DNA of 64,000 nucleotides, taken from assembly GCF_900129245.1 (NCBI RefSeq), contig NZ_FQUT01000001.1:682001-746000 (forward strand), written 5' to 3'. The DNA is from Chryseobacterium arachidis (GTDB lineage: Bacteria; Bacteroidota; Bacteroidia; Flavobacteriales; Weeksellaceae). Numbering within the stretch: the first letter of the stretch is position 1; each line of letters begins with the position of its first letter. The position numbers were made by a program, and so were the translations under genes. The notes beneath the pieces are model-generated. The model did no database searches. It was not told where the DNA came from and was given only the letters and a program-made list of their open reading frames with translations. Positions 1 to 64,000 of this stretch are shown here, in pieces.

Positions 1-265
1 ATGTGGCGGGAAGTTTGGGTTTTATTCTGCACATGCGTCCAATACATTCTTTCTGGCGGCTTATTTAACTGTTTTACTGAGAAAGAAAATGCGCTGGTTG
101 CCGTATGCCATATTTGTATGGGCAGCAGTGGTTTCTTATAGCCGTATATATTTAGGAGTGCATTTCCCGGTAGATATTTTGGTGGGGGCGTTTGTTGGTA
201 CTTTATTGGGAGTGATTTTTAGTGCACTCGCTACAAAAGTCATCAACAAACAAAATATATCATGA
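1..265 (+). CDS. PAP2-family phosphatase, C-terminal part
   Basis: Only the C-terminal ~87 residues are in the window; the reading frame begins at base 2. The protein carries the later PAP2 (phosphatidic acid phosphatase type 2) signatures: a YSAHA segment corresponding to the PSGH motif, then SRIYLGVHFPVD, which holds the arginine and the catalytic histidine of motif 3. Hydrophobic segments lie around and after them. It is probably an integral membrane lipid or undecaprenyl-diphosphate phosphatase; the substrate cannot be told. The stop codon overlaps the ATG of the next gene (ATGA), so the two are translationally coupled. Confidence 0.85.
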   Translation, partial: CGGKFGFYSAHASNTFFLAAYLTVLLRKKMRWLPYAIFVWAAVVSYSRIYLGVHFPVDILVGAFVGTLLGVIFSALATKVINKQNIS

Positions 266-1077
266 AAAAACATTTACTTATTCTACTTTCGGTAGTTTCT
301 TTTTTTAATGTGTACGCACAGGACAAAAAAATTGCTGAAGAATGCTTCCAGAAAGGAGATTACAACTGTGCCGAAGAGCAATATTCAAAATTGGCACAAA
401 AAGAAACGATTCATAAATTCCAGTCGGATTATTATAATTATCTGGGCACGGCTCAGAGAAGATTAGGCAAAACCACACTGGCGATTAAATCTTACGAAGC
501 TGCATTAAAGGCAAATCCTTTATCGATACCAGTTTATGTAAATTTAGGGTCTATTCATAGCCAGAAAGGAAACAAACAGGCAGCTATGGATTACCTTAAT
601 AAAGGGCTTCGTATTGATCCCGAAAATGCAGATCTTTATCTCACACGGGCTAAAGTGTATGAAAATTCGGATAAAAAGGATCTCGCCGAAAAAGATTTAA
701 AACAAATTCTGACATTTGCTCCGGATAATATTTTTGCAAGAACAAGGCTGGCAAATCTTAAGAAAAATAACGGGGATGTTGAAGGTGCCTTAAAAGATTA
801 TAACCAGTTGATTTCCGAAAAACCGGAATCTTTATTATACAGTGGAAGAAGCGATGTGTATGTAAAGCTGAAAAAATATAAGGAAGCATTGGCAGATGTG
901 AACAAAGCCATTTCTGTCGACCCGAAATTTGCCCAGGCTTATATAAGCAAAGCGATCATTCTATTGGAAACAGCAAAACCGAAAGAAGCCTGTGCCAGTT
1001 TAGACAAAGCGGTGAGTTTAGGCTACGAAAAATCTGCATTGGCTGAATATTATGCTAAATGTGAAATAAAAAAATAA
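262..1077 (+). CDS. TPR-repeat protein, exported
   Basis: 271 residues with an N-terminal signal peptide (MKKHLLILLSVVSFFNVYAQ, cleavage likely after YAQ). The remainder is a run of about six tetratricopeptide repeats, each helix pair having the usual G/A-Y-P spacing (for example YLGTAQRRLGK, AIKSYEAALKANP). Such proteins are periplasmic or envelope scaffolds for protein contacts; no enzymatic motif is visible. It starts inside the stop codon of the PAP2 gene and is followed 13 bp later by another exported protein, suggesting one operon. The binding partner is unknown. Confidence 0.85.
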   Translation: MKKHLLILLSVVSFFNVYAQDKKIAEECFQKGDYNCAEEQYSKLAQKETIHKFQSDYYNYLGTAQRRLGKTTLAIKSYEAALKANPLSIPVYVNLGSIHSQKGNKQAAMDYLNKGLRIDPENADLYLTRAKVYENSDKKDLAEKDLKQILTFAPDNIFARTRLANLKKNNGDVEGALKDYNQLISEKPESLLYSGRSDVYVKLKKYKEALADVNKAISVDPKFAQAYISKAIILLETAKPKEACASLDKAVSLGYEKSALAEYYAKCEIKK

Positions 1078-1090
1078 ATATAACCAACAA

Positions 1091-1402
1091 ATGAAACTAC
1101 AAAATCTTAGACAATTGGCGACTGCCATTTTAATTTTCGGAATTTCTGTTACAGCTCATGCCCAGCAATCGGAAGTACAGACTGAAAGAAATTCTCTTCT
1201 GGAAGCTGCTTTAAAAAGATCTGAAGAACCAACATCAAAATCTGTTTTCTTCATCAACAAAACTCAAAGTGATATAGAAACGGTAAAGAATATTCCTTCA
1301 AAAAATGTAAAATCTGTAAAAGTTCTTATCGGTGACAATGTTAAGAAAAAATTCAGAGAGAAAGGTATTAATCAACTGGTTATGGTAACAACAAAAGATT
1401 AA
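1091..1402 (+). CDS. small exported protein of unknown function
   Basis: 103 residues. Residues 1-24 form a signal peptide ending TAHAQ. The mature part is lysine-rich and ends in a short segment (KNIPSKNVKSVKVLIGDN) that resembles the 'path-to-plug' style beta segments seen near TonB-dependent receptor plug domains, but there is no full domain. It sits in the same orientation as the TPR gene with a 13-bp gap. I do not recognise a family with confidence; the function is unknown. Confidence 0.65.
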   Translation: MKLQNLRQLATAILIFGISVTAHAQQSEVQTERNSLLEAALKRSEEPTSKSVFFINKTQSDIETVKNIPSKNVKSVKVLIGDNVKKKFREKGINQLVMVTTKD

Positions 1403-1432
1403 CTGTTATCAGAATAAAAAATTAAATAATTC

Positions 1433-1888
1433 ATGCTGAACATCGTTCTTGTAGAACCGGAGATCCCAAACAATACGGGCAATATCGGAAGATTATGTGT
1501 AGGAACAGAAAGCAGACTGCACCTTATTCATCCGTTTGGATTTGTGATTAATGATAAAAATTTAAAGCGTTCAGGCTTGGATTATTGGGTTCATCTTGAT
1601 GTCACCGAGTATGAAAATGTAGACGAATGGATGGAAGTAATTCCCGATCTTTCCCGCGTTTTCCTTATGAGTTCACATGCCGAGAAATCCTATCTGGAAA
1701 CCGATTTTCAGGATGGCGACTGGCTTGTTTTCGGGAAAGAGAGTGTTGGCTTGAGTAAAGATGTTCTGGATCGTTTTGAAAATCATTTAACGATTCCTAT
1801 GTCTAAACTCATACGAAGCTTTAATATTGCGAATTCCGTTGCTTTCGTGGTGGGTGAAGCAAAGAGGCAGATTAATTTAAAAAAATAA
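1433..1888 (+). CDS. trmL: tRNA (cytidine/uridine-34-2'-O)-methyltransferase TrmL
   Basis: 151 residues, the usual size of a minimal SpoU/TrmD-fold (SPOUT) methyltransferase. Diagnostic motifs are NNTGNIGRLC near the N-terminus, FGKESVGL in the middle and the cofactor-knot segment IPMSKLIRSFNIANSVA at the end. TrmL uses S-adenosylmethionine to methylate the ribose of the wobble nucleotide of certain leucine tRNAs. The assignment to TrmL rather than another SpoU protein rests on the short length without an N-terminal RNA-binding domain. It converges on rlmH, with 13 bp between the stop codons. Confidence 0.9.
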   Translation: MLNIVLVEPEIPNNTGNIGRLCVGTESRLHLIHPFGFVINDKNLKRSGLDYWVHLDVTEYENVDEWMEVIPDLSRVFLMSSHAEKSYLETDFQDGDWLVFGKESVGLSKDVLDRFENHLTIPMSKLIRSFNIANSVAFVVGEAKRQINLKK

Positions 1889-1901
1889 TGTTACTGAATA
1901 T

Positions 1902-2375
1902 TTAGTCGTTATGATAAGGTTTTCCCTGTAAAATCTGATCGGCACGATATATCTGTTCTACGATAAATAACCGGATCATCTGGTGCGTAAATGTCATTTT
2001 GGATAATGACATTTTTTCGTTGGCTCTGTTGTAGATTTCTTCCGAAAATCCATAAGCCCCGCCAATGAGAATATGGATTTTTTTCACTGAAGAATTCATC
2101 CAGTTGTCAATTTTCTGGGCAAATTCTCTGCTGGTAAACTGTTTGCCTTTTTCATCTAGAATCACTACAAGATCAGTTCTGTCGATGTGATTCATAAACA
2201 GTTTTGCTTCTTCTTTTTTCAACAGATCCGGAGAAAGGTTTTTCGCATTTTTTACATCAGGAATTTCAACGATTTCAAAATTCCAGTGTTTAGGAAGGCG
2301 TTTCAGGTAATAATTAATTAAAGAAGTGATTTCCTTGTCGTCTGTTTTACCAATACAAAGCAAATTGATCTGCAT
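1902..2375 (-). CDS. rlmH: 23S rRNA pseudouridine-1915 N3-methyltransferase RlmH
   Basis: 157 residues, the standard length for RlmH (YbeA/SPOUT class). The N-terminus MQINLLCIGKTDDKEI is typical. The glycine-rich cofactor loop FLIGGAYGFSEEIY is seen here as HILIGGAYGFSEEIY, followed by the C-terminal knot LSKMTFTHQMIRLFIVEQIYRA that is nearly invariant in the family. It methylates pseudouridine 1915 in helix 69 of 23S rRNA after subunit joining. Single gene between a convergent and a divergent neighbour. Confidence 0.95.
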   Translation of the reverse strand: MQINLLCIGKTDDKEITSLINYYLKRLPKHWNFEIVEIPDVKNAKNLSPDLLKKEEAKLFMNHIDRTDLVVILDEKGKQFTSREFAQKIDNWMNSSVKKIHILIGGAYGFSEEIYNRANEKMSLSKMTFTHQMIRLFIVEQIYRADQILQGKPYHND

Positions 2376-2473
2376 GTTCTGTTTTACTTATTTTAAAGGT
2401 CAAAGATATTCATAAATTAAGGAACGTCATAATCGGTATCATTTTTAGGATATTTAAAGTTTAAAAAAATCAT

Positions 2474-2481
2474 TACTTTTG
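2474..2481 (+). promoter_or_regulatory. candidate Bacteroidota -7 element upstream of the DUF4421 gene
   Basis: TACTTTTG matches the Bacteroidota TAnnTTTG -7 consensus and lies 17 bp before the ATG at 2498. I find no clear TTTG -33 element at the expected distance, so this is a single-box match in AT-rich sequence. Confidence 0.45.
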
Positions 2482-2497
2482 TGGTAACACCAATTCG

Positions 2498-3520
2498 ATG
2501 AAAGCAAAAATCCTTTCTTCTCTGTTTTTATGTTTCTCGTTAATTTCTTATGCACAGGAAGTTAATGAGGATCAGATTCAAAGATATATCGAGGAGGATA
2601 ATAAAAGAATTTCAGTTGTTACAGGTTTGAGCTATCTTCACAATACTTTTGGCCTGCTGTACCAGGATAAAATTTTCAGGTTAAGACCTAATGATGCTTT
2701 TTATACAGAATTTTTTCTTCGCTACAGATGGCTGGATGTGAGCTTTTCTTTTGCTCCAAAACTTACAAGAATCAATAATGATGATCCGGAAAAAGGAAAA
2801 TCGAGATACTTCAATTTTGGCTTTACTTTTTTTCTGAGTCCAAAACTGCGGCAATATGTTTATTTTAGCCAGGTAGCAGGCTTATATTTTCAGGATACCA
2901 AAGAATTTATGCGTATGCTGTATGGAAATGGGTATAATGAAGAAGGCTATCTGCAGTTTCCTGATGCAAAATACCGTTCGTACAAAGGGGAAACAAGCTA
3001 TCTGTGGCTTGGAAATAAAACCGACTACAGAAGCTTCAATAATATGACTTACAAACCTTTGAAAGATGTATTTGTGGTGAGTACCGGACTTTTTTACCAG
3101 TATAATATTCTCAGTCATGTTGATAAAACTATTTATCAGGGGGAAATTTTTAATGAAACGGGTGAAGAATCTCCGTCAAAAGATATGAGGATTGCTCTAA
3201 GATCGGGCGCCGGAATTCAGAAAAAGATAAAGAATAATTGGTATGTAATTGTAGAAGCTTATCCCGAATTTTATTATTCGAAGCTGATAGATGAAGATTT
3301 TCATGAATTTAATGTAGGCTTGTATTCCAATGCAAGAATTGGCTATGATAATGGAAAATTGTTTTTCGGTGGTGGTACGCAGCTCAACTGGATCAACAGT
3401 TCTAATGAGAATTTTTATTCCACAACCCAATGGTTGTTCAGGATAGGAGTGGGTTTCCGGTTTAATTCACCTACATTTGTAAACAGAAATTTTGATAAAA
3501 TAGATAATATCCTCAAGTAA
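2498..3520 (+). CDS. DUF4421-type outer-membrane beta-barrel protein
   Basis: 340 residues with a signal peptide ending SYAQ. The mature protein alternates aromatic and polar residues in short strands (FYTEFFLRYRWLDVSFSF, FGFTFFLSP, WLFRIGVGFRFNSP), the pattern of an outer-membrane beta-barrel. I place it in the Bacteroidota family DUF4421 from overall strand pattern and length, not from a decisive motif. Function unknown. It is followed after one base by the YihY-type gene, so the two are probably co-transcribed. Confidence 0.7.
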   Translation: MKAKILSSLFLCFSLISYAQEVNEDQIQRYIEEDNKRISVVTGLSYLHNTFGLLYQDKIFRLRPNDAFYTEFFLRYRWLDVSFSFAPKLTRINNDDPEKGKSRYFNFGFTFFLSPKLRQYVYFSQVAGLYFQDTKEFMRMLYGNGYNEEGYLQFPDAKYRSYKGETSYLWLGNKTDYRSFNNMTYKPLKDVFVVSTGLFYQYNILSHVDKTIYQGEIFNETGEESPSKDMRIALRSGAGIQKKIKNNWYVIVEAYPEFYYSKLIDEDFHEFNVGLYSNARIGYDNGKLFFGGGTQLNWINSSNENFYSTTQWLFRIGVGFRFNSPTFVNRNFDKIDNILK

Positions 3521-3521
3521 A

Positions 3522-4541
3522 ATGGCTATAAAACTTCCGAAATTTATCTTGAAAGTTCAGGAATTTTTTGATGATATACATATTCCTGTATTGGGAATAT
3601 CACTTTGGCAGATGTTTCAGATCTATATCCGCGGTATTTTTAAAGATAAAATAGGCCGGAAAGCGGCTGCCATTTCGTGGAGTTTTACCATCAGTTTATT
3701 TCCCTTTATACTTTTTCTTCTCTCTGTTTTGCCACATATGCCGCTTTATGATAAGCTTCAGTTCTATATTTTTGAAGTATTGATTCATAATGTTTTTCCT
3801 GCAAAAATGGAAAATGACGTGAGGGGATATATTGAAGATAGTATTATTCCCAATATGAAGGGAATCAGTAATTTAACGATTGTTTTAGCCTTGGTTTTTG
3901 CGACCAACGGAACTTTTTCCTTAATCAATGGATTTAATGAAAATACGGACGAGAAAATGTCTGACGTGAAAGAATTCATCCTTTCCTTTTTTATTACCAT
4001 AGGATTTATTAGTATCGTATTTTTAGCACTTTTTGGGGTGTATTATTCTGAAGTTGTTTTAAAACTTTTTACGCCTGTTTACGATGTTTCCTGGCTCGTT
4101 GACAATCTTTCCAAAATCATCGGATTCGTTTCTTTCCCGATTTTTTATTTCATCCTGTTAACATTATTCTATTGGCTGGGAACGGTAAGGATTGCTAGGT
4201 TTAGACAGGCCATTCCGGGTGCGATTCTAACGACAGTTCTGTTTGTGGCAACAACGTATGGTTTTGCCCTGTATGTAAAAAATATCGCCCGCTATAACGT
4301 ACTTTACGGCTCTATAGGAAGTATGATTCTTCTCATGGTTTGGGTTAATGTAAACGTCTATCTTCTTCTTTTCGGAAATGAATTGAATATGGCCATCAGA
4401 AAGCTCCGAATCGAAAAATTACTGTCGGACGAAATAAAAAAAGAGGCGTTGGAATTCCGTGCACAAAAATCGGAGCCTAATCTGGAAAGCGATGAAGAGC
4501 ACAGAAGGAATTTCCTTAAAAATGAAGAAGAAGAAAGCTAA
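3522..4541 (+). CDS. YihY/virulence factor BrkB family membrane protein
   Basis: 339 residues with about six transmembrane segments. The family signatures are AAAISWSFTISLFPFILFLLSVLP near residue 45 and the later YGSIGSMILLMVWVNVNVYLLLFGNELN, the most conserved part of YihY/BrkB proteins. The C-terminal ~40 residues form a charged cytoplasmic tail. Family members were once annotated as RNase BN; that assignment has been withdrawn and the molecular function is not known. The stop overlaps the convergent nhaA stop by 4 bp. Confidence 0.9.
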   Translation: MAIKLPKFILKVQEFFDDIHIPVLGISLWQMFQIYIRGIFKDKIGRKAAAISWSFTISLFPFILFLLSVLPHMPLYDKLQFYIFEVLIHNVFPAKMENDVRGYIEDSIIPNMKGISNLTIVLALVFATNGTFSLINGFNENTDEKMSDVKEFILSFFITIGFISIVFLALFGVYYSEVVLKLFTPVYDVSWLVDNLSKIIGFVSFPIFYFILLTLFYWLGTVRIARFRQAIPGAILTTVLFVATTYGFALYVKNIARYNVLYGSIGSMILLMVWVNVNVYLLLFGNELNMAIRKLRIEKLLSDEIKKEALEFRAQKSEPNLESDEEHRRNFLKNEEEES

Positions 4542-5716
4542 TCTTCCTCCGGAATTCCCTGCTTTTTACAACAGGCATTTAAGATCAGATATCCTAAAAC
4601 TGCAGATAAAAGGGAAGCGATCAGAATGGCAAACTTAGCATTATCCTGAATTTCAATTTCTTCTTTGAAAGAAAGCAAAGCAATAAAAATTGACATTGTA
4701 AAACCAATTCCTGCAAGCAATCCAACTCCCAACATTTGTGTCCACGAGCTATTTTGAGGCAATGAACTCAGCTTTAGCTTAGTCGCGATAAATGAAAATA
4801 AGTTAATTCCTATTAATTTTCCTAAAACAAGACCAAAGATAATTCCTAAACCTAAAGTACTAGATATTCCGGCAATCATATCAGAAGTGAAGGTGATATT
4901 GGTATTGGTTAACGCAAAAACCGGCATGATGATAAAGCCTACCGGAAAGTGCAGCTGGTGTTCCAATTTTTCTAAAGGCGAAATTTCTACATCAGAAACA
5001 TTGGTAGGAATTGAAAATGCCAGCAAAACTCCTGCAATCGTAGCATGAATTCCTGAGTGATGCAGAAAATACCATAAAAATAGCCCGGGAATAATGTAGA
5101 AAATGATCTTTGTAACCTTTAAAAAATTTAATAAAAACAATAAAGCAACTATTCCAAAAGACAAGAATAAGTAGATCCAGTGGATCTGCTCGGTATAAAA
5201 TATGGCAATCACTAAAATTGCTCCTAAATCATCAACAATAGCCAGCGCTGCAAGGAAAATTTTAATAGAATTCGGAACCTTTTTTCCAAGCATTGATAAA
5301 ATTGCTAATGAAAACGCGATATCTGTAGCCATCGGGATTCCCCAGCCGTTTCCGTATGCTGTATCCAAATTGAAAAGTGTATAAATCATTGCGGGAACCA
5401 GCATTCCACCCACAGCAGCAAAAATAGGCAGTGACGCATTTTTGAAGGAAGAAAGTTCACCTTCAACGATTTCTCTTTTGATCTCCAGCCCCACCAAAAG
5501 GAAAAATACAGCCATTAATCCGTCATTAATCCAGATGTTGACAGAATATTTCAAATGAAAAATTTCCGTCCCGATTTCTTTATTTAAAAACTGCTGAAAG
5601 TTTTCGGAAAAAGCTGAATTCGCAATTAATAATGAAATTAAAACGCAAAAAATCAAAATGATCCCGGACGATTGGCTGCTTTGGAAAAATTTTTTAAAAT
5701 ATACCGATAGATTCAT
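4538..5716 (-). CDS. nhaA: Na+/H+ antiporter NhaA
   Basis: 392 residues, the normal NhaA length, with ~12 hydrophobic segments. Family landmarks are GLEIKREIVEGELS, then MATDIAFSLAILSMLG and ALAIVDDLGAILVIAIFYT. The latter contains the paired aspartates (VDDLGA) equivalent to Asp163/Asp164 that bind Na+ and H+ in E. coli NhaA. It exchanges external protons for cytoplasmic sodium at the inner membrane. It ends 2 bp before the start side of the rel gene on the same strand and probably shares its transcript (rel upstream, nhaA downstream). Confidence 0.95.
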   Translation of the reverse strand: MNLSVYFKKFFQSSQSSGIILIFCVLISLLIANSAFSENFQQFLNKEIGTEIFHLKYSVNIWINDGLMAVFFLLVGLEIKREIVEGELSSFKNASLPIFAAVGGMLVPAMIYTLFNLDTAYGNGWGIPMATDIAFSLAILSMLGKKVPNSIKIFLAALAIVDDLGAILVIAIFYTEQIHWIYLFLSFGIVALLFLLNFLKVTKIIFYIIPGLFLWYFLHHSGIHATIAGVLLAFSIPTNVSDVEISPLEKLEHQLHFPVGFIIMPVFALTNTNITFTSDMIAGISSTLGLGIIFGLVLGKLIGINLFSFIATKLKLSSLPQNSSWTQMLGVGLLAGIGFTMSIFIALLSFKEEIEIQDNAKFAILIASLLSAVLGYLILNACCKKQGIPEED

Positions 5717-5718
5717 GT

Positions 5719-7929
5719 TTAAGATTGTATTCTCCTTATTCTTGAAACTCCGTTGATGTCATTCAGTTTTTTAAATGTCTGTTCCAATTGATTTTTATTT
5801 TTAACTTCAAGAATAATATTTCCCGTAAAAATACCGTCGTTAGACTCGATCGACATACTCTTCATATCCATCCCCATCGCACCGCTGATGACGGTGGTAA
5901 TATCGTTGATCATACCCATTCTGTCCAGACCTTCAATCTCGATTTTCACTCTGTTTTTGAAGCTTTCAGCATTTACCCACTTCGCCGGGATAACCCTGTA
6001 ATCGTACTGAGCACGAAGGTTAATCGCATTCGGACAGCTGTCACTGTGAACCTTGATTCCTTCAGAAATTGTAATAAACCCAAAAATCTTATCTCCCGGA
6101 ATTACTGTACAGCATTTAGCGTACGTGTAATTGAGCTTTTCCTCATCTTTTCCAAAGACGATCATATCGAGATTCTGCTCTTTTGGTTCTATGTAAACAG
6201 CATTTTTTGAAGGAGATTTTCTGAATCTTGAAAGTAAGTTGTTGAATACATTTTTACTTTCAATATATTTTCTTAAACTGCTTGCATCCAGTTCGTTGCT
6301 TTGGAATTTAAGGAAAAGCTCCTGTGAACTTTTAAGGTTGAAGAATTTTTGAAGCTTGTTGATCTCTTCATCATTAAAATTGATTTTCGCATGACGGAGT
6401 TTTCTTTGCAGAATTTCTTTACCATCTTCTACCAATTGATTCTTCTGTGAATTTAAATAACTCTTGATCTTCGACTTGGCCTTTGAGGTAACAACAAATT
6501 CCAGCCAGTCGGATTTTGGCTTCTGATTTTGAGAAGAAAGAATATCCACCTGATCTCCGTTTTGAAGAACATACGAGATCGGAACCAATTTACCATTAAT
6601 TTTTGCTCCTAAACATTTCATTCCCAGATCCGAGTGAACGGAAAAAGCAAAGTCGAGGGCAGTAGCATTGGTTGGTAAAATTTTAATTTCGCCTTTAGGA
6701 GTAAAGACAAAAACTTCTTTTGAATATAAATTGAGTTTAATATTATCCAAAAGTTCCGATGTGGAAAGATTTTGTTGCTGTTCCAGAACTTCACGGATTT
6801 CGGTTACCCAATTTTCAAAATTCCGGTCTTCAGAACTTTGTTTATAACCTTCTTTGTATTTGTAGTGTGCGGCAACCCCTTTTTCTGCAATTTCATCCAT
6901 TCTTTCGGAACGGATCTGTACTTCAATCCACTTTTTATCGGGGCCAAGAACTGTTAAATGCAAACTTTCATACCCCGTGGAACGAGGCTGGGTAATCCAG
7001 TCGCGCATCCTTGAAGGGTTACTGTGGTAAACATCCGTTACGATGGAATAAATTTTCCAGGCCAGGAATTTTTCGTTCTTAGCATCTGATTTATAGATGA
7101 TTCTGATGGCATAATTGTCGTATACTTCTTCAAAAGAAACTCCCTGCTTCAGCATTTTTCTGTAAATAGATGAAATTGCTTTCGCTCTGCCTTTAATCTT
7201 AAAGTGTAATCCTTCTTCTTCTAATTTCTGAGAAACTTCCTGGGTAAACTCCTGAATATATCTTTCACGGTTTTCTTTTGCCAGTTCCAATTTCTCCGTT
7301 ATTTCACTGTAAACTTCGGGATTATTATATTTCAGGGATAAGTCTTCCAGTTCGGATTTAATATTATATAAGCCCAAACGGTGCGCCATCGGAGCGTAAA
7401 TGTAAACCGTTTCAGAGGCAATTTTCTTCTGTTTGTCCGGAGCCATGCTTTCCAGTGTCCGCATATTGTGAAGACGGTCGGCAATCTTAATTAAAATTAC
7501 TCTGAAATCTTCAGAAAGAGTAAGTAATAATTTCCTGTAGTTTTCAGACTGTACAGAAATATTCTGATGGTTCATGATGGATATTTTTGTCAGTCCATTC
7601 ACGATATTGGCTATTTTTTCGCCAAAAATTTTCTTTAAATCTTCGTAAGTATAATCCGAATCTTCAATGACGTCATGCAGAAGTGCACAGGCAATGGAGG
7701 TAGCACCCAAACCGATTTCGGTAGCAACAATTTTGGCAACAGCAATAGGATGGTAAATATAGGGTTCACCAGATTTTCTTCGTTGATCTTTGTGTGCATC
7801 CAGGGCAATATCAAATGCTTTCCGGATGAGTTTGTTGTTTTCCTCATCAAGTGTTCGGTATGTATTCGATATCAGATCTTTATATCTTGCAAGGATTTCC
7901 TTGTTTTCCAGTTCTAAGTCGTAACTCAT
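5719..7929 (-). CDS. rel: bifunctional (p)ppGpp synthetase/hydrolase, RelA/SpoT family
   Basis: 736 residues with the full long-Rel layout: HD hydrolase domain (HDVIEDSDYTYEDL and RLHNMRTLESM intact), synthetase domain (STGYESLHLTV, EVQIRSERMDEIAEKGVAAHYKYKEG), TGS domain around residues 400-460, and a C-terminal ACT domain (GLDRMGMINDITTVISG). The metal-dependence motif reads RMRDW, the positively charged RxKD type found in bifunctional enzymes rather than the acidic RelA type. With an intact HD site this argues for both making and degrading ppGpp. nhaA follows directly. Confidence 0.95.
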   Translation of the reverse strand: MSYDLELENKEILARYKDLISNTYRTLDEENNKLIRKAFDIALDAHKDQRRKSGEPYIYHPIAVAKIVATEIGLGATSIACALLHDVIEDSDYTYEDLKKIFGEKIANIVNGLTKISIMNHQNISVQSENYRKLLLTLSEDFRVILIKIADRLHNMRTLESMAPDKQKKIASETVYIYAPMAHRLGLYNIKSELEDLSLKYNNPEVYSEITEKLELAKENRERYIQEFTQEVSQKLEEEGLHFKIKGRAKAISSIYRKMLKQGVSFEEVYDNYAIRIIYKSDAKNEKFLAWKIYSIVTDVYHSNPSRMRDWITQPRSTGYESLHLTVLGPDKKWIEVQIRSERMDEIAEKGVAAHYKYKEGYKQSSEDRNFENWVTEIREVLEQQQNLSTSELLDNIKLNLYSKEVFVFTPKGEIKILPTNATALDFAFSVHSDLGMKCLGAKINGKLVPISYVLQNGDQVDILSSQNQKPKSDWLEFVVTSKAKSKIKSYLNSQKNQLVEDGKEILQRKLRHAKINFNDEEINKLQKFFNLKSSQELFLKFQSNELDASSLRKYIESKNVFNNLLSRFRKSPSKNAVYIEPKEQNLDMIVFGKDEEKLNYTYAKCCTVIPGDKIFGFITISEGIKVHSDSCPNAINLRAQYDYRVIPAKWVNAESFKNRVKIEIEGLDRMGMINDITTVISGAMGMDMKSMSIESNDGIFTGNIILEVKNKNQLEQTFKKLNDINGVSRIRRIQS

Positions 7930-7990
7930 TTGTGTAAAGGGCCTTTATTTACACGAAAATACGAAAATTTTTGCACTTTTCAAACAGTAA

Positions 7991-8018
7991 AAAATCCGCA
8001 GAAAGCTCTGCGGATTTT
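7991..8018 (-). terminator. intrinsic terminator of the 8046-8411 gene
   Basis: A perfect 12-bp stem (AAAATCCGCAGA / TCTGCGGATTTT) with a 4-nt loop. In the leftward direction it ends in a T-rich tract. It sits between the small gene and the rel start, separating the two transcripts. Confidence 0.8.
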
Positions 8019-8045
8019 CGGTCGTTAGTTTTTATCTTAAATTGT

Positions 8046-8411
8046 TTAGAATTTTACTTCAGAGTCCATTCCTGAAGTTGAAGTTTTAATTTTCACATCG
8101 GGACAATTGTGGATCTCCGCTTTGTTTCTGGCGTCGATAAACCTTTTCAGGTTTGGGTAATTGGCCTGATTGATTTCCATATTTTCAAAGAGATATGTTT
8201 TTAGGGCAGTATGTTGGTTGAAAACATTTCTTGCATGATCTGCCTGGTCAATATCTTTTACGGCGACACTTACTAAATATTGTGAGTGAAGATTTTCGTC
8301 ATTAAGATATACAATGTAATCTGAATTCTGAAAGCCTGAGTTTTCAAGGTCAGCTTCCAATTTCTTGTAATCGCTGCGATGTTCAAATAATCCAGCTAAT
8401 ATATTTGACAT
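8046..8411 (-). CDS. conserved small cytoplasmic protein, unknown function
   Basis: I choose the ATG at 8411 (MSNILAGLFEHRSDYKKLE, 121 residues); an upstream in-frame TTG would add only two residues. No signal peptide or membrane segment. The sequence has a mixed alpha/beta look (SDYKKLEADLENSGF, YLVSVAVKDIDQADHARNVFNQ) reminiscent of the small ferredoxin-like domains in general-stress proteins, but this is a visual impression only. It has its own strong terminator downstream. Confidence 0.7.
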   Translation of the reverse strand: MSNILAGLFEHRSDYKKLEADLENSGFQNSDYIVYLNDENLHSQYLVSVAVKDIDQADHARNVFNQHTALKTYLFENMEINQANYPNLKRFIDARNKAEIHNCPDVKIKTSTSGMDSEVKF

Positions 8412-8658
8412 AAGCAATAGTTTTAAATTGTACTTAAAGATAAGATTATTTTCTTTATGTTTTAAATATTTTTTAAAATAATTATTAATTAGTTATTTTA
8501 TCTATAATTTATTAATGATTTTTATAATATTATCTATTGAACAAATGTTTGATTTAATGTTAAATTGAAAATTGTATTGATGAACTATTCTTTACTCAAA
8601 GTGACTTGTATAATGGTAGAAAATAATTCAAATTTGTAATCTGAAAAATTAATCAATC

Positions 8659-9915
8659 ATGAAAAAAATGATAGCGGCTTTTTCGCTCTTCACTTCGCTT
8701 TTACAGGCACAATACAATTGGTCGGTTTTTTCTTATCCACCTTCAAACGGAACCGGAAGATATGATGATGTATTTTTTCTGAACGAAAATGTAGGATGGG
8801 CAGCAAAAGGAGGAAACGGAGCGGTTTTTAAAACAACAAACGGCGGAGCGAACTGGATACAGCAGACAGTAAGCACGGCAACGAATCAATATTACAGGAA
8901 TATAGAATTTCTCAATGAAAATGTAGGTTTCCTTGGAACATTGAACAATAATTTTTATAAAACCGTAGACGGAGGAAATTCATGGCAAAGAGTGGATAAT
9001 ATCTCACCCTATCCACAGGCGATCTGCGGTCTTGACTGTGTGGGAACTTCCACGGTTTATGGTTGTGGCGCCTGGTTTTATCCGGCTTATATCATCAAAT
9101 CAACAGACAGCGGCAATACCTGGCAATATATTGATATGTCGAGCTATGCGAATGCTCTGGTAGAAGTTGCTTTTGTATCGGAAAATGTGGGATACGCAGG
9201 TGGAAACGATGATGATGGAGGAGTACTTTTAAAAACAATGGATGGTGGAAATACGTGGACTAAAATTTATAACACTTACACTCCGAATGATTATGTATGG
9301 AAAATACAGCTTTTAGGGAATAATATTTTCTGCTCCATAGAATCTGAATTGCCAAATACCGGAAAATTATTAAAATCTCTGAATGGAGGCTTTAGCTGGG
9401 AAACTAAAGATTTTCCGGATCATTACGTTCAGGCAGTTGGGTTTACATCAGCAACTCATGGCTGGATGGGCGGTCACAACACCGGGTTTTATGAAACTTT
9501 TGATGGCGGAACTACATGGAATAACACAGGAATCGGAGGATCTTTAAACCGAATTTTTATCATCAATGATAATGTAGCGTATGCAGCGGGAACGAATGTT
9601 TATAAAATGACTAAAGGGACACTTTCGACTCATGAAGTCTCTACTGAAAAGCAGGATAGAAAATTACAGGTAGAAGTTGTACCCAACCCTGTTAAAGACA
9701 GACTTAATCTGAATATAGACTATGTGCATTCTGACCATATAATTATCGGTTTGTATGATGCTTCGGGAAAGTTTATTAAAAATATTTTAAAAGATAATAT
9801 CAACGATAAAGGACTGAAAAAATATTCTTTAGACTTTAATTATCCAAAAGGGAATTATTTACTTGATATCCATTCAAATTTAGGAAGGCAGTCTATTAAA
9901 ATCATTAAAAATTAG
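8659..9915 (+). CDS. T9SS-exported BNR/Ycf48-like repeat protein
   Basis: 418 residues: signal peptide (ends LLQAQ), about six repeats of the BNR/sialidase-blade form (KTTNGGANW, KTVDGGNSW, KSTDSGNTW, KTMDGGNTW, KSLNGGFSW, ETFDGGTTW), then a C-terminal ~80-residue type A sorting domain (PNPVKDRLNLN ... KGNYLLDIHS ... IKIIKN). The blades should form a beta-propeller; the C-terminal signal directs secretion through the type IX system to the cell surface or medium. The ligand is unknown. A 240-bp AT-rich gap precedes it and a strong terminator follows. Confidence 0.85.
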   Translation: MKKMIAAFSLFTSLLQAQYNWSVFSYPPSNGTGRYDDVFFLNENVGWAAKGGNGAVFKTTNGGANWIQQTVSTATNQYYRNIEFLNENVGFLGTLNNNFYKTVDGGNSWQRVDNISPYPQAICGLDCVGTSTVYGCGAWFYPAYIIKSTDSGNTWQYIDMSSYANALVEVAFVSENVGYAGGNDDDGGVLLKTMDGGNTWTKIYNTYTPNDYVWKIQLLGNNIFCSIESELPNTGKLLKSLNGGFSWETKDFPDHYVQAVGFTSATHGWMGGHNTGFYETFDGGTTWNNTGIGGSLNRIFIINDNVAYAAGTNVYKMTKGTLSTHEVSTEKQDRKLQVEVVPNPVKDRLNLNIDYVHSDHIIIGLYDASGKFIKNILKDNINDKGLKKYSLDFNYPKGNYLLDIHSNLGRQSIKIIKN

Positions 9916-9921
9916 CAAAGA

Positions 9922-9947
9922 AAAAGCGCAGAACAGTCTGCGCTTTT
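9922..9947. terminator. bidirectional terminator between T9SS gene and acs
   Basis: A perfect 11-bp stem (AAAAGCGCAGA / TCTGCGCTTTT) with a 4-nt ACAG loop. It lies between the convergent stop codons at 9915 and 9956, with A-tract on one side and T-tract on the other, so it can serve both strands. Confidence 0.85.
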
Positions 9948-9955
9948 GTATCTAT

Positions 9956-11863
9956 TTAAATTCTTTCGTTTTTAATCTCTTCAACAATTTCAGGATTTAA
10001 TAAAGTGGTAATATCTCCGAAATTACTGAAATCTCCTTCTGCAATTTTTCTCAGAATTCTACGCATGATTTTCCCTGAACGTGTCTTCGGAAGTCCCGAA
10101 ACAAACTGAATTTTGTCTAATTTAGCAATCGGTCCGATCTGATCTGAAATCAGTTGATTGATCTCTTTTACCAAATTTTCCTGCTTTCTGTCTGCTCCAG
10201 TATCTTTTAAAATGACAAAACCGTACAAAGCATTTCCTTTGATATCATGAGGATAACCAACAATTGCAGATTCTGCTACAGCCGGGTGTTCGTTGATGCT
10301 GTCTTCAATTGGTGCAGTTCCCAGATTATGTCCTGAAACGATAATTACATCATCAACACGGCCTGTAATTCTGTAATATCCAACTTCATCCCTTAATGCA
10401 CCGTCTCCTGTGAAGTATTTTCCGGGGAAAGCCGAGAAATAGGTTTCTTTATATCTTTGGTGATCGCCCCAAATCGTTCTTGCGATTCCCGGCCAAGGAA
10501 AACGGATACAAAGGTTTCCTGTTACTTGGTTTCCTGAGATTTCATTACGCTTGTCATCCATTAAGACAGGCTGAATTCCCGGCAAGGGCAGGGTAGCGTA
10601 GGTAGGTTTGGTCGGAGTAACAAAAGGCAGCGGTGAAATCATAATTCCTCCGGTTTCTGTCTGCCACCAGGTATCTACAATCGGACATTTTTTCTTTCCG
10701 ACATGATCGTTGAACCAATGCCATGCTTCATCATTAATCGGTTCTCCAACCGATCCGATAACTTTTAATGAACTTAGGTCATGTTTATCAACCCATTCCG
10801 CACTTTCTTTAGCTAAAGAACGGATGGCTGTCGGAGCAGTGTAGAATTGGGTAATTTTATGCTTGTCAATAACTTCCCAGAATCTGTCTGGCTGAGGATA
10901 AGTAGGAACCCCTTCAAAAATTACGGTGGTTGCACCATTTAAAAGTGGTCCGTACAAAATATATGAATGCCCTGTAATCCAACCGATATCGGCAGTACAC
11001 CAATAAATATCATTTTCTTTATAATTGAAGACATTTTTAAAAGTATAAGCAGTATACACCATGTATCCGGCAGAAGTATGAAGCATTCCTTTCGGTTTCC
11101 CTGTCGATCCGGAAGTGTAGAGGATGAATAGCGGATCTTCGGCATCCATTATGATGGTGACAAAATCGGCAGAAGCTTTTTCATATAAATCTGCCAACCA
11201 ATGATCTCTTCCTTCTTTCATCTTGATTTCGTTGTGTGTTCTCTTCACCACCAAGACCGATTCTACAGAAGGTGTTTTTTCTAAAGCTTCATCAACAATG
11301 CTTTTCAGGTCTAAAACTTTGCTTCCTCTGTAACTTCCGTCTGAAGTAATCACCATTTTTGCTCCACAGTCGTTCACTCTCGAAGAAACTGCTGATGCAG
11401 AAAACCCAGCAAAAATAACGGAGTGAACAGCCCCTAATTTTGCACAGGCCAGCATGGTAATTGCCAATTCCGGAATCATCGGAAGATAGATGCAGACTCT
11501 GTCTCCTTTCTCGATGCCCATGTCTTTTAAAACATTAGCCGTTTTGTTGACTCTTGTATATAATTCGCTGTAAGAAATATGTTGTGCTTCTTCTTTCGGA
11601 TCGTTGGGTTCCCAGATGATTGCTGTTTTTTCGCCCCTTACGGAAAGGTGTCTGTCTAAACAGTTTTTGGTGATATTCAGTTTTGCATTTTTAAACCATG
11701 TAATTTTTGCTTCATTCATATCATATTTCACCACCTTGCTCCATCTCTGGTACCATACAAAATTTTGATCGGCAATCTTGTCCCAGAATTTTTTAGGATT
11801 TTTGATAGATTTTTTGTATTCTTCAAAATAGTGTGGCAAATCTTCTATTAAGTAATTTCTCAT
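9956..11863 (-). CDS. acs: acetyl-CoA synthetase (AMP-forming)
   Basis: 635 residues, close to the ~650 typical of Acs. Adenylate-forming motifs are FILYTSGSTGKPKGMLHT (P-loop), the acetate pocket WWQTETGG, and the hinge/C-domain with YFTGDGA, YRITGRVDDVIIVSGHNLG and KTRSGKIMRRILRK. The last lysine is the residue acetylated in regulated Acs enzymes. It converts acetate, ATP and CoA into acetyl-CoA, AMP and PPi in the cytoplasm. It lies 61 bp downstream of prpE and probably in the same transcript. Confidence 0.95.
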   Translation of the reverse strand: MRNYLIEDLPHYFEEYKKSIKNPKKFWDKIADQNFVWYQRWSKVVKYDMNEAKITWFKNAKLNITKNCLDRHLSVRGEKTAIIWEPNDPKEEAQHISYSELYTRVNKTANVLKDMGIEKGDRVCIYLPMIPELAITMLACAKLGAVHSVIFAGFSASAVSSRVNDCGAKMVITSDGSYRGSKVLDLKSIVDEALEKTPSVESVLVVKRTHNEIKMKEGRDHWLADLYEKASADFVTIIMDAEDPLFILYTSGSTGKPKGMLHTSAGYMVYTAYTFKNVFNYKENDIYWCTADIGWITGHSYILYGPLLNGATTVIFEGVPTYPQPDRFWEVIDKHKITQFYTAPTAIRSLAKESAEWVDKHDLSSLKVIGSVGEPINDEAWHWFNDHVGKKKCPIVDTWWQTETGGIMISPLPFVTPTKPTYATLPLPGIQPVLMDDKRNEISGNQVTGNLCIRFPWPGIARTIWGDHQRYKETYFSAFPGKYFTGDGALRDEVGYYRITGRVDDVIIVSGHNLGTAPIEDSINEHPAVAESAIVGYPHDIKGNALYGFVILKDTGADRKQENLVKEINQLISDQIGPIAKLDKIQFVSGLPKTRSGKIMRRILRKIAEGDFSNFGDITTLLNPEIVEEIKNERI

Positions 11864-11924
11864 ATCCTTTTCCTTTTTTGAAATTTGAATTTTTTATTAT
11901 TTAAATTTATAGTTAATTTCTTGT

Positions 11925-13811
11925 TTAAACCCTATATTCCCTGATTTTTTGCTGGATTTCCTCAATAATTTTTTCATCATCAATCGTCGATGGAATCTGA
12001 AATTCTTTACCATCAATAATGGTCCGTATTAATTTTCTTAAAATTTTTCCGGAACGCGTTTTAGGTAATCTTTTCACAACCATCACAGATTTGAGAAAAG
12101 CTACCGCTCCGATTTTTTCTCTGACGCTTTGAATGATTTCTTTTTCGACGTTTTCCTCTGAAATTTCAGAACCGTTTTTCAAAACGATGGTTGCGAAAGG
12201 AACCTGTCCGCGCAAATCATCATCGATTCCTACGACGGCACATTCTGCAACATCAGGATGTGAAGAAACGATTTCCTCCATTTCGGAAGTTGAAAGCCGG
12301 TGACCAGCAACATTAATCACATCATCAACTCTTCCCGTGATGAAAATATAGCCATCTTCATCTTTGATCGCTCCGTCTCCAGAAAAATAGTAACCTTTAT
12401 ATTGTGACAAGTAGCTTTTTTCAAATCTTTCGTAATCATTCCAGATGCCTAAAAGAGCTCCGGGAGGAAGCGGAAGTTTGATGACCAAATATCCTTCTTT
12501 ATGTTCGTTTAATTCCAATCCGTTTTCATCAAAAATTTTAATGTCATAACCCGGAATTGGTTTTCCTGCAGAAGCCCTTTTTATTTGATAGTTTTCATTA
12601 AAAGTCATTAAGCCTAACATTGGCGAGCCTGACTCTGTCTGCCACCAATGGTCGATTGCAGGAACTCCGATGTGTTCTGCAAACCAATCCAACGTTGCAA
12701 CATCGCATCTTTCACCTGCTAAAAACTGTTTTTTGAAATGACTTAAATCGTGTTTTTTTACCAATTCTCCATTCGGATCTTCTTTTTTAATTGCACGAAT
12801 CGCAGTCGGAGCAGTAAACATGGCTAAAACTTTATGTTCAGAAATAATTCTCCAGAAAGTTCCTGCATCGGGAGTCATAATCGGTTTCCCCTCAAAAATT
12901 ACCGTTGTATTTCTGTTAATTAAAGGTCCGTAAACCGTATAACTGTGACCAACCGCCCAGCCAAAATCTGAAGCCGCCCAAAAAGTTTCGCCCTGTTTAA
13001 TTCCGTAAATGTATTTCATCGAAAATTTCAAAGCAGTTGCGTAACCTCCTGTATCCCTTGTAATTCCTTTAGGTTTTCCGGTAGTTCCTGAAGTATATAA
13101 AAGATAAAGCGGATGACTGGATTCCACCAAAACACAATCTGCCGGCTCTGATTTGGAAACCAACTCTTCGTAATCAATAATTCCATCAAACATTTCGTGC
13201 CGGTTATCAACTAATTTCCTGTTAAAAACGATAATGTTTTCGACTTTATCGTGCGCCAATTCGATGGCCTTTTCAACCAATGGTAAATAAGGGATTCTTT
13301 TGGCAATTTCAATTCCTGCGGTGGCTGTGAGTAGAGCTTTTGGTTTACAGTCATCGATTCTTACCACCAATTCGTGTGGTGCAAAACCTCCAAAAACCAC
13401 GTTGTGAATGACACCGATTCTTGCGCAGGCCAGCATTGCAAAAAGTGTCTGCGGAATCATTGGCATATAAATCACCGCGGTGTCGCCTTTTTTTAATCCT
13501 AAGGAGACCAGGCCGCCTGCCAATTTTGAAATTTCTGATTTTGCCTGATTGTAGGTGTACTTTATTTTTTGATCAGTAACCGGAGAGTCATAAATAATCG
13601 CAATTTCTTCTCCGAAGCCGTCTTCAATATGTTTGTCAATGCACAAATAAGATATATTCAGCTTTCCGTCTGCAAACCACTGTGTATAATTGTTTTCATC
13701 CTGCGAAATAATCGTTTTCGGGAATTCAAACCATGAGATTTCCTGAGCTTGTTCTTTCCAGAACTGTTCTTTGTTTTCTATGCTTTGTTTAAATAAGTTA
13801 TTTGTGTTCAT
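11925..13811 (-). CDS. prpE: propionyl-CoA synthetase-like acyl-CoA ligase
   Basis: 628 residues, the same length as E. coli PrpE. Motifs: LLYTSGTTGKPKGITRDTGG, WWQTESGSPM, YYFSGDGAIKDEDGYIFITGRVDDVINVAGHRLST and KTRSGKILRKLIRTIIDG followed by a STIDD segment as in PrpE. The glycine-rich SGTTGKPKG loop and the C-terminal STIDD separate it from the acs copy next door. It should activate propionate (possibly also acetate) with ATP and CoA. Substrate choice is inferred from similarity, not from pocket residues. Confidence 0.8.
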   Translation of the reverse strand: MNTNNLFKQSIENKEQFWKEQAQEISWFEFPKTIISQDENNYTQWFADGKLNISYLCIDKHIEDGFGEEIAIIYDSPVTDQKIKYTYNQAKSEISKLAGGLVSLGLKKGDTAVIYMPMIPQTLFAMLACARIGVIHNVVFGGFAPHELVVRIDDCKPKALLTATAGIEIAKRIPYLPLVEKAIELAHDKVENIIVFNRKLVDNRHEMFDGIIDYEELVSKSEPADCVLVESSHPLYLLYTSGTTGKPKGITRDTGGYATALKFSMKYIYGIKQGETFWAASDFGWAVGHSYTVYGPLINRNTTVIFEGKPIMTPDAGTFWRIISEHKVLAMFTAPTAIRAIKKEDPNGELVKKHDLSHFKKQFLAGERCDVATLDWFAEHIGVPAIDHWWQTESGSPMLGLMTFNENYQIKRASAGKPIPGYDIKIFDENGLELNEHKEGYLVIKLPLPPGALLGIWNDYERFEKSYLSQYKGYYFSGDGAIKDEDGYIFITGRVDDVINVAGHRLSTSEMEEIVSSHPDVAECAVVGIDDDLRGQVPFATIVLKNGSEISEENVEKEIIQSVREKIGAVAFLKSVMVVKRLPKTRSGKILRKLIRTIIDGKEFQIPSTIDDEKIIEEIQQKIREYRV

Positions 13812-13873
13812 ATAAGTTTTGTGTTTTAGGTCATTGTTAAAAGCGAAGCAATCTTTTATCTGTTATTTTTAAT

Positions 13874-14236
13874 CTATTCCAGCATTTCTTCAATTTGCTG
13901 AATCAGTTTTTTAATGGAATATGGTTTCGTTACATACGCGTCGGCTCCCATTTCAAGTCCTTTCTCAATATCTTTTGGATTGTTTTTGGCACTCAGGAAA
14001 AGGACTTTTGTGTTTTCAAGCGCTTTATTTTTTTTAATTTCTTCTAATGTGCTGTACCCGTCAAGGTTTGGCATCATGATATCGAGTAAAATCACATCAG
14101 GAGTCAGTATTTTCAGAAATTCCAACACTTCTGTTCCGTCTCGGGCAATAAAAACTTCATACCCGATTTTTCTGAAACTGTATTCTAACGACATTAGTAT
14201 TTTGTGTTCGTCATCCGCAATTACTATCTTTTTCAT
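13874..14236 (-). CDS. stand-alone response-regulator receiver protein
   Basis: 120 residues: one receiver (CheY-like) domain and nothing else. Acidic pocket DDE at residues 8-10, phospho-acceptor Asp52 in DVILLDIMMPNLDG, Thr/Ser switch in LFLSAK, and Lys104 in YVTKPYS. There is no DNA-binding or enzymatic output domain, so it must act through protein contact or phosphotransfer. It lies between prpE and the symporter-kinase on the same strand and is the likely partner of that kinase. Compare CrbS/CrbR, where CrbR carries a LuxR-type output. Confidence 0.9.
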   Translation of the reverse strand: MKKIVIADDEHKILMSLEYSFRKIGYEVFIARDGTEVLEFLKILTPDVILLDIMMPNLDGYSTLEEIKKNKALENTKVLFLSAKNNPKDIEKGLEMGADAYVTKPYSIKKLIQQIEEMLE

Positions 14237-14290
14237 TGTGTATTTTCTGCTTTAAAGTTCAACTTCATTGTTTTTATATTTTTCTTTGGG

Positions 14291-14335
14291 GAACCCGAAG
14301 GGTTCAATTTTAATAGCCGTAGGTGAAACCTATGG
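14291..14335 (+). repeat. paired-hairpin (REP-like) element, copy left of the RAYT gene
   Basis: Two adjacent hairpins with GAA triloops: GAACCC-GAA-GGGTTC (14291-14305) and CCGTAGGT-GAA-ACCTATGG (14317-14335, one G-U pair), 11 bp apart. The same pair occurs inverted on the other side of the transposase gene, and elsewhere in the window. Confidence 0.85.
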
Positions 14336-14361
14336 AATTACGTATTATGATTGGGATCAGA

Positions 14362-14378
14362 TCAACCCGTAGGGTTGA
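14362..14378. repeat. single hairpin at the RAYT stop codon
   Basis: TCAACCC-GTA-GGGTTGA, a perfect 7-bp stem with 3-nt loop. It contains the stop codon and final codons of the RAYT gene (minus strand). A variant of the first hairpin of the repeat family. Confidence 0.8.
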
Positions 14379-14820
14379 ATATATTATTTTCATCAAAGTC
14401 AATTCCATGTTCAGCTAAAAGCTTTTTAAATTCATCTTCAAACGTTTCCGTTTTATGATATTCTTTTTGATTTTTTATATAATTTATAATTGTTTCTTTG
14501 TCTTTAAATGAAACAGTAAAAGCGCCATAACCTTCCTGCCATCCAATGAATTCAGGGAATAATCCCGATTCTTTCATCCATAAATTTGTAGCAACTTTAA
14601 TATCTTTTACCAAATTGCTGAGATTTATATTTGGATGAAGATCGCAAAAAATATGAATATGATCGGGCATTCCATTTATTCTGTATAATTTACATTTTTT
14701 ATTGTTTAAAATACCCCAAATATATTTGTATATTTCTGATTCATTCTTTTCATTAATTGTTGGTTCTCTGTGTTTTGTTCCGAAAACAATATGATAAAAT
14801 ATTTGTCGATAGGTGCCCAT
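14362..14820 (-). CDS. REP-associated tyrosine transposase (RAYT, IS200-like Y1)
   Basis: 152 residues of the Y1_Tnp fold. The HUH metal motif is DHIHIF (His54, His56) and the candidate nucleophile is Tyr114 in NYIKNQ. GWQEGYGAFTVS and the start YRQIFYHIVFGTKHRE are typical of chromosomal IS200-like/RAYT proteins. Paired hairpin elements flank it in inverted orientation. The last codons (NPTG-stop) fall inside a hairpin at 14362-14378. RAYTs are single-copy, domesticated relatives of IS200 transposases that nick and move REP elements in trans; that role is inferred here. No IS200 end structure or second ORF was seen. Confidence 0.85.
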   Translation of the reverse strand: MGTYRQIFYHIVFGTKHREPTINEKNESEIYKYIWGILNNKKCKLYRINGMPDHIHIFCDLHPNINLSNLVKDIKVATNLWMKESGLFPEFIGWQEGYGAFTVSFKDKETIINYIKNQKEYHKTETFEDEFKKLLAEHGIDFDENNIFNPTG

Positions 14821-14843
14821 TTTTCATTTGTGTTTTTATTGTT

Positions 14844-14929
14844 GAACCCTTCGGGTTCTATTATTATGTGCTTATTTTTGTTTTCATAGGTTTCACCTAC
14901 GGTTATTGGTGTTGAACCCTGTCGGGTTC
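14844..14929 (-). repeat. paired-hairpin elements upstream of the RAYT gene
   Basis: On the minus strand a full pair: GAACCC hairpin 14914-14929 (4-nt loop variant) then CATAGGT/ACCTACGG hairpin 14885-14902, followed by a lone GAACCC-type hairpin at 14844-14858, 24 bp from the RAYT start. The spacer in the full pair is 11 bp, as in the other copies. Confidence 0.85.
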
Positions 14930-14954
14930 TGATTGCGTTATGTTTATTCTGTTC

Positions 14955-14999
14955 CCATAGGTTTCACCTACGGCTACTGTTATTGAACCCTTCGGGTTC
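14955..14999 (-). repeat. paired-hairpin element overlapping the kinase 3' end
   Basis: GAACCC-GAA-GGGTTC (14985-14999) and CCGTAGGT-GAA-ACCTATGG (14955-14973) read on the minus strand, 11-bp spacer. The element encodes the final residues EPEGFNNSSRR and the TGA stop of the sensor kinase. Confidence 0.85.
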
Positions 15000-17684
15000 T
15001 CCGTCCTCAACATCAATCCTTCTCGGCAAAGTCACCGTAAAAGTCACTCCCAATCCACTGTTTTCTGCTTTTATTTTTCCACTGTGGGCTTCGACAATCC
15101 TTTTTGAAATGGCCAATCCGAGTCCGCTTCCGGTGGGTTTTAAGATGTTTTGATTTTTCGACTGGTAAAACTTATCAAAAATCATTTCCAAATCTTCTTC
15201 AGGTATATTTTTTCCGGTATTAAATATTTTAATAATTAAATCATTTTCTTTTTCCAAAAATTTAGTTTGAATAGTTCCCTGTTCATCGGTGAATTTTAAG
15301 GCATTTCCTATAATATTCTGAAACAACTGAATCATTCTCGCTTCATCATATCTCGAAATATGATTGTTCAATAAATCGACTTCACTGATATTAATAAACT
15401 TTTGGTGAATTAAATGCAGAATCGGATTTAATGCCTTTTTATAAGTCTCAATAATGTCATTTTCCTGTATATTTAAGGCGATTTCACCATGCTGGAGCTT
15501 ATCCAGATATAAAATATCATTGATGATTTCACTTAGGCGGTCAGATTCCGTGATGATGTTGTTTAAAAATTCTCTTTTAATTTCTAATGGAATATCGTCG
15601 TCATCGGCTAAAATTTCTCCTGCTGAGCGGATTGCTGTGATCGGCGTTCTCAGTTCATGCGCAACAGAATCCAGGAAATCATCTTTCTGTCGGTCCTTTA
15701 CAATTAAATTTTCATTGGCAATTGTAAGGTCGTTGGAAAGCTGCTTTAACTCTTCAGACTTTTCAGTCAGTTTTTTATTTAATGAAATATTTTCCTTTGA
15801 TTCCTCTAGAATATTTAATACTTCTTTCAATGAAATTTTATCTTCCTTTGTCACACCTTCAATTAAAATCTTCGCAGAAGCGGTACCTATTCTCCCTGCC
15901 AAAAGGTTTTCCGAGAACTTAATGAATCTTGAATCTGCGGTTTCGGTCTGAGAATCAATATTGTATTTAATATTAAAAATCCTCATGGCCTGTTCGGTTT
16001 TCTTTTTACCTAAAAAACGTTCCAGAATATTTTGAATATCAGAAACATAGGCGGTTCCTCTCCAGATGAAAGCATTCTCGTGATTTTGAATATATTTGTC
16101 GATGTCAACATACAGTTCGGCAAAATTTCTCTCGCGGTAATTTCCTTTCGTACTTACAGAAAGAATGCTGAACAAACCTGTATTAACCAAAATAGACCAA
16201 AAGAAAATTTCAGGAATTCTGGCTAAAAATGGAATATCAAAAAACTGAAAAGTATTGTACATATCACGCAAAGCTCCTTTCAATTCCTGATTGTAAGAAA
16301 AATAGTATTGGGGTATAATTAAACCGAAATAGCAGATGATTAAACCGGCTAAAAGTCCGATTACCGCACCTTTGTAACTTCCTCTTCTCCAGAAAATAGC
16401 TCCGAAGAAAGAGGGGGCAAGCTGGGCAATAATGACAAAAGAAATGAGTCCTACCGAATCAAGTGAAGTTTTTAAAATAAAATATTTATAAAACCCAAAG
16501 GCTAAAATAACCAATCCAAAAATCGAAAACTTCCTGATATTGGTAATATTTCTGGTGTTCTGAATTTCATTTTCAGCTTTAAATTTTCCCAGTAATCCGT
16601 AAGGAATAATCAGGTTGTTGGAAAGCATGATGGATAAGGTGATTGCAGAAATAATAATCATCGAAATGCATGAACTTAAACCTCCCAAAAATACCAAGAC
16701 GGTAATCAAATTATTGTTAAAATATTGCGGAATTAAAATAGAGTAGAACTCGGGGTTCACATTCTGACCCTGAAAAATCAATCTTCCGCCCCAGGCAATC
16801 GGGAAAATAAAGACTGTAAAAATCAATAAATAAAGAGGAAAAAACCAAATGGCTGTTTTGATGTGTCTTTCCTGTCTGTTCTCAACAATGGCGGTGTGAA
16901 ACTGTCTCGGTAAAATACAGATGGCAGTTCCGGAAATCATGCAGAGAACCATCCAGTTCATCGCACCCTCAATTCCGTTGAATGTATTTTTAGCTTTAAA
17001 ATCAGAAAATTTACTTGCTTTCTGATACAAATCCGAAAATCCGTCAAATGCGAAATAAATCACGAATAATCCCAAAATAATAATGAAGAACAATTTAAGA
17101 AAGCTTTCTAAAGCGATTGCCGAGATAATTCCTAATCGTTTTTCAGAAGCGTCTACATATTTTGTTCCGTAATAAGAGGAAAATACGGCGATTAAAACAA
17201 CTACAAAAGTGGCATTATCCGTTAAAATATTTTTAGACATCGGAGTTTCCGTGACCAAATGGAAAGTTTCGGAAATTGCTTTGATCTGCAATCCGATGTA
17301 AGGAACGATGGCAAAAATGCAAACCAAAGTAATGATGGCGCTGAAACTTCTGCTGTTTCCGTATCGTAAAGAAATAAAATCTGCAAGACTGCTGATTTTG
17401 TTAACTCTGGAAATTCGAACAATTCTTGTATTAATGTAAATCCATGCAGGAATGATTATAATCGGTCCGATGTAGATCGGTAAATAATTGAGTCCGCTTG
17501 TCGCTGCAACGCCGATACTTCCATAATACGTCCAGGCTGTGCAATAAACAGCTAATGACAAAGCATAGATATACGGATTGTTAATCCAGAACTTACTTTT
17601 TTTCTTCTCTGCCAAATGGGCAACTAAGAACAAAAGTGCGAGATAGATTAAAACAACGATAAATAATGCGAAACTACTCATCAT
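14964..17684 (-). CDS. sodium:solute symporter-histidine kinase fusion (CbrA/CrbS type)
   Basis: 906 residues. Residues 1-~490 form a sodium:solute symporter (SSS/SLC5) domain of about 13 membrane segments (e.g. YCTAWTYYGSIGVAATSGLNYLP, LGGLSSCISMIIISAITLS). A cytoplasmic linker and coiled coil (ENISLNKKLTEKSEELKQLSNDL) lead to HisKA with His676 in SVAHELRTPITAI. The HATPase domain has NIIGNALKF and KPTGSGLGLAISKRIVEAHSGKI. Kinases of this build sense or follow solute transport; CrbS controls acs in Vibrio. Its last residues come from a repeat element. It overlaps the upstream small ORF by 11 bp. Confidence 0.9.
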   Translation of the reverse strand: MMSSFALFIVVLIYLALLFLVAHLAEKKKSKFWINNPYIYALSLAVYCTAWTYYGSIGVAATSGLNYLPIYIGPIIIIPAWIYINTRIVRISRVNKISSLADFISLRYGNSRSFSAIITLVCIFAIVPYIGLQIKAISETFHLVTETPMSKNILTDNATFVVVLIAVFSSYYGTKYVDASEKRLGIISAIALESFLKLFFIIILGLFVIYFAFDGFSDLYQKASKFSDFKAKNTFNGIEGAMNWMVLCMISGTAICILPRQFHTAIVENRQERHIKTAIWFFPLYLLIFTVFIFPIAWGGRLIFQGQNVNPEFYSILIPQYFNNNLITVLVFLGGLSSCISMIIISAITLSIMLSNNLIIPYGLLGKFKAENEIQNTRNITNIRKFSIFGLVILAFGFYKYFILKTSLDSVGLISFVIIAQLAPSFFGAIFWRRGSYKGAVIGLLAGLIICYFGLIIPQYYFSYNQELKGALRDMYNTFQFFDIPFLARIPEIFFWSILVNTGLFSILSVSTKGNYRERNFAELYVDIDKYIQNHENAFIWRGTAYVSDIQNILERFLGKKKTEQAMRIFNIKYNIDSQTETADSRFIKFSENLLAGRIGTASAKILIEGVTKEDKISLKEVLNILEESKENISLNKKLTEKSEELKQLSNDLTIANENLIVKDRQKDDFLDSVAHELRTPITAIRSAGEILADDDDIPLEIKREFLNNIITESDRLSEIINDILYLDKLQHGEIALNIQENDIIETYKKALNPILHLIHQKFINISEVDLLNNHISRYDEARMIQLFQNIIGNALKFTDEQGTIQTKFLEKENDLIIKIFNTGKNIPEEDLEMIFDKFYQSKNQNILKPTGSGLGLAISKRIVEAHSGKIKAENSGLGVTFTVTLPRRIDVEDGEPEGFNNSSRR

Positions 17685-17868
17685 ATTTTTTTACGATTAC
17701 AAAAGAAATTAGGATGGAAATCATCCAGACAGCAAACAAATACACCAAAATCATCGGATAACCGAAAACTTCTCTTTCACTGTTAAAAAGCAGTGATACC
17801 GGAATGCTGAAGGCAATCAGCAAACCTATGCTTAAAATAATCAGTTTTTGTTCGTGTCTTTTTTTCAT
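17674..17868 (-). CDS. two-span membrane protein coupled to the symporter-kinase
   Basis: 64 residues with two hydrophobic segments (LIILSIGLLIAFSIPVSLLF and MILVYLFAVWMISILISFVIV) joined by a short polar loop, and charged ends (KKRHEQK, KKYDE). Its 3' end overlaps the kinase start by 11 bp, so translation is coupled. Many SSS transporters have a tiny two-span partner encoded just upstream (for example the DUF485/DUF3311-type proteins). By position and build I infer an accessory subunit of the symporter domain. Confidence 0.75.
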   Translation of the reverse strand: MKKRHEQKLIILSIGLLIAFSIPVSLLFNSEREVFGYPMILVYLFAVWMISILISFVIVKKYDE

Positions 17869-17993
17869 AAATGATGAATGATTATTGATAATTGATTGAT
17901 TCGAATGTTTATTTCCTGATTCAATTTTTCCTTAAAAACGATAATTGATGAACAGACCGAAATCATTCATCAATTATCATCTATCATTTATAA
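17869..17993. repeat. AT-rich inverted repeat between small membrane genes
   Basis: The gap holds near-complementary arms built on ATGATGAATGATTATTGATAAT on one side and ATTCATCAATTATCATCTATCATT on the other. It can fold as a long imperfect hairpin. A similar but weaker arrangement occurs at about 21373-21512. No gene visible. Confidence 0.5.
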
Positions 17994-18218
17994 TTACTTG
18001 TCGTCAGAATATTCTCCTATCAAAGAATAGTATCCGAAAATTGCCATTCCGCCGGAAACAATCGGTACCAGTACGAAAAGAATGATGATTCCGAATACGA
18101 GGTCTTCCTGTTTTCCTGAGGTGAGTTTTGGGATTCCCATCACGGTTATTCCGAAGTAGGCAACAACCAGGGCAATTAAAATCCAAACGATGCCTAATAT
18201 TTTTTTTAATCCGTCCAT
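17994..18218 (-). CDS. small membrane protein, DUF6814-like
   Basis: 74 residues, two transmembrane segments (ILGIVWILIALVVAYFGITVMG and LVFGIIILFVLVPIVSGGMAIFGYY) and a short acidic tail. I recall this pattern as the Bacteroidota family DUF6814, which is found beside MFS carriers; the name is from memory. It lies 44 bp downstream of the MFS gene on the same strand and likely shares its transcript. It may be an accessory to that carrier; this is inference. Confidence 0.75.
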   Translation of the reverse strand: MDGLKKILGIVWILIALVVAYFGITVMGIPKLTSGKQEDLVFGIIILFVLVPIVSGGMAIFGYYSLIGEYSDDK

Positions 18219-18262
18219 TTTGTTAGATTTAAAATTAATAAATTTTTAAGTGATTACCCCTA

Positions 18263-19843
18263 TTAATCGTGGATATTTTGATTCTTATTTTTAAGATAAA
18301 TCAATCCGATAAGCAAGCAGACTGTGGCAACTCCAATCGGATACCAAAGTCCTTCCAGATACCACGTTGCATGACCTGCATCTTTTCCTTGAGTTACAAG
18401 ATAGGTTGCCACCGCAGGAAGTAATCCTCCAAACACGCCGTTACCAATGTGGTACGGTAAAGACATCGATGTATAACGGATTCTTACCGGGAACATTTCA
18501 ACTAAGAACGCCGCAATCGGACCATAAACCATCGTTACAAAAATCACCTGAATGAAAACTAAAAATACCAAATACCATCTCGTATCGCTGTTCAGTGTAA
18601 TTGATTTTGAAACTTTGGGTTCTTCCGCTTTTCCGTCTTTCATTACAGGACCTGTTGCAGACCAATGAACAATACTGTCTTTTTTGATTAAAGTGCCGTC
18701 TGTGTAAGCAGTTTCTTTGTGGAAAGTAATTAAACTGTCTGTTGCAATCGTTTTGTGAATTGCTGCAGTTCTTGTTTCTTTAATTCCGTTTTCGGCAACG
18801 GTTTTTGCTTCTATGTTGACACTTTTGTACATGCTGTCGTAAATCGGTCGGTAGGCTAAAATCGCTACCAACATTCCCGTCATCATAATCGCTTTTCTTC
18901 CGATTTTATCTGAAAGCCAACCGAAAAATACAAAGAACGGTGTTCCCATCAATAATGCAGTTGCCATTAAATAATCGACCTGCATCGAATCAATATTCAT
19001 TACTTTTTGAAGGAAACTCATGGCGTAGAACTGTCCTGTGTACCAAATTACACCCTGTCCCATTGCAGCTCCAAATAATGCCAATAAGACAAATTTGAAG
19101 TTGAATTTATTCCCAAAACTTTCTTTTAAAGGATTTTTTGAAGTTTTCCCTTCACTTTTAGCTTTAGCAAACAAAGGAGACTCCTTCATATTTTTTCTGA
19201 TGAAATACGAAACTCCTACCATTAAAATGGAGATCCAGAACGGAACCCTCCATCCCCAAGCATCAAATTCTGCTGCTGAAAGTGAGTTTTTGGTAATTAA
19301 AATCACAATTAATGAAATGAAAAGTCCTGCTGTAGCGGTTGTCTGAATCCATGAAGTCCAGTAACCTCTTCGGTGGGGTTGGGAGTATTCTGCCACATAA
19401 GTTGCTGCTCCTCCGTACTCTCCACCTAAAGCTAAGCCCTGTAAAAGTCTTAAAATTAAAACTAAAACAGGGGCCATGAATCCAATCGTTTCATATCCCG
19501 GAATACATCCAATCAGGAATGTGGAGAACCCCATGATTAGTAAAGTTACCAAAAACGTGTATTTTCTTCCGATGATGTCACCCAATCTTCCGAAAAATAA
19601 AGCTCCGAAAGGTCTTACGACAAATCCTGCGGCAAAAGTTGCCAGCGTAGATAAAAATGCTGCGGTAGGGTTGTCGGCAGGGAAAAATTTGGTGGCCAAA
19701 ACAATTGCCAAACTTCCGAAAATATAGAAATCATACCATTCTATCAGAGTTCCGAGTGATGACGCAGTAATGACGCTCCAGATGGTGCGGTTTTTCTGCT
19801 TATCTGTCATATTATCGTAGGCATCGTGGTGTTGTTCGCTCAT
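18263..19843 (-). CDS. MFS transporter, metabolite:H+ symporter family
   Basis: 526 residues, 12 membrane segments. N-terminal half: GTLIEWYDFYIFGSLA, RPFGALFFGRLGDIIGRKYTFL and ALGGEYGGAATYVAEYSQPHRRGYWTSW are signatures of the MHS subfamily (ProP, ShiA, KgtP). An unusual ~75-residue polar insertion (about residues 345-420, rich in T, K, D) lies in the C-terminal half between two membrane helices and probably faces outside. The substrate is likely a small organic acid, given acs, prpE and the symporter-kinase nearby; not proven by sequence. Confidence 0.85.
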   Translation of the reverse strand: MSEQHHDAYDNMTDKQKNRTIWSVITASSLGTLIEWYDFYIFGSLAIVLATKFFPADNPTAAFLSTLATFAAGFVVRPFGALFFGRLGDIIGRKYTFLVTLLIMGFSTFLIGCIPGYETIGFMAPVLVLILRLLQGLALGGEYGGAATYVAEYSQPHRRGYWTSWIQTTATAGLFISLIVILITKNSLSAAEFDAWGWRVPFWISILMVGVSYFIRKNMKESPLFAKAKSEGKTSKNPLKESFGNKFNFKFVLLALFGAAMGQGVIWYTGQFYAMSFLQKVMNIDSMQVDYLMATALLMGTPFFVFFGWLSDKIGRKAIMMTGMLVAILAYRPIYDSMYKSVNIEAKTVAENGIKETRTAAIHKTIATDSLITFHKETAYTDGTLIKKDSIVHWSATGPVMKDGKAEEPKVSKSITLNSDTRWYLVFLVFIQVIFVTMVYGPIAAFLVEMFPVRIRYTSMSLPYHIGNGVFGGLLPAVATYLVTQGKDAGHATWYLEGLWYPIGVATVCLLIGLIYLKNKNQNIHD

Positions 19844-19891
19844 ATCACTAGATTTTTTTTGTTTAAATTATTATAACGGAATTAGTCTTTT

Positions 19892-21271
19892 TTATAAATA
19901 AATCTGAAGCTGTACAATAAATTCTCCTTTAGACTTCGGACTTTCTGTTGCACTCGTGTAAACGGGTCTTGTAGAATATTGTGTAGTAATTTTTGCGTGA
20001 TGACCGTCCAAAAACCAGTTGGCTCCCACATCAAATTGTGAAGAAGGTTTGTCAAATGCTTCAAAATCTTTATAAGTATACGCCGCAAAAGGCTGGATTC
20101 TGATTTTCGGTTTCTCTGCCTGACTTGGTAATAACAGTCCGGCTTGAGCATAAACCACATTTCCGGTCCCTATCATCGGTTGAAGATTTCCTGGACCTGC
20201 TAAAGCTCTCTGTCCTACAAAATTCGGGTCATTGGCTGCAATGTTCATGGTTCCTAAATTTCTCACGTAATTCGGACCGAAATTGTAGTTGAAATAGCCT
20301 GCATACGCCGAAACCGCCATTTTATTTTTAGCTTCACCTAATGGAATATCTGCAAAAGCATCTACAGAAAGCAAAGTAATGTCGTGTTTTTCGATATTTG
20401 AATTAACTGAAGTTCTTGTTCCCTCTGCCTGATGATAAAAACCCGCTCCTACATTGAAAACTTTTTTAGTCCCCAAATAAGAACCCACCTTGAAAGGAAG
20501 AAGATTAGATTCTGTGTCTAAGAATTGATATTCAAAATAACCTGCTTTAGACCAGTTCGGATTTCCGTTGTTATCTACTGCCACTTCATTTCCGGGAACT
20601 AAAGTGTTTGCCGGAGTTAAATCGGTTGCGAATGGTTTGTTTAAACTCATTCGGTATTCAAATTTTCCGTATTTTCCTTTTGCGAAAATTCCCATTTGCC
20701 TTGCAAACTGATCAGAATTATCAATCAGAGGCCAGCTGAAAATAGGAGAGTCTACCGTAAGGAAATTAAGCGTAGAAGCCATTGTCATACGGGAAAGCCC
20801 CATGTAATAATGAAGACCGCCTCCCAAAGTCAAACTGAATTTTCCTGCTTCACCCGGCATTAAAACTGCATATTCATTCCACGCATCATGAAAGAAAAGC
20901 TGAGGTTTTTTTCCGTTTCCATAGCCACCAGTGCCTGCAGAGCCTGTTGCGCCGCCATTAATAAAAGTTTGATTATTGATCCCAAAATGAGCGAGAATCA
21001 TGTATCGTTTCGTAACCTGTGCATAGGCTAAAATACGTGCTCTTCGGTTTCCTAGGTTCCAGGTGTTGTCGGTTGGCTCGCCTCCGACCATACTTCCGGG
21101 GTTCATTTCTGTGTTTTTGATCCAGAACTGATCCCATAAAATAAATCTGATATATTTATCTCCTTCAGGATTTAAGTTAATTTTTAAACCATTTCCATAG
21201 TCAGGAGACCCTTGTGAATATACAGAACTGCTGATTAAAGCTAATCCAATAAAACTTAATACTTTCTTCAT
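19892..21271 (-). CDS. outer-membrane porin
   Basis: 459 residues; signal peptide ending SVYSQ. The mature part shows the barrel pattern of Bacteroidota porins related to OprO/OprP: KYIRFILWDQFWIKNTEMNPG at the start, the helix-strand NRRARILAYAQVTKRYMILAHFG, many aromatic-girdled strands, and a C-terminal strand ending in FIVQLQIYL. It likely lets small solutes cross the outer membrane. It lies 48 bp upstream of the MFS gene on the same strand, so porin and inner-membrane carrier form a plausible uptake pair. Confidence 0.8.
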   Translation of the reverse strand: MKKVLSFIGLALISSSVYSQGSPDYGNGLKINLNPEGDKYIRFILWDQFWIKNTEMNPGSMVGGEPTDNTWNLGNRRARILAYAQVTKRYMILAHFGINNQTFINGGATGSAGTGGYGNGKKPQLFFHDAWNEYAVLMPGEAGKFSLTLGGGLHYYMGLSRMTMASTLNFLTVDSPIFSWPLIDNSDQFARQMGIFAKGKYGKFEYRMSLNKPFATDLTPANTLVPGNEVAVDNNGNPNWSKAGYFEYQFLDTESNLLPFKVGSYLGTKKVFNVGAGFYHQAEGTRTSVNSNIEKHDITLLSVDAFADIPLGEAKNKMAVSAYAGYFNYNFGPNYVRNLGTMNIAANDPNFVGQRALAGPGNLQPMIGTGNVVYAQAGLLLPSQAEKPKIRIQPFAAYTYKDFEAFDKPSSQFDVGANWFLDGHHAKITTQYSTRPVYTSATESPKSKGEFIVQLQIYL

Positions 21272-21522
21272 AAATTATTAATTTTTTGGCTGTTATTTTG
21301 TGAAAGCCAAATTGTAATTAATAATTTGTTTGAAGAAATTTAATATATATTAATGGTAATACTATAGTTGTAAATTATAAATTATGAATGATGAGTGTTG
21401 AAATAGGTAGATTTTTGAATGATTTTTAATATTTAATATTCTGAATTTAAGGTGCTTATTTATTTTGATTATGCATGGTAAAAACTCATAATTAATAACT
21501 TATAACTCATAATTCTAAAAGC

Positions 21523-21939
21523 CTATTTTTTAAACCGTTCCCACTTAATCAACATATACTTGTCGGCAAACTGTGTGATAATCAATCCGGAATTTTTTAT
21601 ATTTTCTTCCTTGCTCATGTATTCAATCAACTCATTTTGTTTTAAAACTTTATATACCGGATGGAATTCTGAATGGGGAGGTCGTATAATATTGTATTTC
21701 TTAATCCATGAACTGATCGTAACATGTGAAACGCCTATAATTCTTTCTATTTCACGAAAACTCAAGCCTTCAAGGTAAAGTTGTAAAGCTTTGGTTACAT
21801 AGTAATCATCAATCTGTTTTCCGAGTTTTTTTACGGTAAAATAATAGTTGCAGTCTTTGCAATGGAATCTTTGTTTTTCATTGATGATTCCGCTTTTTAC
21901 GACCTTGGTACTATTGCATTTAGGACATTGATTTTCCAT
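21523..21939 (-). CDS. IS1 InsA-like zinc-finger/HTH protein, possibly a regulator
   Basis: 138 residues. A zinc-binding knuckle of the IS1/IS1595 N-terminal type (Cys5, Cys8, Cys27, Cys30 in CPKC ... FHCKDC) is followed by a helix-turn-helix (LSFREIERIIGVSHVTISSWIKKYN). There is no DDE transposase domain behind it and no IS1 inverted ends nearby. The last ~60 residues have no transposase look. It therefore seems to be a stand-alone DNA-binding protein derived from InsA. It lies upstream of the porin on the same strand. Regulatory role is inference. Confidence 0.75.
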   Translation of the reverse strand: MENQCPKCNSTKVVKSGIINEKQRFHCKDCNYYFTVKKLGKQIDDYYVTKALQLYLEGLSFREIERIIGVSHVTISSWIKKYNIIRPPHSEFHPVYKVLKQNELIEYMSKEENIKNSGLIITQFADKYMLIKWERFKK

Positions 21940-22045
21940 GTCTATATCTTTTTAGCAAATATATAATAATTTAGCAAAATGTTAATTCATTATAAAGATA
22001 AAATTACCTGTGTATTAATTTAATTCAATAAAATTATCTTTTTTA

Positions 22046-22078
22046 TTTGGTTTTAAAAGAAATTATATTTTAAATTTG
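22046..22078 (+). promoter_or_regulatory. candidate promoter of the arginine operon
   Basis: TTTG at 22046-22049, 21-bp spacer, TAAATTTG at 22071-22078: both Bacteroidota boxes at an accepted distance, about 20 bp before the ATG of the first gene. Confidence 0.6.
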
Positions 22079-22099
22079 CCAAAAAATTTAGATAAATAA

Positions 22100-22789
22100 A
22101 TGGAAATAGAAATTTCCTCATCCATGCATCTGATGTATGTGAGTGAAATACAACAGGAAATGTATGATTCTGCACAGCGTAGAGGGACGGGTATTGCAAA
22201 ACGTTCCATAGAGTATTTAAGTAAGAAGATTTCAGAAGGCAATGCTGTGGTGGCTACTGAAAATGGAGAGTGGGTAGGCTTCTGTTATATAGAAACCTGG
22301 TCGCACGGTCAGTTTGTGGCTAACTCCGGACTGATTGTTTCACCGAAATTCAGGGAAAGAGGTGCTGCAACTTTAATTAAGAATAAAGTTTTCCAATTAT
22401 CTAGAGATAAATATCCGAATGCGAAAGTGTTTGGACTTACGACAGGTCTTGCCGTAATGAAGATCAACAGTGATTTAGGCTACAAACCGGTAATTTATTC
22501 TGAACTCACTCAGGATGATGAATTCTGGAATGGCTGTAAAAGCTGTGTGAATTATGATATTTTAATGAAAAAAGAACGTAAAAACTGCCTTTGTACGGCA
22601 ATGCTTTTTGTTCCGGAAAATATAACAAAAAATGGAGCTGCCCATACGCAGCCGGAAATTAAATATAGCAATGAAATGAGCCAAACCGATATTGAGTATC
22701 CTGTACAAAATTCTCTTGGCGAATTCCAGATGACCATTAAAAATAATAAAAAGAGTCCAGATGAAAAAGAAAGTCATCTTAGCGTTTAG
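22100..22789 (+). CDS. GNAT acyltransferase, likely N-acylglutamate synthase
   Basis: 229 residues. A GNAT fold occupies residues 1-~160 (VGFCYIETWSHGQFVANSGLIVSPKFRERGAATLIKNKVF includes the RxxGxA acyl-CoA loop). It ends in a Cys-rich motif (GCKSC and NCLC), then a ~55-residue polar tail. As the first gene of the arg cluster, overlapping argG by 29 bp, it probably makes the first step, N-acylation of glutamate, for which no classical argA or argJ is present here. Whether the acyl group is acetyl or succinyl is open. Confidence 0.8.
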   Translation: MEIEISSSMHLMYVSEIQQEMYDSAQRRGTGIAKRSIEYLSKKISEGNAVVATENGEWVGFCYIETWSHGQFVANSGLIVSPKFRERGAATLIKNKVFQLSRDKYPNAKVFGLTTGLAVMKINSDLGYKPVIYSELTQDDEFWNGCKSCVNYDILMKKERKNCLCTAMLFVPENITKNGAAHTQPEIKYSNEMSQTDIEYPVQNSLGEFQMTIKNNKKSPDEKESHLSV

Positions 22790-23954
22790 CGGAGGTTTGG
22801 ATACCTCTTACTGTGCTAAATATCTTAGTGAAACACTAGGATATGATGTGTATGCAGTTACTGTAAATACCGGAGGTTTCTCTAAAGAGGAAGAAATAGA
22901 GCTGGAGAAAAAAGCCTTGAATCTTGGGGTGAAAGAGTACAGGTGCGTAGATGCTCAGGAAGATTATTATAATTCTTGTGTGAAGTATTTAATTTTTGGG
23001 AATGTACTGAAAAACAATACTTATCCTTTATCTGTGAGCGCAGAACGTACGATTCAGGCCCAGGAAATTGCAAAATTTGCGATTGAAGTTGGAGCCGACG
23101 CCATTGCTCACGGAAGTACAGGAGCAGGAAATGATCAGGTTCGTTTTGACTTGATTTTCCAGGTGATGTGTCCGAATGTAGAAATCATTACGCCGATTCG
23201 TGATATGGCTTTATCCCGTGAAGAAGAAATCGAGTTTTTAAAAAATCACGGTTACGAAATGGAATTCCAAAAAGCACAATATTCTGTGAATAAAGGACTT
23301 TGGGGAACTTCAGTCGGAGGAAAAGAAACGTTGACTTCAAGAAATTATCTGCCTGAAGAAGCTTTTCCTTCCCAAATTAAAGAAACTAAGCCTTCGGAAT
23401 TGGAAATTGAGTTTAAAAATGGGGAAGTTGTAGCGGTAAACGGAGAGAGTTTTGAACATTCAGTTTACGCGATTCAGAAAATAGAGGAATTAGCCTCAGC
23501 TTATGGAATCGGTCGTGATATTCACGTTGGAGATACGATTGTGGGAATTAAAGGAAGAGTTGGTTTCGAAGCCGCTGCGGCATCTGTGATCATCAAAGCG
23601 CATCATTTATTAGAAAAACATACGCTTTCAAAATATCAGCAGATGATGAAGTCTCAATTATCCGATTGGTACGGAAACTGGCTTCATGAAGCACTTTTCT
23701 TAGATCCTGTAATGAGAAATATCGAATCTTTCTTGGTAGATTCTCAAAAAACAGTTAGTGGAAAAGTTTTTGTAACCCTTCATCCTTACAGATTTATCTT
23801 AAATGGAATTGAATCTGAACATGATTTAATGTCTGATAAATTCGGAAGTTATGGTGAAGCAAACAGAGCATGGACAGGCGAAGATGTGAAAGGCTACACC
23901 AAAATTGTAAGCAATTCTTTAAATATATATCATCAGATTAATTCAGCATTATGA
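22761..23954 (+). CDS. argG: argininosuccinate synthase
   Basis: 397 residues, normal length. The ATP pyrophosphatase loop AFSGGLDTSYCAKYL is at the N-terminus; AHGSTGAGNDQVRFD and LTSRNYLPEEAFP are further family motifs. It joins citrulline and aspartate with ATP. The start lies inside the 3' end of the acyltransferase gene. Two hairpin elements begin 4 bp after the stop. Confidence 0.95.
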   Translation: MKKKVILAFSGGLDTSYCAKYLSETLGYDVYAVTVNTGGFSKEEEIELEKKALNLGVKEYRCVDAQEDYYNSCVKYLIFGNVLKNNTYPLSVSAERTIQAQEIAKFAIEVGADAIAHGSTGAGNDQVRFDLIFQVMCPNVEIITPIRDMALSREEEIEFLKNHGYEMEFQKAQYSVNKGLWGTSVGGKETLTSRNYLPEEAFPSQIKETKPSELEIEFKNGEVVAVNGESFEHSVYAIQKIEELASAYGIGRDIHVGDTIVGIKGRVGFEAAAASVIIKAHHLLEKHTLSKYQQMMKSQLSDWYGNWLHEALFLDPVMRNIESFLVDSQKTVSGKVFVTLHPYRFILNGIESEHDLMSDKFGSYGEANRAWTGEDVKGYTKIVSNSLNIYHQINSAL

Positions 23955-23958
23955 TGAT

Positions 23959-24071
23959 GAACCCGAAGGGTTCAATGAATAGCTTTAGGTAAAACCTATG
24001 GATTAAAAAAGATCAATATAAACGAAGAACCCGAAGGGTTCAATAAAAGTAGCCGTAGGTGAAACCTATGG
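23959..24071 (+). repeat. two paired-hairpin elements between argG and argC
   Basis: Copy 1: GAACCC-GAA-GGGTTC (23959-23973) and CTTTAGGT-AAA-ACCTATGG (23983-24001). Copy 2: GAACCC-GAA-GGGTTC (24027-24041) and CCGTAGGT-GAA-ACCTATGG (24053-24071). They fill nearly the whole 129-bp gap, ending 12 bp before argC, so they would lie within the operon mRNA. Confidence 0.9.
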
Positions 24072-24083
24072 ACAAGAATAAAA

Positions 24084-25058
24084 ATGATTGAAATTAACAA
24101 AACAGCAGGAATCATCGGAGCCAACGGTTACACGGGAAGCGAACTGGTTCGTCTGTTGGCTTTTCATCCTCACGTGTCTTTGAGTTTTTTATATAGTCGA
24201 TCGAATTCGGGAACAAAGATTTCAGATTTGTACCCGGATTTAGCGACAGTTTGTGAAATGGTCTTGACGGATCAACCTGAAGAGGTAGATATTTTATTTT
24301 TGTGTCTTCCTCACAAAGAAAGTCAGAATTGGCTGACCCAAAATCCAGTAAAAGATTCAGCATTAATCATTGATTTAGGAAACGATTTTCGTTTGGATGG
24401 GAATTTTGAGAACAGAAATTTTATCTACGGATTACCTGAAATCAACAAAAAACAACTTTCAGGGGCGAAAAGTATTGCCAATCCGGGGTGTTTTGCAACA
24501 GCAATTCAACTGGCTTTGCTTCCTTTGGCTCAAAAAGGTTTGTTGAATGAAGTGTACACTACAGGAATTACGGGTTCGACAGGTGCAGGTCAATCTTTGC
24601 AGGCGACAACACATTTTACCTGGAGGAATGATAATATTTCAGCATATAAAACTTTGACGCATCAGCATGTGGATGAGATTTTACAGCAGTTAGTTTCTTT
24701 TAATACAAATGAAATCAATCTAAATTTTGTTCCATGGAGAGGGGATTTTGCGAGAGGAATTTTTACAAGTTCCACAGTGAAAACAGATTTAGAACTTTCA
24801 GATATAGAGCGGTTGTTTAAGGATTTTTATGCAGATGAACCTTTTGTAAAAGTAAGCGAAAAAGCAATTGATCTAAAGCAGGTTGTCAACACGAATCGCT
24901 GTGTGATACAGATTGAAAAGAGTGGAAATGTTGCGGTTATTCACTCAGCGATTGACAATTTGTTAAAAGGAGCTTCCGGGCAGGCTGTCCAAAATATGAA
25001 TATTGCGATGGGATGGGAAGAGAATTCAGGATTGAACTTAAAGCCGATTGCATTTTAA
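24084..25058 (+). CDS. argC: N-acetyl-gamma-glutamyl-phosphate reductase
   Basis: 324 residues. NADP-binding IIGANGYTGSELVRLL at the N-terminus and catalytic cysteine in ANPGCFATAI; HVDEI and FVPWRGDFARGIF are conserved later parts. It reduces N-acyl-glutamyl phosphate to the semialdehyde. The short length matches the class without N-terminal extension. A ~200-bp repeat element separates it from argD. Confidence 0.95.
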   Translation: MIEINKTAGIIGANGYTGSELVRLLAFHPHVSLSFLYSRSNSGTKISDLYPDLATVCEMVLTDQPEEVDILFLCLPHKESQNWLTQNPVKDSALIIDLGNDFRLDGNFENRNFIYGLPEINKKQLSGAKSIANPGCFATAIQLALLPLAQKGLLNEVYTTGITGSTGAGQSLQATTHFTWRNDNISAYKTLTHQHVDEILQQLVSFNTNEINLNFVPWRGDFARGIFTSSTVKTDLELSDIERLFKDFYADEPFVKVSEKAIDLKQVVNTNRCVIQIEKSGNVAVIHSAIDNLLKGASGQAVQNMNIAMGWEENSGLNLKPIAF

Positions 25059-25097
25059 AAGTCAATCGTGAATTTAACAACTCCATTTAAAAATGAC

Positions 25098-25296
25098 TTA
25101 GGAAAATGGAGCGTTAAGAAAATTAAAATTTAATCCGTTAAGAAATTTCCACTGTTTGAGCACGAGACAAATTTTCAACCGAAGAACAAATCTTCAATTC
25201 GTGCGAGTTTTGGAAATTTTAGGATTTAATTTAAATTTTTAGCGAAAGTTTCCAAGTCTTGAACTTTTGTTTCTTTTGTTTCAAGACAAAAGAAAA
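25098..25296. repeat. ~200-bp intergenic element, copy 1 (argC-argD gap)
   Basis: Shares its whole plan with 29578-29775: start GGAAAATGGAGCGTTAAG, outer arms AAATTTCCA ... TGGAAATTT, inner arms GCACGA ... TCGTGC, and a tail hairpin GTCTTGAA ... TTCAAGAC followed by AAAAGAAAA. It fills the 298-bp gap together with AT-rich flanks. Confidence 0.85.
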
Positions 25297-25356
25297 ATAT
25301 TAAAGATAAGTTGCTAGAAAAACAAGCAACTATCAACCAACAACAATCAACTAAAA

Positions 25357-26496
25357 ATGAATTTATTCAACGTATATCCATTATTCAACATAAATCCGGT
25401 AAAAGCTCAGGGATCATTTCTTTGGGACGATAAAGGAGAAAAATATCTTGATTTTTATGGAGGTCATGCCGTGATTTCTATCGGGCACAACCATCCGCAT
25501 TATCAGACTCAATTGAAAAACCAGTTAGATAAAATATCTTTCTATTCAAACTCCGTTCATAATGAATTACAAACTGAATTGGCAGAAAAATTAGGAAAGC
25601 TTTCAGGTTTGGAAGATTATAATTTATTTCTGTGCAATTCCGGTGCAGAAGCGAATGAAAATGCTTTGAAACTGGCTTCTTTTCATAACGGAAAAAACAA
25701 AGTGCTGTATTTTTCAGGTTCATTCCACGGAAGAACTTCGGCAGCAGTTTCGGTTACAGATAATCCAAAAATTGTAGCTCCGGTAAACTATGATGAAAGA
25801 TTCATCAAATCAGAATGGAATAATATCGAGCAGCTTGAACAAATCTTTGAAGAACAAGGAAACGAAATTTCATCTGTAATAATAGAAGGAATCCAAGGAG
25901 TTGGAGGAATTATGATTCCAACGGTTGAATTTTTAACGAAAATCAAAGAACTGTGTGAAAAACATGATGTTGTTTTGATTCTGGATGAAGTTCAGTCAGG
26001 CTACGGAAGAAGCGGGTATTTCTTTGCCCATCAGGAATTTGAAATTGAAGCGGATATCATTACCACAGCAAAAGGAATGGGGAACGGTTTCCCGATTGGC
26101 GGTGTTTTGATTCACCCGAAATTTCAGGCAAGCAATGGTTTGTTGGGAACAACTTTCGGAGGAAATCATTTAGCTTGTGTTGCAGCGATTGCTGTATTGG
26201 ATGTCATGAAAGATGAAAATCTCATCGAAAATGCTCAGCAAATGGGCGTTTATATTGAAAATGAAATTAAAGATTTTCCACATATTAAAACCATCCGAAG
26301 GAAAGGCTTGATGATTGGTATTGAACTCGACAGGGATTGCTCAGAAGTGAGGAACAACCTGTTGTACAATCATCATATTTTCACGGGAAATTCTAATGAT
26401 AAGGCTGTGTTGAGGATTCTTCCGGCGCTTACCATTAAAAAAGAAGAAACTGATCTGTTCATCAGTGCTTTAAAAACTGTTTTAGAAAATCTTTAA
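25357..26496 (+). CDS. argD: N-acylornithine aminotransferase
   Basis: 379 residues, class III PLP aminotransferase. FCNSGAEANENALK (cofactor phosphate contact), FHGRT, LILDEVQSGYGRSG and the lysine loop TTAKGMGNGFPIGG are all intact. It transfers an amino group from glutamate to N-acylglutamate semialdehyde. Given the acylornithine carbamoyltransferase next door, the real substrate may be the N-succinyl form. The repeat element precedes it. Confidence 0.93.
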   Translation: MNLFNVYPLFNINPVKAQGSFLWDDKGEKYLDFYGGHAVISIGHNHPHYQTQLKNQLDKISFYSNSVHNELQTELAEKLGKLSGLEDYNLFLCNSGAEANENALKLASFHNGKNKVLYFSGSFHGRTSAAVSVTDNPKIVAPVNYDERFIKSEWNNIEQLEQIFEEQGNEISSVIIEGIQGVGGIMIPTVEFLTKIKELCEKHDVVLILDEVQSGYGRSGYFFAHQEFEIEADIITTAKGMGNGFPIGGVLIHPKFQASNGLLGTTFGGNHLACVAAIAVLDVMKDENLIENAQQMGVYIENEIKDFPHIKTIRRKGLMIGIELDRDCSEVRNNLLYNHHIFTGNSNDKAVLRILPALTIKKEETDLFISALKTVLENL

Positions 26497-26502
26497 ATTT
26501 TA

Positions 26503-26674
26503 ATTAACCACAAAAGTTACAAAAGTTTTAAATACTATAAATAAACAAAATATAAATCTGTGATAAGAGCAAAAAAGGATTGCTGGTAATCAAAGATTTT
26601 AGCTTATGTGAACTTATATTTTCAAAGTATTAAACTTTAAAATTGATAATAATCTTTTGTGACTTTTGTGGTAA
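26503..26674. repeat. CCACAAAAGT...CTTTTGTGG bounded intergenic element
   Basis: The gap is bounded by inverted ends CCACAAAAGTTACAAAAG and CTTTTGTGACTTTTGTGG. Its inner part (CTTATGTG ... TTCAAAGTATT) recurs at about 40370-40458. The right end runs into the reading frame upstream of argF and creates a false N-terminal extension. Confidence 0.7.
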
Positions 26675-26690
26675 AACAAATCAATTCAAA

Positions 26691-27665
26691 ATGAAAAAAT
26701 TCACCTCTGTAAGTGATGTAGAAAACTTACAGGAAATTATAAAAAAAGCGTTACAAATTAAAGAAAATCCTCTTTCTGAAACCAAGAAAGGAAAAGGAAA
26801 AACCATAGGACTTGTCTTTTTAAATTCAAGCTTAAGAACCCGTTTAAGTAGCCAGATTGCAGCACAGAATTTAGGCTTAAATGTTTTAACATTAAATGCT
26901 GCTCAGGAAGCATGGAACCTGGAATTTGCAGATGGAGCTGTTATGAATGGCGACACGGTTGAACACATCAAAGATGCAATTGAAGTATTAAATCAATATT
27001 GTGATATCATTGCAGTTCGTTGTTTTGCAGGAATGAAAAGTAAAGAAGATGATGTGAATGAAAGCATTTTAAGTCAATTTGAGCAACATGCAAAAGTGCC
27101 GGTTATTTCGCTGGAATCTGCGACACGTCACCCTTTGCAAAGTTTGGCAGATTGCATCACAATTACAGAAAACTGGCACTTCGACAAGCTCAGTGTAAAC
27201 CGTAAGCCGAAAGTGGTTTTGACCTGGGCTCCTCACATCAAGCCGATTGCTCACGCGGTGGGAAATTCTTTTGCAGAATGGATGCAGGAAATGGACGTAG
27301 ATTTCGTCATCACAAATCCTGAAGGGTATGATTTAGATAAAAACTTTACTAAAGATATGAAAGTTATTCATAATCAGGATGAAGCGTTGAAAGATGCAGA
27401 CTTTATTTATGTTAAAAACTGGTCGTCTTTTGATGAGTATGCAGCGATGCCGGAAGTGAAAGAAAGCTGGATGTTAACAAACGAAAAATTAGAAAAGACC
27501 AATAATGCAAAGGTAATGCACTGTCTTCCGGTTCGTCGAAATGTAGAATTGAGCGATGAAGTGATGGATGGTGAGAATTCTATCATTTATCAGCAGGCCA
27601 AAAACAGAATTTTCTCGGCCCAGGCGGTTTTTTCAGAAATTTTAGATGAAATTAATTCAAAATAA
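26691..27665 (+). CDS. argF: N-acetyl/N-succinyl-ornithine carbamoyltransferase
   Basis: 324 residues from the ATG at 26691; an upstream in-frame start at 26643 would translate repeat sequence and is rejected. The carbamoyl-phosphate loop reads NSSLRTRLS, as in Bacteroides SOTCase and Xanthomonas AOTCase rather than STRTR of ordinary OTCases. Other motifs: SATRHPLQSLAD and HCLPVRRNVE. Residue 90, in GDTVEHI, is Val where Bacteroides SOTCase has Pro and Xanthomonas AOTCase has Glu. It carbamoylates the acylated ornithine, giving acylcitrulline. Confidence 0.92.
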   Translation: MKKFTSVSDVENLQEIIKKALQIKENPLSETKKGKGKTIGLVFLNSSLRTRLSSQIAAQNLGLNVLTLNAAQEAWNLEFADGAVMNGDTVEHIKDAIEVLNQYCDIIAVRCFAGMKSKEDDVNESILSQFEQHAKVPVISLESATRHPLQSLADCITITENWHFDKLSVNRKPKVVLTWAPHIKPIAHAVGNSFAEWMQEMDVDFVITNPEGYDLDKNFTKDMKVIHNQDEALKDADFIYVKNWSSFDEYAAMPEVKESWMLTNEKLEKTNNAKVMHCLPVRRNVELSDEVMDGENSIIYQQAKNRIFSAQAVFSEILDEINSK

Positions 27666-27672
27666 TTAAATC

Positions 27673-28467
27673 ATGCAAGAAAAGCTTTTCGTCATAAAAA
27701 TAGGTGGTGCTTTGATTGATGATGAGGAATTATTAGAGCAGTTTCTGGAGCAGTTTGCTGAAATTCCGGAAAAGAAAATCCTTGTTCATGGTGGTGGAAA
27801 ACTGGCAACGACTTTAGCAGATAAATTGGGTATTGAGCAAAAGCTGATTAACGGACGAAGAATTACCGATAAAGATACTTTGGATATTGTGGCAATGGTG
27901 TATGCAGGAGGAATCAATAAAAATATTGTCGCAAAACTTCAGCAGAAGAAGTGTAAAGCCATAGGTTTTTCCGGCGCTGATGCCAATTTAATTAAAGCTA
28001 AAAAACGGGAACATAAAGAAATAGATTTTGGATTTGTGGGCGATATTACTGAAAAAAGTGTAAACAAGAAATTGATTTCAAAGTTGCTTAAACTTAAATT
28101 GGTTCCTGTGTTTTCAGCGATTACCCATGATAAAAAAGGTCACCTTTTCAATACGAATGCAGATACGATTGCTTCGGTTATTGCACAGGCTTTATCGGTA
28201 AAATACGATGTGGAATTATTGTATTGCTTTGATAAAGAGGGCGTTTTGGGAGATGTAAACAATCCTGAATCTGTTATTAAAAATATATCCGAAGAAGAAT
28301 TTTCAGCCTTAAAAGACGAAGGTAAACTTCACAAAGGAATTCTTCCCAAACTGGAAAACGCTCTTGGAGCGGTGAAAAATAATGTAAATAAGGTATTCTT
28401 AATTAAGGAAACCGAACTAAAAAACCATATAGAAAACCATCATGCAGGAACTGAAATCTGTTTATAG
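27673..28467 (+). CDS. argB: N-acetylglutamate kinase
   Basis: 264 residues of the amino-acid-kinase fold: KIGGALIDD, LVHGGGKLATTLADKLGI, NGRRITD and FNTNADTIASVIAQAL. It phosphorylates N-acylglutamate. Only 7 bp after argF; argE starts 26 bp inside its 3' end, so coupling is likely. There is no N-terminal arginine-sensing helix, pointing to an enzyme not inhibited in the hexameric manner; this is inference. Confidence 0.93.
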   Translation: MQEKLFVIKIGGALIDDEELLEQFLEQFAEIPEKKILVHGGGKLATTLADKLGIEQKLINGRRITDKDTLDIVAMVYAGGINKNIVAKLQQKKCKAIGFSGADANLIKAKKREHKEIDFGFVGDITEKSVNKKLISKLLKLKLVPVFSAITHDKKGHLFNTNADTIASVIAQALSVKYDVELLYCFDKEGVLGDVNNPESVIKNISEEEFSALKDEGKLHKGILPKLENALGAVKNNVNKVFLIKETELKNHIENHHAGTEICL

Positions 28468-29524
28468 TAAAGAAGAATTACTGAATAATGCAGTAGAACT
28501 GTTGAAAAAACTGATTGAAATTCCGTCATTCAGCAAAGATGAATTTAACACGTCTGTGGAAATTGAAAACTTTTTCAAAAAACATCAGATTCCGACAAAA
28601 CGTTTTAAAAATAACATCTGGGCGGTGAATAAAAATTTTGATGTTTTCAAACCGTCAATTTTGCTGAATACGCATCATGATACGGTGAAGCCCAATAAAG
28701 CTTACACAATAGATCCATTTTTACCTATTGAAAAAAATGGAAAGTTATTCGGATTGGGTAGTAATGATGCAGGCGCTTCTTTGGTTTCGATGGCGCAGGT
28801 TTTTTTACATTTTTATGAGAAAGAAGATTTACAATATAATTTAGTTATTGCTTTGACGGCCGAGGAGGAGATTTCAGGGTTTGATGGGATCGAGGCTTTA
28901 TTTCCACAGCTTCCGAATGTGGAGCTCGCCATTGTAGGAGAACCCACGCAGATGAATCTGGCGATTGCGGAAAAAGGACTTTTGGTTATTGACGGGGAAA
29001 TGAAAGGAACTCCTTCTCATGCTGCTCATCCGAACGACGATAACTCGATTGTAAAATGTATGGAAGATCTTCAGAATATTCTGAGCTTTAAATTTCCAAA
29101 AGTTTCGGATTATTTGGGTGAGGTAAAGATAACGTTGTCGGGAATTCATGCCGGAGTTCAGCACAATGTAGTTCCGGAATCTTGTACTTTCACTTTGGAT
29201 GTACGAGTTACCGATGAATATTCTAATAAAGAAGCGTTTGAAATTATCCAATCGCAAATGAAATCGACTTTAACGGCAAGGTCTTTCAGGTTGAACTCTT
29301 CAAAAATAGAAATGGATCATCCGTTCGTACAGGCAGGTTTGGAAATCGGAAGGACAACGTATGGTTCCCCAACTTCATCCGATCAGGCGATTATTCCTTG
29401 TACATCTGTGAAGCTCGGTCCGGGCGACAGCAGGCGCTCTCACACTGCGGATGAATTTATTTTCATTGAAGAAATTGAAGAAGGAATTGAAATTTACATC
29501 AAAATTCTGGAGAAAGTTTTATAG
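28442..29524 (+). CDS. argE: M20 deacylase, likely N-acylcitrulline deacylase (ArgE type)
   Basis: 360 residues, M20 peptidase family. Metal ligands: NTHHDTV, LGSNDAGA and LTAEEEISG with the catalytic Glu pair; a dimerisation lid domain follows (KGTPSHAAHP). Since carbamoylation occurs on acylornithine in this operon, the enzyme most likely removes the acyl group from N-acylcitrulline rather than from acylornithine. It overlaps argB by 26 bp. The second repeat element follows. Confidence 0.9.
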   Translation: MQELKSVYSKEELLNNAVELLKKLIEIPSFSKDEFNTSVEIENFFKKHQIPTKRFKNNIWAVNKNFDVFKPSILLNTHHDTVKPNKAYTIDPFLPIEKNGKLFGLGSNDAGASLVSMAQVFLHFYEKEDLQYNLVIALTAEEEISGFDGIEALFPQLPNVELAIVGEPTQMNLAIAEKGLLVIDGEMKGTPSHAAHPNDDNSIVKCMEDLQNILSFKFPKVSDYLGEVKITLSGIHAGVQHNVVPESCTFTLDVRVTDEYSNKEAFEIIQSQMKSTLTARSFRLNSSKIEMDHPFVQAGLEIGRTTYGSPTSSDQAIIPCTSVKLGPGDSRRSHTADEFIFIEEIEEGIEIYIKILEKVL

Positions 29525-29577
29525 GCTGGAAGTAGTAAATGTGATGATTGAAGTCTATGCAGTGTGTAATAACGGCC

Positions 29578-29775
29578 TAGGAAAAATGGAGCGTTAAGAA
29601 AAATAGTTTTATGAACGTTAAAAAAATCCCACTGTTTGAGTGCGACACAAATATTGAACCGAAGAAATAATGTTCAATTCGCACGAGTTTTGGGATTTTT
29701 AGAGAATAAAAATATTTTTTAGCGGAAGTTTCCAGTCTTGAATTTTTGTTTCTTTTGTTTTAAGACAAAAGAAAA
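29578..29775. repeat. ~200-bp intergenic element, copy 2 (argE-argH gap)
   Basis: Aligns along its length with 25098-25296. The outer arms differ but still pair (AAAAATCCCA / TGGGATTTTT), as do the inner arms (GTGCGA / TCGCAC). The tail hairpin is GTCTTGAA ... TTTAAGAC with one G-U pair. Confidence 0.85.
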
Positions 29776-29798
29776 TTTTAAATTAAAAAAGAAATTTT

Positions 29799-31103
29799 AT
29801 GAAAAAAATATGGCAGAAAGACGATAATGCCACCAATATATTAGTCAATAAATTTACAGTCGGGAAGGATCTTGACTTTGATGAGCGTTTGGCGAAATAT
29901 GATGTCAAAGGTTCGATGGCACATTGTAAAATGCTGGCAGAAGTTGGAATTATTTCCAATGAAGAATCAGAGCAGATGCTAGCTGTTTTGGCAGAGATTT
30001 TAGAAGATATCGAAAATAGAACTTTTGAGATCGATAAAAATGCGGAAGATATTCATTCACAGATTGAATCTATTTTAATTGAGAAGTTAGGCGATACCGG
30101 AAAGAAAATACATACGGCAAGATCTCGTAATGATCAGGTTTTATTGGATATTAAACTGTATTTAGTCGAAGAAATCCGGGAAATTACAGCTTTGACGGAT
30201 GAATTCTTTCAAATATTAATTAAATTGGCAGAACAGCACAAAAATGTTTTGCTTCCGGGATATACCCATTTACAGATTGCGATGCCATCCTCATTTGGAT
30301 TATGGTTTGGTGCGTATGCAGAAGCGTTGTTGGATGATATTGAACTATTGTTTTCGGTAAAAAATATCATTAATAAAAATCCATTGGGTTCGGCGGCAGG
30401 TTATGGTTCGTCTTTCCCGATTGATCGTGAGAGTACGACGTATAACTTAGGCTTTCAGTCAATGAATTATAACTCTGTTTACGCTCAAATGACGCGCGGA
30501 AAATCAGAGAAAATGCTTTCTATGGCAATGGCGACTTTGGCGGGAACATTGGGTAAATTTTCTTATGATGTTTGTCTATATTTGAGTCAGAATTTTGATT
30601 TTATCAGTTTTCCTAAAGAATTTACAACGGGAAGCAGCATTATGCCTCATAAGAAAAATCCGGATATTTTTGAATTGGTTCGTGCGCGTTGCAACAGAAT
30701 CCAATCGTTGCCGAATGAATTTATTTTATTGACAAATAACCTTCCTTCAGGATATCACCGAGATATGCAGTTAACGAAAGAAATTCTTTTTCCTGCCATT
30801 GATTCTTTAAAGGAATGTTTGGCGATTTTAAATTATACTTTACCGAATATACAGGTGAAAGATGGAATTCTTGAAGATGAAAAGTACAAATATCTTTTCA
30901 GCGTAGAGAAAATCAATGAAGAAGTGAAAAACGGAAGTTCATTCCGTGATGCCTATGTGAAAGTGGGGCAAGAGATTGAGAATAATGAATTTGATTTTGA
31001 AATTGGAAACTTAAATCATACTCATAAGGGAAGTATTGGGAATCTTTGTTTGGATAAGATTGAATATCAGTTTAATAAACTGAAAAATAAATTATTGGGG
31101 TAA
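29799..31103 (+). CDS. argH: argininosuccinate lyase
   Basis: 434 residues, fumarase/aspartase superfamily. DIHSQIESIL, TARSRNDQVLLDIKLYL, LPGYTHLQIAMP and the signature GSSIMPHKKNPD are intact. It splits argininosuccinate to arginine and fumarate and ends the pathway. The C-terminus is a little shorter than in E. coli (457). A terminator follows. Confidence 0.95.
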   Translation: MKKIWQKDDNATNILVNKFTVGKDLDFDERLAKYDVKGSMAHCKMLAEVGIISNEESEQMLAVLAEILEDIENRTFEIDKNAEDIHSQIESILIEKLGDTGKKIHTARSRNDQVLLDIKLYLVEEIREITALTDEFFQILIKLAEQHKNVLLPGYTHLQIAMPSSFGLWFGAYAEALLDDIELLFSVKNIINKNPLGSAAGYGSSFPIDRESTTYNLGFQSMNYNSVYAQMTRGKSEKMLSMAMATLAGTLGKFSYDVCLYLSQNFDFISFPKEFTTGSSIMPHKKNPDIFELVRARCNRIQSLPNEFILLTNNLPSGYHRDMQLTKEILFPAIDSLKECLAILNYTLPNIQVKDGILEDEKYKYLFSVEKINEEVKNGSSFRDAYVKVGQEIENNEFDFEIGNLNHTHKGSIGNLCLDKIEYQFNKLKNKLLG

Positions 31104-31114
31104 ATTAAAAATTT

Positions 31115-31153
31115 AAAAACTAGAAGCAAACTAAAAAAATGCTTTTAGTTTTT
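31115..31153. terminator. bidirectional terminator between argH and the HNH gene
   Basis: 14-bp stem AAAAACTAGAAGCA / TGCTTTTAGTTTTT with one G-U pair and an 11-nt A-rich loop, between convergent stops at 31103 and 31159. Confidence 0.75.
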
Positions 31154-31158
31154 AAATA

Positions 31159-31872
31159 TTATTTTTTAAATATTTCCTGCCGATGATATTGTAGGTATAT
31201 TTTATTTTCATCTTTTAATTCAATTCTAATTGCTTCGTCAATTCCAAGTTTGTCAAAATTAGTAAGTGAATTTGAAATAATTATAATTCCATTATCATCA
31301 AAAGATATAAAACCTAAGTCAAATAATTTATCATAAGTCGGCAATAATAATAAACCATTGTATTTATCAATTTTTTCATTATTAGTTGATTTTTTCCAGG
31401 GTTTAATATGAGATGCAATTAAAAATCTTGAATCATTAAATTTTGAAATTACACAACTGCCTTTCCAGAGCTCAATTAAATCATCTCTAAACTTGCCTTG
31501 TCCGATACGGCTTAGAATTATTGCTTCTTTTTCAAGAGTTGTTAATTGCTTATCGGCTTTTACTTGCTCAATTTCGCTAATTGTATTGTTAATTAATTGA
31601 CGATTTGTTTCAAGAAATTCTATATACAAGTCCAAAGATCGACTATACATCCTATTTCCTGTTTTATTTTTTTCAAAAAAAGTATCATAACTAAAATATT
31701 CATCCTTTATTCTAAGTAAATCATTAGCATTACTTACTTTATAAAGATCAATATCTTTGTTTAATTGTTTTTTGAAATGATTAGAAATGGTTGTTATTGT
31801 ATTTGAATATTTATCAGGCCTGGTTATTTTTGTTTTAGTTTCTATAAGCCAGTTGTTAAATTTGGTTTTCAT
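31159..31872 (-). CDS. HNH endonuclease
   Basis: 237 residues. The N-terminal ~140 residues are helical and charged, without a known motif. The C-terminal part is an HNH_2 nuclease: KGSCVISKFNDSRFLIASHIKPW (ASHIKPW holds the first His) followed by YNGLLLLPTYDKLFDLGFISF. This arrangement is that of restriction-like HNH proteins encoded alone. No methyltransferase lies beside it. AT content appears higher than in the flanking arg and pyr genes, which fits acquisition. Confidence 0.85.
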   Translation of the reverse strand: MKTKFNNWLIETKTKITRPDKYSNTITTISNHFKKQLNKDIDLYKVSNANDLLRIKDEYFSYDTFFEKNKTGNRMYSRSLDLYIEFLETNRQLINNTISEIEQVKADKQLTTLEKEAIILSRIGQGKFRDDLIELWKGSCVISKFNDSRFLIASHIKPWKKSTNNEKIDKYNGLLLLPTYDKLFDLGFISFDDNGIIIISNSLTNFDKLGIDEAIRIELKDENKIYLQYHRQEIFKK

Positions 31873-31921
31873 ATTTGTTTCCTGTGTTAATAGTTTGGTT
31901 TGATATCTACAGATTTATAAA

Positions 31922-32383
31922 TCAATCCAGATCAATCTTAAACTTAGTAGACTTTTTCACCTCATGAAGCACGATAGAACTATGGTATTGCCCGATATTA
32001 GGAATATTTGAAATTACATTGACGGCAAATTCATTGTAAGAATTGATATCCTTTGCAATGATCTTCAACATATAGTCGTATTCACCGGAAAGACTGATGA
32101 TTTCCTGAACTTCATCGTGTTTACCAATGTTTTTCTCGAATGTTTCCAAAACTTTCTGAGATTGTTCTTTTAAACGGACATTGCAATAGACCACGATATT
32201 CAAACCTAATTTTTCACGGTTTAAAAGCCCGACATATTTCTCAATAATCCCGTTTTTCTCCAATTGCTTGATTCTTTCATAGGTTGGAGTAAAGGTAAGA
32301 CCAATCTTTTCCGAAATTTCTTTCACGGATAAAGTGGAGTCTTCCTGAATTATGCTGAGAATCATTCTGTCTTTTAAATCCAT
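31922..32383 (-). CDS. Lrp/AsnC family transcription regulator
   Basis: 153 residues: N-terminal winged HTH (DSTLSVKEISEKIGLTFTPTYERIKQLEKNGII) and C-terminal RAM/AsnC effector domain (VQEIISLSGEYDYMLKIIAKD). Such regulators respond to amino acids. It is transcribed divergently from pyrB with ~125 bp between, and lies next to the arginine operon, so it is a candidate regulator of either, but no binding site was defined. Confidence 0.92.
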   Translation of the reverse strand: MDLKDRMILSIIQEDSTLSVKEISEKIGLTFTPTYERIKQLEKNGIIEKYVGLLNREKLGLNIVVYCNVRLKEQSQKVLETFEKNIGKHDEVQEIISLSGEYDYMLKIIAKDINSYNEFAVNVISNIPNIGQYHSSIVLHEVKKSTKFKIDLD

Positions 32384-32403
32384 ATCATAATGTTGAGTTG
32401 TAA

Positions 32404-32411
32404 CAAAAATA
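32404..32411 (-). promoter_or_regulatory. candidate -7 box of the Lrp gene
   Basis: TATTTTTG on the minus strand, 20 bp before the ATG at 32383. No clear -33 box was found. Confidence 0.4.
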
Positions 32412-32470
32412 ATATTTAAAAATGAAAATAACGAGAGATTATCATTTTTTAATCTAAATCAAAATTTAGT

Positions 32471-32501
32471 TTTGTCAGTTTGTAAAATTGTTGTATCTTT
32501 G
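32471..32501 (+). promoter_or_regulatory. promoter of the pyrB leader
   Basis: TTTG at 32471-32474, 19-bp spacer, TATCTTTG at 32494-32501: a near-ideal Bacteroidota promoter. Transcription should begin near 32506-32510, practically at the leader ATG (32508). Confidence 0.7.
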
Positions 32502-32507
32502 CACCTA

Positions 32508-32579
32508 ATGAATAACACAGTATTTATATCATTAGAATTACCGGGCGTAGACGCCCTTTACGATATTTATTTATTTTAA
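32508..32579 (+). CDS. 23-residue leader peptide of pyrB
   Basis: ATG at 32508, stop TAA at 32577-32579. The peptide begins MNNTVFISLELPG and ends YDIYLF. It starts a few bases after the expected transcription start, so its mRNA is nearly leaderless, and its stop overlaps the left arm of the terminator. It contains a 5-bp GC hairpin (32543-32556) followed by a U-rich run. It is not rich in one amino acid, so the control variable would be RNA polymerase speed (UTP) rather than charged tRNA. Role inferred by analogy with E. coli pyrL-pyrBI. Confidence 0.6.
   Translation: MNNTVFISLELPGVDALYDIYLF
32543..32556 (+). promoter_or_regulatory. candidate RNA polymerase pause hairpin in the pyrB leader
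   Basis: GGGCG-TAGA-CGCCC, perfect 5-bp GC stem, followed by the U-rich tract ATATTTATTTATTTT. In pyrBI of E. coli an equivalent hairpin plus U-run makes polymerase pause when UTP is low. Confidence 0.6.
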
Positions 32580-32607
32580 GCGAAGATATTTTCTTCGCTT
32601 TTTTTTT
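32578..32607 (+). terminator. pyrB attenuator terminator
   Basis: Perfect 9-bp stem AAGCGAAGA (32578-32586) / TCTTCGCTT (32592-32600), 5-nt loop, then a run making nine T in total. It lies inside the leader, 19 bp before the pyrB ATG, and its left arm includes the last bases of the leader stop codon. A ribosome ending the leader would cover the arm and prevent termination. Confidence 0.85.
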
Positions 32608-32626
32608 GTGAAAATTTGAAAATATT

Positions 32627-33517
32627 ATGTTTACAATTACAGAACTAAGCACCGAGAGAATCAACAGTATAGTAACAGAAGCGCTGGCTTTTGCCAACGG
32701 AAAAACTGCCAAAATAGAAGGCGAAGTTTTTTGTTCAAACCTTTTCTTCGAAGACAGTACAAGAACAAAGACAAGTTTTGATATTGCCGAAAGAAAATTA
32801 GGATTACAGGTTGTTCCTTTTGATGCATCTCACAGTTCGGTAAACAAAGGAGAAAGCCTTTATGATACGGTAAAAACTATTGAAAGTCTTGGAGTAAATC
32901 TTGTCGTAATCAGAGATAAGAAAGACCGGTATTTTGATGAATTAAAAAATATAAAGATTCCTATTATCAATGGAGGAGACGGAACAGGAAACCATCCTTC
33001 CCAATGTATGCTCGATTTAATGACGATCTATCAGGAATTCGGAAAGTTTGAGGGCTTAAAGGTGGGAATTGTAGGAGACGTAAAACACAGCCGGGTTGCC
33101 AATTCGAATGCAGAAGCATTGAGAAGATTAGGTGCAAAAGTATACTTTTCAGGACCCGAACAGTGGTTTGATGAAGGGGCTTTAATTAATGGAACTTATC
33201 TTTCAGTAGATGAATTAATTAATGAAGTTGATGTTTTAATGCTTTTAAGAATTCAACACGAAAGACACGATGCAAAAATGAGCTTCTCAGCTTCAGATTA
33301 CCACAGAAAATATGGTTTGACGAAAGAAAGAGAAAAAGCAATGAAAAAAGAAGCCATCATCATGCATCCGGCTCCAATCAACAGAGGAGTGGAAATTGAT
33401 ACAGACTTGGTGGAATGCGAACGCTCAAGAGTTTTCAAACAAATGCAAAACGGCGTTTTCGCGAGAATGGCAATCTTAAAAGAAGCCTTAGAAAAAGAGG
33501 GGTATACTTTTAAATAA
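32627..33517 (+). CDS. pyrB: aspartate carbamoyltransferase catalytic subunit
   Basis: 296 residues, in the range of Bacteroidota PyrB. The carbamoyl-phosphate loop is [12 protein letters not shown]; later parts are [26 protein letters not shown] and [12 protein letters not shown]. It makes carbamoyl-aspartate, the first committed step of pyrimidine synthesis. No pyrI regulatory gene lies next to it. Expression is probably set by the attenuator directly upstream. carA and carB, which make its substrate, follow on the same strand. Confidence 0.95.
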
Positions 33518-33556
33518 AAAGAGACAAGCTAAAAGAAATAAGTAAAAAGTTGGTGA

Positions 33557-33709
33557 GCCCCGAAGGGGCGAAATATCAATAGCCGCGGGTGAAACCCGTG
33601 GAAAACAAAAAGAGATAAAGATTATCCAAGCCCCAGAGGGGCAACCTATTAATAGCCATGGGTGAAACCCATGAAACAAAGATAGAGATTAAAAGAGCTC
33701 TGTAGGAGC
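33557..33709 (+). repeat. paired-hairpin elements between pyrB and carA
   Basis: Copy 1: GCCCC-GAA-GGGGC (33557-33569) and CCGCGGGT-GAA-ACCCGTGG (33583-33601). Copy 2: GCCCC-AGA-GGGGC (33630-33642) and CATGGGT-GAA-ACCCATG (33657-33673). Partial copy: GCTC-TGTAG-GAGC (33697-33709). Both arms have changed together relative to the argG/argC copies, so pairing is conserved while sequence is not. Confidence 0.9.
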
Positions 33710-33760
33710 GATCTGTTAATGAAGATCAATAAAATAAATAATAAGAGATAAAAGTTTAAA

Positions 33761-34834
33761 ATGAAGAAAAAATTAATACTGGAGTCCGGTGAAGTGTTTC
33801 ATGGAGAAGGTTTCGGAGCAGAATTGGAAACGGCAGGAGAAGTGGTTTTCAATACCGGAATGACAGGGTATCAGGAACTGATTTCTGACCCATCTTATTG
33901 CGGTCAGATTGTGTGTATGACCTATCCATTAATCGGAAACTATGGGATTAATAGAGATGATTATGAGAGTATAGAACCGGCAATCAAAGGTCTTATCGTA
34001 AAAGAGCTTTGTGATTTGCCTTCAAATTTCCGTACTCAGATTACTTTAGATGAATTATTTAAAAAGAAAAACCTTTCAGGAATTTCAGGAATCGATACAA
34101 GAAGACTGACAAGAATTCTTCGTAACCATGGAGTTGTGAAAGGTAAAATCGTAAACGCTGATGCAGACGAAAGCACAGTAGTTTCAGAATTAAAATCAAC
34201 AAACTTCCCTACCAATCAGGTAGAGCAGGTTTCTACAAAAACGCCTTACGCAAATCCGGGAAGAGGGTTGAAAGTAGTATTGGTAGATTTTGGATCTAAA
34301 TTAGGAATTATCAGAGAATTATCTCAAAGAAACTGCGATATCACGGTAGTTTCTCAGGATGTAACTGCAGAAGAAATTTTACTGATGAATCCGGACGGAG
34401 TAATGTTGTCAAACGGTCCTGGCGACCCGGAAGATAACCAACAAGCTCTTGAAATGATTAACGGAATTCTAGGAAAAGTTCCGATTTTCGGAATCTGTTT
34501 AGGACACCAATTGATCGGTTTGGCTTGTGGAGCCAAAACTTTCAAATTAAAATTCGGACACAGAGGAGGAAACCATCCGGTGTTGGATTTAGAGAAAAAC
34601 AAAGTGGCCATCACTTCTCAGAACCACGGTTATGCAGTTGATCAGGAAAGTTTAAAAGGTACAGATTTAATTGAAACTCACATCGCCTTGAACGACAGAA
34701 CAAACGAAGGTCTGAAACACAAAATTCACCCTTGTTTCTCAGTTCAATATCACCCGGAAGCAAGTCCAGGCCCTGAAGATGCGAACTATTTATTTGATGA
34801 GTTTATCCAGTTAATGGAAGATTTTAAAAAGTAG
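33761..34834 (+). CDS. carA: carbamoyl-phosphate synthase small subunit
   Basis: 357 residues. N-terminal CPSase_sm domain (FNTGMTGYQELISDPSYCGQIV) and C-terminal class I glutamine amidotransferase with the nucleophile in FGICLGHQLIGLACG and the His/Glu pair in VQYHPEASPGPED. It supplies ammonia from glutamine to CarB. The product feeds both PyrB and the acylornithine carbamoyltransferase. Repeat elements occupy the gap on either side. Confidence 0.96.
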   Translation: MKKKLILESGEVFHGEGFGAELETAGEVVFNTGMTGYQELISDPSYCGQIVCMTYPLIGNYGINRDDYESIEPAIKGLIVKELCDLPSNFRTQITLDELFKKKNLSGISGIDTRRLTRILRNHGVVKGKIVNADADESTVVSELKSTNFPTNQVEQVSTKTPYANPGRGLKVVLVDFGSKLGIIRELSQRNCDITVVSQDVTAEEILLMNPDGVMLSNGPGDPEDNQQALEMINGILGKVPIFGICLGHQLIGLACGAKTFKLKFGHRGGNHPVLDLEKNKVAITSQNHGYAVDQESLKGTDLIETHIALNDRTNEGLKHKIHPCFSVQYHPEASPGPEDANYLFDEFIQLMEDFKK

Positions 34835-34845
34835 AAGATTAATTT

Positions 34846-34975
34846 GGGCAGCTTAATCCGCCTTCCACTCCCAATCTTTTTTGCAGAACATTTCGGCTAA
34901 AATAGAAAAATCAGGATGGCAAAAAAGGATTTCCGCTCAAGTCGGGCTGCGTGCAATTCGCCGCTGAAATTTAAG
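34846..34975. repeat. candidate intergenic element after carA
   Basis: A ~130-bp tract beginning GGGCAGCTTAATCCGCCTTCC and ending GGGCTGCGTGCAATTCG, richer in GC than its flanks. No reading frame of note. I recall similar tracts between genes in related genomes, but there is only one copy in this window, so the repeat call is weak. Confidence 0.4.
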
Positions 34976-34989
34976 TATCAGAATTCAAC

Positions 34990-35073
34990 GAATCCGAAAG
35001 ATTCAATATGAATAGCCGTAGGTGCAACCTATGGAAATGGTGAAAAAATCATCAATAGAACCCAAAAGGGTTC
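34990..35073 (+). repeat. paired-hairpin elements between carA and carB
   Basis: Degenerate first hairpin GAATC-CGAAA-GATTC (34990-35004), intact second hairpin CCGTAGGT-GCA-ACCTATGG (35016-35034), then a lone GAACCC-AAAA-GGGTTC hairpin (35058-35073) 27 bp before carB. Confidence 0.85.
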
Positions 35074-35100
35074 AAAACTAACAAAAAGGATAAATTTAAA

Positions 35101-38100
35101 ATGAAAAGAAACGACATAAAAACAATTTTAGTAATCGGTTCAGGTCCAATCATCATCGGTCAGGCGGCAGAATTTGATTACGCAGGAACGCAGGCTTGTC
35201 TGTCTTTGAAGGAAGAAGGCTACAAGGTAATTTTGATCAACTCAAACCCTGCAACGATTATGACGGATGTTGAAATCGCAGATAAAGTATATATCGAACC
35301 GATTTCACTTCAGTTTGTAAGTCATATCATCAGAAAAGAGCGTCCGGATGCGCTTTTACCAACTTTGGGTGGACAAACTGGTCTTAACATGGCGGTAGAA
35401 TTGGAAAAATCAGGAATTCTTGAAGAATGTAAAGTAGAAGTTTTAGGAACAAAACTTTCAGCGATCAACAGAGCGGAAGACAGAGATTTGTTCCGTGAAT
35501 TGATGAGAGAATTGAACGAGCCGGTTCCGGAATCAGACATTGTAAATACGGTAGAAGGAGCTTTAAATTTTGCTAACGAAATCGGTTATCCTGTAATTGT
35601 TCGTCCTGCCTTCACAATGGGAGGAACAGGTGGTGGAATCGCTGCCACTGAAGCAGAATTAAAAGAAATCGCCGAATTAGGATTAAAACACAGTCCTGTT
35701 ACACAGTGTTTGATTGAAAGATCCATCGCTGGTTTCAAAGAAATCGAATATGAAGTAATGCGTGATGCAAACGACAACGCAATTGTGGTTTGTAACATGG
35801 AAAATATAGATCCGGTTGGAGTTCACACAGGAGATTCAATCGTTGTGGCGCCTTCTCAAACGCTTTCAGACAGAGAGTATCAGATGTTGAGAAACGCTTC
35901 ACTAAAAATCATCAGAGCTTTAGGAATTGAAGGGGGATGTAACGTACAGTTGGCATTAGATCCACATTCATTCAACTATTATATTATCGAAGTAAACCCG
36001 AGAGTTTCCCGTTCATCAGCTTTAGCATCAAAGGCAACTGGTTATCCGATTGCTAAAATTGCTGCAAAAATCGCAGTAGGATTAACACTTGATGAAATCA
36101 TGAATCCTGTTACAGGAAAGACTTACGCTTGTTTCGAACCAGCTTTGGATTATGTGGTAACTAAATTTCCAAGATTCCCGTTCGATAAATTCGAAACTGC
36201 GGACAGAAGATTATCAACGCAAATGAAAGCGACGGGTGAAGTAATGGCCATCGGAAGAAATTTCGAAGAATCTTTACAGAAAGCCATCCGTTCATTAGAA
36301 ACAGGAATCAGACATATCGGTTTAAAAACGAAACAAGCTGCAGCTTTAACAGCTGAAGAAATCGAAAGAAGAATCAGAGTTTGTGATGACGAAAGATTGT
36401 TCATTATCGGTGATGCTTTAAGAAGAGGATACGATTGGGAACAAATCGTAGAATGGAGTAAAATCGATAAGTTTTTCATCTGGAAAATCAAGAAATTAAT
36501 TGATTTCGAAAAGACAATTGCTGAAAATAAATTCAACAAAGAAATTGTATTAGAAGCTAAAAAATTAGGTTTCGCAGATGTAAATATTGCAGTTCTTTGG
36601 GATGTGACTGAGCGTGAAGTTTTCAATTTCAGAAAAGAAAACGGAGTAATGCCGGTTTATAAAATGGTAGACACATGTGCTGCGGAATTCGAATCTGAAA
36701 CCCCATATTTCTACGGAACTTACGAAGAAGAAAACGAAAGCGTTGCTTCCGATAAAGAAAAAATCATCGTTCTGGGTTCAGGACCTATCAGAATTGGACA
36801 GGGAGTTGAGTTCGATTACGCGACAGTTCATTCAGTTTGGGCAATCAAAGAAATGGGTTACGAAGCAATCATCATCAACAACAACCCTGAAACAGTTTCT
36901 ACAGACTTCTCAATTTCAGATAAATTATACTTCGAACCATTAACGGAAGAAGATGTAATGAACATCATCGAATTGGAAAAACCAAAAGGGGTAGTCGTAC
37001 AGTTTGGTGGCCAAACAGCGATCAACTTAGCCGATAAATTGGCAGCTCACGGAGTTCAGATTTTGGGAACTTCTTTGGAAGATTTAGATAGAGCTGAAAA
37101 TAGAGATAAGTTTGAAAAAGCCCTTCAGGAAATGGGAATTCCTCAACCTTTAGGAAAAACTTCAACATCGAAAGAAGAAGCCATTAAAATCGCTAACGAA
37201 ATCGGTTATCCGGTTTTAGTTCGTCCAAGCTACGTTTTAGGAGGTAGAGCCATGGAAATTGTGTACTCAGAAAGCGAATTGGCTCATTACATGGAGTTTG
37301 CGGTAGATGCAAGTCCGGAACACCCAGTTTTGGTTGACAGATACATGGTTGGAAAAGAAATTGAAGTTGATGCAATTTGCGATGGTGAAACGGTAATCAT
37401 TCCGGGAATTATGGAGCACATCGAAAGAGCAGGAGTTCACTCTGGAGACTCGATTGCGGTGTATCCTCCACAGAATATTTCACAAAGTGAGGTTGATACT
37501 TTGGTAGATTATACGCAAAGATTAGCAAAAGGATTGAATGTAGTTGGTCTAATGAACATTCAGTACGTTCTTTTCGAAGGAAATGTGTATGTGATCGAAG
37601 TAAATCCACGTTCATCAAGAACAGTTCCTTTCTTGTCTAAAATCACGGATGTTCCAATGGCAAATTTGGCGACGAAAGCAATTTTAGGTCAAAAACTGAC
37701 AGATTTAGGATACAAAAACGGATTGGTTCCAAATAAAGAAGGGGTTTTCGTAAAAGTTCCTGTGTTCTCTTTCTCTAAATTAACGAAAGTTGATATCTCT
37801 TTAGGCCCTGAAATGAAGTCTACGGGAGAGGTTATGGGTAAAGATACAACACTTGAAAAAGCTCTTTACAAAGGATTGGTTGCAGCGGGAAGAAAAGTTC
37901 CGATGCACGGTTCGATCTTGTTCACAGTAGCCGATAAACACAAGCAGGAAGCGGCTGATTTGGCTGCTAGATTCCATGAAGTTGGTTTCAGAATCTGGGC
38001 TACGGAAGGAACGGCGAAATTCTTCGAAGAAAAAGGAATTCCTTGTAAAATAGGCTACAAAATAGGAGAGGAAGATGTAAACCTAATCGATCTGATTCAG

Positions 38101-38280
38101 AAAGGAAAAGTTCAGTATGTTGTTAATACGACTACAAAAGGAAAACAAGCTGAAAGAGACGGTTTCCAGATCAGAAGAATGAGTGTGGAAAATGGTGTTC
38201 CTTGTTTAACATCAATGGATACAGTTGAAGCGATCTTGAAAGTAATCGAAAGTATGAGTTTCAAAATGGAAACGATGTAG
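35101..38280 (+). CDS. carB: carbamoyl-phosphate synthase large subunit
   Basis: 1059 residues with the duplicated layout: two ATP-grasp units, each with a pre-ATP-grasp start ([19 protein letters not shown] and [19 protein letters not shown]) and paired GGRA/GGTGGG loops, then a C-terminal MGS-like allosteric domain ([19 protein letters not shown] ... [15 protein letters not shown]). It is slightly shorter than E. coli CarB (1073). A rho-independent terminator follows, ending the pyrB-carAB unit. Confidence 0.96.
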
Positions 38281-38301
38281 TTTTCGGATTAAGATAAAGT
38301 A

Positions 38302-38328
38302 AAAGGCGGGAGATTTTCTTCCGCCTTT
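38302..38328 (+). terminator. terminator after carB
   Basis: 12-bp stem AAAGGCGGGAGA / TCTTCCGCCTTT with one G-U pair and a TTT loop, 22 bp after the stop; it also faces the convergent gene at 38355. Confidence 0.8.
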
Positions 38329-38354
38329 CTATTTGAGATTATTTTACTAAAAGC

Positions 38355-39122
38355 TTATTTTTCCTCATCATCTTCCAATTTGTATCTCGTCCATTTTCCG
38401 CCGACAGAACTTCGTTCAGCTTCTTCGCCATAATCAAGATCGAAAACGTTATTTAACGTTTGATCAGATTTTATTAATTCTTCCAAAGCAACAATTCTGA
38501 TATCATCAGGCATTTGGTCTCCTGTTAAAAATTGCCAATCTCCATCATTGTCATGAACAACTCTTAAAATAGGTTTAGATTCTTCAAGCCATTGTTTTGT
38601 AGTAAAAGTTGTTAAGTTTTTGGGTTCATAAAATTTGAATTCAGCATTTCTATCTAATAATGGCTGTATGAATAAAAATTCTTCCTCAAAATTTTCTTCC
38701 CAGGGAAACTTATCATTTCGGTCTGTCCAGATCAATTGTAAAGCATCAAATCCTTTATCTTGATAATAATTTAGAGCTGAACCAAAATAATCGGGAATAT
38801 TTCTTTTATCAACGTTTAAAAAATAAGCTCGGCTATTATTAAATATTTCATCGTAAACTTTTCCACTTTGGATTGCCTCACCTTTTTTTAAAATTTCAGC
38901 AATATCATTAATTATTTTATGAGCCAAATCATTAGAAAGCCCAAAACAAATAATCTCAGGATGCTTATAAGTCTTCTCCAAACCTACACTGTAAGCAAAT
39001 GATGGTAAATATTCTGTAGAACTAACCATGATAACTTGAAGTCCGAACTGTTCAATGTTTTGTCTTGTCTGCTCCAGTAAATCTTCTCTACTTATACAAT
39101 CATGTTGATCTTCTTCTTTCAT
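38355..39122 (-). CDS. DUF4262 domain protein
   Basis: 255 residues. Residues ~20-150 match DUF4262: VIMVSSTEYLPSFAYSVGLEKTYKHPEIICFGLS, then KIINDIAEILKKG. The C-terminal ~100 residues hold a VVHDNDGDWQFLTGD segment typical of a second small DUF often fused to it. Function unknown; members are scattered and sometimes near phage or defence genes. Single gene, convergent with carB. Confidence 0.8.
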   Translation of the reverse strand: MKEEDQHDCISREDLLEQTRQNIEQFGLQVIMVSSTEYLPSFAYSVGLEKTYKHPEIICFGLSNDLAHKIINDIAEILKKGEAIQSGKVYDEIFNNSRAYFLNVDKRNIPDYFGSALNYYQDKGFDALQLIWTDRNDKFPWEENFEEEFLFIQPLLDRNAEFKFYEPKNLTTFTTKQWLEESKPILRVVHDNDGDWQFLTGDQMPDDIRIVALEELIKSDQTLNNVFDLDYGEEAERSSVGGKWTRYKLEDDEEK

Positions 39123-39198
39123 TTTACATTAAATATTAAGCTCATATACAGACCGATTTGGAATACCATCCGAATTTATTATATATGATTAAAAAAGT

Positions 39199-39330
39199 TC
39201 ATTTTAATCTATCTTTATGGGTATCTTCAGGGTTTTGTGAAGTATGAAAAACTCTGAAAATTTTTATACTCTGCTTTTCTTTTTCAATTTTATAAATGAT
39301 AATACCGCCAAAGGAAGACTGTGAAAATCG
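39199..39330 (-). pseudogene. remnant of a RelE/ParE-family toxin gene
   Basis: In the 335-bp gap, the minus strand keeps 43 codons in frame: GGIIIYKIEKEKQSIKIFRVFHT then SQNPED and a stop. This is the C-terminal strand pair of ParE/RelE toxins (...I.RVFHTSRNP). A stop codon lies immediately upstream in frame at 39331-39333, and no start or antitoxin is visible. The rest of the gap is AT-rich with nothing recognisable. Confidence 0.6.
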
Positions 39331-39457
39331 TTATAAATGATATGTAATGTATTAGAATTCATTGCTTAAATTTTATTAAAGTTAATAAATTTAAACATTA
39401 GATCAACTTTCTTTATCTCAAAACAAACTTAATTGATCTAGATAATAATAGTTAATT

Positions 39458-40240
39458 TTACCCTAAACTCCTATCTAAATGCACATACCCACCATCAACA
39501 TGAATCAGCTGTCCCGTTGTATGTGAAGATTTCTCCGATAACAGAAATGCAGCCATATTCGCAATTTCTTCCGAAGTCGTCATTCTGTTTTCCAAAGGAA
39601 TTTTTGAGGTAATACTTTTCAGTTTTTCCTCCGGATTTTCAAAAGTAGAAATCCAAGATTGGTAAAGCGGAGTCCACGCTTCGGCAACAATAATCGCATT
39701 TACACGAATCCTGAAAGGTAAAAGTTCTACTGCCCATTCTCTAGTTAACGCATTTCTTGCTCCATTTGCTGCGGCATAACCTGAAGTTCCGCCTTGTCCT
39801 GTTTCTGCGGTTTTGCTACCGATATTAACGATAGATCCTTTACTTTCTTTCAAATAGGGAAGCGCATGATGCACCAAAAGATAATAATGCACCACATTCT
39901 TGTGATAAGATGCAATGAATTCTTCATATGAACCATTTTCCAGACCAACGCCGTCGTTCACACCGGCATTATTGACGATTCCATCAATTTTACCATATTT
40001 TTTTATCACTTCATCAACGGCTTTTTTGCATTCTTCGGGTTGAGAAAGTTCGGCAGTCACAAAATCTGCTTTTCCACCGTTTTCAATGATTTCCTGAACC
40101 GCTTTTCTGTTGTCTTCTTGATTTCTTCCTATGATGATTGGAAAAGCTTTTTCTTCTGCTAAGATTTTAACAATGCCGTTTCCGATGCCTTTTGCACCGC
40201 CACTTATGATGATTATTTTATGATCTAAATTTAAATTCAT
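39458..40240 (-). CDS. SDR oxidoreductase, likely L-fucose dehydrogenase
   Basis: 260 residues, classical SDR: GGAKGIG cofactor loop, NNAG, catalytic Ser in NIGSKTA and YxxxN-type catalytic segment (SGYAAANGARNAL). The catalytic Lys position of YxxxK reads Asn here, which is odd. The segment EAWTPLYQSWI resembles L-fucose dehydrogenases, including the mammalian enzyme HSD17B14. Last gene of the fucose cluster; it would oxidise L-fucose to the lactone. Confidence 0.75.
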   Translation of the reverse strand: MNLNLDHKIIIISGGAKGIGNGIVKILAEEKAFPIIIGRNQEDNRKAVQEIIENGGKADFVTAELSQPEECKKAVDEVIKKYGKIDGIVNNAGVNDGVGLENGSYEEFIASYHKNVVHYYLLVHHALPYLKESKGSIVNIGSKTAETGQGGTSGYAAANGARNALTREWAVELLPFRIRVNAIIVAEAWTPLYQSWISTFENPEEKLKSITSKIPLENRMTTSEEIANMAAFLLSEKSSHTTGQLIHVDGGYVHLDRSLG

Positions 40241-40250
40241 GTTTTTGTTT

Positions 40251-40340
40251 TTAAACGCAAAGAGCGCAAAGATTTTTTTAACTACTAACTGTTTTTAAGT
40301 TCGCAAAGGCGTTTCACTTAGCAAAGATCTCAAAGGTTTT
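40251..40340. repeat. AACGCAAAG...GTTCGCAAAGGCG element, copy 1
   Basis: AACGCAAAGAGCGCAAAGATTTTTT, ~20 bp, AAGTTCGCAAAGGCGTTTCACTTAGCAAAGATCTCAAAG. The same plan occurs at 42586, 43471 and 45358, each just upstream of a gene of the fucose cluster. Confidence 0.8.
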
Positions 40341-40369
40341 TAATGTTTTAAATTTTAAAAATAAAAATC

Positions 40370-40458
40370 TTTGATTTTTTAAACTTATGTGCTCTAAATA
40401 TTCTCAAAGTATTTAACTAAAACCTAATGTGACTTATGTGTCAAAAACTTTTGTGGTT
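40370..40458. repeat. relative of the 26503 element
   Basis: Carries AACTTATGTG, TTCTCAAAGTATT, TGTGACTTATGTG and ACTTTTGTGGTTAAA in the same order as the right half of 26503-26674. Confidence 0.55.
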
Positions 40459-40461
40459 AAA

Positions 40462-41286
40462 TTATAAATTGTAAAACTTTAAAGCATTTCTAAAGTAAAA
40501 AAGTTCCTGTTCTTCCTTTGAAAACTGAGTTAGATATTTTGAAATCAATTCCAACCACAAAACATAATTTCCGCCCAATAACATGACAGGCCAATCGCTT
40601 CCGAAAACCAACCGCTCAATTCCAAACTGATTAAAAATAAAATCCAAAGTTTCAAAAATTGATTTTTCATCCATCAAATTCCAATTTCCCTGCGTTAAAA
40701 GTCCTGAGATCTTACAAAACATATTGGGGTTTTTCGCCAGTTCTGAAATGTTTTCTTTCCAGTCTCTCAAATCATTCGTTGCCAAATTGGGTTTTCCGCA
40801 ATGATCTAAAATAAAAGGTTGGTCTGGTAATTTTTCCGAGAGTTTTACTGCATCGGAAAGTTGATGTTGTCTCAATAAAATATCAAAAGTATAATTAAAT
40901 TGATGAAGTTTTTTGATTCCATGAAATACGTTTTCCTTCAGTAGAAATCCGATGTCTTCTCCTTCTGCAATATGCCTGAAACCTTTTATTAATTTTTCTG
41001 ATTGGTATTGTTGAAGCGATTCTTCCAATTTTTCACAAGTCAGATCAACCCAGCCTACAATTCCTTTAATAAAAGAATTTTCTTTAGCTAAATTCAATAA
41101 AAACGCAGTTTCCTCATCACTTTGATCTGCCTGAACAGCGATACAACCTTCAATCTGATTTTCATTGATATACAACGAAAAATCTTCGGGGAGAAAATCT
41201 CGCTGAATAACTGTCATTTCATTCGTAATCCAGGCATCGCGAATCGGATCAAATTTCCAAAAATGTACGTGAGAATCAATAATCAT
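40462..41286 (-). CDS. amidohydrolase-2 family lactonase, likely L-fuconolactonase
   Basis: 274 residues. Metal motif IDSHVHFWKFDP at the N-terminus, FILDHCGKPN in the middle and VFGSDWPVMLLGG near the end. These match the COG3618 amidohydrolases that open L-fucono-1,5-lactone (and the related L-rhamnono-lactone). In the cluster it follows fucose oxidation. Transcribed leftward after the mutarotase gene with an 83-bp gap. Confidence 0.82.
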   Translation of the reverse strand: MIIDSHVHFWKFDPIRDAWITNEMTVIQRDFLPEDFSLYINENQIEGCIAVQADQSDEETAFLLNLAKENSFIKGIVGWVDLTCEKLEESLQQYQSEKLIKGFRHIAEGEDIGFLLKENVFHGIKKLHQFNYTFDILLRQHQLSDAVKLSEKLPDQPFILDHCGKPNLATNDLRDWKENISELAKNPNMFCKISGLLTQGNWNLMDEKSIFETLDFIFNQFGIERLVFGSDWPVMLLGGNYVLWLELISKYLTQFSKEEQELFYFRNALKFYNL

Positions 41287-41369
41287 TTAAATCAATTTTT
41301 GTTGAATATATTTACTGCAAAAGCACCAAAATATTTTTTGCGGTTTAAAAAATATCATGTACTCAAAAT

Positions 41370-41699
41370 TTATAAAGAAAATATTTTGTCCATCAACTGC
41401 CACTTTTCTCCCGGCTTTGAATGAGGCAATTGCTGCTGAAATTTCCACATCAGTTCTTCCCATTCATGAACTTTAGGATTATTGTTATCCCATTCATTTT
41501 TAGCTTCAAAAGAAAAATTTTCATCCGCTTCAATAATCATCATTAATCTATTCTGAACACGGTAAATTTCCATATTGGAAATTCCCGAATCCAAAATACT
41601 TTGCCTGATTTCCGGCCAGATATTCTGATGATATTTTTCATACTGTGCAATCAGTTCAGAATCATCAATTAAATCGAGAGCGAGACAGAATTTTTTCAT
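41370..41699 (-). CDS. L-rhamnose/L-fucose mutarotase-type protein
   Basis: 109 residues of the RhaM/DUF718 fold: CLALDLIDD, YEKYHQNIWPEI (with the catalytic His), NMEIYRVQNRLMMIIEA and VHEWEELMWKFQ. It interconverts anomers of a 6-deoxy sugar so that the dehydrogenase receives the right form. Starts within the FAH-gene stop (ATGA). The family name is RhaM; here the context points to fucose. Confidence 0.85.
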   Translation of the reverse strand: MKKFCLALDLIDDSELIAQYEKYHQNIWPEIRQSILDSGISNMEIYRVQNRLMMIIEADENFSFEAKNEWDNNNPKVHEWEELMWKFQQQLPHSKPGEKWQLMDKIFSL

Positions 41700-42547
41700 T
41701 CGTCGTACGCTTTTACTTTCTGTGTGCTGCTTCCCAAACCGTCAATTCCCAGTTCCACAATATCTCCCGGTTTCAGATACCAAGGTTCCGGTTTCTGCCC
41801 CAAACCAACACCGGCAGGCGTTCCCGTTGTAATTAGATCGCCCGGAAGTAATGTCATAAACTGACTGATATAGCTCACCACATAAGGAATATTGAAAATT
41901 AAATTTGAAGTATTACCATCCTGTAAAATTTTTCCGTTCACTTTTAGCCATAAGCGAAGGTTATGAACATCGTCAATTTCATCAGGCGTCGCAATAAAAG
42001 GCCCAATCGGCGCAAACGTATCACAGCTTTTCCCTTTTACCCATTGTCCGTTTCTTTCCAGCTGAAATTCTCTTTCACTGTAATCGTTATGCAAAACGTA
42101 TCCTGCGACATGTTCCATAGCATTTTCCTCAGAAACATAACTCGCTTTTTTACCAATCACAACGGCTAATTCAACTTCCCAATCGGTTTTCACACTGTTT
42201 TTAGGAATAACCAGATCGTCATTCGGACCGACAATCGCCGACGTCGCCTTAAAAAACAAAATCGGTTCCTGTGGAATGGGAGCATTGGTTTCAGCTGCGT
42301 GGTCTTTATAATTCAATCCTACACAAATGATTTTTGAGGGTCTCGCAAAAGGAGCACCCAATCTTTCATCCTGAGATATTTCCGGCAGATTCTGAGTGTT
42401 GATTTCCGATTTTAAATTTTCGATAGCATCACCCGAAAAGAAGTTTTCGTCATAATCTTTCACCAAATGAGATACGTCAAATCTTTTTTCTCCGATTATG
42501 ACTCCTGGTTTTTCCTGTCCCGGTTTTCCGAATTTTATTAATTTCAT
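41696..42547 (-). CDS. FAH-family hydrolase, likely 2,4-diketo-3-deoxy-L-fuconate hydrolase
   Basis: 283 residues. The C-terminal FAH domain is complete: IICVGLNYKDHAAE, DWEVELAVVIGK (metal-binding Glu), NDYSEREFQ, KSCDTFAPIGP and LITTGTPAGVGLG. In the non-phosphorylating L-fucose route of Xanthomonas an FAH hydrolase splits 2,4-diketo-3-deoxy-L-fuconate into pyruvate and L-lactate. That role is assigned from context. It overlaps the mutarotase by 4 bp. Confidence 0.85.
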   Translation of the reverse strand: MKLIKFGKPGQEKPGVIIGEKRFDVSHLVKDYDENFFSGDAIENLKSEINTQNLPEISQDERLGAPFARPSKIICVGLNYKDHAAETNAPIPQEPILFFKATSAIVGPNDDLVIPKNSVKTDWEVELAVVIGKKASYVSEENAMEHVAGYVLHNDYSEREFQLERNGQWVKGKSCDTFAPIGPFIATPDEIDDVHNLRLWLKVNGKILQDGNTSNLIFNIPYVVSYISQFMTLLPGDLITTGTPAGVGLGQKPEPWYLKPGDIVELGIDGLGSSTQKVKAYDE

Positions 42548-42585
42548 TTTTAAATTTTATTAATTTGATTTTTGCCTAAAATTAT

Positions 42586-42672
42586 TTTAACACAAGGGGC
42601 ACTAAGTTTTTTTAACAACTAATTGTTTTTAAGTTCGCAAAGGCGTTTCATTTAACTAAAGCCACTAAGTTT
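42586..42672. repeat. AACGCAAAG-type element, copy 2
   Basis: ACACAAGGGGCACTAAGTTTTTTTAAC ... AAGTTCGCAAAGGCGTTTCATTTAAC ... CACTAAG; a diverged left part and well-conserved right part, directly upstream of the FAH gene. Confidence 0.75.
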
Positions 42673-42685
42673 TTTTACTTTATAA

Positions 42686-43450
42686 TTAATTATTTAATGT
42701 TGTAAAACCACCATCAATAGGATAATCTACTCCTGTAATGAAAGACGCTTCATCACTGCATAAATACAATGCTAAAGAAGCAACTTCCTCTGGTCGAGCC
42801 ATTCTTCCGATTGGCTGGGTTTTCGATAGTTTTTCAAACATTTCGTCAATTTGATCAGGATAATTTTTCTGTAAAAATCCATCCACGAAAGGAGTGTGAA
42901 CCCTTGCCGGAGAAATAGAATTACAACGAATATTTTCATTGATATAATCTTTGGCAACGCTCATCGTCATTGCTTTTACAGCACCTTTCGCCGTACTGTA
43001 CGCAAAACGGTCGGGAATTCCGACTAATGCGGCAATCGAAGCCATATTGATAATCACACCGCCGTTGGATTTTCTAATTTGCGGAATTCCGGCAAACATA
43101 CAGTTATAAACCCCTTTAATATTGACATTATAAATTTTGTCAAAATCTTCTTCTGAAGTGGTATCCGCTTTTCCAATGTGCGCAATTCCGGCATTATTAA
43201 TCAAAATATGAATTGCTCCGATTTGCTCGAAAACTGCTAAAACATCTTTCTGTTTAGAAACATCACACGCATACACTTTCGCATTTCCTCCTGCATACTG
43301 TATTTTTTCAAGCGTTTCCTGTCCGTTCTGTTCTGTGATTTCGAGAATATGAACTTCCGCACCATTGGCAGCAAGCTGAACGGCAATGGCTTGTCCGATT
43401 CCGCTTCCTCCACCTGTTATTACTGCTTTTTTATTTTTTAATGAAAACAT
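42686..43450 (-). CDS. SDR oxidoreductase, likely 2-keto-3-deoxy-L-fuconate dehydrogenase
   Basis: 254 residues, classical SDR with GGGSGIG, NNAGIAHIG, catalytic Ser in NMASIAAL and YSTAKGA. It belongs to the SDR type that oxidises 2-keto-3-deoxy-L-fuconate at C4 with NAD in the Xanthomonas pathway. The assignment between this SDR and the one at 39458 rests on the WTPLY segment present only in the other. Confidence 0.75.
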   Translation of the reverse strand: MFSLKNKKAVITGGGSGIGQAIAVQLAANGAEVHILEITEQNGQETLEKIQYAGGNAKVYACDVSKQKDVLAVFEQIGAIHILINNAGIAHIGKADTTSEEDFDKIYNVNIKGVYNCMFAGIPQIRKSNGGVIINMASIAALVGIPDRFAYSTAKGAVKAMTMSVAKDYINENIRCNSISPARVHTPFVDGFLQKNYPDQIDEMFEKLSKTQPIGRMARPEEVASLALYLCSDEASFITGVDYPIDGGFTTLNN

Positions 43451-43470
43451 TTTTTATCTTATTTATTTGT

Positions 43471-43574
43471 TTTTAACGCAAAGAGCGCTAAGATTTCTTT
43501 AATATTGTTCTGCATATTTTTCGTTCGCAAAGACGTTTGACTTCGTCGAATCTTCGATTTCACTCAGCTAAGGC
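43471..43574. repeat. AACGCAAAG-type element, copy 3
   Basis: AACGCAAAGAGCGCTAAGATTTCTTT ... GTTCGCAAAGACGTTTGACTTCGTCGAATC ... CAGCTAAGG, directly upstream of the SDR gene. Confidence 0.75.
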
Positions 43575-43675
43575 TTAATGTTGATTTTGAAATGATACCA
43601 TCACTATTTTACCTTTCATTCGTAATGTGAATTCCAACAGACTTGACTCTTTTTACTTTTACCTTGGCTCTTCTA

Positions 43676-45316
43676 TCAAAGACTTACCCCTCTCTTCCAG
43701 GGAATAAAATCGTCCTGATTCAGTGCAACTGCTTTAGGAATGATATTTCCACTCGCCACTTCAATGCAGAAATCCAGAATATCTTCGCCCATTTCCTGGA
43801 TCGTTTTTTCGCCATGGACAATGGCTCCCGTATCAATATCAATAATATCAGACATTTTTGTTGCCAAAGCTGTATTGGTAGCCACTTTGATAACCGGACA
43901 AACCGGATTTCCTGTTGGTGTTCCGAGGCCTGTCGTAAACAGAATTAAAGTTGCTCCGGAGGCTGCTTTTCCTGTGGTTGCTTCCACATCATTTCCCGGG
44001 GTACAAACTAAACTTAATCCCGGTTTTGTGGCTGGTTCTGTGTAATCCAAAACGTCAACAACTGGCGATGAACCTCCTTTTTTAGCAGCACCTGCAGATT
44101 TTATTGCATCGGTAATCAATCCGTCTTTAATATTTCCCGGCGATGGATTCATGAAAAACCCTGATCCTACAGCATGAGCGAGTTCATCATATTCTGTCAT
44201 CAGTTTGATGAATTTTTCAGCAGTTTCTTTATTGATGGAACGGTCGATCATTTCCTGTTCGGCTCCGCACAATTCAGGGAATTCGGCAAGCAAAACTTTA
44301 GCACCTAAAACCGAAAGAATATCCGCAAGATGTCCTACCGCAGGATTCGCGGAAATTCCACTGAAACCATCACTTCCGCCGCATTTTACCCCAACACAAA
44401 GTTTGCTGATCGGAGCATCCTCACGCTCTATTTTATTGATTTCCAAAAGTCCTTTCAGCGTTTCAAAAATGGCTTTTTTAATCATGGTTTCTTCACTTTC
44501 GGCTTTTTGCTGTTCGAAAACCAGTAAAGGTTTATCAAAATTCGGATTTCGGTTATATAAATCTTTTTTGAAATTTTCAACCTGAAGGTGTTGACACCCA
44601 AGACTTAACAAAGTTACTCCTGCCACATTGGGATGGTCTGCATACGAAGCTAACAATTTACTGAGCGTATCTGCATCCTGTCTTGTCCCGCCACAACCGC
44701 CGGTGTGATTCAGAAATTTGATTCCGTCTACGTTTTTAAAAACTCTTTCTCTGGATGGAATATTGGATGGCGGAAAATCGATATCGTCCAAATTTTCACC
44801 TTTTGAAATGGCTTCAACCAATTGATGTGTATAGCTTTTGTATTTGGCATCGACAGAATATCCCAATTCATTATAAAGCGATTCTTTAATAATATCTAAA
44901 TTACGGTTTTCACAAAAAACAGTCGGAATAAAAAGCCAGTAATTGGCTGTGCCAACATCGCCATTTGAACGATGATATCCTTTAAATGTTTTATGCAGAA
45001 ATTTTGAAACATCGGGTTTTGTCCAATGATAATCGACTTCACGGTAATAATAGGGCTCAGCAGCGTGTTTGGTGTTTTCTGTCGTCATTCTTGTTCCCGC
45101 CGCCAAATCGTATTGTACTTTGCCCACCAAAACGCCATACATAAAGATTTCGTCGCCTTGCGTCATGTCGTTCATAAAGAATTTATGTTTGGCGGGAATT
45201 TCTTCTAAAGTGGTGTAAATACTATTTTCGAAAATGATTTCGGTTTCTGCCGGAATATCCTGCAGAGCGACTAAAACATTGTCTTTTGGATTTATTTTTA
45301 AAATTAAATTGCTCAT
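43676..45316 (-). CDS. altronate dehydratase-family enzyme, likely L-fuconate dehydratase
   Basis: 546 residues from the ATG at 45316 (MSNLILKINPKD); an in-frame extension to 45376 would run into a repeat and is rejected. An N-terminal SAF domain is followed by the UxaA catalytic domain with cysteine-rich metal motifs (NHTGGCGGTRQDAD, LGCQHLQ, VGVKCGGSDGFSGISANPAVG, ELCGAE). Family members dehydrate sugar acids such as altronate and galactarate. Here it would turn L-fuconate into 2-keto-3-deoxy-L-fuconate, a step done by an enolase-type enzyme in Xanthomonas. Confidence 0.82.
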   Translation of the reverse strand: MSNLILKINPKDNVLVALQDIPAETEIIFENSIYTTLEEIPAKHKFFMNDMTQGDEIFMYGVLVGKVQYDLAAGTRMTTENTKHAAEPYYYREVDYHWTKPDVSKFLHKTFKGYHRSNGDVGTANYWLFIPTVFCENRNLDIIKESLYNELGYSVDAKYKSYTHQLVEAISKGENLDDIDFPPSNIPSRERVFKNVDGIKFLNHTGGCGGTRQDADTLSKLLASYADHPNVAGVTLLSLGCQHLQVENFKKDLYNRNPNFDKPLLVFEQQKAESEETMIKKAIFETLKGLLEINKIEREDAPISKLCVGVKCGGSDGFSGISANPAVGHLADILSVLGAKVLLAEFPELCGAEQEMIDRSINKETAEKFIKLMTEYDELAHAVGSGFFMNPSPGNIKDGLITDAIKSAGAAKKGGSSPVVDVLDYTEPATKPGLSLVCTPGNDVEATTGKAASGATLILFTTGLGTPTGNPVCPVIKVATNTALATKMSDIIDIDTGAIVHGEKTIQEMGEDILDFCIEVASGNIIPKAVALNQDDFIPWKRGVSL

Positions 45317-45357
45317 TTTACATTTAAGATTGAATATTTTCTTACGTATCCTTTTTT

Positions 45358-45454
45358 GTTTTAACGCAAAGTGCATAAAGATTTTTTATAATATTTTTCT
45401 TTATACTTTTAAGTTCGCAAAGACGTTTCCACTTGACTAAGACCTCAAAGTTTT
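45358..45454. repeat. AACGCAAAG-type element, copy 4, overlapping the fucP 3' end
   Basis: AACGCAAAGTGCATAAAGATTTTTT ... AAGTTCGCAAAGACGTTTCCACTTGACTAAGACCTCAAAG. Its right end contains the fucP stop (45437-45439) and the last four to five codons. Confidence 0.75.
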
Positions 45455-46723
45455 ATGCTTATTTCTAAATCTTAATGAGAATAGAAATACGATGATAAAA
45501 CAGATGACAGGAACAATATATGATAGATGAATATTTCCTGAAATATCCGTGATTTTACTGGCAATCGGTGGGATAATTGCACCTCCTACAATCGACATAA
45601 TTAATAAACTCGATGCTGGTTTTGTATCAGAGCCTGCATCTTCAATTCCCAAAGCAAAAATGGTAGGGAACATGATGGACATGAAAAATGTTAATCCAAC
45701 CAGTGCGTATAAGGTTGAAGTTCCTGAGCCTGCAACGACATAAATGCAGAGAACAATACTGATCATACTGTAAATTCTCAATAATTTTTGAGGTGAAACA
45801 TATCTCATGAAAAAAGTTCCGGCAAAGCGTCCGATCATAAACAATAATCCTGCAACTCCTGCATAATATTTGGCTTCCTGTCCGGCCATATCAATCGCGT
45901 CTTCTGCAAATACCAAAAGAAAACTGAAGATATAAATTTGTGCTCCAATGTAAAAAAACTGTGCTAAAACTCCCCACCCGACATTTTTCACGCCTAAAAC
46001 TTGAAGAAAATTCTTGGTTGATTTTTCCTCGCTTTCCGTTACTTCTGGTAATTTGATGAAGAAAAATAAAATCATCACCAGCAAAAGAATCAAACCTAAA
46101 ATCATGTAAGGTCCTTTTACCAAAGATGTTTCTGCCTGGATGTATGCTAATTTTGCTGCTTCACTGAGTGTTGAAAGTTCTTCCTGAGATTTCGGTTCTT
46201 CTGCCAAAATAAAAACTCCGCCAATGATGGGAGCAATGGAAGCTGCCAAACCGTTGAAAGATTGTGCGAAATTTAGTCGCTGTGTTGCTTTTTCGGGTGG
46301 TCCTAAAACCGTAATATAAGGGTTGGCTGCAGTTTCCAGAATTGCCAAACCGCAGGACAAGACAAAAAGCGCTCCAAGAAAAAATGGGTAACTGACTGTA
46401 TTCGCTGCAGGAACAAATAAAAAACAACCCACTGCAAAAAAGAATAATCCTGCCAAAATTCCTGTTTTGTAACCATATTTTTGAATAATAATCCCCGCTG
46501 GAATAGCCAATAAAAAATAAGCTGCAAAAACCGATGAATCAACCAATGAAGCCTGAAAATGGTTCAGCTGAAAAGCACTTCTCAAGTGTTTGATTAAAAT
46601 AGGATCGAGATTATGAATAAATCCCCAAAAGAAAAATAAACTTATGATAAGAATCAAAGGAAGACTGTAATTTCTCTTTTTTGAAGCGGAAGAAACAGCA
46701 TTTCCGGAGTGGATGTTATTCAT
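45437..46723 (-). CDS. fucP: L-fucose:H+ symporter
   Basis: 428 residues, 12 membrane segments, MFS FHS family. VDSSVFAAYFLLAIPAG carries the Asp equivalent to the proton-coupling Asp46 of E. coli FucP; LAILETAANPYITVLGP holds the Glu equivalent to Glu135; NFAQSFNGL follows. First gene of the leftward fucose cluster. Its extreme C-terminus (KTLRS) is encoded by a repeat element. Confidence 0.9.
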   Translation of the reverse strand: MNNIHSGNAVSSASKKRNYSLPLILIISLFFFWGFIHNLDPILIKHLRSAFQLNHFQASLVDSSVFAAYFLLAIPAGIIIQKYGYKTGILAGLFFFAVGCFLFVPAANTVSYPFFLGALFVLSCGLAILETAANPYITVLGPPEKATQRLNFAQSFNGLAASIAPIIGGVFILAEEPKSQEELSTLSEAAKLAYIQAETSLVKGPYMILGLILLLVMILFFFIKLPEVTESEEKSTKNFLQVLGVKNVGWGVLAQFFYIGAQIYIFSFLLVFAEDAIDMAGQEAKYYAGVAGLLFMIGRFAGTFFMRYVSPQKLLRIYSMISIVLCIYVVAGSGTSTLYALVGLTFFMSIMFPTIFALGIEDAGSDTKPASSLLIMSIVGGAIIPPIASKITDISGNIHLSYIVPVICFIIVFLFSLRFRNKHKTLRS

Positions 46724-46764
46724 TGATCTGGTTACTTTAATAATTTTTATTTGGTTTGTCTGTA

Positions 46765-46785
46765 AAAAGTCAATCGATTACACCC
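46765..46785. promoter_or_regulatory. candidate operator upstream of fucP
   Basis: An AATCGATT core (46772-46779) inside GTCAATCGATTACA, a CG-centred near-palindrome like LacI-family operators, about 40 bp before the fucP start in a 303-bp gap otherwise AT-rich and featureless. No LacI gene is in the window, so this is weak. Confidence 0.25.
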
Positions 46786-47026
46786 TGTAATTTTTTAACT
46801 GTAAAATTTGCAGACAATCTTTTAAAACATAAACGTTTTTTGATTTTTAAAAGTATGGAAATTTTAGAAAATAAAAATTGCTGAGGCAGGATAGTACAAG
46901 ATAGTGTAAGTATTCCTCGGAATTGTTAAGGATTTGTTAATTGATTGTTGCTTTGAATTCTGATATTAAATAAATGCACAACGAGTCAGGTATTTTTAAT
47001 TAAATTTAAAGTTCATTAGTCAAATT

Positions 47027-47545
47027 ATGATTCAGACATTGTTGGAAAGTGGCATTTTTTCTGAGAAAAGAATATTAAAACGAAATGAATACTTGAATAC
47101 TGCGGGCAGTATTGATACTCAAATTTATTACATAGAAAATGGGAGTATGCGTATTTTCATTATGGATGAGGATGAAGAAAGGATTATCAGGATCGGATAT
47201 TCGGGAAATATTGTTGTTTCACTGGATTCTTTTCTGTCTGAAAAGCCATCAGAATTTTACATTCAGGCTATAAAAACAACAGAGATCCGCTTGGCATCTA
47301 AAAAGGATTTTTATCAGTTTATTCAGTCAGACGATGAAAATATGAAGTTCTGGACTGTCATTTTGGAAGATCTGGTATTGCAACAAATCGAAAGAGAAAA
47401 AGACCTGTTGATGAATTCTCCGAAAGAACGTTTTGAAAGAGTTTTAAAAAGAAGTCCGAAACTTTTTCAGGAAATACCGAATAAATATATTGCCAACTAC
47501 CTCAGAATGTCTCCCGAAACTTTGTCGAGGCTTAAAAAATCTTGA
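47027..47545 (+). CDS. Crp/Fnr-family transcription regulator
   Basis: 172 residues. N-terminal cyclic-nucleotide-binding-like beta barrel (QIYYIENGSMRIFIMDEDEERIIRIGYSGNIV) and a short C-terminal HTH (IPNKYIANYLRMSPETLSRLKK). The cNMP-binding RxS phosphate cassette is not evident. The type is common in Bacteroidota (cyclic nucleotide-binding domain, ~190 residues). It is divergent from fucP and could regulate it, but its neighbours downstream are repair and stress genes. Confidence 0.88.
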   Translation: MIQTLLESGIFSEKRILKRNEYLNTAGSIDTQIYYIENGSMRIFIMDEDEERIIRIGYSGNIVVSLDSFLSEKPSEFYIQAIKTTEIRLASKKDFYQFIQSDDENMKFWTVILEDLVLQQIEREKDLLMNSPKERFERVLKRSPKLFQEIPNKYIANYLRMSPETLSRLKKS

Positions 47546-47597
47546 GTTCAATCAAGATTTTAACAAGCTTCAATAATGAAATTTGCAAAAAATAACA

Positions 47598-48146
47598 ATG
47601 AAAATTTCTTCGTCACAATTAATATCAGAACTGCAAAACAGTACAAAAGCGAACCTTCAGTTTGCTCAAAATCTTTTACATAAATCTGAAGATGACCTGA
47701 ATAAAAGGCTTTCAGAAAAAAGCTGGAGTGTTTTGGAATGCCTGGAACATCTGAACCGATATGGGAGTTTTTATATTCCGGAAATTAATAAAAGAATGCT
47801 GTCCTCCAAGAGAGCTTCCAATCCTACCTTTTCTTCCGGTATTTTAGGAAATTACTTTGCCGAAAGCATGCTTCCGAATAAAAAACTAAATGCTATGAAA
47901 ACTTTTAAAAGCATGAATCCCATTCACAGTGAGCTAAACATACAGGTTATTCATGAATTTATTCAGCAGCAAAGCCAATTATTAGACTTACTGGAAAAAT
48001 CAAAAAATATTGACCTCAATACTACGAAAACAAGCATCAGTATCTCAAAATTAATTAAGCTGAAATTAGGAGATACTTTCCGTTTTATCATCAATCATAA
48101 TCTAAGACACATCCGTCAGGCTGGTAAAATTTTAAATCAGTCATAA
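47598..48146 (+). CDS. DinB-family protein
   Basis: 182 residues from the ATG at 47598 (MKISSSQLISEL); an upstream in-frame TTG at 47583 is less likely. It is a DinB/YfiT four-helix bundle with SEKSWSVLECLEHLNRY at the first metal-ligand helix and NHNLRHIRQAGKIL at the last, both carrying the His ligands. Such proteins are small metal-dependent thiol transferases or hydrolases of unclear substrate. It lies 52 bp after the Crp-type gene on the same strand. Confidence 0.8.
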   Translation: MKISSSQLISELQNSTKANLQFAQNLLHKSEDDLNKRLSEKSWSVLECLEHLNRYGSFYIPEINKRMLSSKRASNPTFSSGILGNYFAESMLPNKKLNAMKTFKSMNPIHSELNIQVIHEFIQQQSQLLDLLEKSKNIDLNTTKTSISISKLIKLKLGDTFRFIINHNLRHIRQAGKILNQS

Positions 48147-48188
48147 ATTAAGCTCGTCTATTTCCGAATTTTATTTAATTTTAATTCA

Positions 48189-48701
48189 ATGGAAATTATT
48201 TATCGAAAAACAATTCAGACGCCTTTGGGAGAAATGTTTGCCTGCGCAGTAGAAGAAGGAATTTGTTTACTGGAATTTACAGACCGCAAAAATATTGAAA
48301 AGCAGTTACAGTCATTATCTAAAAGCTTAGATTCAGAAATAATTGAAAAAGACCATCAGCATTTCAGGCAGTTGGAAGAAGAATTAAAAGAATATTTTGA
48401 AGGAAGGAGAAGCAAATTTGAAGTTCCATTATACATTAGCGGAACAGAATTTCAGAGAAAAGTCTGGCAGTTGCTGATAGAAATTCCGATGGGAGAGATC
48501 AGAACCTATAAACAGCAGTCTGAATTCTTAGGAAATCCAAAAGCAATCCGGGCAGTGGGAACCGCCAACGGCATCAATAAAATTGCAATTTTAATCCCTT
48601 GCCACCGTGTTATTGGCTCGAATGGCGAACTTACAGGCTATGCAGGAGGAATCTGGAGAAAGCAAAAATTATTGGAATTGGAGAAGGCTATTCTGTTTTG
48701 A
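48189..48701 (+). CDS. ogt: methylated-DNA-protein cysteine methyltransferase
   Basis: 170 residues: short N-terminal domain and C-terminal DNA-binding domain with IPMGEIRTYKQQSEFLG, the arginine-finger helix AVGTANGINKIAILIPCHRVIG and active-site Cys in PCHRV. It removes O6-alkyl groups from guanine in a one-shot reaction. Confidence 0.95.
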   Translation: MEIIYRKTIQTPLGEMFACAVEEGICLLEFTDRKNIEKQLQSLSKSLDSEIIEKDHQHFRQLEEELKEYFEGRRSKFEVPLYISGTEFQRKVWQLLIEIPMGEIRTYKQQSEFLGNPKAIRAVGTANGINKIAILIPCHRVIGSNGELTGYAGGIWRKQKLLELEKAILF

Positions 48702-48729
48702 TTTTGTAATTTTGGACAAAAATTTACAC

Positions 48730-49335
48730 GTGAAAAAGTTACTATTTGCACTTTGCATATCAGCTTCAGCTTTGTCTTTTGCTCAGGATTATTCGGTACC
48801 GGCAGCAAGCCCGCGCCAAAAGGTGGAGCAGCAGTTTTCAATGTCTAAAATCTCTGTCGACTACGGAAGACCAGGAGTAAAAGGACGTAAAATATTCGGA
48901 GAACTGGTACCTTACGGACAGGTTTGGAGAGCAGGGGCAAACTCATCTACAAAAATTACTTTCGGACAGTCTGTTAATTTCGGGGGAAAAGTAGTTCCTG
49001 CAGGAACTTACGGATTATTCATCGTTCCTACTGAAAAAGAATGGAAAGTGATCTTAAATAAAGACTTCCAGCAGTGGGGCGCTTATACGTACGATCCGAA
49101 GCAGGATGTTGTAGACGTTACAGTTCCTGTAAATAAACTGGAAGACAAACAGGAGTGGTTTGAAATTACCCTGAATCCAACGGGAGAAAATACCGGAAAT
49201 CTGGTAATCAAGTGGGATATGGTTCAGGCTGAGGTAGCTTTAAAACCTTCAAATCAGGATGCAGTAACTAAAATTGCAGATAAACTGAAGGAGATCAAAA
49301 AAATCGAATCCGACGCTTCGAAAGCAAAAGGCTAA
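48730..49335 (+). CDS. exported DUF2911 protein
   Basis: 201 residues starting at GTG 48730, since this gives a proper signal peptide (KKLLFALCISASALSFAQ); the longer frame from 48607 would overlap ogt in another frame. DUF2911 motifs: SPRQKVEQQF, ISVDYGRPGVKGRKIFGELVPYGQVWRAGAN, and AGTYGLFIVPTEKEW. A Bacteroidota periplasmic family of unknown function. Followed by a GNAT gene after 3 bp. Confidence 0.85.
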   Translation: MKKLLFALCISASALSFAQDYSVPAASPRQKVEQQFSMSKISVDYGRPGVKGRKIFGELVPYGQVWRAGANSSTKITFGQSVNFGGKVVPAGTYGLFIVPTEKEWKVILNKDFQQWGAYTYDPKQDVVDVTVPVNKLEDKQEWFEITLNPTGENTGNLVIKWDMVQAEVALKPSNQDAVTKIADKLKEIKKIESDASKAKG

Positions 49336-49338
49336 GCA

Positions 49339-49863
49339 ATGAAATTTTCTATTCAAACGATTTTAGAAAACGAAAAATATCAATTAATCCCCTTACAGCA
49401 AGGGGATTTTGAGTCTTTATACGAAGTGGCTTCCGATCCTAAGGTCTGGGAACAGCATCCGAACAAAGACCGTTATCAAAGAGAGATTTTTGAAAATTTT
49501 TTTAAGGGGGCGATTGAAAGTCAGGGTGCGTTTAAAATTGTTGAAAAAGAGAGTGGAAACGTTTTGGGAAGTTCCCGTTTTTACGATTTCGATGAAGAGA
49601 AAAACAGTATTTTCATAGGATATACTTTTTACGGAGTAAAGTCCTGGGGAAAGGGGATTAACCCTCAGATCAAAAAGTTAATGCTTGATTATATTTTTCA
49701 GTTTGTCGATACCGTTCGTTTCCATATCGGGAAAGAAAATTATCGTTCTCAAATTGCTTTGGAAAGATTGGGCGGACAAAAGATTGCCGAGGAAGAAGTT
49801 GCTTATTTCGGTGAACCTACCAGAACTAATTTTGTATATGAAATTAAGAAAGAAAATCATTAA
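49339..49863 (+). CDS. GNAT acetyltransferase, RimJ/RimL-like
   Basis: 174 residues. N-terminal start YQLIPLQQGDFESLYEVASDPKVWEQHP, a Y/F-rich middle (SSRFYDFDEEKNSIFIGYTFYG) and WGKGINPQIKKLMLDYIF in the acetyl-CoA site, with KENYRSQIALERLG at the end. This matches GNAT type 3 (acetyltransf_3) which modify N-termini or antibiotics. Substrate unknown. Separated by 3 bp from the DUF2911 gene. Confidence 0.85.
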   Translation: MKFSIQTILENEKYQLIPLQQGDFESLYEVASDPKVWEQHPNKDRYQREIFENFFKGAIESQGAFKIVEKESGNVLGSSRFYDFDEEKNSIFIGYTFYGVKSWGKGINPQIKKLMLDYIFQFVDTVRFHIGKENYRSQIALERLGGQKIAEEEVAYFGEPTRTNFVYEIKKENH

Positions 49864-50068
49864 AACTTAATTATTCTCGCAGATTAAAATTTTTAAATAA
49901 AGATGATTAATCATAACTGAAAAACTTTGAGAACTTATATAACTCAACGGCCTTGTTTCAATTTTATTCCTGCTTTATTGGAATCGGCGAAATGCCGTTT
50001 TGAGAACTTAAAAACAATGAGAAGCTAAAATATACACTTTATATTAAAACCAAATTTAATTTAATAAT

Positions 50069-50440
50069 ATGAAAAAATTTAAAATTCAACAATCGCCATT
50101 TGTTGTTCCGACGACGGATGGTAAACTGATCGAAGAGCATTGGGGAAACTCCACGGGAAACTCCAATATTTCAATTGCTCACATGGTAGCACCTCCGGAT
50201 TGGAGCGAGCCGCATCAGACTCCGGAATTTGATGAATTTACCATCATTATTTCAGGGAAAAAACAGTTTGAAATCGATGGAGAGATTGTCACTTTAGAGA
50301 AAGGACAGAGTATTCTGATTGAAAAAGGAGCAAGAATCCGCTACAGCAATCCGTTTCCTGAGGCCTGCGAATATATCGCGATTTGCCTTCCTGCATTTTC
50401 TATGGAATTGGTGAACAGGGAAGTGGAAGGTGTGGATTGA
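50069..50440 (+). CDS. cupin-domain protein
   Basis: 123 residues. A single cupin barrel: SIAHMVAPPDWSEPHQTPEFDEFTIIISG (motif 1 with His, Glu) and GARIRYSNPFPEACEYIAICLPAFS (motif 2, lacking the usual His). It may bind a metal or small molecule but could be non-catalytic. The zinc-ribbon gene starts 3 bp after the stop. The 205-bp gap before it holds no gene. Confidence 0.8.
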   Translation: MKKFKIQQSPFVVPTTDGKLIEEHWGNSTGNSNISIAHMVAPPDWSEPHQTPEFDEFTIIISGKKQFEIDGEIVTLEKGQSILIEKGARIRYSNPFPEACEYIAICLPAFSMELVNREVEGVD

Positions 50441-50442
50441 TT

Positions 50443-50691
50443 ATGGGAACACAAATTTGCCCGAAATGTAAGAGGAATTCATTCACCTGGTCTATAGATG
50501 ATGAGGTTTCGAATTTTACCAGTTGGGGCTGTCACCAGTGTTTTTATCAGGCTGAAGAAAATGAATCTGATGAATGTATTTGCGAAAGTTGTGGTAACAA
50601 AACAAAAATGAAACTAAAAGACAACCAAACAGAATATTGGTGGTGTTGCCGCTGTAATAAGATTACTCTAATAAAAAGAGTGCTGAAATAA
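50443..50691 (+). CDS. small zinc-ribbon protein
   Basis: 82 residues from ATG 50443; an upstream frame to 50383 overlaps the cupin gene and is rejected. Four CxxC-type pairs (CPKC, CHQC, CESC, CCRC) form two zinc ribbons. No other domain. It may be an RNA- or protein-binding adapter. Probably co-transcribed with the cupin gene. Confidence 0.75.
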   Translation: MGTQICPKCKRNSFTWSIDDEVSNFTSWGCHQCFYQAEENESDECICESCGNKTKMKLKDNQTEYWWCCRCNKITLIKRVLK

Positions 50692-50694
50692 GCC

Positions 50695-50742
50695 TTTTGT
50701 CATTCTGTGGTAAATACTTTTCTTACCGGCAGAATGACAAAA
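50695..50742. terminator. bidirectional terminator between convergent genes
   Basis: Perfect 13-bp inverted repeat TTTTGTCATTCTG / CAGAATGACAAAA with an inner GGTAA/TTACC pair, between stops at 50691 and 50759. Confidence 0.8.
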
Positions 50743-50758
50743 AGACTAACTATTTTAA

Positions 50759-51502
50759 TTATTTTAAAATTTCCTTCAAGAACATTAAAGTGTGATTCCA
50801 TGCTCTTTTTGCCATCACTTCATTGTAATCCGGTGATTTGGGATCTGTGAAAGTATGTTTGGAATGAGCATAGGTAATGATTTGCCAGTCTGCATTTCCT
50901 TCATTCATTTCGGCAACCAGTCCGTTGTAGTCTTCGGGGCTTACCGCTTTATCATCCGCTGGATTTTCTACTAAAATTTTTGTGGAAATCGGTCCGTTGG
51001 GTCTTGAACGGGGTTTCCCGATACTTCCGTGTATTGAAACCACTCCCACAACAGGTAAGTTTCCTCTTGCAGCTTCCAAAGCTCCGGTTCCTCCAAAACA
51101 ATAGCCAATCACTGCGATTTTATCAGGAACGGCGCCGTTTTTCTTTAATTCATCCAAAGCTAAAGAAATTCTTTTTTGGTAAGCTTCGTAATTTTTCTTG
51201 AAATACCCTGAGTTTTTAGCGGCCGTATCCAGATTGGTCGGGATATTTCCTTCCCCGTAAATATCGGCAATAAATGCTACATATCCTTGTTTTTCCAATT
51301 CGAGTGCAGCCGTTTTGGCTTCGTCATCAATTCCTTTCCATGCCGGAAGAATCAGAACGCCGGGAAGTTTTTTTCCTGCATTTGAAGTGACTAAGCCATT
51401 CAGTTTTTGGGAATCGTCTTTGTAGGAAACTGTTTTGAGGTTTTGGCTGAAAATTGTTCCTGAAGTCAGCAGAAATGCTGATAGTACTAATGAACGTATC
51501 AT
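50759..51502 (-). CDS. dienelactone hydrolase-family protein, exported
   Basis: 247 residues; signal peptide ending IFSQ. Alpha/beta hydrolase with the nucleophile elbow GYCFGGTGALE (Cys as in dienelactone hydrolases), the acid residue in NPADDKAVSP and the catalytic His in YAHSKHTFTDP. It probably hydrolyses esters or lactones in the periplasm. Substrate unknown. Confidence 0.87.
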   Translation of the reverse strand: MIRSLVLSAFLLTSGTIFSQNLKTVSYKDDSQKLNGLVTSNAGKKLPGVLILPAWKGIDDEAKTAALELEKQGYVAFIADIYGEGNIPTNLDTAAKNSGYFKKNYEAYQKRISLALDELKKNGAVPDKIAVIGYCFGGTGALEAARGNLPVVGVVSIHGSIGKPRSRPNGPISTKILVENPADDKAVSPEDYNGLVAEMNEGNADWQIITYAHSKHTFTDPKSPDYNEVMAKRAWNHTLMFLKEILK

Positions 51503-51621
51503 ATTTTGTAATTTAAATGAATGAAAAAGTTAGGTGAAAAATATGCTTGAACAGGTTTGTTGTCCAAATTTAACAGTCAAATTTAAATAATAGAAGTCTA
51601 TTAAGTCTTAAAATTTCAAAT

Positions 51622-53172
51622 TTATTTTTTTATAATCAATTTTTCAGATAAAATAATTGTTCCCTTGTTTTCAGCCTTAACAATGTATATTCCATTAATA
51701 AAACGTGATACATCAATAATAGCTTTTTCATCATAATATTTATTTGAAAATAGTTTTCTTCCGGAAACATCAGTAATGCTTACAGTTGTTTCCTTCGGAA
51801 GATTATCTATGTTTACAAAATCTTTTGTTGGATTTGGGTAAGGAGAAAGTTTTAAAATACTTTTATGTTCTTCAACTCCTAAAGTCGAGCCTAATTTTAC
51901 AGCCCAAATATCAGAAGCACCATGATTTATTGTAATATTTCCGTTAGAAGACATGGTATTTCCTATCATAATGTATCCACTATCTGAAGTTTGCTGCACA
52001 GCATATAATTTATCAACGTTACTACCACCTAAAGATTTTTGCCACTGTAAATTTCCCGATGAATCTAACTTTATAATCCAGTAATCATTATTCCCGAAAT
52101 TTTGAGTGATGTCTCCGTCTATAGACTGTGTATATCCGCCAACAATATATCCTCCATCAGACGTCAGATTGATAGAGTTTGCGCCATCTGGACTACCTCC
52201 TCCGAAATTTTTTTCCCATATTACATTCCCTGATGGATTGAGCTTTACGATCAAAAAATCACGAGACCCGGGTGAGTCTGGAAACTGGCTGTTTGGCATA
52301 AGAGCGAAACCTGTAACCACATAATCACCATTCTGATCTTGTACAACATCAAAAGCTTGATCGCTGCTACTTCCTCCCAAAGATTTTTCCCATACCAAAT
52401 TTCCGGAAGAATCTAATTTAATTGCCCAATAATCCCAATTTCCAATATTTTGCGAAATATCTCCATTATTTGATGATGAACTTCCGATCATAATATATCC
52501 GTTGTCTAAAGTCTGTTTTATTGTACCCGCAAATTCATGAGCACTTCCCCCAAAAGATTTTTGCCATTGTATATTTCCTGACGAATTTAATTTAACGACC
52601 CAGTAATCATTAAATCCGTGATTTCCGGTCACATCAGCAAACAAATCTGTCGAACTTGAATGACCTGCAACAATGTATCCTCCATCTGAAGTCTGCTGCA
52701 CAGAAGTAGCCTCCTCGTAGCTATTTCCTCCGAAAGATTTCTGCCATTGTATGCTTCCCAATGCATCTATTTTTACCACCCAATAATCACTTGAACCATG
52801 ATTTCCGGTCACGTCACCATTTACAGAAGAAGAATAACCCGCAAAAATATATCCTCCATCCGAAGTTTGCTGAACGTCATTGGCTACATCATTATCAGTT
52901 CCACCGTATGTTTTTTGCCATTGTATATTTGCTGAATTATCCAGTTTTACGATCCAACAGTCGGATAACCCATGGAGACCTGTAACATCCCCATCATTAG
53001 ATATTGTAGATCCGGCGATTATAAAACCACCATCTTGGGTTTGACGGATCGATTTACCAGTATCACTAAGACTTCCCCCAAAAGATTTTTGCCATTGTAT
53101 TGGCGGTGACTGGCTCCAAGTTTTTGTAAAAGTGATAATGAATATGAGAAAAAAGAATAATTTAAATTTCAT
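51622..53172 (-). CDS. T9SS-exported protein with seven internal repeats
   Basis: 516 residues: signal peptide (ends TWSQ), seven ~52-residue repeats of the form FGGSxxDxxxxxxQTxDGGYI then GxSxSNGDVT, NHGxxDYWxVKLD and SGNIQWQKS, and a C-terminal type A sorting domain (PYPNPTKDFVNIDNLP ... LSEKLIIKK). Each repeat matches the beta-propeller-like 'GDVTGNHG' family that is common in T9SS-secreting bacteria. The sorting domain targets the type IX system. Ligand unknown. Confidence 0.87.
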   Translation of the reverse strand: MKFKLFFFLIFIITFTKTWSQSPPIQWQKSFGGSLSDTGKSIRQTQDGGFIIAGSTISNDGDVTGLHGLSDCWIVKLDNSANIQWQKTYGGTDNDVANDVQQTSDGGYIFAGYSSSVNGDVTGNHGSSDYWVVKIDALGSIQWQKSFGGNSYEEATSVQQTSDGGYIVAGHSSSTDLFADVTGNHGFNDYWVVKLNSSGNIQWQKSFGGSAHEFAGTIKQTLDNGYIMIGSSSSNNGDISQNIGNWDYWAIKLDSSGNLVWEKSLGGSSSDQAFDVVQDQNGDYVVTGFALMPNSQFPDSPGSRDFLIVKLNPSGNVIWEKNFGGGSPDGANSINLTSDGGYIVGGYTQSIDGDITQNFGNNDYWIIKLDSSGNLQWQKSLGGSNVDKLYAVQQTSDSGYIMIGNTMSSNGNITINHGASDIWAVKLGSTLGVEEHKSILKLSPYPNPTKDFVNIDNLPKETTVSITDVSGRKLFSNKYYDEKAIIDVSRFINGIYIVKAENKGTIILSEKLIIKK

Positions 53173-53398
53173 AGTGTTATATATTTGATCTTAATATTTG
53201 AAGGTCTAATCAAACCTTATAGATATAAATATACATATTAAATTTAATATAACAGTTTATGTTATAGAAGTTTAAAACAAATTGTTTTAATGAAAAATAA
53301 TGAATTTATTAAAACTGCTTCGATTTGAGAGAAATTAGCGGAAATAGTTAAATTTAAAACCGAAACGAATCATCGGGATGCCTGAAGCAGTAATATAA

Positions 53399-53512
53399 TT
53401 AGCAATGAGGTTTCCTCAACAACACCATGAAATTTTCCGGTGTCTTTACCATTGCCAGACCATATTGTTCTAGTACTTTATAACTCATAATCAAGGGAGT
53501 ATTTGATGTCAT
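53399..53512 (-). CDS. possible 37-residue ORF coupled to the HsdR-like gene
   Basis: ATG overlaps the stop of the upstream gene (TGATG), so coupling is possible. The product begins MTSNTPLIMSYKVLEQYG and ends LLRKPHC. Reading on past the stop, the frame continues for 14 codons, so it may be the decayed start of a longer gene. The rest of the 339-bp gap is AT-rich and featureless. Confidence 0.3.
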   Translation of the reverse strand: MTSNTPLIMSYKVLEQYGLAMVKTPENFMVLLRKPHC

Positions 53513-53943
53513 CAATCAGGCTTATAAAACTGATACTGCTCATTTTCATAGTACGCATTAATATGCTGCAACCCGTTGGTAAGAATAATTTCTTTGGCTC
53601 CGATAATAGAATTATACCGTGCCGTTTGTTCGAATGTTTTTTCCGTCAACTTAATTTGGGGAGCCTTGCATTCAATTAAAATAATGGGTTCCGTTTTTTC
53701 AGTAATTAAAAGGTCAATTCTCTTGGTCAAACCATTTAAAACAATCTTTTTTTCAGTAATTAAAGCAGATGTAGAGTATGATTTTACAGTAAGATAATAG
53801 TGTACCCAATGCTGTCTTACCCATTCCTCAGGAGTGAGCAAAAGGTAAGTTTTACGAACCAAATCATAAATAAAAAACTTATCTTTGTCTTTCTTGAATT
53901 TAAAATCAAAAGTTTCCTGAAAATTCAGTTTTGGAAGTTCCAT
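53512..53943 (-). CDS. HsdR N-terminal-like nuclease-domain protein
   Basis: 143 residues matching the N-terminal domain of type I restriction HsdR (PD-(D/E)xK fold): GLTKRIDLLITEKTEPIILIECKAPQIKLTEKTFEQTARYN holds Asp, Glu-x-Lys and Gln of the catalytic motif. There is no helicase part and no hsdM or hsdS nearby, so it is not a restriction system. In Bacteroidota this stand-alone gene is regularly next to holA. Head-to-head with holA, 7 bp between start codons. Confidence 0.85.
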   Translation of the reverse strand: MELPKLNFQETFDFKFKKDKDKFFIYDLVRKTYLLLTPEEWVRQHWVHYYLTVKSYSTSALITEKKIVLNGLTKRIDLLITEKTEPIILIECKAPQIKLTEKTFEQTARYNSIIGAKEIILTNGLQHINAYYENEQYQFYKPD

Positions 53944-53950
53944 TTATAAG

Positions 53951-54988
53951 ATGAAAGAATTAGATTTAATCCTCAAAAATATTAAAAATAAAGAAGTTTT
54001 ACCGATTTATTTTTTCCACGGAGAAGAGCCTTACTTTATTGATCTTGCTGTAAAAGCCCTTGAACACGATTTTCTGAATGAAGATGAAAAAGCTTTCAAC
54101 CAAACAGTGGTGTATGGGAAAGACACCACCTATCAGGAAGTTCTGTCGTTGGCAAGACAGTTTCCCATGATGGGAGATAAGCAGGTGATTATTGTAAAGG
54201 AAGCGCAGGATTTAAAGCTAAACGAAGCTGAAACGAAAGCGCTGGAAATGTATGTTGAAAATCCTGTTCCGTCTACAGTTCTGGTTTTTGCCCATAAGCA
54301 CAAAAAGCTGGACAGCCGCAAAAAGGTGACGAAATCTCTGGAAAAATCGAATGCATTATTTCTGAGTGAGTCGATTAAAGAAGCACAGCTTCCGAAATGG
54401 ATTGCAGACGAATGCATTAGATTAAATATCAAAACGGCGCCAAACATTTCTCATCTTTTGGCAGAATATCTCGGAAACGATCTTTCCAGAATTGCCAATG
54501 AACTGAATAAGCTAAAAATTATTCTTAAGCCTGATGAAATTCTGGACGGGAAAATTATTGAAGACCACATCGGAATCAGCAAAGAATACAATGTTTTCGA
54601 ACTGCAGAAAGCTTTAGGAACAAAAAATACCAATGCGGCTTTTAAAATTGCTCATTTTATGGGTAAAAATCCGAAGAACAATCCTTTTGTAATGATGCTG
54701 GCGAGTTTATACAATTATTTTTCGAATGTCATTATATATAATACAATGATTGGTCAGCCGCCTAATGTCATCGCTTCTCAAATGGGGGTAAATCCTTATT
54801 TTATTAAAGACTATGCCGAATCGGCAAAGCTGTATCCTCTAAAACATGCCACAAGAGTGATTTCGATTTTAAGGGAATTCGATATGAAGGGAAAAGGGCT
54901 GGGAGCAGTCAATATGAGTGAAGCGGAATTAATAAAGGAACTGGTCTATAAAATTATCAATGTAGACAAAATAAAAATGAAAGTGTAA
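53951..54988 (+). CDS. holA: DNA polymerase III delta subunit
   Basis: 345 residues. Start PIYFFHGEEPYFIDLAVKALEHDF (AAA+ domain without Walker signature, usual for delta), DLSRIANELNKLKI and the C-terminal collar (FELQKALGTKNTNAAFKIAHFMG). It opens the sliding clamp in the clamp loader. The divergent gene begins only 7 bp away. Confidence 0.93.
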   Translation: MKELDLILKNIKNKEVLPIYFFHGEEPYFIDLAVKALEHDFLNEDEKAFNQTVVYGKDTTYQEVLSLARQFPMMGDKQVIIVKEAQDLKLNEAETKALEMYVENPVPSTVLVFAHKHKKLDSRKKVTKSLEKSNALFLSESIKEAQLPKWIADECIRLNIKTAPNISHLLAEYLGNDLSRIANELNKLKIILKPDEILDGKIIEDHIGISKEYNVFELQKALGTKNTNAAFKIAHFMGKNPKNNPFVMMLASLYNYFSNVIIYNTMIGQPPNVIASQMGVNPYFIKDYAESAKLYPLKHATRVISILREFDMKGKGLGAVNMSEAELIKELVYKIINVDKIKMKV

Positions 54989-55138
54989 ATGGTTTAAAAG
55001 ATTTTATCTATTAAATTTTAAATTATCATAGAGAATTCGCATGTTTGATATTGACAAGTATCATTAAAATAACTTTAAATACATAGTAAAAATTACGAAA
55101 TTAGCACTCGTAAATTTTAACTCTTTGAAAAGCAAAAT

Positions 55139-56080
55139 ATGGAGCAAAACATTTTAGACTGTGTGATCGTTGGATCTGGGCCTTCTGGTTTCACAGCGGC
55201 AATTTATGCAGCAAGAGCAGACTTAAAACCTGAATTATACACAGGTTTGGAGCCGGGCGGACAATTAACTACAACTACGGAGGTGGATAACTTCCCTGGA
55301 TATCCGGCAGGAATTACAGGTCCTGAAATGATGATGGATTTGCAAAAACAAGCTGAAAGATTCGACACAAAAGTTCATTACGAAATGATCACAAAGGTTG
55401 AGTTTTCCAAGGAAGTTGGAGGTACTCATAAGCTATATGCAGGAAACAAAGAGATTTTCGCTAAAACAGTAATTATTTCTACTGGTGCAACTGCAAAATA
55501 TTTAGGTCTTGATGACGAGAAAAAATATAATGGAGGAGGAGTTTCTGCATGTGCAACCTGCGACGGTTTTTTCTACAGAGGTAAAGATGTAGTGGTGGTT
55601 GGAGCTGGAGATACTGCGGCAGAAGAGGCGACTTACCTGGCCAAATTAGTAAATAAAGTAACGATGCTGGTGAGAAAAGATGAATTCAGAGCCTCTAAGG
55701 CGATGGTTCACAGAGTTCAGAATACACCGAATATTGAAGTGAAATTCCACCATGAATTAATTGGTATTGAAGGAGAAAATAACTTAGTGGAAAGAGCCGT
55801 TGTGATCAATAATCAGACTCAGGAAAAATCGACAGTAGATGTTCATGGTATTTTTATTGCAATCGGTCACAAGCCGAACACAGATATCTTCAAGGGGCAA
55901 ATCGATTTGGATGAAAATGGATATATAGAAACTGAAAAAGGTTCTTCAAGAACAAACCTTCCGGGAGTTTTTGCAGCAGGTGATGTTCAGGATCACATCT
56001 ACAGACAGGCGATTACAGCAGCAGGAAGCGGTTGTATGGCCGCAATGGATGCTGAAAAATACCTTGCAGAATTACATTAA
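55139..56080 (+). CDS. trxB: thioredoxin-disulfide reductase
   Basis: 313 residues. FAD loop VGSGPSGFTAAIYAARADL, redox pair in SACATCDGFFY, NADPH loop VVGAGDTAAEEATYLAKL and FAD-end GVFAAGDVQDHIYRQAITAAGSGCMAA. It reduces thioredoxin with NADPH. Single gene with its own terminator. Confidence 0.96.
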   Translation: MEQNILDCVIVGSGPSGFTAAIYAARADLKPELYTGLEPGGQLTTTTEVDNFPGYPAGITGPEMMMDLQKQAERFDTKVHYEMITKVEFSKEVGGTHKLYAGNKEIFAKTVIISTGATAKYLGLDDEKKYNGGGVSACATCDGFFYRGKDVVVVGAGDTAAEEATYLAKLVNKVTMLVRKDEFRASKAMVHRVQNTPNIEVKFHHELIGIEGENNLVERAVVINNQTQEKSTVDVHGIFIAIGHKPNTDIFKGQIDLDENGYIETEKGSSRTNLPGVFAAGDVQDHIYRQAITAAGSGCMAAMDAEKYLAELH

Positions 56081-56099
56081 TTAAAAACCAATATAAGAT

Positions 56100-56132
56100 A
56101 AAAACCGTTTCAAAATTGTTGAAGCGGTTTTT
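56100..56132 (+). terminator. terminator after trxB
   Basis: 14-bp stem AAAAACCGTTTCAA / TTGAAGCGGTTTTT (one G-U pair), 5-nt loop, ending in a T-run, 20 bp after the stop. Confidence 0.85.
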
Positions 56133-56199
56133 TATTTCTACTTGAGGAAATCTGATTTTTTAATAGCAGAATTATCTTTTATCAATGATAAAAAACAAA

Positions 56200-56559
56200 T
56201 TAAGCAAGTGAGTAATTGGTAATTACCAGGCTTAAAATAAAATGCACATAGTCCTGATCTGCATTTTTTCTGTTGATTAATTTATTTTTATAATCATAAG
56301 AGTTGAGTACTCTCGACAGTCTCTGATAAGTTTCAAAATCCTCTCCTTTGATTTTTAATCGGATATGGCCATCTTTTCTGTTGACCAAAACGTCATCTAA
56401 AGTTCTTACTTTAAATAATGCTTCGCCCAATTTTGGATTAAAACCTTTCTTTCCAAAATATTTTTCAACAATATTAACTTTGAACGAATCAAAAATAATG
56501 TTATTAAAAACGATATTGGAATTAGGTTCCTGCGTATTGAGCTCCAGCTTGTAGTTCAT
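56200..56559 (-). CDS. conserved hypothetical protein
   Basis: 119 residues, no signal peptide or membrane span. The C-terminal half (VRTLDDVLVNRKDGHIRLKIKGEDFETYQRLSRVLNSYDYKNKLINRKNADQ looks like an alpha/beta domain) is basic. I do not recognise the family. Isolated gene, convergent with trxB. Confidence 0.65.
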   Translation of the reverse strand: MNYKLELNTQEPNSNIVFNNIIFDSFKVNIVEKYFGKKGFNPKLGEALFKVRTLDDVLVNRKDGHIRLKIKGEDFETYQRLSRVLNSYDYKNKLINRKNADQDYVHFILSLVITNYSLA

Positions 56560-56985
56560 GAAAAATATATTTGTACAAATTTAGGGAGAAGCTGAAACAA
56601 ATCAAAATAAATACCTAAATTAATAGTAGTTTATAGTAACTACAGATAAGTGTTTCATAAAATAAAAGCTGTATTTTCTACAATTACAACTTTTTCTGTA
56701 ATTTTTAAAGGTATTTTTGATTACTGTCACAAATTTGCCATTAAATATTTTAGCAAAATTTAAGAAGTAAATGCTTGCCCAAAACTCTAAAGTGCAGCAT
56801 TTAAAATGAATGCATATTTAATGTTTAAACAGTGAAATCACTTTCTATCATTGAAAATATCCTTCAATTTTGCATTTGTACTCTAAGTTTTTCTTTCCGG
56901 CGATATTTTTTATTTAAATATTGTGATTCCCATCATAAAATCTTCATTTTTTGATGACTAAGTTTGGGATAACCAAATCATTATT
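56560..56985. other. 426-bp gap without a gene
   Basis: AT-rich sequence. No ORF of note, no clear hairpin and no full TTTG/TAnnTTTG promoter on either strand. Confidence 0.5.
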
Positions 56986-57670
56986 ATGAAAAAATTAGCA
57001 GTATATATATTCTTATTATACATTCTTTCATCATGTACAAAATCTGAAACGCAATATATTGATCAGGATAACAAAAAGGAAACCGTAAATAATAAAGAAA
57101 AGGGTGGAAGCTGCGAAAACAGTATTTTTTACCGGAGGCGATCAGAACAGGATTTGTGAGGCTTTAAAGCAATCTATTTTAAGAGACCTTTTACGAAGGA
57201 AATATAAAGAGGAAGATGATTTTATGATTGCAGGAACCAGCGCCGGAGCCATGTGTATGCCTAAAATCGTTATTCTGGAAGCCATTAACGGTGAAGCGAT
57301 TCTGGAGTATGATATTGAACTGAATTCCGGATTTGGATTTATAGAAAACTGTATTATTGATACCTATTTTGTACATCGGGCAAGATTCGTAAGGCTTGCA
57401 CATGCTACCATCTTACATCAGGAATGTTGGGGAATTGGTCTGGGAGAAGATACAGCTCTTCTGATTGAAGAAGGATACAAAGCTACCTGCCGGGGCTCGG
57501 GCTCGGTATGGATTATTAATGCAAGAGAAATCGGGCAGACCAATACCGAAATGGCAGAAAAAGGGTTTCCCATTTATGCAGAAAACCTTAAAGTTCATAT
57601 TTTGACGGATAATTGTAAGATCGATTTTAGCAGCAACCTGTTTGAAGGTGCAAATACCGGGAAAAATTGA
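56986..57670 (+). pseudogene. N-terminally truncated cyanophycinase behind a lipoprotein leader
   Basis: The cyanophycinase frame (GTG 57104 to 57670, 188 residues) holds FFTGGDQNRICEAL, the nucleophile elbow AGTSAGAMCM and GLGEDTALLIEEG, but lacks the first ~100 residues of a ~290-residue enzyme. Directly upstream, in another frame, an ATG at 56986 encodes a lipoprotein signal (MKKLAVYIFLLYILSSC) and runs 57 codons to a TGA at 57157-57159. An N-terminal deletion joining a leader to the gene out of frame explains both. Catalytic Ser is present but the fold is incomplete. Confidence 0.7.
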
Positions 57671-57797
57671 GATAAAAGTGAAGATCTTCAATTGTCGATT
57701 AGCAGATTAGCCCAGGGATTTTCACAGATCATTATGATATGGCTCATAAAGGCGTCATTTCTTTATATGTATTTTTAATTAAACAAATCATTTAATT

Positions 57798-58565
57798 ATG
57801 AGCGAACGTAAAAATCTAAACCTTACTCTGAAGATCTGGCGGCAGAAAAACAAAAAAACAAAAGGTAAGTTTGAAATATATAAAGTTTCGAATATTTCCA
57901 CTGATGCTTCATTTCTGGAAATGCTGGATATTCTTAATGAACAGCTGATAAAAGAAGACAAAGAACCTGTAGCGTTCGATCATGACTGCCGGGAAGGAAT
58001 TTGCGGAATGTGCTCGTTATATATTAACGGAAGAGCCCATGGCCCCGACACAGGAATTACAACCTGCCAATTGCACATGAGAATGTTCACGGATGGTGAA
58101 ACGATTGTTATTGAACCCTGGAGAAGTATTGCTTTTCCTGTGATAAAGGATTTAATAACAGACCGAAGCGCTTTTGACAGAATTATGGCGGCGGGAGGAT
58201 TTATTTCTGTCAATACATCAGGAAATACATTGGATGCCAATGCTATTGCAGTTCCTAAAGAAGATGCCGATAAAGCGATGGATGCTGCAGCTTGTATCAG
58301 TTGTGGTGCATGTGTTGCCTGTTGTCCGAACGGTGCTGCGATGCTTTTTGTCGGAGCTAAGGTTTCTCACTTTGCATTACTTCCTCAAGGTAGGGTAGAG
58401 GCCAAAAGAAGAGTTTTGAACATGGTACAGGCAATGGATGACGAAGGTTTCGGGAATTGTTCTGTAATAGGAGCCTGCGAAGTAGAATGTCCGAAAAATA
58501 TTTCTCTGGATAACATTGCAAGAATGAACCGGGAATATATGTCTGCCTGGATGAGAGAAAAATAA
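57798..58565 (+). CDS. sdhB: succinate dehydrogenase/fumarate reductase iron-sulfur subunit, orphan
   Basis: 255 residues with all cluster ligands: [2Fe-2S] in [18 protein letters not shown] and TTCQLHMR; [4Fe-4S]/[3Fe-4S] in [14 protein letters not shown] and CEVECPKNI. It is the FrdB/SdhB subunit of the type used in Bacteroidota b-type complexes. The flavoprotein (sdhA) and membrane (sdhC) genes that normally precede it are absent; a pseudogene is upstream instead. It may pair with subunits elsewhere or be a second copy. Confidence 0.9.
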
Positions 58566-58658
58566 TGCCAATAGATTTCAATCATAGTCTAAGACTTAGT
58601 TTATAAATATATTTGCTCAGATTCTCACTTCATTTGAGTATCATGGTTATTAGTTTTT

Positions 58659-58687
58659 ATCCCTGGTTTTTAATCAGGGATTTTTTT
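58659..58687 (+). terminator. terminator after sdhB
   Basis: ATCCCTG / CAGGGAT stem (7 bp) with a 9-nt loop, then T7. Confidence 0.8.
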
Positions 58688-58747
58688 CGCTTAATAATTG
58701 ACTTAAAAAACGGTCTTAATTTATTAAAATCCCAAAAAAATAAAAGA

Positions 58748-58981
58748 TTATTTTTTGTCTGAGCGGATCATATAGACAGTCCAGTAGATAATGAATACGA
58801 ACTGAAAAAATCCGTCAAGAAGGTAAGTCCACTTGATAATTCCTGCAAAATAGTAGTATAAATCGATCCATAATAATCCGAGACAGCAAAGTATTATTGA
58901 AATCACAATCATAAAATTTCTTCTATAACTAAAAGTAAGATACAGCAAAAGCAGACAATAAGGTAAAAGCAGAACACTCAC
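58748..58981 (-). CDS. small membrane protein, start uncertain or lost
   Basis: From GTG 58981 the product is 77 residues with about three hydrophobic segments. The frame is open upstream to 59092 and keeps protein-like sequence (AAVWPLVHIQSFILITGEKTDIWLVK), yet no ATG, GTG or TTG precedes that part before the in-frame stop at 59093-59095. Either an ATT start is used or the gene has lost its beginning. Function unknown. Confidence 0.5.
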   Translation of the reverse strand: MSVLLLPYCLLLLYLTFSYRRNFMIVISIILCCLGLLWIDLYYYFAGIIKWTYLLDGFFQFVFIIYWTVYMIRSDKK

Positions 58982-59206
58982 TGTTTTTACCAGCCATATA
59001 TCTGTTTTTTCGCCGGTTATTAAAATAAAGCTCTGAATATGAACCAGTGGCCATACTGCAGCAAAAGAATTATTAATAGTAATTTTATAATATCAAATTT
59101 TGTGTGGTGTGTGGATCAAAGGTAGATAGATGGATTATGAAACTTTATGATTGGTATCATATAGGGGATTTTATTTTAAAATATTTATTAATAATTATTT
59201 TTCAGC

Positions 59207-59233
59207 AAAAACTCCTCAAAATTTTGAGGAGTT
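59207..59233 (-). terminator. terminator of the 59269-59874 gene
   Basis: Perfect palindrome ACTCCTC-AAAATTTT-GAGGAGT (59211-59232) followed on the minus strand by a T-run. Confidence 0.8.
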
Positions 59234-59268
59234 GAAAAGTAAAGTGAATTAAAAAAACAATAATATAA

Positions 59269-59874
59269 TTATTTAAAATCTAATAATCCTTCGGCAAGAA
59301 TTTTCCACTGTATTTTCCCGGCACCGAACATCCCTCCGAAAGCAATAAAAAAGTTTCTTATCTTGTCGAGAAATCGTGCATTGAAATTGGGCCTTTCATT
59401 TCTTCCGTAAATTCCGACACTTAAAAAATCTATTTCTTTTGAAATCATCATGTTTGAAGTTGCCGCCCGGCTGTAAAAATGGGCAATATATCCTCTCAGC
59501 CTGTTGGGGGCTTTGGATGGCCTGCACATCATCAGGTAAGATTCATAACTTTTTGTGTCGCGATGGGATATGTTAACAATTTCTACCCAATCGTAACCAT
59601 CTGCTTCTTTCGTTCCCGGACCGGGTATGGCAATTCTTATAAAATCTCCCTTTACAGGAATTCTTTCAACAAAGTTTCCGGAAGAATCAAAATGTTTAAA
59701 ATCGGCAGAAGCATCTCCGCAATAATCTTTCCATCGATTGATAGAAAAAAAACGCTCTTTAAGGATATTAAATTTTGCATCGATTTCTGAACTGTTGTAC
59801 TGTTTGGTACTTTCAGTATCGTGAAATCCTCCCTTTTTCTGAAGAGGAATTCCCGGGATCTGTTTCGGCTTCAT
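59269..59874 (-). CDS. hypothetical protein
   Basis: 201 residues from ATG 59874 (MKPKQIPGIPLQKKGGF); a longer frame to 59970 adds a Cys-containing hydrophobic stretch and is rejected because a TATTTTTG -7 box lies at 59904-59897 within it. No signal peptide. Middle part IPVKGDFIRIAIPGPGTKEADGYDWVEIVNI is distinctive; family not recognised. Divergent from the Tat-signal SDR gene. Confidence 0.65.
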   Translation of the reverse strand: MKPKQIPGIPLQKKGGFHDTESTKQYNSSEIDAKFNILKERFFSINRWKDYCGDASADFKHFDSSGNFVERIPVKGDFIRIAIPGPGTKEADGYDWVEIVNISHRDTKSYESYLMMCRPSKAPNRLRGYIAHFYSRAATSNMMISKEIDFLSVGIYGRNERPNFNARFLDKIRNFFIAFGGMFGAGKIQWKILAEGLLDFK

Positions 59875-59896
59875 CAATTTTTCTTTGGTGTTAATA

Positions 59897-59904
59897 CAAA
59901 AATA
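59897..59904 (-). promoter_or_regulatory. candidate -7 box of the 59269-59874 gene
   Basis: TATTTTTG on the minus strand, 22 bp before the chosen ATG, fitting TAnnTTTG. No convincing -33 box. Confidence 0.4.
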
Positions 59905-60047
59905 GCATCGGTTTTTATTAATCGTTATGATCAAAATCACAATGGGGCAAATAATGGTTTTAGATACCACATCTGCGTATTTTGCCTCATTATGGTCTTA
60001 TAGTTGTAGACTATTCTGCACCACATCACCAAATAATTATAATATTA

Positions 60048-61055
60048 ATGGAAAAACAAATCACAAGAAGAAATGCTATCGGGAAGATCGCAGCGACTAT
60101 TACTGTTGCAGCAGTTTCTCCCGGATATTTGGCACAGTCTCCAAAACAATACAAAATTCACAATGCTGAAGGTCCGGATTTAACAGATCCTACGACCAAA
60201 TATCCCAAACCGCCTTTTAAAAGACAGTTTCAGCCATTTCCAGGACTCGCAAGCAAGATGGATCCTGTACCTGATCATGGGGAAGAAAGCTATGTAGGCT
60301 CGGGAAGACTCAGAGGCAGAAAAGCGTTGATTACGGGAGGAGATTCCGGGATTGGCCGTGCTGCTGCCATTGCCTATGCCCGTGAAGGCGCTGATGTAGC
60401 AATTAATTATCTTCCGGAAGAGGAACCAGACGCAAGACAGGTTATTGAACTTATTCGGAAGGCTGGAAGGAAAGCTGTTGCTATTCCGGGGGATATAAGA
60501 GATGAGAATTTCTGTAAAGAACTGGTTTCTGAGGCCGTTGAACAGCTTAACGGATTGGATATATTGGTTAACAATGCCGGACATCAGAAGACACATCCAT
60601 CTGTCCTGGACATCAGTACCGAAGAATTCGACAGAACAATGAAAACCAATATTTATGCTCCATTTTGGATTATAAAAGCCGCATTGCCTCATTTAAAGCC
60701 GGGTTCCTGTATCATAGGATTATCTTCGGTTCAGGCCTATGACCCTTCAGAAGATTTATATGATTATGCCCAAACTAAGGCAGCAACCACAAGCTATGTG
60801 AAATCGCTGGCAAAACAGCTGGGACCGAAAGGAATACGAGTGAATGGTGTTGCTCCAGGCCCGGTTTGGACTGCCCTTGAAATCAGCGGTGGGCAGACTC
60901 AGGAAAAAATAGAAAAATTCGGTGGGGATACTCCGATTGGAAGACCGGGACAGCCTGCTGAACTGGCATCCATATTTGTACAGCTTGCAGACAACAGTGC
61001 AAGTTTTACCACAGGCCATATTTATGGTGCTGCCGGAGGAAGCGGACAGCCATAA
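60048..61055 (+). CDS. SDR oxidoreductase with a Tat-type signal
   Basis: 335 residues from ATG 60048; an upstream GTG at 59982 is rejected. The N-terminus (QITRRNAIGKIAATITVAAVSPGYLA) has a twin arginine and a hydrophobic stretch, a Tat-type export signal. Then a linker (PKPPFKRQFQPFPGLASKMDP) and the SDR domain: ITGGDSGIGRAAA, NNAGHQKTH, catalytic Tyr in YDYAQTKAA. It is like E. coli YghA and Bacillus general-stress SDRs. Tat export implies folding with NAD(P) before transport. Confidence 0.85.
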   Translation: MEKQITRRNAIGKIAATITVAAVSPGYLAQSPKQYKIHNAEGPDLTDPTTKYPKPPFKRQFQPFPGLASKMDPVPDHGEESYVGSGRLRGRKALITGGDSGIGRAAAIAYAREGADVAINYLPEEEPDARQVIELIRKAGRKAVAIPGDIRDENFCKELVSEAVEQLNGLDILVNNAGHQKTHPSVLDISTEEFDRTMKTNIYAPFWIIKAALPHLKPGSCIIGLSSVQAYDPSEDLYDYAQTKAATTSYVKSLAKQLGPKGIRVNGVAPGPVWTALEISGGQTQEKIEKFGGDTPIGRPGQPAELASIFVQLADNSASFTTGHIYGAAGGSGQP

Positions 61056-61569
61056 AACTTACTTAAATTGTCCGTAAAGTACAAGACTGGTTTCGGGTCA
61101 GATGTGTCGTTTAAAATCTTCATACGCTAAATTTGAAAATTTAAAAGTGAGAAATTAAAGATTGTATTAAATAAAAATTAAAGGCTGCCTACATGGGGTG
61201 GTCTTTTGTTTTAATGTAGTTTTTATAAAGCATAATTTTTTAAGACAGAATTAGAGATATTTTTATGATGAAAAGAATATTCATCGGAAAGCCCTCTGTT
61301 ATTGATTATAATCATATATTTTTCATTTACTATTTCCGAAATTCGGTAAAGTATTCAAAAATAACCTCCTCAATCTGAATTTTAAATATAATTATACATT
61401 GATCCTGAATCTTTTCAAGATCGATAAAGATGCTTTATTATTCGATAATTTGTCGACAATATAAATTGTGGGTATGTATAAATAAACAATTAATTATCAG
61501 TTTAATGCTTTACAGAACTGTCTGTTAATGACATTACTTTGTTGCTTTTTTAATTTAAATAAATCAAAA
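61056..61569. other. 514-bp gap without a gene
   Basis: AT-rich sequence. A weak hairpin around 61167-61195 (AAAGGCTGCC ... GGTGGTCTTTT) may be a terminator. Nothing else recognised on either strand. Confidence 0.5.
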
Positions 61570-62082
61570 ATGAATCTCCAGAAAGATCTATTAGAATTTA
61601 TCGGAAACCACCTGCAGGCATCTGAAGAAACAGTTTCTACTGCAGAGAGTGTTACTGCGGGGTTTTTGCAGTTTTCTTTTTCTCAGATAAAAGATGCCTC
61701 ACAATTTTTTAAAGGCGGGATAACCGCTTATACTATTGATGAAAAAGTGAAATTTTTACAGATTGATGAAGAAGAAGGAAAGCAGTCTAACTGTGTTTCT
61801 CAGAATATTTCGGATGCAATGGCTCTGAATGTTGCAAAATTATTCGGTACAGATTGGGGAATAGCAGTTACCGGTTATGCAACACCGGTAGAAGAATCGG
61901 AGTATAAGCTTTTTGCCTACTTTTCTTTTTCCTACAAAAATCAAATTATTTTGTCCCAGAAAATGGATCTCAATTCAAGAAAAGATTCTATCAGTGCACA
62001 GTTATGCTATAGTGAATTCATCATAGAATGCCTGAAAGTAGAAATGGATAAACAGATAAGCTTAAGAGAAGAAATAAAATAA
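61570..62082 (+). CDS. divergent CinA-family (PncC-like) protein
   Basis: 170 residues from ATG 61570 (MNLQKDLLEF); an upstream frame to 61528 is rejected. It matches the CinA C-terminal/PncC domain (nicotinamide mononucleotide deamidase) in overall form. The signature is altered: TAESVTAGFL instead of TAESCTGGLL, and VTGYATP instead of VTGIAGP. The catalytic Ser is kept. Enzyme activity is uncertain. It is followed 24 bp later by an SDR gene. Confidence 0.75.
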   Translation: MNLQKDLLEFIGNHLQASEETVSTAESVTAGFLQFSFSQIKDASQFFKGGITAYTIDEKVKFLQIDEEEGKQSNCVSQNISDAMALNVAKLFGTDWGIAVTGYATPVEESEYKLFAYFSFSYKNQIILSQKMDLNSRKDSISAQLCYSEFIIECLKVEMDKQISLREEIK

Positions 62083-62106
62083 ATACACATCACCAAAATA
62101 TTAAAT

Positions 62107-62859
62107 ATGGAAAATTTACAGCTAAAGGACAAAAATGTTTTAATCACCGGGGCCGACAGCGGAATTGGGAAAGCGATTGCCTTGCTTTTTTCGAAGGAAG
62201 GGGCCAATATCGCTTTCGTTCATTACCACGATAAAGATGATGCAGAAAAAACAAAGAATGAAATTGCAGCATTGGGAAGAAAAACATTATCCTTTGATGG
62301 CGATATCAATGATGCCGAATTTTGTAAAAATACAGTAGAAAAAACAGTGTCGGAGCTTGGAGGAATTGATATTTTGATCAATAACGCAGGAACCCAATTT
62401 CCTTCTGAAAGCATTCTGGATCTGGAAGAAGAAAATATAAGAAAAACTTTTAATTCGAATATTATCGGCATGATTTTGTTGACGAAAGCTGCTTTCCCTT
62501 ATTTAAAAAAAGGGAGCTCTATCATCAATACTACTTCAGCAGTTGCTTATCTCGGTCATGAAGAGCTGCTGGATTATTCGGCTACCAAAGGTGCCATAGT
62601 TTCTTTTACGAGATCTCTGGCATTACAGTCTAAACCGAAAGGGATCCGTATTAATGCAGTTGCTCCTGGTTCTGTTGCTACGCCGCTTACCGAAAAAACG
62701 TTTGGGGAAGAAGAGGAAGATCCAAACAAACCACCCCTTAAGCGTAATGCATCTACGGACGAAATTGCAACAAGTTTCTTATTTTTGGCTACAGAGGCAT
62801 CTGCGCAGATTACAGGGCAGGTTCTACATCCTAACGGAGGCTTAATTGTTAACGGTTAG
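62107..62859 (+). CDS. SDR oxidoreductase, YghA-like
   Basis: 250 residues: LITGADSGIGKAIALLFSKEGANIAFVHYHDKDD (cofactor site), NNAGTQFPSE, catalytic Tyr in LDYSATKGA and APGSVATPL. Close in type to the SDR domain at 60048 but without the Tat signal. Six bp before the alpha-amylase ATG, so likely co-transcribed. Confidence 0.88.
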   Translation: MENLQLKDKNVLITGADSGIGKAIALLFSKEGANIAFVHYHDKDDAEKTKNEIAALGRKTLSFDGDINDAEFCKNTVEKTVSELGGIDILINNAGTQFPSESILDLEEENIRKTFNSNIIGMILLTKAAFPYLKKGSSIINTTSAVAYLGHEELLDYSATKGAIVSFTRSLALQSKPKGIRINAVAPGSVATPLTEKTFGEEEEDPNKPPLKRNASTDEIATSFLFLATEASAQITGQVLHPNGGLIVNG

Positions 62860-62865
62860 CAAGCT

Positions 62866-64000
62866 ATGAACGGAGTTATTATTCAGTATTTTCATTGGTA
62901 TTATTCAGGAGATTTATGGAATGAGTTTGCCGGTAATGTACAGTATCTCAAGGATCTTGGCTTCACAGCGGCCTGGCTTCCTCCGGCTAATAAATGCAGT
63001 TTGGGAAAAATGGGCCGTGGATACGATATCTATGATCTGTATGATCTTGGTGAATTTGATCAGAAAGGCGGTATCCCTACAAGATATGGAACAAAAGAAG
63101 ACTATCTCGAGGCGATAAACAAAGCACATGAAGCTGGAATTCAGGTCTACACCGATATTGTGCTGAACCACAGAATGGGCGGTGATGAGGAGGAAAAGAT
63201 CACAGTACATGAGGTGAATGAAGAAAATCGTAATGAAATAATTTCTGATCCTTTTGAAGTTACAGCATGCACAAAATTTACGTTTCCCGGCAGACAGGGG
63301 AAATATTCAGATTTTATATGGGATTATCGCTGCTTCAGCGGTATTGATGCTATCCATAAAGATAGTGAGAAGAAGACCGGGATTTTCAAAATCCATAATG
63401 AATACGGAACAGATTGGCCGGATACCGTAAGTCATCAGTTCGGAAATTATGATTATCTGATGGGTGCCGATGTAGAATATCGCAATCCTCATGTGGTTCA
63501 GGAAATGAAAAACTGGATCAAATGGTATCTGGAAAGTACGAAAGCCGATGGAATTCGCCTGGATGCTTTGAAGCATATTTCTTCTGATTTTCTTAAAGAA
63601 TGGATTACCTATATTAAAATAGAACTGAATCCGGATTGCTATGTTTTAGGAGAATTCTGGAAAGATGAGGCTGAAAAAATCAATTATTTTTCGGACAAGA
63701 TGGATGATTTGATTTCATGCTTTGATGCACCTTTGCACTATAATTTTTTTGAGGCCTCGAAAGAAAAAGAGCAGTATAATTTAAGCGAAATTTTAAAGGG
63801 AAGCTTTTTAGAGAAAAAGCCTGTTTTTTCAGTTTCTTTTGTTGAAAATCATGATACACAGAAGCTGCAGGCTTTGGAATCTGCAGTGAAAGATTGGTTT
63901 AAGCCATTGGCCTATGCCATCATTTTACTTTCTGAAGATGCTTACCCCTGCGTGTTTTATCCGGACCTTTTCGGTGCGGAATATACTGATGTAAAAGAAG
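62866..64000 (+). CDS. cytoplasmic alpha-amylase, N-terminal part
   Basis: ATG 62866; the frame is open to the window end (378 codons). GH13 motifs: VYTDIVLNHRMGGDEEE, nucleophile Asp in GIRLDALKHI, acid/base Glu in LGEFWKDEA, FVENHDTQ. No signal peptide; this is the GH13_5 intracellular type (AmyS/AmyA-like) that acts on maltodextrins or glycogen. Begins 6 bp after the SDR. Confidence 0.9.
   Translation, partial: MNGVIIQYFHWYYSGDLWNEFAGNVQYLKDLGFTAAWLPPANKCSLGKMGRGYDIYDLYDLGEFDQKGGIPTRYGTKEDYLEAINKAHEAGIQVYTDIVLNHRMGGDEEEKITVHEVNEENRNEIISDPFEVTACTKFTFPGRQGKYSDFIWDYRCFSGIDAIHKDSEKKTGIFKIHNEYGTDWPDTVSHQFGNYDYLMGADVEYRNPHVVQEMKNWIKWYLESTKADGIRLDALKHISSDFLKEWITYIKIELNPDCYVLGEFWKDEAEKINYFSDKMDDLISCFDAPLHYNFFEASKEKEQYNLSEILKGSFLEKKPVFSVSFVENHDTQKLQALESAVKDWFKPLAYAIILLSEDAYPCVFYPDLFGAEYTDVKE

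Follow-up and report, generated by a model that had tools for sequence, protein, structure and literature searches.

Attenuation of the pyrBI type is already known in enterobacteria, and in PyrR-dependent regulation of pyr genes the PyrR protein acts on the leader RNA. In E. coli, as outlined in a section of one report, abundant UTP allows RNA polymerase to outrun the ribosome on the pyrL leader and to terminate, and low UTP causes a pause on the U-rich template, with the coupled ribosome then preventing the terminator (PMC10135430). Control by reiterative transcription is mentioned for E. coli pyrBI in an extract of another article (PMC6245113), and clues for amino-acid leader-peptide attenuators in F. 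psychrophilum appear in part of a further study (PMC9723704). Our full-text literature searches, which had most subscription papers outside their reach, found no description of pyrB attenuation in Bacteroidota.

We analyzed a 64-kb stretch of Chryseobacterium arachidis DNA (the window, 64,000 nucleotides in all). Its presumed regulated gene, pyrB, encodes the catalytic subunit of aspartate carbamoyltransferase and occupies 32627-33517 on the plus strand (NCBIfam NF002032, 355.4 bits, cut-off 263); carA, encoding the small subunit of carbamoyl-phosphate synthase, lies downstream on the same strand (33761-34834; NCBIfam NF009475, 486.3 bits, cut-off 221), and CarB was likewise named with NCBIfam. 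Upstream of pyrB, and also on the plus strand, a Bacteroidota-type promoter was assigned by consensus only, with a -33 element TTTG at 32471-32474, a 19-nt spacer and a -7 element TATCTTTG at 32494-32501. The leader ATG (32508-32510) follows the -7 element by 6 nt. According to a portion of the F. psychrophilum study, TAnnTTTG lies at -12 to -5 in that species (PMC9723704), so transcription is predicted to start near 32506 here and to leave a 5′UTR of about 2 nt. The same portion reports that Shine-Dalgarno sequences are absent in the phylum and that leaderless mRNAs make up only 5.5% in F. psychrophilum (PMC9723704).

The leader ORF (32508-32579) consists of 23 codons and the stop TAA (32577-32579), and its predicted peptide is MNNTVFISLELPGVDALYDIYLF. 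A weak 5′ hairpin (32505-32535, CTAATG / CATTAG), which is present in part of the family, encloses the leader AUG. Within the ORF, a perfect 5-bp GC hairpin at 32543-32556 (GGGCG-TAGA-CGCCC, -7.9 kcal/mol) is a candidate pause hairpin, and the U-rich tract behind it (32557-32577) is a candidate UTP-sensitive pause region. An intrinsic terminator follows at 32578-32607, with a 9-bp stem (32578-32586 / 32592-32600), a 5-nt loop, a T tail to about 32607 and a folding energy of -12.1 kcal/mol; pyrB starts 19 nt past this tail. When 32471-32627 was re-read, the promoter, the 23-codon leader, the GC hairpin, the U-rich run and the terminator 19 bp before pyrB were all located where the preliminary description had placed them, as was its overlap of the leader stop with the left arm of the terminator, in that the stem opens with the final two bases of the stop TAA.

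The surroundings of the leader hold further features. An Lrp/AsnC-like gene runs divergently on the minus strand (31922-32383), sharing its intergenic region with the pyrB promoter; its best NCBIfam match is Lrp, at 108.7 bits and under the cut-off of 233. The gap between pyrB and carA (33518-33760) carries the GC-rich inverted repeats gccccgaaggggc and gcgggtgaaacccg, and the minus strand at 33556-33601 matches Rfam Acido-Lenti-1 at 28.4 bits, under the gathering score of 37.

The closest described system is pyrL-pyrBI of E. coli, which likewise has a leader ORF between a promoter and an intrinsic terminator before pyrB. In the MG1655 sequence, the pyrL hairpin GCGTC..GACGC is followed after 10 nt by UUUUUCUUCCC, and a corresponding U peak lies at +10 to +19 behind the hairpin here, a likeness at the level of sequence. 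The way hairpin and U tract are spaced agrees with the claim that this locus is built from the same parts as E. coli pyrBI. The two systems also differ: the leader has 23 codons instead of 44, its 5′UTR is predicted to be 2 nt, and hairpin and terminator are separated by 21 nt instead of 38 nt. The pyrL frame reads through the terminator, whereas the leader here usually stops on the left arm, although six relatives share the E. coli arrangement with a leader that reads through (L133, L137, L138, L139, L187 and L177). Unlike in E. coli pyrBI, no pyrI was found, since a profile search of the C. arachidis genome did not detect PyrI_C (7 of 14 control genomes were positive). The predicted start has no T run and therefore gives no sign of reiterative-transcription control. 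On inspection, the leader letters differ from those of enterobacterial pyrL, and the origin of the element is probably independent of it.

We consider it likely that pyrB of C. arachidis is preceded by a UTP-sensitive, ribosome-coupled transcription attenuator of the pyrBI/pyrL type. The anatomy is observed; from it we infer the response to UTP, the pausing, the translation of the leader and a transcription start about 2 nt before the ATG. In the putative mechanism, transcription would start about 2 nt before the leader AUG. When UTP is ample, the polymerase would cross the U-rich tract fast, the terminator would fold before the ribosome arrives and most transcripts would end before pyrB. When UTP is scarce, the polymerase would stall while adding U residues 10-20 nt after the nascent GC hairpin, and the ribosome on the mini-ORF would catch up and halt where its stop codon meets the start of the left arm, covering this arm and allowing read-through into pyrB. 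The frame and the place of its stop would matter, and the peptide would not. The downstream footprint of a ribosome extends to as much as 12 nt, as stated in part of one study (PMC4833913), so that the 9-nt left arm would be hidden by a ribosome waiting at the stop. Bacteroidota are absent from the list of phyla classed with runaway transcription in the relevant section of another (PMC13323073), which is compatible with coupling.

The leader anatomy before pyrB is not a chance product. The segment 32503-32627 folds with a z of -5.2, and none of 200 shuffles reached a value as low. The scan pattern TAnnTTTG-N5..7-ATG followed by a 12-45-codon ORF with its stop at a terminator occurs once on both strands of the window, at the pyrB leader, and its promoter-ATG part occurs twice altogether. 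In 1.51 Mb of strand-bases from the fetched loci, in which loci of the same species repeat, 205 promoter-ATG sites and 158 complete anatomies were found, and the peptides of all 158 are those of pyrB leaders. A covariance model (R1) searched against the C. arachidis genome returned, besides pyrB (74.3 bits), a single other match (L220, 34.3 bits), which we rejected as a second copy of the leader, as it is an ordinary terminator that follows a gene of 99 aa. Of 9958 first-look candidates, 150 were scored, with a model that holds only the five pairs of the terminator, so further such leaders could be missed.

Within the genus, pyrB is present in 98 of 98 genomes. One of them (G063, 75% complete) has a pyrB match interrupted by stops, perhaps through sequencing errors. 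Leader and terminator precede pyrB in 80 of 80 close-relative loci (79 from Chryseobacterium and one from a Weeksellaceae MAG), and promoter and leader start were found in all 38 further genus loci checked, including that of the window; the two sets overlap in species. The leader and terminator stem of the window recur letter for letter in 24 loci, its own included. One genus locus (L044) has a tail 4 nt shorter and, judged by eye, a frame that stops in the terminator loop.

A match to this PyrB was obtained in 66 of the 90 genomes of the family sample: the genus accounts for 6, G152 and G166 for one each, and the remaining 58 supply 59 loci (G109 counted twice). We left out the partial gene of G152 (L195), as its contig does not reach into the upstream region, together with G166, whose weak match is a paralogue, and L002, also a paralogue. 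A promoter, an ATG leader and a terminator precede pyrB in 54 of 54 family loci outside genus g17, which represent 24 genera other than Chryseobacterium; 53 were scored by script and L177 by reading, and L177 enters no statistic because the script missed it. Most of these leaders stop at the terminator stem. A stricter script accepted 47 of the 59 loci; it missed all five g17 loci, the six leaders that read through, and L119, for which it had picked the wrong terminator. In genus g17, PyrB is 51-53% identical and the terminator is a different one, which in four of five loci (L190, L192, L193 and L194) is crossed by a long open frame from a possible TTG start; in the fifth (L191), neither leader nor terminator was seen. 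Taking Chryseobacterium, the 54 loci and the g17 form together, the element exists in some form in all 26 genera in which a pyrB of this type was read. The leader letters have diverged widely across the family despite the same anatomy. Outside the family, PyrB identity is at most 47% among the matches listed from 296 genomes of the phylum.

Some genomes of the sample stand apart. The 24 of 90 with no match to this PyrB include all those sampled from g10, g19, g28 and g29, four of five from g21 and four others; they may have lost pyrimidine synthesis, use a different pyrB or be incompletely sequenced. Two pyrB genes lie on different contigs of G109 (L135 and L185, with 75% and 63% identity to the query), each behind a leader of its own, and contamination is possible. 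In L134, the terminator lies 123 nt from pyrB, about 100 nt more than usual.

To ask what is kept in the leader, we thinned 89 distinct leader-plus-terminator sequences (48 from the family and 41 from the genus, 8 of the latter entering the thinning) at 0.93 similarity to a set of 40, 4 of them from the genus. The leader frame is open up to the stem in 33 of the 40, compared with 2 and 10 for the other two frames; 1000 mononucleotide shuffles gave 5.75 on average and never more than 14. In 22, the stop falls exactly 1 nt ahead of the first base of the stem. Of the remaining 18 stops, 11 fall within or beyond the stem and 7 precede it by 4-16 nt; the most distant, that of L134, is 16 nt away and near the limit of ribosome cover. 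Purifying selection on the amino acids was not evident in a synonymous-share test, which gave 0.24 against an expected 0.20 for 16 leaders of other genera and 0.10 against 0.19 for 35 genus leaders. A weak hint of peptide selection comes from codons 5-10 of the 16 leaders (0.32 against 0.21), and selection on the recurring P-L-D-D motif is weak at most. We rejected a nascent-peptide arrest leader, as no conserved peptide with a synonymous preference was found. Selection thus appears to act on the open frame and the position of its end and not on the peptide, which fits a blocking role of the ribosome and makes an arrest peptide or codon-specific sensing less likely.

These observations also bear on a coupled attenuator that answers to a signal other than UTP, such as the availability of charged tRNA (Asn, Tyr, Phe or Ile) or the general rate of translation. 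The parts needed for coupling would be identical, and of the 48 distinct leaders from other genera, 11 contain N-N-N-I. Chryseobacterium leaders, however, have D-I-Y or N-I-Y in place of an Asn run, and selection on the amino acids is not clear. Moreover, pairing of the leader with the left arm of the terminator was no better than in shuffles across the 40 leaders (mean z 0.07; 1 of 40 below -2). In the absence of such an antiterminator, a ribosome stalled early would lower expression, which is the wrong sign for a biosynthetic gene under amino-acid starvation. The trp/his type shares a short leader ORF, a terminator and the coupling of translation to transcription with this locus; since the locus has no antiterminator and no conserved codon run for an amino acid of the pathway, we rejected an amino-acid leader attenuator and regard non-UTP signals in general as unlikely.

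For a UTP-sensitive attenuator, the composition of the RNA ahead of the terminator is informative. U makes up on average 61.6% of the last 16 nt before the stem and 31.6% of the first 30 nt after the ATG, and is higher before the stem in 39 of 40 leaders. Seven ordinary terminator-like stems, all of them in the window, average 34% T upstream, with two of the seven at 50% or more. The best hairpin ends a median of 21 nt before the stem, and it ends 14-26 nt away in 31 of 40 leaders, compared with 21% of shuffles, and outside this range in 9. Among the 31, U is low over the first 9 nt behind the hairpin and then high from +10 to +19, reaching 94% at +14. Pause hairpins act when they lie some 10-12 nt upstream of the RNA 3′ end. 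A 10-nt spacer is also used in the pause-hairpin work described in part of one article, which states further that the E. coli pyrL pause depended neither on NusA nor on stem restoration (PMC9291695); this counts against a pausing role of the hairpin here.

The hairpin itself is conserved in place more than in letters, its stem and loop differing between genera. Its mean score (13.65 compared with 11.77 for shuffles; 33 of 40 leaders exceed the mean of their own shuffles) is a modest excess, and in L125 and L135 no hairpin of 4 bp was found before the terminator. RNAalifold on alignment A1 recovered the terminator alone, because MAFFT loses the register of the hairpin. In 20 of the 40 sequences, picked because they could be aligned, pairing holds in 82.8% of the hairpin cells, and 2 of 5 pairs show two-sided changes. 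When hairpin and terminator are taken jointly, the covariation score of these 20 leaders was reached by none of 500 shuffles and 93.9% of cells pair, compared with 23-54% in slid controls; pairs with two-sided changes number 4, hardly above the 1-3 of the controls. The preliminary description had expected the leader frame, the overlap of stop and terminator and both hairpins to be kept among relatives. Alignment across genus and family agrees for the frame, the overlap and the terminator, but the hairpin is kept less strictly, and its putative role in pausing is the weakest and least certain part of our reading.

A terminator with a constant setting, in which translation fixes the fraction of read-through and no metabolite is sensed, would look much the same, since anatomy alone cannot separate a constant from a variable terminator. 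Such a throttle, however, would need no conservation of the U tract or of its spacing behind the hairpin, and the element is found in some form in all 26 genera read, with no PyrR over the cut-off. We therefore consider it quite improbable.

The race between polymerase and ribosome that we propose for UTP sensing might also be tuned at its start. The 5′ hairpin of the window is weak, at -3.2 kcal/mol, and 19 of 200 shuffles are at least as stable. Pairing of at least 5 bp that includes the AUG was found in 23 of 40 leaders, with a shuffle p<0.05 in 13 of 40, and some of these hairpins have letters changed on both sides (CAATG / CATTG). A hairpin over the AUG might delay the entry of the ribosome.

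In PyrR-dependent regulation, as here, control of pyr genes lies in the leader RNA; the difference is that this leader RNA carries an ORF instead of being bound by a protein. A flavobacterial PyrR query matched none of the 90 family genomes, and it matched 76 of 105 genomes of the order outside the family at E<=1.2e-47 (counted by eye). The curated PyrR model NF003549 likewise had no match over the cut-off in the 90 genomes, the best reaching 37 bits against 138; weaker matches in 71 of 90 are as expected from other phosphoribosyltransferases, and 6 of 14 control genomes were over the cut-off. Among best-scoring loci, which are not a random draw, PyrR adjoins pyrB in 16 of 16 read from other Flavobacteriales and in 16 of 23 from the wider phylum. 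The proposal that this pyrB is controlled without PyrR thus holds across the family sample, and PyrR-dependent regulation was rejected. Between 32300 and 33800, no Rfam family matched at its gathering score, the sole match being one at chance level on the opposite strand of the terminator (19.5 bits, gathering score 65), and a riboswitch or known cis-RNA was rejected as well. Control of the terminator by a trans-acting PyrR-like protein or a metabolite that binds the leader RNA would accord with the hairpin found before the terminator in most leaders, but it is very improbable given the differing hairpin letters, these negative searches and an open frame to the stop that would need no selection.

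Overall, the reading of pyrB control offered in the preliminary description is supported by the conserved sequence features. What appears to be new is the occurrence of such an attenuator in a separate lineage, with a nearly leaderless start and a stop on the terminator arm, throughout a family and in genomes without PyrR. We lean slightly towards the view that a lineage lacking PyrR arrived, independently of the enterobacteria, at a minimal UTP-sensing attenuator, in which a nearly leaderless mini-ORF can be entered as the RNA emerges and the AUG lies, in many species, inside a weak 5′ hairpin that could time the race. Its conservation would then be an indirect sign that ribosomes of Bacteroidota trail the polymerase closely enough to block a terminator. 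That a tiny frame ending in a terminator is kept family-wide, and that PyrR was not found, suggests that, like E. coli, members of the family read their pyrimidine supply from the outcome of a polymerase-ribosome race. This offers a plausible answer to how pyrimidine synthesis is controlled in a Bacteroidota family without PyrR, in the case of C. arachidis also without PyrI, and points to more than one origin of the "repression without repressor" logic of pyrBI. The leader may also serve as a small natural reporter of transcription-translation coupling in Bacteroidota.
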